Origin: Alphaproteobacteria bacterium
GTDB taxonomy: Bacteria > Pseudomonadota > Alphaproteobacteria > SP197
DNA: 33,431 nucleotides
NCBI GenBank assembly: GCA_016869675.1
Contig: VGDP01000033.1
Location: 1-33,431, forward strand
Reading direction: 5' to 3'
The notes beneath the pieces are model-generated. The model saw nothing but the letters and a program-made list of their open reading frames with translations. It was not told the origin of the DNA and ran no database searches. Both the position numbers and the translations under genes were made by a program. The first letter of the stretch is position 1. Every line of letters begins with the position of its first letter. Positions 1-33,431 of this stretch are shown piece by piece.

Positions 1-140
1 GCGTTCAGCACTTCGCGCAGGTCAATCTCCGGCTTGCGTCCCCGCTTCGCGGGCTTCGGCAAGAGAGGGACGATGCGCTCCCATTCCTCGTCGGTGAGAT
101 CGGTCGGATAACGCTTGGTCTTCCGCTCGATCGCGGCCAT
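1..140 (-). CDS. IS5-family transposase, N-terminal part (runs off the window)
   Basis: The ATG at 138-140 opens a reading frame that begins MAAIERKTKRYPTDLTDEEW and goes on through a WERIVPLLPKPAKRGRKPEI segment. This is the DUF4096-like N-terminal domain of IS5-family DDE transposases (IS427/IS1031 type), which comes before the catalytic domain. About 46 codons are visible and the frame is still open at base 1, so the DDE residues lie outside the window. The upstream element end probably lies near 206-223, next to a truncated MOSC gene. Whether the transposase is intact cannot be told. Confidence 0.8.
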   Translation of the reverse strand, partial: MAAIERKTKRYPTDLTDEEWERIVPLLPKPAKRGRKPEIDLREVLN

Positions 141-223
141 GCGGCCTCGCGTCGTTCGTGTCCACATGCATAGGGTGAATCACGAACGCTGCTTCGAGGG
201 AATCCCCATTCTCAAACGGGCTC
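1..223 (-). mobile_element. IS5-family element, one end inside the window
   Basis: The transposase start is followed outward by about 80 non-coding bases. They end at a GAGCCCGTTTGAGAATGG sequence (read on the minus strand, 223 to 206), which looks like an IS5-group terminal repeat. The MOSC reading frame loses its family resemblance at about this point, so the element boundary is placed there by inference. The other end and the target duplication are outside the window, so the exact edge is unproven. Confidence 0.45.
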
Positions 224-572
224 TGAGATAATCGACGAAGAAGGCGCTGAGCTTCGCGCGACCCACCGGATCGCTGATCCGCTCCGACGCCAAGCTCGCG
301 CCGTTGCGCCGGATGGTCAGCGCGCCGCAGGTCTCGTCGTAGCTCGGCACCAGCTCGGCCAACCGCTCGTCCCTGCCGTGCATCAGCATGTGGAAGCTGG
401 TCTTCAGCTCCCAGCGCGGCGCCTCCGCCGTGATGCCAGAATCGCCATGCGCAATTGCGAACCGTCGATCCTGCGGCAACGTTCGCCCCGCCGTCACCGC
501 CACCCGCTCCAGGCGCTCCCCTGCCAGCCCCTTCACGGGGTAGCGCCATATCTCCGTCACGCTCGCGGTCAT
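180..572 (-). pseudogene. MOSC N-terminal beta-barrel domain protein, 3'-truncated
   Basis: The ATG at 570-572 has a GGAGGGG ribosome site a few bases upstream. An in-frame extension to 641 exists but has no comparable site. The first residues, MTASVTEIWRYPVKGLAGER, match the MOSC_N barrel of YcbX-like proteins, which use molybdenum cofactor or iron-sulfur chemistry. Family members are about 250-290 residues with a C-terminal MOSC domain holding the conserved cysteine. This frame ends after 130 residues, and its last dozen (RLRMGIPSKQRS) come from the adjoining IS5-type end. The MOSC domain proper is therefore missing and the product is very likely non-functional. Confidence 0.7.
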
Positions 573-1312
573 GCTGCTGTCCCCTCCGACGATTGCACCT
601 TTGACTGCATCCTCGATGCACCGTGAGATTGGCGAGTTCACCCATGATCCGCCACTCGCGGAACGGCCACAACGGGCGCAACCACTGCCATGAAGCGGTA
701 TGAATCCAGATGGCCGAGGTCATGGTGCCGCGGATGCTGTTCGCCAAGATCCTGCGACTGATCGCCGCCCTGCGTCCATCGCCGCCGCCGGCCCGATGTT
801 GAGCGTCGCTGGCCGCAACGGTCCCGCAAGCCGACGGCAGCAGGAGAACTGCGTCCAGATCGCACCCAGAAGCGCCTGTCTTTCGCTCCGACGGCGACCA
901 TCGAACGGTCAGACCCGACGCGCACGTGATCGAGGCGCCGTCACCGTTGCAAGAGCCACCGAAGCGCCGATACGATCGTCATGAGCGGTCGAGTTACCCG
1001 GCCATCTGGGGAATGTCGGCAAATACGGTTGAACCTGCATAGCGCCTCCTCCTCGTCGGTTCCGACTTCGAGAGCGAATGGGCCCGGCCTAATCCACTCC
1101 CTGAACGAGTGACGTCGCCGCGGCTGCGTCCTGTTCGCGAGCCACTCGGTCGCTTCGCGGCGGCGCCGGGACGGGCGCGCGGCCACGCCAAGCCGGCCGC
1201 GCCCCGGGAGATGATCTTGCCCATGGCCGCTGTGTGGAGACAATGTTGGGTCGCGATGGAGCCGGTCGCAGCCTGCGCGCCGGCCAAGCCGATCGTCACA
1301 GGGAGAGGAGCC
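573..1312. other. 740-base stretch with no recognisable gene
   Basis: Open frames here are short, overlapping and arginine-rich, as expected by chance in GC-rich DNA. One minus-strand stretch (about 640-750) translates to a tryptophan-rich segment (IWIHTASWQWLRPLWPF) that resembles no family I know. The last bases, 1301-1310, form the ribosome site of the next gene. I see no promoter, RNA gene or repeat that I can support. Confidence 0.5.
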
Positions 1313-2560
1313 ATGGTGACACAGGACATGTCCAGGGCCGCGCGCACGACGCCCGTGACCTTCCTCACGGACACGGAGGCTCAGATCGACATGAAGCGGC
1401 TGCGCGCCTACCGCCTGGCGCGCCTGCGCGCCGAGCTCAAGAAGCGCGACTATGGCGCCGCCGTGCTCCTCGAGCCTATCAGCATCCGGTACGCGACCGG
1501 CAGCCGCAACGGGACTCTCATCCTGACCCACATCCCGGCGCGCTACCTGTTCGTCGCGACCGAGGGCCCTGTCATCCTGTTCGACGCCGAATCGTACCGG
1601 CACGTGGCGGCCGGCCTCGAGACCGTGACCGAGTACCGCCCGGCCCTGCCGCTGACCGTGTTCTACGCCGGTCCGCGCCTGGACGAGATGTTCCGCCGCT
1701 GGGGCGAGGAGATCGCGGACCTGGTCAAGAGCCACTCGGGCGGCAACAAGCGCCTCGCCGTCGATCGCCTCGACCTGCGCGCGGCCGCCGTGCTCGCCCG
1801 CCACGGCATCGACGTGAAGGACGCCAACGAGCCGGTCGAGCACGCCCGCGCGATCAAGTCGGCGGACGAGATCATGTGCATGAACATGGCCATCGCCACG
1901 GCCGAGATCGGGGCTGCGCGCATGCGCGAGGCGCTTCGGCCTGGCATGACCGACACGCAGCTCTGGGCGATCCTCCACCAGACCAATATCGAGATGGGCG
2001 GGGAATGGATCGACTGCCGCCTGCTCACCTCGGGTGACCGGGTCAACCCGTGGCTCCAGGAGACGGTGGGGCGCTACATCCGGCCGGGCGAGCTCGTCGC
2101 CTTTGACACCGACATGATCGGCCCCTTCGGCTATTGCGCGGACTTCTCGCGCACCTTCCACTGCGGGCCTGGGAAGCCGACGCCCGAGCAGCGCGACCTC
2201 TACAAGCTCGCCCACGACGAGGTCCACACCAACATGGCGCTCGTGAAGCCGGGCCTGAGCTTCCGCGAGTTCACCGAGAAGCACTGGAAGCAGCCCGAGC
2301 AATACATCCAGAACCGCTACCCCTTCATCGCGCACGGGATCGGCATGTGCGACGAATACCCAGGCATCCATTATCGGCAGGACTGGCCGCTCTACGGCTA
2401 CGACGGCGTGATCGAGGAGAACATGACGCTCTGCATCGAAAGCTACGTGGGTGCCGCGGGCGGGTTCGAGGGGGTGAAGCTCGAGCAACAGGTGCTGGTG
2501 ACCGGGAAGGGCTGCGTGCCGCTCTCCCGCTTCCCGTTCGAGGAGGCGCTCCTGGCCTGA
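1313..2560 (+). CDS. M24-family metallohydrolase, DddP-like (candidate DMSP lyase or Xaa-Pro peptidase relative)
   Basis: The 415-residue protein has a creatinase-like N-terminal domain (about 27-175) and a pita-bread M24 domain (about 185-405). The five family metal ligands are all visible: D265 and D277 (DTD, CADFSR), H341 (AHGIG), E376 (CIES) and E391 (KLEQQ). From memory the sequence resembles dimethylsulfoniopropionate lyase DddP along its length: RLLTSGDRVNPWLQE, AFDTDMIGPFGYC, and HGIGMCDEYP. D267, an extra DddP iron ligand, and D347, at the place of the DddP catalytic base, are both present. The start follows AGGGAGAGGAG; an in-frame opening from 1109 has no such support. Related non-lyase members exist, so the substrate is not settled. 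The gene is very GC-rich, unlike the island to its right. Confidence 0.8.
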   Translation: MVTQDMSRAARTTPVTFLTDTEAQIDMKRLRAYRLARLRAELKKRDYGAAVLLEPISIRYATGSRNGTLILTHIPARYLFVATEGPVILFDAESYRHVAAGLETVTEYRPALPLTVFYAGPRLDEMFRRWGEEIADLVKSHSGGNKRLAVDRLDLRAAAVLARHGIDVKDANEPVEHARAIKSADEIMCMNMAIATAEIGAARMREALRPGMTDTQLWAILHQTNIEMGGEWIDCRLLTSGDRVNPWLQETVGRYIRPGELVAFDTDMIGPFGYCADFSRTFHCGPGKPTPEQRDLYKLAHDEVHTNMALVKPGLSFREFTEKHWKQPEQYIQNRYPFIAHGIGMCDEYPGIHYRQDWPLYGYDGVIEENMTLCIESYVGAAGGFEGVKLEQQVLVTGKGCVPLSRFPFEEALLA

Positions 2561-2607
2561 GTGCCGGCGGCGGTCCCGTTCGATCGTGCGACACGAGGAG
2601 GCGCGCC

Positions 2608-2681
2608 TTGGCCAAACTCCATCCGCCGCAGGTGATGAAGGGCGCCCGCGGCGTGTACATGGTCTGGACCGCCGCTGATCC
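2608..2681 (+). pseudogene. 5' fragment of an unknown gene, cut by an IS3-family element
   Basis: A TTG at 2608-2610 with an upstream GAGGAG site opens a frame reading MAKLHPPQVMKGARGVYMVW. After about 24 codons the sequence becomes that of an IS3 transposase. The gene lies 47 bases after the M24 gene on the same strand, so it was probably a second gene of that operon. Too little is left to name it. Confidence 0.35.
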
Positions 2682-2682
2682 C

Positions 2683-2987
2683 GCGGCCGCGGCCGCTGGC
2701 TCGACAACGTGTTCGTCGAACGCCTGTGGCGTTCCCTGAAGTACGAGGAGGTCCACCTCAAGGCCTACGCCGACGGCCGCGAGGCGCGCGCCGGCATCGG
2801 CAGGTGGATGGGCTTTTACAACGACCAGCACCCGCACCAGGCGTTGGCGAACCTCCCACCGATGCGGTTCCGGCGCGACCGGGGCGAGGCTGTGGACATG
2901 ACCCTGCGGATCGAAGTCCGCGGGTTGGACAACGCTGGCGCGTTGCCCACATGCCCACAGCCTCAACCACAGCAGCAGGCAGCATGA
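2683..2987 (+). pseudogene. IS3-family transposase (OrfB), C-terminal remnant
   Basis: The frame reads GRGRWLDNVFVERLWRSLKY, then a YEEVHLKAY stretch and an RWMGFYNDQHPHQAL stretch. These are the last part of the rve integrase core of IS3-family OrfB, holding the final glutamate of the DDE triad and the conserved NxxRPHxAL-like tail. A stop lies in frame just upstream (2676-2678), and the first two catalytic aspartates are absent, so only about 100 of roughly 280 residues remain. It cannot be active. It marks the left edge of the amide/urease island. Confidence 0.8.
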
Positions 2988-3037
2988 TAGATTGATGACA
3001 GGAGAAGACGCGGCTCCGCCTTAGCTCAACGTCAAAG

Positions 3038-3063
3038 TGGTCCCACGAATGGGGTCCACTTCA
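3038..3063 (+). repeat. Probable outer end (terminal repeat) of the IS3 remnant
   Basis: About 50 bases after the transposase stop, a TGGTCCCACGAATGGGGTCC-like stretch ends in ACTTCA. Read outward in, it begins TGAAGTGGACCCC, a typical IS3-family terminal repeat with a TG start. The partner end is gone, so this is placed by position and resemblance only. Confidence 0.4.
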
Positions 3064-3134
3064 GGGATCCGCCCGAACTGCTTCGACCGCAACATGTGAC
3101 CGGTCAACACGGTCCACCCAATCAACCGTCACAG

Positions 3135-3482
3135 CTAATGCTTGAGCATCCAGGGATGATGCGCGTGATGGGTATGGGCCTTGTGTGGTTCGGCGGTCTG
3201 GGCCGCTCGATCCCCGCGCGCGCGCATGAGATCGGCATGGGCGTCATGGCGTGGGATGTCATCGCCGCGACGCCGCCTGACGACGCGCGGTTCGTTTGCG
3301 CTTTTTTCGTTAACCGCATGTGCATTCCTCTGGCCCGAGTCCATGCCTAGTGCGGGCATTACAACGGCTCGTCTAGAGGACCGACCACAGTCGGGGCACG
3401 GGGCTGGCCGTCGGTAGGCGCTCATGCTTCGCCAGGCCCTGAAAGGACCGCACGTCTCACACTCGTAATCGTAGAGCGGCAT
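3135..3482 (-). CDS. fmdB: FmdB-family zinc-ribbon protein
   Basis: This 115-residue protein begins MPLYDYECETCGPF and has C8/C11 and C29/C32 pairs (CETC, CPDC). That is the FmdB/CxxC_CxxC_SSSS zinc ribbon named after the formamidase regulatory gene of Methylophilus. The family function is not well defined; it may act in regulation or in metal handling for the amidase. The C-terminus is unusually rich in histidine (HKAHTHHAHH), which could bind metal. It lies downstream of fmdA on the same strand, separated by 197 bases that hold a terminator-like hairpin, so its expression probably depends on read-through or a local promoter. Confidence 0.8.
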   Translation of the reverse strand: MPLYDYECETCGPFRAWRSMSAYRRPAPCPDCGRSSRRAVVMPALGMDSGQRNAHAVNEKSANEPRVVRRRRGDDIPRHDAHADLMRARGDRAAQTAEPHKAHTHHAHHPWMLKH

Positions 3483-3559
3483 CAGTATCCCTCGTGTCGC
3501 ACACCGTGGAGGGGCGACTTCGCGGTTGGCCTCGCACTTGCCACCTTACCACCACAGAA

Positions 3560-3598
3560 AGAAAGCCGCTTCGGGTCAAACCCGCGACCCGAAGCGGC
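3560..3598 (-). terminator. Intrinsic terminator-like hairpin after fmdA
   Basis: A perfect 12-base inverted repeat (3565-3576 with 3587-3598, GCCGCTTCGGGT and its complement) has a 10-base loop. On the minus strand the stem is followed by TTTCTTTCTG. The placement just past the fmdA stop fits termination of the long urt-fmdA message, leaving fmdB as a read-through gene. Confidence 0.6.
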
Positions 3599-3679
3599 GT
3601 GAGCATTCGGAATCCGCCGAAGCCCTAACGCAGGATTTGACCGAGGCAGGACTACGGCTTTGAAGTTCGAAGCGTGACC

Positions 3680-4912
3680 TTACCGCGCGCGCGCAAGATC
3701 CGCCTTAGACGAGTCGACTTGCTTCTTCGGCCCCGCGGCATTCGGGTGGATATCGAATTCGAACATGTCGGTGGGAATGGCCACGGACACACAAGCATTC
3801 GGGATGTCAACGACACCACCGATACGCGCCTCGACCGGCGCGCAGCCGAGGATCACATAGGCCTGCTCTTTCGAGTACCCGAAGCGACTCAGGTACTCGA
3901 TCGCATTCATACACGCCCGTCGCATCGCCATAGTGGCGTCGTTATAGAGCTGCTTCCCGGACTTGTCGTCGACGCTGATACCCTCGAACGCAAGGAAGTC
4001 GCCATAGTGTGGATCGACGGGGCTGATCTTGAACAGCGGGTTCGTCAAACCATACTTGCCGACACCCCCCTTGATGATATCAACGTGCAGGTGAATCCAT
4101 CCCGCCATCTCGATCGCACCACAGAAGGTGATCTCGCCATCACCTTGTGAGAAGTGGTAGTCGCCCATTGAGAGTTTGGCGCCCTTCACATAGACGGGGA
4201 AGTAAATGCGGCTGCCGCGCGAGATGTTTTTGATGTCGCAGTTGCCGCCATGCTCGCGAGGCGGGATTGTCCTGGCGGCTTCCTTGGCCGCCTTCTTGAG
4301 GTCCGCGCCCTTGAGGGTTCCGAGCAGCACGCCTTCGGGTTCCGGCGGCAACGCGAAAGGTGGTACGCGGTCCGGATTCGTCGCGATGAGCGCCGCTTCT
4401 CGTTTGTTCCACTCGGCCAGCAACTTGTGACTAGGCGCGCAGCCGATAAGGCCGGGGTGCGTGATTGCCGCGAAACGCACTTTCGGAATATGGCGCGACG
4501 AGGCGTAGATACCCTTGCAATCCCAAATCGCCTTGCGTGGTTCCGGGAACAGATCGGTCAGGAAGCCGCCTCCGTTCGCGGTCTTGAAAATGCCGGTGTA
4601 GCCCCACTCGTTGCCCCGCAGCGGACCGATGTCGAGGATATCGACAACCAGAATGTCGCCGGGCTCGGCTCCCTTGACCTCGATCGGACCAACGAGGTGA
4701 TGACAGGGTGGCAGGTAGCAGTCCCTAATGTCGGCAGCGTTGTCGTCATTCTTGATCTGCCCGCCGGTCCAGTCGAGCGCCTCGATGATGAAATCATCTC
4801 CGGGCTTGACGCTGACAACGGGCGGAATGTCTGGGTGCCAACGGTTGTGCTGGGGCTGGGCCTGTTGGGTCGCCTTCTTCTTGATATCCACGGAAATGAG
4901 AGTCTTGGCCAT
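3680..4912 (-). CDS. fmdA: Formamidase (acetamidase/formamidase family)
   Basis: This 410-residue cytoplasmic enzyme is predicted to hydrolyse formamide, and possibly other short amides, to the acid and ammonium. It matches FmdA of Methylophilus in length and sequence throughout. Examples are the N-terminal HNRWHPDIPPVVSVKPGD, the DWTGGQIKNDD region, and LMGDYHFSQGDGE-like and EMAGWIHLHVDI segments. Family members are metal-dependent homotrimers or hexamers. The start at 4912 follows GAGGAGGGC, and the gene begins 18 bases after the urtE stop, so it is the last tightly coupled gene of the importer operon. No truncation or odd residue was noted. Confidence 0.93.
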   Translation of the reverse strand: MAKTLISVDIKKKATQQAQPQHNRWHPDIPPVVSVKPGDDFIIEALDWTGGQIKNDDNAADIRDCYLPPCHHLVGPIEVKGAEPGDILVVDILDIGPLRGNEWGYTGIFKTANGGGFLTDLFPEPRKAIWDCKGIYASSRHIPKVRFAAITHPGLIGCAPSHKLLAEWNKREAALIATNPDRVPPFALPPEPEGVLLGTLKGADLKKAAKEAARTIPPREHGGNCDIKNISRGSRIYFPVYVKGAKLSMGDYHFSQGDGEITFCGAIEMAGWIHLHVDIIKGGVGKYGLTNPLFKISPVDPHYGDFLAFEGISVDDKSGKQLYNDATMAMRRACMNAIEYLSRFGYSKEQAYVILGCAPVEARIGGVVDIPNACVSVAIPTDMFEFDIHPNAAGPKKQVDSSKADLARAR

Positions 4913-4930
4913 GCTATGCCCTCCTCGCTG

Positions 4931-5626
4931 CTAGACTTGTAGATGTTTCCTGACGACGTCGTCGCTCAATTCTCCGATCGGTCCCGTCGCGACGATATGG
5001 CCGGTGTCAAGAATCGCGAACCTCCGCGCCACATCGCGGACGACGTCGAGCCGCTGCTCGACGAGAAGAATGGCGCAGTTATGCTCACTGCCAATACGTT
5101 TGATGATCTCCTGGATTTCGGCGACGACGGAGGGTTGCAAACCCTCGGTTGGCTCATCCATCAACAGGAGTCTCGGTTCTTGGACCAGCGCGCGCGCGAT
5201 CGCCAGCTGCTGCTGCTGCCCGCCCGACAAGACACCGCCCTTGCGCCCAGTTAGCGATCGAAGTGCCGGGAAGTATTCATAGACCACGTCCGGAATGCGC
5301 CTCGACTTGCCGACGCCCAGGAGGGCCAACTCGAGATTCTCCGAAACGGTCAGGTCCGAAATGATCTGCCGGCCCTGAGGCACATAGCTAATGCCCCGCC
5401 TCGTTCGAAGATGCGACGCAAGTTTACTGATCGTCTTGCCATCGAACTCGATTCTGCCCAAGCGCGGCAGCCTCTCGCCCGTGATGCTGCGCAAAAGAGT
5501 TGTCTTGCCCGCGCCATTACGCCCGAGGACCGAAACCATCTCACCGGCGTCTACCTCGATGGAAACCTCATGGAGTATGTGGCTCGTGCCGTAGTACGTA
5601 TCTATCCCGCTGACGCGAAGCATCAC
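4931..5626 (-). CDS. urtE: Amide/urea ABC importer, ATP-binding protein (UrtE/LivF type)
   Basis: This 231-residue ATPase has Walker A GRNGAGKTT, a Q-loop in YVPQGRQI, the signature LSGGQQQQLAIARAL, Walker B LLLMDEPTEG and an H-loop position in which LVEQ replaces the usual histidine. That is normal for the LivF/UrtE class. Its ATG overlaps the urtD stop (ATGA), so the two are translationally coupled. It should pair with UrtD on the inner membrane to drive uptake through UrtB and UrtC. The linked formamidase suggests amides as cargo, although urea is equally possible given the nearby urease. Confidence 0.9.
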   Translation of the reverse strand: MMLRVSGIDTYYGTSHILHEVSIEVDAGEMVSVLGRNGAGKTTLLRSITGERLPRLGRIEFDGKTISKLASHLRTRRGISYVPQGRQIISDLTVSENLELALLGVGKSRRIPDVVYEYFPALRSLTGRKGGVLSGGQQQQLAIARALVQEPRLLLMDEPTEGLQPSVVAEIQEIIKRIGSEHNCAILLVEQRLDVVRDVARRFAILDTGHIVATGPIGELSDDVVRKHLQV

Positions 5627-6363
5627 GCGTGACCCTTGCCCAGGTAAACGGCGCGCACGGTTTCGTTGTCGACCACCTCATCGAGCGACCCCTCCGCCAG
5701 AACTTGACCCTGGTGAAGGACCGTAACCTTCTTGGCAAGTTGCCTGACGATGTGCATGTCGTGCTCGACGAGAAGGACGGTATGGCTGCGCGCGATCCGT
5801 TGGATCAATTGTGCGGTCTTCTGCTTGCCTTGTTCGGTCATGCCCGTCGTTGGTTCGTCGAGGAGAAGGAGCTTGGGACGCGAGGCGATCAGCATCGCGA
5901 GTTCCAGCCACTGACGTTCGCCGTGGGACAATGTGTCAGCCGGTTCGCCCGCACGGTCGGCAAGTTCCACGAACTCGAGAATCTCCCAAATGCGATCGTC
6001 GTCCTCTCGCGTCACGCGTTTCAGCATGTAGCGGAACACTCTGCGCGCGCTTTGAAGCGAGACCATCACGTTGTCGTAAACGGAAAGGGTCTCGTACATG
6101 TTGGGCACTTGAAACTTGCGACTGATGCCGGCCAGGAAGATTTCGTCTGGAGCTCGGCCCGTGATATCGCGACCATCGAAAACGATCCGACCAGACGTCG
6201 GCTTGTACTGGCCAGTGATGAGAGAGATGAGCGTTGTCTTTCCGGCCCCATTCGGTCCGAGGAGAACACGAAGCTCGTGCTCGTCCACGGCGAAATCAAG
6301 ATTATCCAGGATCGTGAACCCCGAAACTCTGGTAGTGAGTCCCTTGACCTCGAGCAGCGCCAT
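5623..6363 (-). CDS. urtD: Amide/urea ABC importer, ATP-binding protein (UrtD/LivG type)
   Basis: This 246-residue ATPase has Walker A GPNGAGKTT, a Q-loop in ISRKFQVPNMYETLSVYDNV, the signature LSHGERQWLELAM, Walker B LLLLDEPTTGMT and switch histidine LLVEHDM. The MTEQ after Walker B and the KFQVP stretch are typical of UrtD rather than of generic LivG. The gene sits between urtC (20-base gap) and urtE (4-base overlap). Confidence 0.9.
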   Translation of the reverse strand: MALLEVKGLTTRVSGFTILDNLDFAVDEHELRVLLGPNGAGKTTLISLITGQYKPTSGRIVFDGRDITGRAPDEIFLAGISRKFQVPNMYETLSVYDNVMVSLQSARRVFRYMLKRVTREDDDRIWEILEFVELADRAGEPADTLSHGERQWLELAMLIASRPKLLLLDEPTTGMTEQGKQKTAQLIQRIARSHTVLLVEHDMHIVRQLAKKVTVLHQGQVLAEGSLDEVVDNETVRAVYLGKGHA

Positions 6364-6383
6364 GGCTCGCTTACACCTCGTCG

Positions 6384-7562
6384 CTACACTGGGTCATTTC
6401 GGCTACCGGGTTCACTCGATGGGCGCCAGTCGTGCTGGCGATCCTTCTCGAGTCTGTCTTGCTCTTCGCGGATCTCAGCTGGCGCACCGCGCCGACGAGC
6501 CCGGTACCAGTTTAGGAGCGTGCCCACGATTCCATCACGCATGACGAGCACCACGAGGATGAACAGGGCGCCCATGAAGAACTGCCAATAGTTGGCCAGC
6601 CAGCTGCCACTGAGCAGGAACTCGAGGCCACGCACCAAAAAGGTACCAATGAAGGGCCCGATCAGCGTAGCGCGGCCCCCGACCGCCGTCCAGATTACCG
6701 CTTCGATCGAAAACCTGGGACCAGTATCACCAGGAGAGATGATCCCGACCCACGCGGCGTACAGGGCCCCAGCAAGGGCCGCGAGGAAGGCCGAGACGCA
6801 GAACACGAAGATACGATAGTTCGCGACATTGTAGCCCATGAACTCGGCTCGCACGTCATTGTCGCGAACTGACTTCAACACTGTTCCGATGCGTGAATGG
6901 GTGAGCAGCCTCGCGCCAAAAAAACACAGTGCCGTCAGGACGACCAGGAACCACAAAAATTGCGCCGTGCGGGTGTTGCCATAGTCGGTCACGCCATTGA
7001 ACCCGCCCGTGTAGGCTTGGTACTCGATCAGGAATTGCTCGAGAATCAGCGCCTCCGCCAACGTAATGACCGCGCAATAGACGCCATAGATATGGCGCTT
7101 GAACGTGATTACGCCGAAGATAAATGCAAGCAGCGTCGGGATCGCCAAGGCGAGCGCGATCGCAATCGGTGTGCTGAGCAAGGGTTCCATGAACCCCGGC
7201 ACTTCGGTTAATCCATTCCAAACCATGAAGTCGGGAATCGTGCCGCCGTAACGCGTCGAATTCTCGATGGTATAGTTGAGCTTCATGGACAGAGCGATCG
7301 TGTACGCCCCGATTCCGAAATAGACGGCCTGGCCCAGGCTGAGGATGCCTGTGAAGCCCCAAATGAGATCAACACTCAATGCAAAAATCGAGAAGCAGAG
7401 AAACTTGCCGATGAGCTGTAGAACATAGCTATCGGTGCCTCCCACGACCGGAAACGCGGAGATCGCTGCAGCGACGAGGGCTCCGACGACCAGGACCGAT
7501 CGCGGCAGAAGGCGAGAACGTCTGACTTTGCGTTCTCCGGCGCTACGCGCCTGGGTTGCCAT
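6384..7562 (-). CDS. urtC: Amide/urea ABC importer, permease (UrtC/LivM type)
   Basis: This 392-residue polytopic membrane protein has about nine or ten hydrophobic segments and the LivM/UrtC signature DLIWGFTGILSLGQAVYFGIG. The cytoplasmic loop for ATPase contact is SVRDNDVRAEFMGYNVANYR. The ATG at 7562 follows GAGGGACGG; an in-frame GTG at 7586 lacks a good site. An unusually long charged C-tail follows the last segment (RARRRGAPAEIREEQDRLEK). It is the second membrane subunit, paired with UrtB. Confidence 0.9.
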   Translation of the reverse strand: MATQARSAGERKVRRSRLLPRSVLVVGALVAAAISAFPVVGGTDSYVLQLIGKFLCFSIFALSVDLIWGFTGILSLGQAVYFGIGAYTIALSMKLNYTIENSTRYGGTIPDFMVWNGLTEVPGFMEPLLSTPIAIALALAIPTLLAFIFGVITFKRHIYGVYCAVITLAEALILEQFLIEYQAYTGGFNGVTDYGNTRTAQFLWFLVVLTALCFFGARLLTHSRIGTVLKSVRDNDVRAEFMGYNVANYRIFVFCVSAFLAALAGALYAAWVGIISPGDTGPRFSIEAVIWTAVGGRATLIGPFIGTFLVRGLEFLLSGSWLANYWQFFMGALFILVVLVMRDGIVGTLLNWYRARRRGAPAEIREEQDRLEKDRQHDWRPSSEPGSRNDPV

Positions 7563-7627
7563 GGACCGTCCCTCGATCGACTTCACGGGTTACGTCGTTG
7601 TGTTTCAGCGTGCCCCCCTGAACCTGG

Positions 7628-8506
7628 TTAGCGTCGCTCGTGATATCCGAAAATTCCCCGCGGAAACACGCGTATGGCGATGACGATGGCCACAAAGACC
7701 AGAAGCTGACCGATGACCGTGTTGTACCGGAAGGCCAACAAAGTCTCTCCCTCGCCGATCAAGAAAGCACCGACGGGAATGCCGAGCAGATTGCCGACGC
7801 CGCCTAGCACAATGACCATGTAGGAACTGACCGCATAGGTGAATCCCATATCGAACGTCGCAGCCTTGATCGGCGCGAGGACGGCGCCCGCGACGCCCGC
7901 CAAGCCAGATCCATACATGAAAATCAGCATGTCGATCTTCGCGGTATCGACACCCATGCAGCCGGAGATCGCCCGGTTGCGCCGCACCGCGCGCACCTTC
8001 AGGCCGAAGTTCGTCTTGTAGAGGAGATAGAAGGTGAGGCCCATGATCGCCGCGGCCAGCACGATGTGGAACACGCGGTAATAGGGATAGTGTGGCGGAC
8101 GCGCGAACAGCTTGATGTTCCCGTCCAGCAAATCAGGCCAGTCGACCTTGAGTCCAAGCGGCCCGAAGATCAACCGAGCCGCGACCTCGAGTATGATGGC
8201 CACACCCCATGTTGCGAGCAGTGTCTCCAACGGTCGATCATAGATCCATCTGATCACGCCACGCTCGACGGCGAGCCCAAGGAGGGCAACCACGACAAAG
8301 GCTAGGGGCATCGCCATGAACATGTCGCCACCAAGCTTGTTCACGACGGCAGCCGTGTACGCTCCCACCATGATGAACGTGCCATGCGCCATATTGATGA
8401 CGCCCGCCACGCCGAAGATGATTGCTAGGCCCGACGTGGCAATGACCAGGATGGCAGCCACCCCAAGGCCGTTCAGAATTTGAAGTGCGAACTGATTCCA
8501 TATCAT
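7628..8506 (-). CDS. urtB: Amide/urea ABC importer, permease (UrtB/LivH type)
   Basis: This membrane protein of 292 residues begins MIWNQFALQILNGLGVAAIL, the usual UrtB/LivH start. It carries the signature GVINMAHGTFIMVGAYTAA and the ATPase-contact loop LKVRAVRRNRAISGCMGVD. An in-frame ATG at 8530 would add eight residues, but the shorter start fits the family. Neither start has a strong ribosome site. A 252-base gap separates it from urtA, longer than elsewhere in the operon. The gap shows no convincing gene and may allow separate tuning of binding-protein and permease levels. Confidence 0.88.
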   Translation of the reverse strand: MIWNQFALQILNGLGVAAILVIATSGLAIIFGVAGVINMAHGTFIMVGAYTAAVVNKLGGDMFMAMPLAFVVVALLGLAVERGVIRWIYDRPLETLLATWGVAIILEVAARLIFGPLGLKVDWPDLLDGNIKLFARPPHYPYYRVFHIVLAAAIMGLTFYLLYKTNFGLKVRAVRRNRAISGCMGVDTAKIDMLIFMYGSGLAGVAGAVLAPIKAATFDMGFTYAVSSYMVIVLGGVGNLLGIPVGAFLIGEGETLLAFRYNTVIGQLLVFVAIVIAIRVFPRGIFGYHERR

Positions 8507-8758
8507 GCGTGCGTTATCCCGCGAACCCATCGACTTGGCTGGTGTCGACCCAGCTGGACCGCGGCGCTCCCAATTGGATCCCGCGTTTGACTTGCAATTC
8601 GTCCTGTCTCATTGACGGGAATATCCCCGGCACCGCCAACGCAACCAACTGTTTCGAAAGCTCTCAGGGCGGACGTCTACGCGCAATTCCGGGTCATCCG
8701 CCCAATTTTGGTTTCGATCACGTTGCTCTTGTCAGCGATGCCGGGGGGTGGCCTTCCC

Positions 8759-10075
8759 TTAGATGTCCATCGTGCCGGAGCGGTTCTTCTCCTCGCTCCA
8801 GGGCTTCTTGAGTCGCTCAAGCACTTCCGGACTCGTGAAGTCGCAGTCCTTGTTGGGATAGAGGTAGTCCACCCATGGGTCTGGACGTATGCGTTCCGGG
8901 GATGTCCAGACGATATCGAACTGCCCGTCGTCGCGCGCGCGCGCGATACGTGCCCACAGATGCGTGTGGTGGTTTTTCTCGTCGATCTTCACCGGTCCCT
9001 GCGGCGCGGTGAACTCCTGCCCGGGTAAGCCGTCGAAGATCAGGGCATCGGCTTCTGTGCTCTGTGTCTTTTCGATTGCCTGAGCAAGCAGGTACGTCTG
9101 GAAGTATGCAGCCTCCATGACGGCGTTCGTAACTTCGTTCGCGCCAAACTTCGCCTTGTAGCGCTCAACGAACGATGCGTTCTCGGGCGTGTCGACGGTT
9201 TGGAAGTAGTTGAATGACGTGTAGTGACCCGCCGCGTTCTCCGGACCCATTGCCGCGGTTTCCTGCTCGGTCGTGATCGGCGTGCAAATCGGCACATCCT
9301 CGGGGGTGAATCCGAACTGCCTGAACTGCTTGTAGAACGCTACGATGGAATCGCCCACCAACGTCGAGAAGACATAGTCCGCGCCGCTATTGGCGATATT
9401 GTTGATGACGGTCGAGAACTCCGTATGCCCGAGCGGCGCGTATTCCTCACCAACATTCTCCGCCCCGGAAATTTCGAGCAAAGCCTTCCACTCTCGGTTA
9501 GTCTCCTTGGGATAAATGTAGTTGGAGCCGATCATGTAGCATTTTTTACGGCCGAGTTCCCTGACGATCCAAGGCTCGAAGTCGTCAAGCTGCTGATTTG
9601 GCACGGCGCCTGTGTAGAAGCAATTCTTGCTGCATTCCTGCGCCTCGTAGAGCGTCGGATACAGCAGCACGCCGTTGTACTCCTCGAACACAGGCAGCAC
9701 CGACTGACGGCTAGCGGACGTGTAACATCCTAGCACCGCCACGACCTGATCGTTAAGCAAAAGCTTTTTTGCCTTCTCTGCAAAGATCGGCGGTTGTGAC
9801 TGCGGATCTTCGATGACTGGTTCAATCATCTTGCCCATGATACCGCCATTCGCGTTGATCTCCTCGATCGCAAGACGCTCGGCGTTATGGAGCGAAGTCT
9901 CGATGATCGCGATGGTGCCACTCAATGAATGCAGAATGCCGACCTTGATGGTACCGCCGTCTTGAGCCTTGGCTATGTTCCTCGAGAACACATACGGCGC
10001 GCCGCCGCCAACGGCGATGGCGCCTAGCGTGCTCACCGAGTTCTTTAGAAACGTGCGTCGCTTTTGACCCTTCAT
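8759..10075 (-). CDS. urtA: Amide/urea ABC importer, periplasmic binding protein (UrtA/FmdD type)
   Basis: The 438-residue protein starts at the ATG at 10073-10075 behind AGGAGG, not at the upstream in-frame codon at 10114, which lies inside the terminator. It begins with a Tat-like leader (KRRTFLKNS, then a hydrophobic run and AKAQDGG). The mature part is a type I periplasmic binding fold with the UrtA/AmiC/FmdD landmarks GILHSLSGTIAIIE, GCYTSASRQSVLPV, LLYPTLYEAQECS and GSNYIYPKETNRE. It should capture amide or urea for UrtBC. It is a clear paralogue of the cytoplasmic AmiC-like sensor encoded two genes upstream. Expression is gated by the leader at 10102-10189. Confidence 0.9.
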   Translation of the reverse strand: MKGQKRRTFLKNSVSTLGAIAVGGGAPYVFSRNIAKAQDGGTIKVGILHSLSGTIAIIETSLHNAERLAIEEINANGGIMGKMIEPVIEDPQSQPPIFAEKAKKLLLNDQVVAVLGCYTSASRQSVLPVFEEYNGVLLYPTLYEAQECSKNCFYTGAVPNQQLDDFEPWIVRELGRKKCYMIGSNYIYPKETNREWKALLEISGAENVGEEYAPLGHTEFSTVINNIANSGADYVFSTLVGDSIVAFYKQFRQFGFTPEDVPICTPITTEQETAAMGPENAAGHYTSFNYFQTVDTPENASFVERYKAKFGANEVTNAVMEAAYFQTYLLAQAIEKTQSTEADALIFDGLPGQEFTAPQGPVKIDEKNHHTHLWARIARARDDGQFDIVWTSPERIRPDPWVDYLYPNKDCDFTSPEVLERLKKPWSEEKNRSGTMDI

Positions 10076-10101
10076 GATGTCAACCTCCTGGCACGAAGCC
10101 C

Positions 10102-10153
10102 AAAAAAAACACAAAGCCCCGCGCCTTCTCGATTCCGAGAAAACGCGGGGCTT
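10102..10153 (-). terminator. Intrinsic terminator in the urtA leader (attenuator)
   Basis: The stem is a perfect 10-base pair (AAGCCCCGCG at 10153-10144 with CGCGGGGCTT at 10123-10114). An inner hairpin TTCTCG/CGAGAA forms in the loop. After the stem come UUGUG and a run of eight U (10109-10102). The urtA ribosome site AGGAGG begins about 20 bases later. This is a strong terminator in front of a gene rather than behind one, the mark of attenuation control. Confidence 0.9.
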
Positions 10154-10189
10154 CGTTGCCCGTTTATTTTTAACGGCACCACTGCCGCC
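10102..10189 (-). promoter_or_regulatory. ANTAR antitermination leader: two hexaloop hairpins overlapping a terminator
   Basis: Read on the minus strand right after the second ANTAR gene, hairpin P1 has stem CGGC/GCCG (184-187 with 174-177 of the 10 kb block) and loop AGUGGU. Hairpin P2 has stem GGGC/GCCC (10158-10161 with 10148-10151) and loop AACGAA. Both loops have A at position 1 and G at position 4, the rule for RNA targets of ANTAR proteins such as EutV, NasR and AmiR. A 12-base A/U-rich linker joins them. The 3' arm of P2 is also part of the 5' arm of the following terminator, so the structures exclude one another. Bound ANTAR protein should stabilise P1-P2 and let transcription enter urtA. 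Confidence 0.85.
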
Positions 10190-10203
10190 TCTCGTTTGAA
10201 CTC

Positions 10204-10899
10204 CTAGGAGCCCCGGATAACCGGAATGACCTCTCCAACCCCTAAAACGCCATCCGCATCGACCACGCCCGACGCTACCATATTGATCGTGACCTTCTTG
10301 CGCATTGCCTGCTCGCGAAGGAAGGCATACGCCTCAGGTTCCTCGATCTTTCCACGCGTCATCAGGATCGTCTTGGCTTGCTCTACCTTCCGTGCCGCCT
10401 TGAGCACCTCGTCGAGCTTGGCGGCCTTGTCCCGCAGCCGACGTCGGTATCCAAAAGTTTGGCAGGCCACGACGACGCTTGTCAACATGGCTTGCAGGGC
10501 CACGGGCTTGGTTATGACCGCGACGGGGCGGGCCTCGAGCAAGAGAGGCATCCAATGGACGTCGCCGGGATCGACTATGCAGATGAGGGCGGCCCTGCCT
10601 TCTTCGGCAATACGCGCGGACAGCGCGCGCGTCTCTGGAACGATCGAACACACCGCGACGTCGACCGCGTGCGGTAGTCCAGAATCGGGCGGCCAGAACT
10701 GAGTGATGCTAACGCCAAGCCGCCCGACCTCACACCAAAGATCCGCCAACTCTTCATCGGGAGGGTGACTGACGAGCAGCTCAAGTCCTTCCAACTGGTC
10801 CAGGAGATCCCTCACTGCTCCATAGGGCTCTGGGCGGGCTGCGCCAGGATGCGTCACGGTCGCTACCGCGCCGACGCGATCGCCCTCATGCTCGGTCAT
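10204..10899 (-). CDS. amiR: ANTAR-domain antiterminator, AmiR-like (second copy)
   Basis: This protein of 231 residues has an N-terminal pseudo-receiver region, a coiled-coil linker (LRDKAAKLDEVLKAARKVEQ) and a C-terminal ANTAR three-helix RNA-binding domain (EQAKTILMTRGKIEEPEAYA, then FLREQAMRKK). The start at 10899 is one base past the amiC stop. A longer in-frame opening to 11016 lies inside amiC and is rejected. In Pseudomonas, AmiC holds AmiR inactive until amide binds; the same pairing is likely here. The gene is immediately followed by the hexaloop leader that it, or its relative at 12268-12849, should bind. Confidence 0.9.
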   Translation of the reverse strand: MTEHEGDRVGAVATVTHPGAARPEPYGAVRDLLDQLEGLELLVSHPPDEELADLWCEVGRLGVSITQFWPPDSGLPHAVDVAVCSIVPETRALSARIAEEGRAALICIVDPGDVHWMPLLLEARPVAVITKPVALQAMLTSVVVACQTFGYRRRLRDKAAKLDEVLKAARKVEQAKTILMTRGKIEEPEAYAFLREQAMRKKVTINMVASGVVDADGVLGVGEVIPVIRGS

Positions 10900-10900
10900 T

Positions 10901-12022
10901 TCAGTGGCTGACCAGATAGGGATCGGGACGCACAGGCAACATCGACTCGCGCACCACATCGAACTGGCCCATCGCGTTGACCCGTCCGACGCGGGTCCAA
11001 AGGCTCGTGTGGCCATTGTCGGCGTCTATGGAGACGAGCCCCTGGGGCGCCTCGTACTCGCTACTTAGAACAACCGGCTTCAGAACATCAGGATTCATGG
11101 TGTCCACCTCCGCCAGGGATCTAGCAAAAATGTGGATCTGAAAGTATGCCGCCTCGACACAAAGGTTCGTCCTCTGATCATCGCCAAAGCGGCGATTGTA
11201 TCGTCGCACGAACGCGGCGTTACGGTCCGTCCTGACGCTCTCGAAGTAAGGCGCCGCCGTGATGTGTCCACGCGCCGCGTCGACGGTCATCAGACTGACC
11301 TCAGCCTCCGACGTAGTAAGGCTGGCGATCGGCATCGTGCGAGGATCAAATCCGGCCTCCGCATAGGCCTGGTAGAGGAACGCTGTCGACTCACCCACAA
11401 CCGTCGAAAACACCACATCCGGTCGATTGTTGCGCAAGTCGCGCATAAGTAAGCGAAACTCCGATCGCCGTGCGCCCAGATCGAGGTAATGCTCGCCAAG
11501 CGCCTTTCCACGACGCTGGCGCAAAAGTTCTCGCATGATTCTGTTTGACTCGCGGGGGTAAATGTAGTCAGACCCCACGAGGTAAAAGCGGGAACCATAG
11601 GTTTCAAGCATGTAATCGACGAGCGCAACGATGTTCTGGTTGGGCGCGGCGCCCGTGTAGATTACATTGGGCGAATATTCAAAGCCCTCGTAAAGCGTCG
11701 GATACCACAACAGGCCATTATGGCGCTCGACGATGGGCACCACCGCCTTTCGGCTACTGGAGGTATAGCAGCCGAAAATTGAACTTACGCCATCCTCGGT
11801 CAACAGCTTGCTGGCGTAACGCGCGAAGGCGTGCACATCTGAACCAGGATCGTAACACACGGGTTCGATCTCCCGTCCGTTCACGCCCCCCGAAGCGTTG
11901 ACTTCCTCGATCGCCAGGATTGTGCCCTGCAATTGGGTCTCTTCGATCACCGCCGTGACGCCACTGCGCGAGAATAGGACCCCGATTCGCCAAGGTTCGG
12001 TACCGCCAGTGCGTTTCACCAT
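10901..12022 (-). CDS. amiC: AmiC-like cytoplasmic amide sensor
   Basis: This 373-residue protein has a type I periplasmic-binding fold but no signal peptide, as in Pseudomonas AmiC (about 385 residues). AmiC senses amides and controls AmiR by direct binding. Landmarks include GVLFSRSGVTAVIEETQLQG, GCYTSSSRKAVVPI, LLWYPTLYEGFEYSPN and GSDYIYPRESNR, all parallel to the UrtA sequence in this cluster. The ATG at 12022 follows GGAGGTGGCC. It is sandwiched between two ANTAR genes, with one base separating it from the second. Its ligand should be the imported substrate: formamide, acetamide or urea. Confidence 0.9.
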   Translation of the reverse strand: MVKRTGGTEPWRIGVLFSRSGVTAVIEETQLQGTILAIEEVNASGGVNGREIEPVCYDPGSDVHAFARYASKLLTEDGVSSIFGCYTSSSRKAVVPIVERHNGLLWYPTLYEGFEYSPNVIYTGAAPNQNIVALVDYMLETYGSRFYLVGSDYIYPRESNRIMRELLRQRRGKALGEHYLDLGARRSEFRLLMRDLRNNRPDVVFSTVVGESTAFLYQAYAEAGFDPRTMPIASLTTSEAEVSLMTVDAARGHITAAPYFESVRTDRNAAFVRRYNRRFGDDQRTNLCVEAAYFQIHIFARSLAEVDTMNPDVLKPVVLSSEYEAPQGLVSIDADNGHTSLWTRVGRVNAMGQFDVVRESMLPVRPDPYLVSH

Positions 12023-12055
12023 GAGGCCACCTCCACCGCGGTCCTTTCGACTTGT

Positions 12056-12271
12056 CTACGTCACTCGCCAGCCGGTCTCGCGCACAGCCTGGCGCCACAT
12101 CGGCTGTGGGCCCGCACCGCCGTGGGGGACCACCGAACCAAAACAAGGGATCTCGCGCGACACGCCAGCCGGACCGTGTGGATCGCCGTCGCCCATGATC
12201 GAATTGATCCGCCACCCCGAAGCACCGGCTGGCATATCCCGCGATGAATTGCATGGCACAGAGAACCTCAT
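12056..12271 (-). CDS. Small ORF of unknown function between two regulator genes
   Basis: This 71-codon frame starts with an ATG that overlaps the stop of the first ANTAR gene (ATGA) and ends 33 bases before the amiC start. That spacing fits a translated operon gene. The product (MRFSVPCNSSRDMPAGASGW and onward) is rich in glycine and proline and resembles nothing I know. It may be only the translated path through a spacer, or a remnant. The 245-base gap between the two regulator genes holds nothing else I can identify. Confidence 0.35.
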   Translation of the reverse strand: MRFSVPCNSSRDMPAGASGWRINSIMGDGDPHGPAGVSREIPCFGSVVPHGGAGPQPMWRQAVRETGWRVT

Positions 12272-12849
12272 CCTCGATCATCGGCACTGAGAAGCACATC
12301 GTGTGATTCAACGACGATAGACGCGATCGCGCCGATGGCCATGCGGCGGCGCATCGCTTCGTCGCGCAGGAAGCCATAGGCCTCGGGTTCGCCTATGTTT
12401 CGACGCTCCATGAGGATGGCCTTGGCTTGTTGCACCTTCTTATAGGCTCGCAGTGTTTCTTCGAGTTTGCGGACCTTTCCAAGCTGGCGCTGAAGGCAGC
12501 CCAAGTTGCCGTATGCAATCAGCAGGCTGGGCGCTAAAGCCAACGGATTGACGGGATGACATAGGACCCCATGCGGCGCCGATTGACGCAACGACTTGAC
12601 GGTTTCAGGGACTTGCGGGTCCACGATGCCGACCACCGCGACGTCGCTACGCGCGATCACAGCATTGACTAGCTGTCGCGCGCACGAATCTAACAAGCAC
12701 ATCAGCACATCAGCATTCTCTGCCAGCGCCGCCGGCGGAGGCCAAACCATCTCAACTCGCCGGACGAGCCTGCGCACATGACGCGCGATATGCTCGCCAG
12801 GTTCACCTTGCGGATGGACCAGGACCAGGTAGAGCTGCCGCAAGTTCAT
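12268..12849 (-). CDS. amiR: ANTAR-domain antiterminator, AmiR-like (first copy)
   Basis: With the ATG at 12849 (MNLRQLYLVLVHPQGEPGEH) the protein is 193 residues, close to Pseudomonas AmiR (196). It has a pseudo-receiver half, a linker helix (QRQLGKVRKLEETLRAYKKV) and an ANTAR domain (QQAKAILMERRNIGEPEAYG, FLRDEAMRRR). The ATG overlaps the stop of a short upstream ORF (ATGA), which supports this start over in-frame codons at 12873 and 12999. It is the first regulator gene of the leftward operon. Two ANTAR genes for one visible sensor is unusual; the copies may form a heterodimer or answer different signals. Confidence 0.87.
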   Translation of the reverse strand: MNLRQLYLVLVHPQGEPGEHIARHVRRLVRRVEMVWPPPAALAENADVLMCLLDSCARQLVNAVIARSDVAVVGIVDPQVPETVKSLRQSAPHGVLCHPVNPLALAPSLLIAYGNLGCLQRQLGKVRKLEETLRAYKKVQQAKAILMERRNIGEPEAYGFLRDEAMRRRMAIGAIASIVVESHDVLLSADDRG

Positions 12850-12977
12850 AGGACCTGACCTGTCCCGAACCATGACCCAGCTGAACAACGAACGGGAGCG
12901 GCAGGGTCGCGCACAAACATCAATGCGCGGAACAACGACGCACACGGCAAACGGGAAGTCCCTGTTTCTGCCATCAT
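12846..12977 (-). CDS. Possible 43-residue leader peptide coupled to the first ANTAR gene
   Basis: A GGGGAGGTGTG ribosome site, the best in the region, precedes an ATG at 12977 opening a 43-codon frame. The frame reads MMAETGTSRLPCASLFRALM at its start. Its TGA overlaps the ATG of the ANTAR gene. No family resemblance was seen. The strong site and the ATGA junction suggest translation coupled to the regulator, but a chance frame in front of a differently started amiR is possible. Confidence 0.35.
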   Translation of the reverse strand: MMAETGTSRLPCASLFRALMFVRDPAAPVRCSAGSWFGTGQVL

Positions 12978-13098
12978 GGTTCACACCTCCCCGAACCACC
13001 GGCAGCCCTAGATCGCCCGTCTCACCTTAGCCACGAACCCAAGTCCCATCAGCGACGAGGCTCGCTTCGCTGATCCTGCAAGACGTAACGACAACCCT

Positions 13099-13239
13099 TC
13101 ACTGCCGATATGTATATAGTATGCGGACGCCGCATCTTCGCGCAGCTTCGCAAACTATCGTAGATGACATCCCGTGAAGGATCAATGCCAACCCTACCGC
13201 CTTGAGCTTAAATTCACGCGTGAACTTCCTTCGCTGCAT
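13099..13239 (-). pseudogene. IS3-type OrfA N-terminal relic in the regulator/urease intergenic region
   Basis: An ATG at 13239 behind GGGGGAGAG opens MQRRKFTREFKLKAV, the usual start of IS3-family OrfA helix-turn-helix proteins. The likeness ends after about 15 residues and the frame stops at 46 codons. A near-perfect inverted repeat ATGCGG-ACG-CCGCAT (13121-13135) lies inside. It appears to be a scar of an insertion in the divergent control region. The rest of 12978-13531 shows no gene. Confidence 0.45.
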
Positions 13240-13354
13240 ACTCTCCCCCGGGTTCCAATAAACACCCTAGCTCGGCGTCCACGGAACCGGCAGCAGCTCA
13301 CATCGTGGGATCGCAAAATTAGTTTGGGGTCCTGAACGCCCTATGCTTCCCTAA

Positions 13355-13372
13355 TTGGCGTGCAAGTGGCAT
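13355..13372 (+). promoter_or_regulatory. Weak sigma-54-type promoter candidate upstream of ureF
   Basis: TTGGCGTGCAAGTGGCAT has the two fixed dinucleotides of the sigma-54 consensus, GG and GC, ten bases apart (13357-13358 and 13369-13370). Three of the other consensus positions do not match. Nitrogen-scavenging operons are often under sigma-54/NtrC, which is the only other support. Confidence 0.2.
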
Positions 13373-13531
13373 CGGGACGCGCTCATTGGGAAAGATCGAG
13401 AGTATCGTCATCTCAGACCAGCGACCCAGCCCTCGCCTCGCTAGCGGGTCTGCCAATTCATGATCGCGGGTCCAGGTGAGATCTTTCATCCCCTTCGTGG
13501 TGTCCTTTCCGCACCACTCTGGGAGGCCGGG

Positions 13532-14200
13532 GTGCCTGATCTCCTACGGGTGCTCCAGCATGGCGACAGCTTCTTCCCATCAGGCGGTGTCGCCTTCTCG
13601 CTCGGACTCGAAACCCTGAAGGAAGACGGCGTAGTCAAAGATGCAGTGGGCATCGAGCGCTTGATCACATCTCATCTGCGTCAACGGTGGGCTTCCACCG
13701 ACCGATCATTCGTCGCGAACGCGCATCGTGCGAAGGATCTTGACGAAGCCCGGGGCTTGGACTCGCTGCTCGACGCGATGACCCTGCCGCGAGAGCTGCG
13801 CGAGGGCTCGCGGCGAAACGGCGGGGCGCTGCTGCGTGTGATGGCCGCCCTGGGGGGATCTCACGCGGCCGGGTACCGTGAGCTCGTTCTAGCGGAACGC
13901 GCTCCTGGCCACCTCGCCGTCGTGCAGGGTCTTGTCTACAGCGAACGCGGCCTCAGCATTGACGAGTCACTGGCGGTAGCGGGCCACGGTCTCGTCGTCG
14001 GGATGCTTGCCGCCGCGCTTCGGCTCGGCATGATTGGACATGTTGCCGCGCAAGCGTCACTTACACGGCTGCACGATGTCCTGGCAGAAATCTTGGGCTC
14101 TCCACTGCTCGGAATCAATGAAGTACACGCCTTCACCCCGCTTGCCGAGATCGCGGTGATGCGTCACGAAGCGGGAGATAGTCGCCTATTTGCGAACTAG
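13532..14200 (+). CDS. ureF: Urease accessory protein UreF
   Basis: UreF binds UreD and UreG on apo-urease and helps deliver nickel. The protein shows the family opening [20 protein letters not shown] followed by [13 protein letters not shown], and a C-terminal [17 protein letters not shown] segment like the PLPEIAS region of UreF. The GTG at 13532 follows GGGAGG and gives 222 residues, the usual UreF size. An in-frame ATG at 13460 gives 246 residues but has no clear ribosome site. It is the first gene of the rightward urease set and lies 20 bases before ureAB. Placement of ureF first, before the structural genes, is uncommon. Confidence 0.87.
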
Positions 14201-14220
14201 CTGAACTCAGGGAGGACGAG

Positions 14221-14919
14221 ATGCTCCTTACCCCGACCGAAGTCGAAAGGCTCTTGATCTTCAGCGCTGCGGAACTGGCGCGCAAGCGCCGTGCGCGGGG
14301 AAAGAAACTCAATCACCCCGAGGCGATCGCGCTCATTTCCGATGAAATTCTCGAAGGTGCGCGTGATGGTCGCTCGGTCGCGGAGTTGATCAGTGCCGGC
14401 GCCACGATCCTCGACGACGATGACGTGATGCCGGGGGTCGCGGAGATGACGACAATGATTCAGGTCGAGGCCACGTTCCCCGACGGCACCAAGCTCGTCA
14501 CAGTCCACAACCCAATCCGTTCCGGCAAGAGCAAGCGCAATAAGGATCGCCTAGTGCCCGGAGAAATTATCACAGACGACGGGGAAATCGAACTGAATGT
14601 GGGCCGCGCCCGAGCGCACGTCAGGGTGACGAACACGGGCGACCGGCCGGTTCAAGTCGGCAGCCACTATCACTTCTTCGAGGTGAACAAACATCTCGAC
14701 TTCGCGCGCGAAGCGGCGTTCGGCATGCATCTCGATATTCCTGCGGGCACTGCACTGCGTTTTGAACCGGGCGACACGAAGGAGATTTCGCTCGTGGCGT
14801 TCGGCGGCACTGGCGAGATATTCGGCCTCAACAACCTTACCTCCGGGACCATCAGGGGGAAGTCAGCCAAGACAGCGGCGCTCAAGCGCGCGCGCAAGGC
14901 GGGCTTCAAGGGAGCGTAA
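14221..14919 (+). CDS. ureA: Fused urease gamma-beta subunit (UreAB)
   Basis: One 232-residue chain joins UreA (gamma, about 1-100) and UreB (beta, about 115-225). The gamma half has [40 protein letters not shown] and a DVMPGVAEM stretch. The beta half has [14 protein letters not shown] and [20 protein letters not shown] followed by [18 protein letters not shown]. Such fusions are known in Helicobacter UreA and in some actinobacterial and proteobacterial second ureases. With UreC it forms the urease core that splits urea to ammonia and carbamate. The start follows GGGAGGACGAG. The stop is one base before the ureC ATG. Confidence 0.93.
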
Positions 14920-14920
14920 G

Positions 14921-16633
14921 ATGGCCACGATCACACGCCGGCACTACGCCGCTCTCTACGGTCCCACCAAAGGGGATGCCGTCCGTCTCGGCGACACCGA
15001 ATTGTTTGCCGAGATTGAACACGATCACGCGGTCCCGGGCGATGAGTGTTTGCACGGCGGGGGCAAGACCCTTCGCGATGGCGCCGGCCTTGTCACGGGT
15101 CTCACATCCCGACAGGGCGCGCTCGACATGCTGGTGTCGAACGTCGTGGTGATCGACCCAAAGGTCGGCATCGTGAAAGGCGACATCGGCATCAAGGACG
15201 GCAAGGTCGTCGCCATCGGCAAGGCCGGCAATCCGGCCATCATGGACGGCGTCGATCCCCGGCTGCTGGTTGGCGCCTCGACGACCGTTCGTGACGCCGA
15301 GGGCCTGATAGCGACGCCAGGCGGCCTCGACTGCCATGTCCATTTCGATTCGGCGCAGCTATGCGAACACGCGCTTGCGTCCGGCATAACCACCATGCTC
15401 GGTGGCTCGCTGGGGCCGATCACCGTGGGCATCGATTCCGGGGGACCGTTCAACGTCGGCAAGATGCTTCAGGCTGCCGAGCAATGGCCGATCAATTTCG
15501 GCTTCCTCGGTCGCGGTAATTCGGCAAAGCCCGCATCCATTGTCGAGCAAGCCGAAACCGGGTGCTGCGGTATGAAGATCCACGAGGACTGGGGTGCGAT
15601 GCCGGCGGCGATCGACACCTGTCTGGCGGTGGCCGACGACATGGATTTTCAAGTCCAGCTCCACACCGACACGCTCAACGAGTCGGGCTTTCTCGAGGAG
15701 ACGCTTGCCGCGTTAAAGGGCCGAACGATCCATATGTATCACGCCGAGGGGGCCGGCGGTGGCCATGCGCCGGACATCATACGCGTCTCCGGCGAGGCCA
15801 ACTGTCTGCCGTCCTCGACCAACCCGACTAATCCGTACACTGTGAACACGTTCGACGAGCACCTGGACATGATCATGGTGTGCCATCACCTCAATCCGGC
15901 CGTGCCGGAGGATGTGGCGTTCGCCGAGAGTCGAATCCGCGCCGAGACGATCGCAGCCGAGGATGTTCTCCACGATATCGGCGCCATTTCGATGTTGGGC
16001 TCCGACAGCCAGGGCATGGGGCGAATCAACGAGGTGATCTGTCGCACTTGGCAGCTTGCTTCGAAGATGAAGGGGCTTCGCGGCCGGCTCGCCGGCGAAA
16101 CGACGAAGCGAGGCGACAACGAGCGCATCAAGCGCTACATCGCGAAGTACACGATCAATCCCGCGATCACCTTTGGGATCGACCGCTACGTCGGCTCGAT
16201 CGAGTCAGGCAAGCTCGCGGATATCGTGCTCTGGAGACCGGCCTTCTTCGGCATCAAGCCAGAGCTCACCATCAAGGGCGGCTTCATCGTTTCATCGGCG
16301 ATGGGCGATTCGGCCGCTTCGCTGATGACGTGCGAGCCGCTGGCGATCCGCCCTCAGTGGGGCGCGTTCGGCAGTGCCAAGAAACACTTGGCTGTTTCGT
16401 TCGTTACAAAGGCTGCGATCGAGAAGGGGCTGGGCCGGAAGCTCGGGCTCGTCAAGCGGCTCGTCGCCGTGAAGGGCACTCGCAAGCTGAGAAAGAAACA
16501 CATGCTGCACAACGCGGCTTGTCCGAGGATCACGGTCAACCCTGAGACGTTTGAGGTCTTCGTCGACGGCGAGCTCGCGACTTGCCCGCCCGCAAGGACG
16601 CTTCCGCTGACCCAGCGCTATATGCTTCGATAA
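14921..16633 (+). CDS. ureC: Urease alpha subunit (catalytic, UreC)
   Basis: This nickel enzyme of 570 residues has every active-site residue I could check: H139 and H141 (DCHVH), the carbamylated lysine K219 (GMKIHEDWG), H248, H274, flap C321-H322-H323 (MVCHHL) and D362 (LGSDSQ). The usual NASIPTPQP stretch near the C-terminus is replaced by AASLMTCEP, and GLKIHEDWG by GMKIHEDWG, so this is a divergent urease. The ATG at 14921 sits after AAGGGAGCG; longer in-frame openings from 14762 lie inside ureAB and are rejected. It follows the fused ureAB directly. Confidence 0.95.
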
Positions 16634-16703
16634 TGGGCGTTCATGGTTACCCGTCGCCGGAAGTAGCGATCGGCGCGGTCAAGGCCCTAGAATTTGGAGA
16701 GCG

Positions 16704-17369
16704 ATGATGGCGGATGTCGTATCGCGGATGGGCGTCCTGCCGCCCCCTGCTGCCAAGCGTGTAGGGCCAGCGCGCGTTGGAATCGGTGGCCCTGTCGGCT
16801 CGGGCAAAACCGCCCTGATTGAGACGCTCGTGCCGCGACTGTGCTCAGCGAGCTATGACGTCGCGGTAGTCACCAACGACATCGCGACACGGGAAGACGC
16901 CGAGCGGCTGCAGAGAGGCGGTCTGATCGCGGCGGAGCGCGTCATCGGGGTGGAGACCGGCGCCTGTCCACATACGGTGATCCGCGAGGACCCGACGCTC
17001 AACCTCGAAGCGGTCGACTCCTTGGAGCGGCGCTTCCCCGACTTGGACCTCGTGATCGTGGAATCAGGCGGCGATAACCTTGCCTCAACTTTCTCGCTCG
17101 ATCTTGTCGACTACTGGATGTTCGTCATCGACGTCGCTGGCGGCGGCGATATCCCGCGCAAGCGGGGTCCGGGTTTACTCCAGTGCGATCTCCTTGTCGT
17201 GAACAAGGTCGATCTGGCGCCTCACGTTCGGGTCGACCTCGAAGCGGTCAAACGCGATGTCGCTAAGGCGCGCGGCACAAAGCCCACGGCGTTTACAAAT
17301 TGCCTGACAGGCGAGGGGGTCGATGCAGTGATCGATCAACTTCGCCTCAATGTCTTCCTCGACATTTGA
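16704..17369 (+). CDS. ureG: Urease accessory GTPase UreG
   Basis: UreG is a SIMIBI-class GTPase that powers nickel insertion into urease. Visible motifs are the P-loop GPVGSGKT (29-36), the nickel-binding CPH (87-89) in [23 protein letters not shown], and the guanine-specificity NKVDLA. The protein is 221 residues with a short, non-histidine N-terminus, so it does not carry a built-in nickel store to replace the missing UreE. The ATG at 16704 follows GGAGAG. The 70-base gap after ureC shows no gene, and ureE is not found in its usual position. Confidence 0.94.
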
Positions 17370-17507
17370 TGTGGCGCCGGCTCGTCATTCCCGGAGCGTT
17401 GGTCGATCTCGCTCCGGCGCTCGTTTCTTCGTCGGATGCGTCCGTCACCGTGAACGTATGGCCTCGACGATCTATCCGGACGTACGACAGCGAAGTTCGA
17501 GTTCGGC

Positions 17508-18368
17508 ATGAATATCGGTGACGGCGCCGAAAGCTGGGTGCGAAGAGGCAGGATCAAGCTTCATTTCGCGCATGATGGCGCACGCACCAGCCTCGCACGA
17601 AACTTCGCCAGTTATCCGTTTCATGTAACCCGGCCCTTCTATTTCGACGCAGCCTGGCCGGACCTGCCGACTGTCGTGCTCCAATCGGCGTCGGGCGGTC
17701 TGTTTCAGGGAGACAGACTGTCGATTGAGATCTCCGTCGGAGAAGGCGCCTCCGTGCAGGTGACGTCGCAGTCGGCGATGAAGATCCATTCTATGGAACG
17801 CGATCACGCGGTCCAAGAAGCGCACCTCAAGATCGAGCGGAACGGTTATCTAGAAGTGATCGCGGATCCCGCCATCCTCTTTCCGGACAGCACCGTCGAG
17901 ACCATGACAATGATCGAACTCGATCAGGGTGCGAGCGCAATTCTCGCCGAATCATTTTTTTGGCACGATCCAAAGGGCGGCGTCGCGCCAAATTTTTCGT
18001 TGGCATCTACAGCGATCGAGGTGCGCGATAGCGCAGGCCGCCTTCTCATGAAAGACCGCTATCGTGTCACGCGACCCGATCCGGACCCGGCGACGACTGC
18101 AGATTGGCAAGCCATGAAGGGTCAGGGCACGGTCTATGTCTTGTGCCAGACACATTCCGGAGCTGCGCTCGTCGAAGGTTTGCGCTCTGCACTTGGAGGC
18201 TCTGGACATGGCTACGTCGGTGTTTCCGTGCTTCCAAATGAAGCGGGAGCGTTCGTGCGCGTTCTCGCGTCCGACGTCAACGTTATTCACAAGGTCCTGG
18301 CGCGCGCCTGTCGGGCAGCGCGGCGGCTCGTTGTTGGCCGCGACACGCGATTAACATGGCGCAAATAG
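17508..18368 (+). CDS. ureD: Urease accessory protein UreD (UreH)
   Basis: UreD is the scaffold that docks UreF-UreG on the urease core and carries nickel through an internal tunnel. The 286-residue sequence fits the family: ASYPFHVTRPFYFD, VVLQSASGGLFQGDRLSIEI, VTSQSAMKIHSM, IADPAILFPDSTVE and ILAESFFWHDPKGG. A 138-base gap after ureG holds no gene. The start is the first ATG of the frame with family likeness; its ribosome site is weak. Usually ureD comes first; here it is last. The gene ends at the border of the IS5-type fragment. Confidence 0.9.
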   Translation: MNIGDGAESWVRRGRIKLHFAHDGARTSLARNFASYPFHVTRPFYFDAAWPDLPTVVLQSASGGLFQGDRLSIEISVGEGASVQVTSQSAMKIHSMERDHAVQEAHLKIERNGYLEVIADPAILFPDSTVETMTMIELDQGASAILAESFFWHDPKGGVAPNFSLASTAIEVRDSAGRLLMKDRYRVTRPDPDPATTADWQAMKGQGTVYVLCQTHSGAALVEGLRSALGGSGHGYVGVSVLPNEAGAFVRVLASDVNVIHKVLARACRAARRLVVGRDTRLTWRK

Positions 18369-18542
18369 ACCCCGGAAGACCCCGCCCACGTCGAGCACGT
18401 CTTCGCCGCCGAGAAGCGTGGCTTCAAGCTGGTGATCCGCACCATCGGCCTGGCTCGTGCCAAGGCCAAGATCGCGCTCGCCAACCTGGCCTACAACTTC
18501 AGGCGGCTGGCTTGGATCGAAGGGCGAAGAGCGCCCGCGTGA
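18369..18542 (+). pseudogene. IS5-family transposase, C-terminal remnant
   Basis: Starting right after the ureD stop, a 57-codon frame contains HVEHVFAAEKRGFKLVIRTI and GLARAKAKIALANLAYNFRRL. These are the last helices of IS5-family DDE transposases, including the final catalytic glutamate region. It has no start codon and no catalytic core. It is a different piece from the N-terminal fragment at the left edge of the window. It marks the right border of the amide/urease island. Bases 18543-18707 hold nothing I can identify. Confidence 0.75.
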
Positions 18543-18707
18543 CGGGCGAAGCGCGTCGATCGCTGCATCGACGCACCGCAAGAAACCAAACAGACCCCGT
18601 CACAGCGCACAATCCGCAGGCTGGACCGCCTGCCTTGCCGTCATCGGCGATGATCCTTCACCAAGGATCGGGTTCTTCGAAGTGTCCGCTCGCTCAATGG
18701 CGAGACA

Positions 18708-18736
18708 CGTAGGGGCGGGTCTCTGACCCGCCCCTA
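18708..18736. repeat. REP-like palindrome, possible bidirectional terminator
   Basis: A perfect 13-base inverted repeat (GTAGGGGCGGGTC, loop TCT, then the complement) lies between the convergent urease/IS end and the aminotransferase gene. GC-rich palindromes of this GTAGGGGCGGGT type recur between genes in several bacteria. There is no U-run on either side, so simple intrinsic termination is not certain. Confidence 0.6.
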
Positions 18737-18769
18737 CAGGTGTCGTGAGTGGCTGGGCCGCGCGTGGCC

Positions 18770-20164
18770 TTAAGCCGGGACGCGCAGCTTCTCCTTCTCG
18801 ACCCAGGCCTGGGTGTCGTCGAGCGCCTTGGTCACGGCGTCGAAGATCGTGTCGACCTCGGCCTCGGTGACGATCAGCGGCGGGCAGAACGCCAGCGCGT
18901 CATTGGTCAGCGCGCGGATCAGCAGGCCGTGCTCGGCGCAGCGGTCGTTGGCGTAGGCACCAACCTTCTTGGCCGCCTCGAAGTTGCTCCTGGTCTTCTT
19001 GTCGGCGACCAGCTCGAGCGCGCCGATCAGGCCCACCCCGCGCGCCTCGCCGACCAACGGGTGGTCGGCCAGGCCCTTGAGCCGGGCCTGGAAGCGCTTG
19101 GCCACCTTCTTGACGTGGCCAACCATGTCGCGCTCCTGGTAGATCTTGAGCGTCTCGAGCGCCACCGCCGCGCACACCGGGTGCCCCTGGTAGGTGTAGC
19201 CCGTGCCGAAGATGCCGAGTTCGCCGGAGAGCTTCTTGACCTGCTGGTAGACCCGCTCGTTGATCATCACCGCCGAGATCGGCAGGTACGACGAGGAGAG
19301 CTGCTTCGCCATCGATATCATGTCGGGCTTCAGGTCGAACGTCTGGGTGCCGAACATGTTGCCCGTGCGCCCGAAGCCGCAGATCACCTCGTCGGCGATG
19401 AACAGGATGTCGTGGCGCTTCAGCACCTCCTGGATCTTGGCGAAGTAGCTGGCGGGCGGCACGATCACGCCGCCCGCGCCCATCACCGGCTCGGCGATGA
19501 AGGCGGCCACCGTCTCGGGCCCCTCGCGCTGGATCAGCGCCTCCAGGTTGTCCGCCATGCGGCTGGCGAACGCCTCCTCGGATTCGCCCGCGGCGCCGAA
19601 GTGGTAGTAGTGCGGGCAGTCGGTGTGCAGGATGTTGGTGATCGGCAGGTCGAAGCCCGACTGGGCGTAGGGCAGACCGGTCATCGAGCCGGCGGCCACC
19701 GTGACGCCGTGGTAGCCCTTGATGCGCGCGATGATCTTCTTCTTGCGCGGCCGGCCCATGGCGTTGTTGAAGTACCAGACCAGCTTGACCACCGTGTCGT
19801 TGGCTTCTGAGCCCGAATTGCCGAAAAACACCTTCGACATGGGCACCGGCGCCATGCCGATCAGCTTCTCGGCCAGATCGATCACCGGGTTGGTCGAGGA
19901 GTGGGCGAACGTGTGGTAGTAGGGCATCTGGCGCATCTGGCGCGCCGCCGCCTCGACCAGCCGCTCCTCGCTGTAGCCGAGCGCGGTGCACCACAGCCCC
20001 GCCAGCCCCTCGATGTAGCGCCGACCCTCGAGGTCGGTGACGTAGATGCCTTCGCCCTTCTCGATGATGCGCGGGCCCTTGGTCTCGTGCAGCGCGGCGT
20101 TGGTGTAAGGGTGCAGCACGTAGGCGATGTCGCGGGCGTGGGGCGAATTGGGGGCGATGGTCAT
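18770..20164 (-). CDS. Class III (omega) aminotransferase, putrescine/amine-pyruvate type
   Basis: This 464-residue PLP enzyme carries the class III features [42 protein letters not shown] and [16 protein letters not shown] (D258), with the Schiff-base lysine K287 in [10 protein letters not shown]. Overall it is close to SpuC-like putrescine-pyruvate and related omega-amino acid aminotransferases, which move the amino group of a diamine, beta-alanine, taurine or similar amine to pyruvate. The exact substrate cannot be read from sequence. RidA is divergently encoded 171 bases away, a sensible partner because PLP enzymes can release reactive enamines. Codon use is strongly GC-rich, unlike the urease genes. 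Confidence 0.9.
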
Positions 20165-20335
20165 GATCTACCTCGGGTGACGATGGGGCGCCTGCCGCTG
20201 GCCGCGCGCCCGGATGGGCAGATTAGAGCGGTCCGCGCGCCGCTTTGCAACCGCACGCTCGCGCATGGCAGGCCGGCGCGTTTGGTATACGGTCGGGGAA
20301 CGGCCCAGCGACACTTGCCAGCGAGGATCCCGCTT

Positions 20336-20722
20336 ATGAGCACACGCCACGTCCAACCCACGACCGTCCACCCGACCGTCGGCTACACCCACGCCGTGGT
20401 GACCGAGGGGCCGCTCGTCCACGTCTCGGGCCAGGTCGCCTTCGACCGCGACCGCAAGCTGGTGGGCCCCGGCGACATCGCCGTCCAGGCCGAGCAGACC
20501 TACGCCAACCTCAAGGCGGTGCTCGAGGCCGCCGGCAGCGGGCTCGACCGCATCGTCAAGATGGTCGTCTACATCACCGATCCGCGCTTCGTCGACGCGG
20601 TGCGCGCGGCACGCGGCAAGTACCTGAGCGAGTCCTACCCGGCCAGCACGCTCGTGGTGGTCAGCGGCCTCGCCGCGCTGGAATTCCTGGTGAAGATCGA
20701 GGCGATGGCGACGTTGACCTAG
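20336..20722 (+). CDS. RidA-family protein (YjgF/YER057c/UK114), lacking the RidA-type arginine
   Basis: This 128-residue trimeric-fold protein has the family core: VSGQVAFDRDRKLVGPGDIA, EQTYANLKAVLEAAGSGLDR and VKMVVYITDPRF. RidA itself deaminates enamine/imine intermediates such as 2-aminoacrylate with an arginine in PARSCVEV near the C-terminus. Here that place reads YPASTLVVVSGLA, with serine instead, so it belongs to another Rid subfamily and may not do the same reaction. It is divergent from the aminotransferase and converges on the hipA pseudogene, where the two stops overlap in CTAG. Confidence 0.85.
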   Translation: MSTRHVQPTTVHPTVGYTHAVVTEGPLVHVSGQVAFDRDRKLVGPGDIAVQAEQTYANLKAVLEAAGSGLDRIVKMVVYITDPRFVDAVRAARGKYLSESYPASTLVVVSGLAALEFLVKIEAMATLT

Positions 20723-22161
20723 GCGAGTTCCATTGCACAGGAGCGGGCGCGATCGGCCAGGGCCTGCGCCAGCCGAACGACGATCGGGTGCGTCAGCCCG
20801 TCCCCGGCCAAGCGTTGCACGATGTCAAAGGCCGCATCGGGCAGGTCAACGGCTAGGCGCCGGACGCGATCGGTGACGGCGTCGGCGTCGAGAGCAAGCT
20901 TGTTGGCGAACGCTCGCCATTGGCGCGGCCCGATGCCATCCAGGTCGTACTCCTTGCCGATCCTCATCGCGAGCTTCGCGCGCCGTATGTCCATGTTGCC
21001 GTAGGGCAGGATGCTGGCGACGTCGTAGAGCGGCGCCAAGCGGACGCGCCCGGCGCCGTGCAGGAGCGCGAAGTTCTTGGCGTGACCGTCCGCGCCGCCG
21101 ATGAGCCAGTTGAGCGCCAGCGCGTCGACGAACCTGAAGACGTCCTCGCCGGGCACACCCGAATTTCGGACCAGCAGATCGCGGATATCCTTGGGAGAGA
21201 GCCCACCTTCGTTCTAGTACTTGAGCCCCGGGTGCAGACCCAGGGCCTGACACATGACCTCCTGGTGGATCCGGAGAATGGGTTGACGCTCCGCGAGTGC
21301 CGATAGCGACTTGACGTTGGCGGCGCTTGCGGCTGCGTTGGCCGATAAGTCAGCGGCCTTGCGCGCAGCTTCGAACGCGTCTGGCCATGTCGCCGCCGCC
21401 GCCTCTGCGGCAAAGGCGGCTGATCTGGCGGACTCCGCCGCTGCCAAGGCCGATGTGTAGGCGCGGTCATAGCGCTCGACCACGATTGCCCATGCATCGT
21501 GGAAGTGTCTGACATGGGAAAGCGCCGCGGATAGGCCTAAGGCCGTCGCGACCTCCATGCAGACATGTTCATTGATCGCGTGGCCGTCGAGTTCGCCGAT
21601 TTGCGGCTTGATGATGTGGGTCGTTGGAGTTCGCCCCGACGGAATGCCCCAGCGTCCGTTCTCATAGAGGAACGCGATCTTTTGTTGCGCGCCGGCCAGG
21701 CTGAACTGGCCATCGTCGCCAAGCGCGCGCCATGCCGCGTGGTCGGCCTTCAAGGTGAGCAGGCGGCGCGCGACCTCGCCCTCGTCGATCCAGTCTATGG
21801 CGGGCGGAGCGGAGGCCGTGACCGCATCGAACCGTTCGGGCCGGATGAACTGCACCGCGCCCGCGCAATCCTCGCCGACGTGGGCGATCAGGGCGAAGGG
21901 GTTGCGCAGCGAGACTTGAAACCGGCGCGCCCAGCGGTCGAGAATTACCGCATTGTCGGGAAGAAGGCCCCAGACGAACGCCTCGATGACGCGGTGGTCG
22001 TGCCGACTTGATGCGAGCGGCATCGACAGCGACAGCGGAACCGCGTTGGAGTTTTCGCATTAAGCCTCGTCGTAGACGAAGGTCCATTTGTTGTCGCGAC
22101 CGCGCCGGACCTTGCCGATCACCGGACCACCAAGCAGGACGATCAAGAGGTCGATGATCAT
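20719..22161 (-). pseudogene. hipA: HipA-family kinase toxin with two in-frame stop codons
   Basis: From the ATG at 22161 a single frame runs 480 codons through HipA features: NAVPLSLSMPLA, FVWGLLPDN, NPFALIAHVGEDCAGAVQF, the ATP-loop-like FSLAGAQQKIAFLY, lysine HIIKPQ, INEHVCMEVA, VVERYDR, HQEVMCQALG and the catalytic GGADGHAKNFALL. The frame is broken by TAA at 22060-22062 (near the position of a usual W-R pair) and TAG at 21214-21216 (KY-stop-NEGG). There is no frameshift. HipA phosphorylates GltX-like targets to cause dormancy. An alanine-rich insertion (residues about 235-295) lies after VVERYDR. The ATG overlaps the hipB stop. Confidence 0.85.
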
Positions 22162-22451
22162 CGCTTGGGCCCGCGCGTGCTTTCGATGACGGCGTCGATG
22201 TCGATGGGTGGAAAGCCAAGTGTGGGCCGCGAGGGCGCGGCATCGTGCGGACGAATGTCGACTTCGAGGTCAAGCGCGCTCAGCACGCGCAAGAGCAGTC
22301 AGGCGTCGGCACGCGGCTTGCCCTTCTCGACCTCGACGATCCACTGCCGGCCGACGCCGACCTTGGCCGCGAGGGCCTCTTGGCTGAGACTGAGGGTCTT
22401 GCGTCGTTCGCGTATGACGAGGCCAATGTCCCTGGACGTTCTTACACGCAT
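22158..22451 (-). pseudogene. hipB: HipB-family antitoxin with an in-frame stop codon
   Basis: From ATG 22451 the frame reads MRVRTSRDIGLVIRERRKTL and then SLSQEALAAKVGVGRQWIVEVEKGKPRADA, an XRE helix-turn-helix of HipB type. A TGA at 22299-22301 replaces codon 51. The frame then continues for 46 more codons (LLLRVLSALDLEVDI and an IDIDAVIESTRG tail), and its own stop overlaps the hipA start (ATGA). A full HipB is about 90 residues, so the total length is right. The truncated form would keep the HTH but lose the dimer part. Confidence 0.8.
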
Positions 22452-22660
22452 GACTGTTGTCCATGTCGCCGATCGACGACAATCAGGAAAGGGTTCGAAT
22501 CAGGCTCCGCGAGGCGGCGACGTGGTGGCCGAGCGCCGCATGACGGCGCATGGAGAAGATCGTAGGATCGCCCAGGGATGTCGCTCTCCCGTTTACACTA
22601 TGGGAATAATCCCATAATAGTTTCACGACAAGGCAGGCCCAAGGGGCCGGACCGCGCGGC

Positions 22661-23305
22661 TCAGCCGACCCGGCGCCCCAACCAGATGACGCGGCCCGCC
22701 ACGTCGATTTCGTCGGGGCGTACCGGCGACAGTCTGGGATAGCTCGGGTTGTCGCACGCGATGGTCACTTGGCGGCGCACCGGGTCGATCAGCAGGCGCT
22801 TGACCAGCACGTACTCGCCGTAGCGCACGACGTAGATGCCGTCGGCCAGGGGCGCGCGCCGGGTCAGGTCGACCAGGATCGTGTCGCCGTCGGCCAGCGT
22901 CGGGTGCATGCTGTCGCCGCGCACGGTGACGACCGCCAGCTCGACCGGGCGGGCGCGCGTCACGGTGCGCAGCCAATCGGCCCGGAAGGCCAGCTTGCCG
23001 GTCTCGTACTCGCCCTCGATGATGATGCCTTCGCCGGCCGCGGCGGCCACGTCGTAGACGCCGACCAGGACGAAATCGTCGGGCGCTTGGGTCGGCCGCG
23101 CCGTGCCCAGGAGCTCGCCTATGGCGCAGCCGAGCGCGCCCGCAAGCTTCTCGACCGTGTCGTGGCGTGGATGCCGCGACTTGCCGACCAGGATGTCGCG
23201 CACCGCCGTCTCGTTCAGACCGGCCTTGAGCGCCAGCGCCTTCTGGCCGAGCCCGGCGGCTTCCATGCGGCGCGCGATCTCGCGCGCGAGAGGGGACATT
23301 TCCAT
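22661..23305 (-). CDS. XRE/S24 LexA-like repressor (cI type)
   Basis: This protein of 214 residues has an N-terminal helix-turn-helix (about 7-65, LGQKALALKAGLNETAVRDI) and a C-terminal S24 peptidase domain (about 85-210). The serine S132 in RGDSMHPTLADGD and lysine K169 in VLVKRLL form the catalytic dyad. A probable self-cleavage site AAAAGEG (A90-G91) lies between the domains. Such repressors control prophage or stress genes and inactivate themselves with RecA. It is divergent from the GcrA-like small gene, with repeated GGACATTTCC-type sites between them. The start at 23305 follows AGGATGGGC; an ATG two codons later is possible. Confidence 0.88.
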   Translation of the reverse strand: MEMSPLAREIARRMEAAGLGQKALALKAGLNETAVRDILVGKSRHPRHDTVEKLAGALGCAIGELLGTARPTQAPDDFVLVGVYDVAAAAGEGIIIEGEYETGKLAFRADWLRTVTRARPVELAVVTVRGDSMHPTLADGDTILVDLTRRAPLADGIYVVRYGEYVLVKRLLIDPVRRQVTIACDNPSYPRLSPVRPDEIDVAGRVIWLGRRVG

Positions 23306-23416
23306 CTGCCCATCCTGTCACAAGATCGATCCCACGTAATGAGGGAAATGTCCTATTGACTCGTCCGCGTCCTGGAAGGCATTGTCGGCGACAGCGAAAC
23401 AAAACAGGACCATTTC
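23294..23416. promoter_or_regulatory. Divergent control region with three candidate operator sites
   Basis: GGACATTTCC occurs at 23294-23303 over the repressor start, its exact reverse complement GGAAATGTCC at 23344-23353, and a one-base variant GGACCATTTC at 23407-23416 just before the rightward start. A TTGACT at 23356-23361 with CATTGT 18 bases later could be the -35/-10 of the rightward promoter, next to the middle site. Autorepression by the S24 protein is inferred. Confidence 0.4.
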
Positions 23417-23581
23417 ATGCCCTCGCCGCTGCCGCCGGTCTGGGACGCCGCCCGCATCGCCCGCGTGCTGAGTCTGTGGAACCAGGGATAGTCGGCGCCG
23501 GCGATCACCCGCGACCTGGGTGCCACACACCACAGCGTCGAAAGCAAGCTCGCCAAGCTCGGGGCGCGGGCCTCGCGGTGA
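23417..23581 (+). pseudogene. GcrA-like small HTH ORF with an in-frame TAG
   Basis: From ATG 23417 the frame reads MPSPLPPVWDAARIARVLSL WNQG, then TAG at 23489-23491, then SAPAITRDLGATHHSVESKL and a short tail ending in a TGA at 23579-23581. The pattern of a tryptophan helix followed by GxSAxxIAxxLG and HHSVxxKxxxLG matches the HTH of GcrA and related alphaproteobacterial or phage regulators. It lacks the zinc-ribbon part of GcrA, which may be supplied by the overlapping next ORF. A change from a glutamine or tyrosine codon to TAG would explain the stop. Confidence 0.55.
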
Positions 23582-23730
23582 CGCGGCGGCATCGCGCGCG
23601 GCCCGCGACCAGCCAACGCGCGCGGCGGCGTTGCCTGTACTGCGGCCAGCTCTTCGACAGCGAGCACGTGGGCAACCGGCTGTGCCCGACGTGCCTGGTC
23701 GAGGGCCCGTTCACCAGCGCCATGGTCTGA
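23578..23730 (+). CDS. Small zinc-ribbon protein
   Basis: A GTG that overlaps the previous stop (GTGA) opens a 50-residue frame. Basic N-terminal residues are followed by CLYCGQLFDSEHVGNRLCPTC, a two-CxxC zinc knuckle. Short proteins of this form occur in alphaproteobacterial prophages beside repressor genes. In GcrA a similar C-terminal cysteine cluster follows the HTH. The pair here may be a split relative. No function is known. Confidence 0.6.
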   Translation: MTRRHRARPATSQRARRRCLYCGQLFDSEHVGNRLCPTCLVEGPFTSAMV

Positions 23731-23746
23731 CCGCGATGGGGCCACG

Positions 23747-24187
23747 ATGACGCTCACGGCGAGATCCGGGGTGTCCGCCGCGACGCCGTGCCCGACGCGA
23801 CCGGACCTGGCGGCGGCCGAGGCCGTGCTGATCGAGGCGGTCGACACGCTCGGGCGCCTGCCCTCGGCGCGGGTCCGTCCGTGTCTCGCGCGCTGGCCCG
23901 CGATGATCCGCGCGGCGCACGAGGCCTACGGCTACGCCGAGGCGCGGCCGCGCCGCGCGCCGGCCTCGCCTGAGGCGATCACACGGCTCGACCACGCGCT
24001 CGACGCCCTGCGGCGCGTGAGCCTGGACGAGCAGCGCCTGGTGTGGAGCCGCGCCAACGGTTTCTCTTGGCGCGCCATCGCCGCGCGCGTCGGCGCGGCG
24101 CCCAACACGTGCCGGTCGCGCTATCTGGTGGCGCTGATGCGCTTCGCCGGGACCTACGCGCTGGCGGCGAACCGTGCCGGGCCGTAA
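23747..24187 (+). CDS. DUF6362-like phage-associated protein
   Basis: This 146-residue protein has an N-terminal helical part and a middle RWPAMIRAAHEAYGYAEARP. Its C-terminus looks like a sigma-type helix-turn-helix, GFSWRAIAARVGAAPNTCRS and RYLVALMRF. The middle and end resemble DUF6362 proteins found in alphaproteobacterial phage regions. Together with the repressor and zinc-ribbon gene it looks like a short prophage remnant. Its 3' end overlaps the convergent oxidase gene by 34 bases. Confidence 0.65.
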   Translation: MTLTARSGVSAATPCPTRPDLAAAEAVLIEAVDTLGRLPSARVRPCLARWPAMIRAAHEAYGYAEARPRRAPASPEAITRLDHALDALRRVSLDEQRLVWSRANGFSWRAIAARVGAAPNTCRSRYLVALMRFAGTYALAANRAGP

Positions 24188-25221
24188 GGGTCGAACAGCG
24201 CATCGTGCCGGCCATACAGCACCACATCGGTCACATGGCGCCCGACCGCCGGCGCCAACGTTACGCCGGAATGCATGACGGCCACGTGCAGTCCAGGAAC
24301 ACCCGGTACCGCGCCGACGATGGGGAAACCGTCCGGCGGGATGGGACGCAGGCCGACCTGGTGCCGATCGAGCGTCAGCGCGCCGACCCCGCGCACCATG
24401 GCGATCGCGCGGGCGAAGGTCGCGTGCGCGGCGGTCTCGGCGTCGTCCTCGAAATCGGCCGCGATCACCAGGCGGCTGTCGGCGGCCTGGCGCAGCTCGA
24501 GCTCCGGCGCGATCACGATGCCGTTGAGCAAGGGGGTCGACGGCGCCGACTCGATCAACAAGCCCGGGCGTGGGGCGAGGGGGACCATGGCCCCGGCCGT
24601 CGCGGCCAGGGCCGGCGTCGCGACGCCGGCGGCGAGGACGACCGCGTCGGCGCCGATGCGTCCCGCCGCGGTCTCGATGCCGACGACCGTACCGCCCAGC
24701 GTGGCCAGCGCGCGGACGAAACTACCAGTCAGCAGCCGGGCGCCACGCCGCGCCGCGTCGGCGACCAGGGCGAGCGCGGCGGCGCGCGCCTCGACCGCGC
24801 CTTCACCGGCGACGTGGACCGCGCGCGCGGGCGGGGCGAGCAGGTTCGGCTCGAGGGCGGCGATCGCGGCGCGATCGACCGGCCGGATGCCGTAGCCCCA
24901 GGCGCCGTGGGTCCGTGCGTAGGTATCGAGCTCGTCCGGCGCCAGGTCCCACAAGAGCCCGCCGCACCAGGCGAGCGGCAGGTCGGGCAGGGCGGCGCCG
25001 AGGCGCCGCCAATCGGCCATCGACCGCGTGCGCAGGCGGAAATAGGGATGCGGGTTGCCCCACGAGGCGTTGATCCAGGCGAACGACGCGCCCGTGGCGA
25101 GGCCGCCGGCGGTACCGGCTTCGACGAGCGTGACCGTGGCGCCGGCCTGGGCCAGGTGCCAGGCGATCGAGGCGCCGACGATGCCGGCGCCGACGACGGC
25201 GACATGCGGCGGCCGGGTCAT
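24154..25221 (-). CDS. FAD-dependent oxidoreductase, DAO/glycine oxidase family
   Basis: This protein of 355 residues begins MTRPPHVAVVGAGIVGASIA, a Rossmann dinucleotide site (GxGxxG) ending in the acidic VEA. A C-terminal GLRPIPPDGFPIVGAVPGVP segment and GLHVAVMHSGVTLAPAVG are typical of D-amino-acid, sarcosine and glycine oxidases. It should oxidise an amine or amino acid. The ATG at 25221 was preferred to a GTG at 25254 because it opens directly before the FAD fold; neither has a strong site. It is divergent from the betaine-type importer, so a methylated amine substrate is plausible but unproven. Confidence 0.85.
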   Translation of the reverse strand: MTRPPHVAVVGAGIVGASIAWHLAQAGATVTLVEAGTAGGLATGASFAWINASWGNPHPYFRLRTRSMADWRRLGAALPDLPLAWCGGLLWDLAPDELDTYARTHGAWGYGIRPVDRAAIAALEPNLLAPPARAVHVAGEGAVEARAAALALVADAARRGARLLTGSFVRALATLGGTVVGIETAAGRIGADAVVLAAGVATPALAATAGAMVPLAPRPGLLIESAPSTPLLNGIVIAPELELRQAADSRLVIAADFEDDAETAAHATFARAIAMVRGVGALTLDRHQVGLRPIPPDGFPIVGAVPGVPGLHVAVMHSGVTLAPAVGRHVTDVVLYGRHDALFDPYGPARFAASA

Positions 25222-25371
25222 GGCCGGCCCGCCACGCGGCATGACCGGGGGCACACGCGGTGGGCCAAATTCGCGCTTAGGGTCGTCGCGGCAGTCATGT
25301 TAGCCTTTCGCGAGGGCGTGCACCGCGGGCGGCGCGCGACCAAGAACAAGGAACCAAATTCAGGAGGTAGC

Positions 25372-26304
25372 ATGTTCGATCTTGCCCGCCGGGCATCTCT
25401 GTTCGCCGCGACCGCCTTCGCGCTCGCGCTGGCGGCGCCGCAGGGTCCGGCCCTGGCCGACGTACCCGAGTCCAGCGACCCGATCAAGCTCGCGGTGCTG
25501 GAGTGGACCGGCCAGCACATCACCACGTACATCGCCGGCCAGGTCCTCGAGCGCATGGGCTACACGGTCGAGTACGTGACCGCCGGTTCGTTCCCGTCGG
25601 CGAACGGCACGGCGGACGGCGATCTGAGCGCGACGCTCGAGCTGTGGAACAACAACCTGGGCGACTACTGGCCGCAGCTGCTCGCTGAGGGCAAGGCCGA
25701 GGACATCGGCGACGTGGGACTCGACGCGCGCGAGGGCTGGATCTACCCGAAGTACGTCGAGGCGTCGTGCCCGGGCCTGCCGGCATGGGACGCGTTCCTC
25801 GGCTGCGCCGAGTTGTTCGCCACGCCCGAGACGCTGCCCAACGGCCGCTTCCTCGAGTACCCGGCGGATTGGGGCGATCGCGCGACCCGGCTGATCGTTG
25901 AGAATTCGCTGGCCTTCGAATCCGTGCCGGCGGGCAGCGAAGGCGCGCTGATCGCCGAACTCAAGAGCGCGATCGAGAAGCAGCAGCCGCTCGTGATGAT
26001 GTTCTGGGCGCCGCACTGGGTGCTGTCGACCGTCGAGTACGGCTGGGTCGATATCCCGGCCGACCTGGTCGAGAAGTACAGCATGAACAAGCCGCACACG
26101 ATAAAGACGGCGTGGCCGGGCCTGAAGGACAAGTGGCCGGCGGCGTACAAGCTGCTGAAGGCGCTGAAGATCACCAACGAGATCCAGCAGCCGTTGATGG
26201 ACTTGGTGGACAACCAGGGCCAGGACGTGCGCGAGGTGACCGCCAAGTGGCTCGACGAGAACGAGGCCGTCTGGAGAGCCTGGGTCGACCAGGCGATGAT
26301 GTAG
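25372..26304 (+). CDS. ABC importer binding protein, glycine betaine/proline (ProX/OpuAC) type
   Basis: This protein of 310 residues has a signal peptide (RRASLFAATAFALALAAPQG, cleaved near ALA-DV). The mature part is a type II binding fold of the OpuAC family: IKLAVLEWTGQHITTYIAGQ, LERMGYTVEYVTAGSFP, and several tryptophans (LELWNNNLGDYWP, MMFWAPHWVLS) that could form an aromatic cage for a quaternary ammonium group. The ATG at 25372 follows CAGGAGGTAG. A much longer in-frame opening from 24043 is antisense to the oxidase and is rejected. A hairpin lies between this gene and the permease. Confidence 0.88.
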   Translation: MFDLARRASLFAATAFALALAAPQGPALADVPESSDPIKLAVLEWTGQHITTYIAGQVLERMGYTVEYVTAGSFPSANGTADGDLSATLELWNNNLGDYWPQLLAEGKAEDIGDVGLDAREGWIYPKYVEASCPGLPAWDAFLGCAELFATPETLPNGRFLEYPADWGDRATRLIVENSLAFESVPAGSEGALIAELKSAIEKQQPLVMMFWAPHWVLSTVEYGWVDIPADLVEKYSMNKPHTIKTAWPGLKDKWPAAYKLLKALKITNEIQQPLMDLVDNQGQDVREVTAKWLDENEAVWRAWVDQAMM

Positions 26305-26321
26305 CCACGACGTGACAAGGG

Positions 26322-26346
26322 GCGGGGCCGGGATGACCGGCCCCGC
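26322..26346 (+). repeat. Strong hairpin between binding-protein and permease genes
   Basis: GCGGGGCCGG and its exact complement are separated by five bases. There is no U-run. Hairpins behind binding-protein genes often protect that part of the message from 3' decay, giving more binding protein than permease. That role is inferred here. Confidence 0.6.
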
Positions 26347-26386
26347 CGCGTTCCGGGCCTGGGGGCGCAGGCAAGGGGGCAAAGCC

Positions 26387-28495
26387 ATGGCACTGGCCGA
26401 TCACACGCTGAGGCCGCGTGGCGTCCTCGGGCTCGACCTGAGCGACCCGACGCTGCAGGCGTGGCTGATGGCGGCCGGGGTCGTGGCGCTCGTGTTCATC
26501 TTGGCTGGCTTCGCGCCGTGGCTGACCAAGCTGCCCGACACGTTCGTCGTGCCGCTCAACGACTGGTTCAACGACGCGATGACCTGGTTCGTCGGGGTGG
26601 CGAAGCCGGTGTTCCGAGCCATCAGCTGGGCGGTCGAGTTCCCCATGTCGTGGCTGCAGGGGCTGCTGCACTGGCTGCCCTGGCCGGCGGTGTTCATCGG
26701 CGTCGCCGCCATCGCCTACCGCGCCGGCGGCCGGCGGCTCGTGCTCTTCTCTCTGGCCGCGATGCTCTACATGCTGGTGACCGGCTACTGGGCCCCCAGC
26801 ATGAACACGCTGGCGCTGGTCGGCGTGTCGGTGCCGGTGTCGCTCGCAATCGGCTTCTTCATGGGCCTGCTCGCGTTCAAGAGCCGCGCGGCCGAGCGGA
26901 TCATCCAGCCGACGCTGGACCTGATGCAGACGGTGCCGACCTTCGCGTACCTGATTCCGATTCTGCTGCTGTTCGGCCTGGGGCCCGTGGTCGGGCTGAT
27001 CGCCAGTGCGATCTATGCGGCGCCGCCCATGGTGCGCAACACGATCCTGGGGCTGCAACGCGTGCCGCCCGAGATCATCGAATCGGGACGCATGTCCGGG
27101 TGCACGTCGCGTCAAGTCCTGTGGTGGGTGCAGGTGCCGTCGGCGGTGCCGACCCTGATGATCGGCGTCAACCAGACGGTGATGGCCGCGCTCAGCATGG
27201 TCATCATCGCGGCGGTGATCGGCAGCTTCGCCGACATCGGCTGGGAGCTCCTGAACACGCTGCGCAAGGCCGAGTTCGGCCGCAGCCTGCTGGCCGGTGT
27301 GTGCATCGTGCTGATCGCCATGGTGCTGGATCGGATCAGCCGCGGCTTCGCCGAGCGCCAGGCGGGTGTGCGCGACCACGGCCCCAAGGGGATCGCGCGC
27401 TACCGCGGCGCCGCGCTGGTGCTGGCGGCCATGGCCGTCGCGGTGGTGCTGGCCACGTTCATCGAGCCGCTCCACGAGTACCCTCGGGCATGGGAGTTCG
27501 TGCCCAAGGAGCCCCTCGACGCCATCGTCAGCTTCGTCAACACCACGTTCCCGGCGACGCTCGAGTGGATCAAGGTCAAGGCGCTGTTCTTCTTCCTGCT
27601 GCCGATCCAGAAGGGCTTTGTGGCGATCGCGAAGCCGACCTCGTGGGGCTTCGAGGTGACGCCGCTGGTCCAGGTGATCTACGCCGTGGTGGTGGCGGGG
27701 CTCGCGTACGGCGCGAGCCGCATCGGCGGTTGGAAGGGCGCGCTCGCCGTCATCCTGTTCGGCGGCGTCTACTTCATCGGCATGCTCAACGTGCCCTGGC
27801 CGGTGTTCTTCCTGGTGGTCGGGCTGCTCGCCTACCAGGCGGCGGGGCGCGGCATCGCCCTGATGGCGCTGGCGTTCATGGCGTTCATGCTGCTGTCCGG
27901 CGTGTGGCACCAGACCATGGTGTCGATCTACCTGTGCGGCGCGGCGGTGATCGTCTCCAACCTGATCGGCTGCGCCGTCGGCACGTGGGCGGCGCTGGAC
28001 GATCGCGTCTCGCGCGTGGTCGGGCCCATCGTCGATCTGCTGCAGACCATGCCGGCCTTTGTCTACCTGATCCCGGTCATCATGTTCTTCCAGGTCGGCG
28101 ACCTGCCGGCGCTCCTGGCGATCATCAGCTACGCCATCGCCCCGGCGATCCGCTACACCGAGCACGGCATACGCAACGTGCGACCCGACGCGGTCGAGGC
28201 CGCGCAGGCGATCGGCTGCACGTCGCGCCAGATCTTGTTCCAGGTGAAGCTGCCGCTCGCCGTGCCCGAGATCATGCTGGGCGTCAACCAGGTCATCATG
28301 TTCGCGCTGGCGATGCTGACCGTCTCGGCGCTGGTCGGCACCAAGGAACTGGGCCAGGAGGTCTACCGCGCACTGACCTCGGCGGACCCGGGGCGGGGTG
28401 CCATCGCCGGCCTGAGCATGGCGTTCATCGCCATCGTGGCCGACCGCATCGTCCAGGCCTGGGCCGCGCAGCGCAAGAAGGCGCTGGGCCTCTAA
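26387..28495 (+). CDS. Double-length ABC permease, betaine/proline (ProW) type
   Basis: This 702-residue membrane protein holds two ProW-like permease halves in tandem. Each has the motif pattern of BPD_transp_1. First half: PTLDLMQTVPTFAYLIPIL, SGRMSGCTSRQVLWWVQVPS and GVNQTVMAALSMVIIAAVIG. Second half: IVDLLQTMPAFVYLIPVI, AAQAIGCTSRQILFQVKLPL and GVNQVIMFALAMLTVSALVG. Normal ProW is about 280-400 residues and dimerises, so one chain may form the whole channel. Each half has its own ATPase-contact loop. No ATP-binding gene is found in this window, which is unusual. The start follows AAGGGGGC. Confidence 0.88.
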   Translation: MALADHTLRPRGVLGLDLSDPTLQAWLMAAGVVALVFILAGFAPWLTKLPDTFVVPLNDWFNDAMTWFVGVAKPVFRAISWAVEFPMSWLQGLLHWLPWPAVFIGVAAIAYRAGGRRLVLFSLAAMLYMLVTGYWAPSMNTLALVGVSVPVSLAIGFFMGLLAFKSRAAERIIQPTLDLMQTVPTFAYLIPILLLFGLGPVVGLIASAIYAAPPMVRNTILGLQRVPPEIIESGRMSGCTSRQVLWWVQVPSAVPTLMIGVNQTVMAALSMVIIAAVIGSFADIGWELLNTLRKAEFGRSLLAGVCIVLIAMVLDRISRGFAERQAGVRDHGPKGIARYRGAALVLAAMAVAVVLATFIEPLHEYPRAWEFVPKEPLDAIVSFVNTTFPATLEWIKVKALFFFLLPIQKGFVAIAKPTSWGFEVTPLVQVIYAVVVAGLAYGASRIGGWKGALAVILFGGVYFIGMLNVPWPVFFLVVGLLAYQAAGRGIALMALAFMAFMLLSGVWHQTMVSIYLCGAAVIVSNLIGCAVGTWAALDDRVSRVVGPIVDLLQTMPAFVYLIPVIMFFQVGDLPALLAIISYAIAPAIRYTEHGIRNVRPDAVEAAQAIGCTSRQILFQVKLPLAVPEIMLGVNQVIMFALAMLTVSALVGTKELGQEVYRALTSADPGRGAIAGLSMAFIAIVADRIVQAWAAQRKKALGL

Positions 28496-28538
28496 CGCGC
28501 CGCGCCTGCCTTTCGCCAGCCCACCCCGGGAGACCGCG

Positions 28539-30074
28539 ATGTCCGTGCTCGAAGCGTTCACGTCGCTCAGCGGCAAGATCCTGATCGACGGCCAGGTGCG
28601 CGCGAGCCGCGCGACCGAGGCGTCCGATACCCTCGACCCGGCGACCGAGGCGCGCCTGGGTCACGTGGCCGAGGCGACCGACGCCGAGATCGACGAGGCG
28701 GTCGCCGGCGCCAACAAGGCGCAGAAGGCGTGGGCGGCCAGGAACGCGCTGGCGCGCGCTGAGGCGCTGCACGAGATCGCCCACCGCCTGCGCCAGCGGC
28801 GCGCCGAGCTGGCCGAGGCGATGACGCGGGACATGGGCAAGCCGTTCAAGGAATCGTCCGACGAGGTCGAATGGTCGGCCACCGCCTACGACTACTTTGC
28901 CGAGGTGGCGCGCGCCGACCAGGGCCGCATCATCGGACCGGTGGTCGACGGCCAGACCCACCTGGTGACCAAGCACCCGCTGGGCGTCGCCGCGATCATC
29001 ATGCCGTTCAACTACCCCTTCGTGCTGTTCTCGTGGGAGGCGAGCGCCGCGCTCGCCACCGGCAACGCCGTGGTGCTGAAGCCGTCCGAGTACACGACGC
29101 TGTCGTCCCTGCTGATGCTCGAATGCTTCGACCATCTGCCGTGTGGCCTGGTGCAGTGCGTCACCGGTGGGGCGCGCGTGGGCGCGCGTCTAGTTGAGCA
29201 CCCGGACGTCCATTGCGTCGCCTTCACCGGCTCGATCAAGGCAGGCCAGGCGGTGGCCAAGGCGTGCGCTGGTACGTTCAAGCGCGTGCTGATCGAGGCC
29301 TCGGGCAACGACCCGTTCATCGTCATGCCCTCGGCGCCGCTCGACATCGTGGCCAAGGGCGCGGTGTTCTCGGCCTACATCAACTGCGGCCAGATCTGCG
29401 CGCGCGCTGAACGGTTCTACGTGCACCAGGACGTGCACGACGAGTTCGTGCGCCGGGTGACCGACCTCTCGAAGGCAATCCGCATCGGCAACGGCCTGGA
29501 CAAGGTCGACGTGGGCCCGTTGGTCTCGGCGCGTGAGCGCGACCGCTACGAGGGCCTGGTCAAGCGCACGCTGGACGCCGGCGCCCGGCTCCATTGCGGC
29601 GGCGGCCGGCCGTCCCAGTTCAACCGTGGCTTCTTCGTCGACACCACGGTGCTGAGCGGCGTCGACCAGCGCATGGAGATCATGCGCAACGAATCCTTCG
29701 GCCCCGTGATGCCGATCTGCCGCGTCAAGGACCTGGACGAGGCGATCGCGCACGCCAACGATTCCCAGTACGCGCTGGGCTCGGTGATCTACACCATGGA
29801 CCTCAAGGAGGCCATGCGCGCCACCAACGAGATCCAGGCCGGTATGACCTGGGTGAACGCGCCGCTGCTCGACAACGACGCGGGCCCGTTCGGCGGCTGG
29901 AAGATGTCGGGCACGGGCAGCCAGCTCGGCACCGAGGGGCTCGAGCAGTTCCGCAAGTCGAAGATGGTGATGATCGACCCCAACTGCTCGGACCACGACT
30001 TCTGGTGGTACCCCTACAAGGACGCCGAGGCGTTCAAGGGCGAGCAGGGCAAGGGCGAGCGGGGCAAGGCGTGA
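28539..30074 (+). CDS. Aldehyde dehydrogenase (NAD(P)+-dependent)
   Basis: This 511-residue enzyme has the family motifs PFNYP (N158), VLKPSEYT (K181), the general base E253 in LIEASGNDPF, and the catalytic cysteine C287 in NCGQICARAER. LEASGND replaces the usual LELGGN. NESFGPVMPICRVKDLDEAI and GPFGGWKMSGTG complete the fold. It oxidises an aldehyde to the acid. Its GTGA junction with nitrile hydratase (stop overlaps start) shows coupled translation. The start follows CCGGGAGACC, 43 bases after the permease. A role in handling an aldehyde from a betaine-like or amine substrate is inferred from the neighbours. Confidence 0.93.
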   Translation: MSVLEAFTSLSGKILIDGQVRASRATEASDTLDPATEARLGHVAEATDAEIDEAVAGANKAQKAWAARNALARAEALHEIAHRLRQRRAELAEAMTRDMGKPFKESSDEVEWSATAYDYFAEVARADQGRIIGPVVDGQTHLVTKHPLGVAAIIMPFNYPFVLFSWEASAALATGNAVVLKPSEYTTLSSLLMLECFDHLPCGLVQCVTGGARVGARLVEHPDVHCVAFTGSIKAGQAVAKACAGTFKRVLIEASGNDPFIVMPSAPLDIVAKGAVFSAYINCGQICARAERFYVHQDVHDEFVRRVTDLSKAIRIGNGLDKVDVGPLVSARERDRYEGLVKRTLDAGARLHCGGGRPSQFNRGFFVDTTVLSGVDQRMEIMRNESFGPVMPICRVKDLDEAIAHANDSQYALGSVIYTMDLKEAMRATNEIQAGMTWVNAPLLDNDAGPFGGWKMSGTGSQLGTEGLEQFRKSKMVMIDPNCSDHDFWWYPYKDAEAFKGEQGKGERGKA

Positions 30075-30706
30075 CCGAGCACGACTCCCACACGGTCGCG
30101 GCGATCCATCGCGAGCTGCACGACCATCTGCCTTCCGACCCGGCGCTGCGCGTGAAGGCGCTGGAGTCCGTGCTGGTCGGCAAGGGCATGCTCGACCCGG
30201 CGGCGGTGGACGCGTGGATCGAGCTCTACGCCGACGAGATAGGACCGAAGCGCGGCGCGCGCGTGGTGGCGCGTGCCTGGACCGACGCGGCCTTCAGGGC
30301 GCGCCTGCTGGCGGACGCGACTGACGCGATCGCCGACTTCGGCTTCACCGGCTGGGGCACGGCGCATATGCGCGTGGTCGAGAACACCGACGAGGTTCAC
30401 AACCTGGTCGTGTGCACGCTGTGCTCGTGCTACCCGCACGCCGTGCTGGGCATCCCGCCCGCCTGGTACAAGTCGGCGCCCTACCGGGCGCGCGCGGTGC
30501 GCGATCCGCGCGGCGTGCTGGTCGAGTTCGGCGTGGCGCTGCCCGCCGCGACCGAGGTGCGCGTGTGGGACTCGACGTCGGAGTTGCGCTACATGGTGCT
30601 GCCCCGGCGGCCCGACGGCACCGACGGCTGGAGCGAGGACCGGCTCGCCGCTATCGTGACGCGCAACGCCATGATTGGCACGGCGCTGGTCACGGTGCCC
30701 GCCTGA
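30071..30706 (+). CDS. nthA: Nitrile hydratase alpha subunit, cobalt type
   Basis: This 211-residue subunit has the metal-site loop VCTLCSCYP (C115, C118, C120). Threonine after the first cysteine and tyrosine after the last point to cobalt-type enzymes; iron types have serine and threonine. The motif is followed by histidine where tryptophan is usual. LADATDAIADFGFTGW and IPPAWYKSAPYRARAVRDPR fit the family, which includes nitrile hydratase and thiocyanate hydrolase gamma. Nitriles would be hydrated to amides, which makes the formamidase arm 26 kb away of interest. No activator gene is seen beside it. The GTG overlaps the aldehyde dehydrogenase stop. Confidence 0.9.
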   Translation: MTEHDSHTVAAIHRELHDHLPSDPALRVKALESVLVGKGMLDPAAVDAWIELYADEIGPKRGARVVARAWTDAAFRARLLADATDAIADFGFTGWGTAHMRVVENTDEVHNLVVCTLCSCYPHAVLGIPPAWYKSAPYRARAVRDPRGVLVEFGVALPAATEVRVWDSTSELRYMVLPRRPDGTDGWSEDRLAAIVTRNAMIGTALVTVPA

Positions 30707-31359
30707 TGGACGGCATCCACGACCTGGGCGGGCGCGAGGGCTTCGGCCCGATCGATGCGGACGAGGACGAGCAGCCGTTCCACGCGCCGTGGGAGGCTCG
30801 GCTGAACGGCATGGTGCGCGCGATCAGCCGGGCGCCGGACTGGACCATCGACTGGTTCCGCCATTGCCGCGAGCTGATCGACCCGGTCGACTACCTGACC
30901 CGGCCCTACTACGACCAGTGGATGCAGACCTACGCGGCGATGATGATCGTCTCGGGCCTCGCGACCGTGGACGAACTGGCCGGCGGCCGCGCCACGACGC
31001 GCGCCGATCTGCCGCCACCCATGACGGCCGCGGGCGTTGCCGCGGCAAAGGCGCGCGCCGTCCGCTACGACCGGCCGGGCGCGGCGACGCCGGCGTTCGC
31101 CGTGGGCGACGCGGTGGTCGCCCGGCGCGACGGCCACGCGGGCCACACCCGCCTGCCGGCCTACGCGCGCGGCCGGCGTGGCACCATCGCGGCCAGCCAC
31201 GGCGCCTTCGTGCTGCCCGACCAGGGGGCGCTCGCGCGCGACGCGGCCGAACCGCTCTACACGGTTTCGTTTCCAACGTCCGAGCTGTGGGCGGAAGCGG
31301 CGGGGCGTCGCGACACGGTCCTGCTCGATCTCTGGCAGAGCTATCTGACCAAGGCGTAG
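30706..31359 (+). CDS. nthB: Nitrile hydratase beta subunit
   Basis: This 217-residue subunit starts MDGIHDLGGREGFGPI, the diagnostic nitrile hydratase beta opening. It continues with WEARLNGMVRA, FRHCRELIDPVDYLTRPYYD, the SH3-like C-terminal GHTRLPAYARGRRGTIAASHGAF and LYTVSFPTSELW. The ATG overlaps the alpha-subunit stop (TGATG), so alpha and beta should be made in equal amounts. The order alpha-beta with no activator protein downstream differs from classic clusters. Confidence 0.93.
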   Translation: MDGIHDLGGREGFGPIDADEDEQPFHAPWEARLNGMVRAISRAPDWTIDWFRHCRELIDPVDYLTRPYYDQWMQTYAAMMIVSGLATVDELAGGRATTRADLPPPMTAAGVAAAKARAVRYDRPGAATPAFAVGDAVVARRDGHAGHTRLPAYARGRRGTIAASHGAFVLPDQGALARDAAEPLYTVSFPTSELWAEAAGRRDTVLLDLWQSYLTKA

Positions 31360-31370
31360 CGGGACGGGAC

Positions 31371-32306
31371 GTGAACGCACTGGCCGAACGTGTCGGGTTG
31401 CAGGGGCCGCCGTTCGCGGTGCCGCTGGAAGCCGGCAAGGTCGCCGAGTTCGAGCGGGCGACGCACGCGCGGCCCGGCATGGGCGTGATCCCGCCGACCT
31501 TCCTGTTCACCGCCGGACCGGCGTGGGGTTACACGCTGGAGCATCCCCGGGGCACCGCGCTCGCCCAGGCCGGCATGACCGGCGCCATGACGCTGCACGG
31601 CGGCTACGCGGTCATGTTTCCCGACGGTCCGCCGCGTCCCGGAGCCACGCTAACCGCTCGCACGCGTATCGCCGAGGCGACGCGCAAGACGGGCCGGCGC
31701 GGCGGCACCCTCGACATCTATGTCATGGCCACCCGGTTCGAGGACGCGGCGGGCAAGCTGGTCGCCGAGGAGCGCACCACGTCGATCCTGCCTTCCGCCG
31801 CGCCGTCGGGCGCCGCGCTGGACGTGACGTCCGCTGAGGCGCGCCCTGTGTTCGACCGCGACGGCGGCGCCGCCTTGATCGCATCGATCGCGCCCGCCGG
31901 GCCCGATGCGCTCGCGGTGGGAACGGGGCCCGGGCCGCTCACCTTTCCGTCCCTGACGCTGACCGAGATCGTGCGCTACCAAGGGGCCGCGCTCGACCTG
32001 CAGCCGATGCACCACGACGACGCCTACGCCCGGCGCGGCGGGTACCCGGGCTGCTTCTCGGTCGGCATGCTGCACTTAGGCGCGCTGGCGTCCTACGGCT
32101 GCGCTTGGCTCGGCGCGACGACCGTGTGCCGGATCGAAGCGCGCTTCGAGGGGCGGCAATGGCCGGGCGACCGGCTGACGTACACCGGCGCGGTCGAGCG
32201 GCTCGACCGGCAGGATGGAACCTCCACCGTCGATCTCGCGCTGTCGTGCGCGCGCCAGACCGGCGAGCGCACGATCGCCATGACCATGACGTTCGCGCTG
32301 AGCTAG
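31371..32306 (+). CDS. Double-hotdog MaoC-like / FAS1-type dehydratase
   Basis: The GTG at 31371 begins 12 bases after nthB and gives 311 residues. The N-terminal half (about 15-145, RPGMGVIPPTFLFTAGPAWG) is a FAS1-dehydratase-like hotdog domain. The C-terminal half (about 175-310, FPSLTLTEIVRYQGAALDLQ, PMHHDDAYARR) is MaoC-like, and its MHHDD recalls the NPIHxD hydratase motif. Such proteins hydrate enoyl-CoA or related thioesters. The catalytic motif is not the canonical one, so the substrate is uncertain. Longer frames from 30675 cover nthB and are rejected. The stop overlaps that of the next gene on the other strand. Confidence 0.82.
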   Translation: MNALAERVGLQGPPFAVPLEAGKVAEFERATHARPGMGVIPPTFLFTAGPAWGYTLEHPRGTALAQAGMTGAMTLHGGYAVMFPDGPPRPGATLTARTRIAEATRKTGRRGGTLDIYVMATRFEDAAGKLVAEERTTSILPSAAPSGAALDVTSAEARPVFDRDGGAALIASIAPAGPDALAVGTGPGPLTFPSLTLTEIVRYQGAALDLQPMHHDDAYARRGGYPGCFSVGMLHLGALASYGCAWLGATTVCRIEARFEGRQWPGDRLTYTGAVERLDRQDGTSTVDLALSCARQTGERTIAMTMTFALS

Positions 32307-33133
32307 CGCCCCTTGAAGTTGGGCTTGCGCTTCTCGGCGAAAGCGCGCGGCCCTTCGAGGAAGTCCTCCGAGACCAGCATGCGCTCGTAGACCGGCAGGC
32401 CGCTCGAGCCGTTGCCGCGCGCCGCGACCGCGCGCTTGGTGATGGCGAACGCCTCGGGCAGCGAGACGTGCATCATGGCGTGCAGTGCCTCCTTCAAGGC
32501 CTGCAGGGCGAGCGGCGCGCCCTCGGCGATGGTGTCGGCCAGCGCGCGCGTCGCCTTGGCCAGTTGGTCGGGCTCGACGACCTCGTGCACCAGGCCCCAG
32601 TGCTTGGCCTCGGCGGCGCCCATGCGCCGGCCGCTCAGCATCATCTCGAGCGCCACGTGGTAGGGGATGCGTCGGGGCAAGCGCTGGATGGCGCCCGCGT
32701 CGGGCAGGAAGCCGCGCTGCATCTCGGGCAGGAAGAACTCGGCCGTGGTCGAGGTGATCATCACATCGCAGGCCAGCGCCAGCTCGAAGCCGCCGCCCAC
32801 CGCGATGCCGTTGACCGCGGCGATGACCGGCTTCTTCAGCCCCCAGAACTCGGTGATGCCGGCGAAACCGCCGGGGCTCGACGAGGAGTCGTCGTTGGCC
32901 TCGGCGGCCGTTTCCTTCGACGCGACCTCCTTCAGGTCCCAGCCGGCGCTGAAGACGCGCGTGCCCGTGCCGGTGATGGTGGCGACGCGCAAGGCCTCGT
33001 CGTCCTGGAAGCCCTTGAACGCGGCGTAGAGCGCTTCGTTGACCACGCGGTTGATGGCGTTGACCGGCGGGCGGTCGAGCACGATGTCGAGCACCGCGCC
33101 GCGGCGCGTGGTCGTGACGATGGGCTTGGTCAT
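32303..33133 (-). CDS. Enoyl-CoA hydratase family, carnitinyl-CoA dehydratase (CaiD)-like
   Basis: This protein of 276 residues is a crotonase-fold enzyme with VFSAGWDLKEV, GGFAGITEFWGLKKPVIAAV, oxyanion and catalytic glutamates E117 (GGGFELALACD) and E137 (LPEMQRGFLPDAG), and the tail SEDFLEGPRAFAEKRKPNF. That tail and the FSAGWDLK and PGGFAGxTE motifs resemble E. coli CaiD, which dehydrates L-carnitinyl-CoA. A betaine-type importer lies close by. The ATG at 33133 follows GGAGGGGAC; an in-frame opening upstream to 33418 has no support. It is convergent with the MaoC-like gene. Confidence 0.88.
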   Translation of the reverse strand: MTKPIVTTTRRGAVLDIVLDRPPVNAINRVVNEALYAAFKGFQDDEALRVATITGTGTRVFSAGWDLKEVASKETAAEANDDSSSSPGGFAGITEFWGLKKPVIAAVNGIAVGGGFELALACDVMITSTTAEFFLPEMQRGFLPDAGAIQRLPRRIPYHVALEMMLSGRRMGAAEAKHWGLVHEVVEPDQLAKATRALADTIAEGAPLALQALKEALHAMMHVSLPEAFAITKRAVAARGNGSSGLPVYERMLVSEDFLEGPRAFAEKRKPNFKGR

Positions 33134-33202
33134 GGCGTCCCCTCCAAAATCGGCGGGACGGTACGCAGGCGCTGGGCCCGCCGCAAGGGCGCGCGGAAAA
33201 TG

Positions 33203-33233
33203 TGAGGGGGCCCGCCTTGTGGGCGGACCCCTG
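33203..33233. repeat. Imperfect GC-rich hairpin in the gap right of the CaiD-like gene
   Basis: AGGGGGCCCGCC and GGGCGGACCCCT can pair with one mismatch around a TTGT loop. It lies between the CaiD-like gene start and the fragment at the right edge. It could be a terminator of that leftward fragment, but there is no clear U-run. Confidence 0.4.
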
Positions 33234-33255
33234 AGGGTGGTGCGGTGCGCGTCGG

Positions 33256-33310
33256 TTAGGCGGCGCCGAGTTTCTTCATGAACTGCTCGACCTCGCCGCC
33301 GAGTTGACCC
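33256..33310 (-). pseudogene. Possible 3' end of a chemotaxis-receptor gene
   Basis: The last codons of an open frame ending in TAA read AGQLGGEVEQFMKKLGAA. This looks like the C-terminal tail of methyl-accepting chemotaxis proteins (LxxEVxxFLxxVR). Residues further upstream to the window edge (cysteine- and proline-rich) do not look like a receptor, so the rest may be lost or shifted. The call is tentative. Confidence 0.25.
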
Positions 33311-33431
33311 GCCCCCAACGAGTGGTCCAGGCAGTATGTTAGTGCACGGTCGGCCGTAGCTCCAGAGCGAGCGTGGCCGGCGCAGCGGGTCGGGGGCGCG
33401 CAGCCGGCCACGCGGCAAGTGCCGGCACGAA

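Follow-up and report, generated by a model that had tools for sequence, protein, structure and literature searches.

A predicted ANTAR antitermination leader between AmiC-AmiR-type regulator genes and a putative amide importer operon in an alphaproteobacterial contig

In Enterococcus faecalis, the eutVW regulator genes come first, followed by an ANTAR gate and then by eutG. The underlying antitermination mechanism is known from the amiE, nasF, and eut leaders (PMC3369931, PMC3369936, PMC8934654), and several ANTAR systems resemble in part the locus described here, which lies in a 33,431-nt stretch of alphaproteobacterial DNA (hereafter, the window). The amiE leader of Pseudomonas aeruginosa shares with it an AmiC sensor, the ANTAR protein AmiR, two hexaloop hairpins that overlap a terminator, and a link to amide metabolism (PMC3369931, PMC3369936). 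In P. aeruginosa, however, the leader stands ahead of the amidase gene, with the regulators after it; in the window it follows amiR1, amiC, and amiR2, and its target is an importer together with an FmdA-type formamidase. Similarly, the nasTS-leader-nasABGHC locus of Paracoccus denitrificans has its sensor and ANTAR genes upstream and a gate of ~200 nt before the target (PMC5424462, PMC3795266), but its sensor is the nitrate sensor NasS instead of AmiC and the spacer between regulators and target is longer. The Paracoccus nasTS promoter is under NtrC (PMC5424462, PMC3795266), while sigma-54- and NtrC-like patterns in the window were no commoner than chance. The E. faecalis eut terminators (eutP, eutG, eutS, and eutA) are alike in their dual hexaloops with A1 and G4, in a P2 3′ arm common to the terminator, and in being interspersed in the operon (PMC3369931); they differ in that EutV is activated through phosphorylation by EutW, whereas the window AmiR is a pseudo-receiver protein acting with AmiC. 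The same gene order and element as in the window, with varying loops and gate number, occur in amiC-amiR-leader-urtABCDE loci of Bradyrhizobium, Rhizobium, Tistrella, and Rhodospirillales MAGs, and we found no description of this order in the part of the literature searched. The first-pass annotation of this DNA had set a mid-operon gate against the order in Pseudomonas ami; regulators followed by a gate and then by the target is not a new principle, since Paracoccus nasTS-nasA (PMC5424462) and E. faecalis eutG (PMC3369931) precede it. The window very likely holds a well-supported ANTAR antitermination leader that would work by a known mechanism, in an arrangement that we have not found described.

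Table 1. Coordinates of the leader elements and of the surrounding gene cluster in the window
Feature	Coordinates	Strand	Description
Whole leader, amiR2 stop to urtA start	10076..10203	-	from sequence
amiR2 stop codon	10206-10204	-	from sequence
P1 hairpin	10172..10189	-	GGCGGC/AGUGGU/GCCGUU; loop AGUGGU 10183-10178; six pairs, two of them G-U
P2 antiterminator hairpin	10148..10161	-	GGGC/AACGAA/GCCC; loop AACGAA 10157-10152
Intrinsic terminator	10102..10155	-	20-pair stem 10155-10112 and U8 tract 10109-10102
Ribosome-binding site AGGAGG	near 10090	-	from sequence
urtA ATG	10075	-	26 nt between U8 tract and ATG
amiR1	12268..12849	-	AmiR-like ANTAR protein, 193 aa; start codon picked via alignment with relatives
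amiC	10901..12022	-	AmiC-like amide sensor, cytoplasmic-type; no signal peptide seen
amiR2	10204..10899	-	AmiR-like ANTAR protein, 231 aa; start 1 nt past amiC stop
urtA	8759..10075	-	importer substrate-binding protein, Tat-type leader; Peripla_BP_5 4.3e-145
urtB, urtC, urtD, urtE	4931..8530	-	permeases and ATPases
fmdA	3680..4912	-	formamidase; NF045496 equivalog 676.8 bits, cut-off 500
fmdB-like zinc ribbon protein	3135..3482	-	Zn_ribbon_8; FmdB family TIGR02605

The regulators of this cluster (Table 1) belong to the AmiC-AmiR type. Both ANTAR proteins contain AmiR_N and ANTAR domains (1.6e-16 and 7.7e-14 in amiR1; 1.1e-14 and 1.8e-12 in amiR2), and for both the closest solved structure is the AmiR of 1qo0, the AmiC-AmiR complex (3.5e-13 for amiR1 against PDB chain D; 1.6e-15 for amiR2). 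The two are paralogues with 36% identity and account for all ANTAR domains in their own genome, exactly two, both encoded within the amiR1-urt gene cluster. In an AmiR tree, whose resolution is too poor for dating the amiR1/amiR2 split, amiR1 forms a long branch and clusters with the first AmiR of locus L034 (97/96). The idea that two ANTAR genes lie just upstream of the leader holds for amiR2, which adjoins it, and fails for amiR1, which is set apart by amiC. The top solved relative of the amiC product is Pseudomonas AmiC (1pea, 1.6e-94), with UrtA structures ranking behind, and its pocket residues resemble those of AmiC; an AmiC-type sensor thus adjoins an AmiR with a pseudo-receiver N-terminus and an ANTAR C-terminus, as in an AmiC-AmiR pair. 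EutV contacts RNA through Arg142, Lys147, Lys149, Glu160, Tyr164, Arg168, Met172, Asn173, and Arg177, with Tyr164 stacking on loop G4 (PMC8934654). Both AmiRs retain the counterparts of Lys149, Glu160, Tyr164, Arg168, and Met172, and both lack those of Arg142, Lys147, Asn173, and Arg177.

Judged from its sequence, the stretch between amiR2 and urtA is an AmiC-AmiR-type ANTAR antitermination leader with two hexaloops. The two hairpins that had been proposed from a first reading, with A1 and G4 in both loops and lying before and partly inside an intrinsic terminator, are borne out. The linker from the end of P1 to the start of P2 is 10 nt, inside the range of about 5-12 nt between the stems of E. 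faecalis eut leaders (PMC3369931). P2 and the terminator are mutually exclusive, as had also been claimed, because the P2 3′ arm (10151-10148) and four of its loop bases (10155-10152) belong to the terminator 5′ arm as well. The predicted fold of the leader, at -61.3 kcal/mol, is far more stable than those of shuffles (-39.7 ± 3.9 kcal/mol; z -5.55). Paired A1/G4 hairpins alone are ordinary (four in the window on both strands, against ~2 per strand in shuffles), but when a terminator that starts in P2 must follow the dual A1/G4 hairpins, the window has a single instance and 60 dinucleotide-shuffled windows have none. In the P1 loop of the window, RNAfold closes an A1-U6 pair that relatives are mostly unable to form. 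Rfam 15 gave no match at gathering score at the leader, where its matches were weak and sub-threshold.

Folding of successive prefixes of the transcript agrees with a switch between the two structures: P1 appears first and P2 second, and P2 persists in the optimal structure up to ~10120; once the transcript extends beyond this point, the terminator replaces it. The combination of P1 and the terminator (-46.7 kcal/mol) is ~11 kcal/mol better than that of P1, P2, and a residual stem (-35.3 kcal/mol), and therefore P2 must be stabilised by something in order to win. With P2 held, the terminator is left as a 12-pair residual stem, with the stretch GGGGCUUUGUG between the stem base and the U tract; such a separation of residual stem and U tract matches the model published for ANTAR leaders (PMC3369936).

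For the steps at which proteins would intervene, i.e., inducer release, RNA binding, and read-through, we draw on the AmiC-AmiR and EutV precedents. The polymerase probably starts ahead of amiR1 or of amiC, and the gate would then lie inside one operon. If no inducer is present, AmiC would keep AmiR inactive, and the polymerase would make P1 and briefly P2 before P2 is invaded by the terminator hairpin, ending transcription ahead of urtA. Binding of a small amide to AmiC, with formamide or acetamide the likeliest, would free AmiR, which may then bind the P1 and P2 loops and keep P2 long enough to shorten the terminator to the 12-pair hairpin whose base is parted from the U tract. The polymerase could then continue into the importer and formamidase genes.

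We next turn to the relatives of the leader. An AmiR alignment searched against genome contigs identified 78 loci, 51 of which have urtA next after amiR in the same orientation. We trained a covariance model (R1) on 14 leaders, that of the window among them, and it matches the gap between amiR and urtA in 50 of the 51 loci (E < 0.005). This figure is made up mostly of close Bradyrhizobium kin, and it counts the training sequences and near copies of them, which match by construction. Within the 50, R1 scores weakly in Rhizobiaceae, Tistrella, and L102 (E 7e-5 to 5e-3); a hexaloop P2 and a terminator are nevertheless visible by folding in Tistrella and Rhizobiaceae, including the one locus that R1 missed. 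Three further loci of betaproteobacterial type (L067-L069) have amiCR divergent from urt, with the element preceding urtA, and other Alphaproteobacteria gave weak R1 matches with E of about 1e-6 to 1e-4. Conservation of the hairpins in relatives, on which the initial proposal depended, is therefore found in both the amiR-urtA loci and the divergent ones. Within the 3.49 Mb genome of the window, the single strong copy is the leader itself (81.8 bits, E 2.5e-22), a score that is not independent since the leader belongs to the R1 training set; the next-best match falls on the opposite strand at this position (24.6 bits, E 3e-4); all others are at chance level.

Because a free MAFFT alignment displaces P2 in four sequences, each of the two hairpins was assessed on an alignment of its own. 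Among 14 relatives, 98.8% of the P1 cells are paired, with double changes at four of the six pairs; none of 500 shuffles was as high on paired cells, double-change cells, or covariation score, and P1 pairings slid out of register fail. RNAalifold, unprompted, recovers P1 and the terminator, and the latter also shows double changes among relatives. The P2 stem pairs are nearly invariant, so that covariation lends P2 no support beyond that of the terminator. A hexaloop P2 sits at the matching position in most relatives, and some of its loops deviate: they mostly carry A1 and G4, with G1 in the L035 leaders and in the first leader of genome G390, and A4 in several others. Outside the Bradyrhizobium/Hyphomicrobiales group, every distinct leader that we inspected carries A1 and G4 in its P1 loop, except for Tistrella, Rhizobiaceae, and the second of the tandem G390 leaders, in which inspection revealed no clean P1.

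The elements of the leader, their mutual exclusivity, conservation, and covariation, and the families of the regulators can all be read from the DNA, and we consider it highly likely that a cis-acting ANTAR antitermination leader controls urtABCDE-fmdAB. A strong terminator placed after the last regulator gene might instead simply close the amiCR transcript, the hairpins preceding it by chance; given that the combination was seen in none of the shuffled windows, that P1 covaries, and that the P1-P2-terminator order is kept in alpha- and betaproteobacterial loci, always before urtA, such a coincidence is extremely improbable. Where transcription through an antitermination leader of this kind begins is a separate matter. 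It is plausible from the gene layout that regulators and target share one transcript with no internal promoter: the 14 nt that separate P1 from the amiR2 stop, the 1-nt gap between amiC and amiR2, and a search of the minus strand (8500-13500) that gave no match to a sigma-70-like promoter are suggestive of this. That search used the E. coli consensus, which catches alphaproteobacterial promoters poorly, so that missing matches weigh little against a urt promoter within the 3′ end of amiR2, in which case the leader would work on a separate transcript and there would be no mid-operon gate. A promoter of its own must in fact serve the gated urt operon of the betaproteobacterial loci, which is divergent from amiCR, and the distance from the amiR stop to P1 reaches ~55-80 nt in L034, L035, L039, and L040. 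On the other side stand the short spacing in the window and the ~20 nt in Bradyrhizobium, together with four-fold sites near the end of Bradyrhizobium amiR that are not strongly constrained except in the last codons (5 sites), a diversity that does not settle whether a promoter lies there. We regard a separate urt promoter as somewhat unlikely and the single transcript as the preferred reading.

The inducer and the cargo could also be urea rather than an amide, with a urea importer beside a urease cluster and AmiC sensing urea. A complete-looking urease cluster (ureF, fused ureAB, ureC, ureG, and ureD; 13460-18365, plus strand) does lie divergent from the amide cluster, and by NCBIfam cut-offs UrtB, UrtC, and UrtE pass their urea-transporter models, with UrtD slightly under. 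However, urtE is followed by fmdA, a formamidase equivalog, and UrtA scores 450.6 bits against the urea model, under the cut-off of 492.75. Urea binding by Prochlorococcus UrtA needs Ser122, Gln144, Tyr190, and Asn246 (PMC10392092); the window UrtA keeps the Ser and the Tyr but has Leu142 in place of Gln144 and Val240 in place of Asn246, and the Val is invariant across 11 AmiC and UrtA-like proteins of amiR-urtA loci. Urea is thus an improbable signal and cargo, and the gene content and UrtA pocket favour formamide or another small amide. The initial assignment of AmiC/AmiR regulators with an amide importer as their target is well supported in this respect. UrtA-like proteins that lack both urea ligands may be misannotated as urea-binding, and the importers annotated as urea transporters in such loci are probably amide carriers. 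AmiC-AmiR control would be tied to an ABC importer and a formamidase in many soil Alphaproteobacteria, root-nodule bacteria included.

Several relatives have more than one gate. L034 has the order amiR1-leader-amiC-amiR2-leader-urtA (leaders at 4769-4855 and 6712-6801), and L035 (5461-5549 and 6682-6770) the same order plus a further amiC upstream; in the window, sequence inspection and R1 found no leader in the corresponding amiR1-amiC gap (12267-12023). The G390 locus (L139, minus strand) carries tandem leaders between amiR and urtA (6608-6516 and 6486-6392) and a third match (8778-8704) ~265 nt upstream of amiC. Tistrella and Rhizobiaceae have, just upstream of amiC, a terminator with a P2-like hexaloop (L070 4707-4790, L077 4739-4821, and L086 4735-4821), with the loop AGGGCA in L070 and AGGGUA in the related L072, L073, and L076. 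These pre-amiC elements are weak R1 matches (E 0.0015-0.004), and the regulators of Tistrella and some Rhizobiaceae may be gated too. The suggestion that a mid-operon gate keeps regulator levels constant consequently does not extend to a general rule, as ANTAR-like leaders stand before amiC in L034, L035, G390, Tistrella, and some Rhizobiaceae, and amiCR is divergent in the betaproteobacterial relatives.

Bradyrhizobium leaders (L041-L066; e.g., L043 6598-6705) have the P2 loop AACAAA, with A4, and P1 loops such as GACACA or GACAGC; an additional hairpin, CCCC-AAUAGC-GGGG, lies at their amiR stop codon. It is possible that the recognition rule has changed in these leaders. We tentatively propose, as a scenario that may well prove wrong, that ANTAR gates in amide operons have been duplicated and stacked so that one signal induces regulator and target stepwise, that the Bradyrhizobium loop rule has moved from G4 to A4, and that the window is a reduced form with two AmiR genes and one gate. 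Such a natural set of leaders, with single, double, and tandem gates and with both A1/G4 and altered loops, offers a testbed for the ANTAR recognition rule and for the P1-then-P2 model.

Some minor observations concern the surroundings of these loci. In Rhodopseudomonas sp. AAP120 (L071), the leader after amiR (6741-6821) is followed by an integrase-like gene (6956-8191) and not by urtA, an arrangement that suggests an insertion. Upstream of amiR1 in the window lies a 46-codon ORF (MQRRKFTREFKLKAV..., 13099-13239, minus strand), which gave no Pfam match and resembles the start of an IS3-type transposase OrfA. An Rfam match to the 5′ ureB sRNA (44.1 bits; 15124-15371, minus strand) is antisense to the urease alpha gene and probably just reflects conservation of the urease coding sequence.
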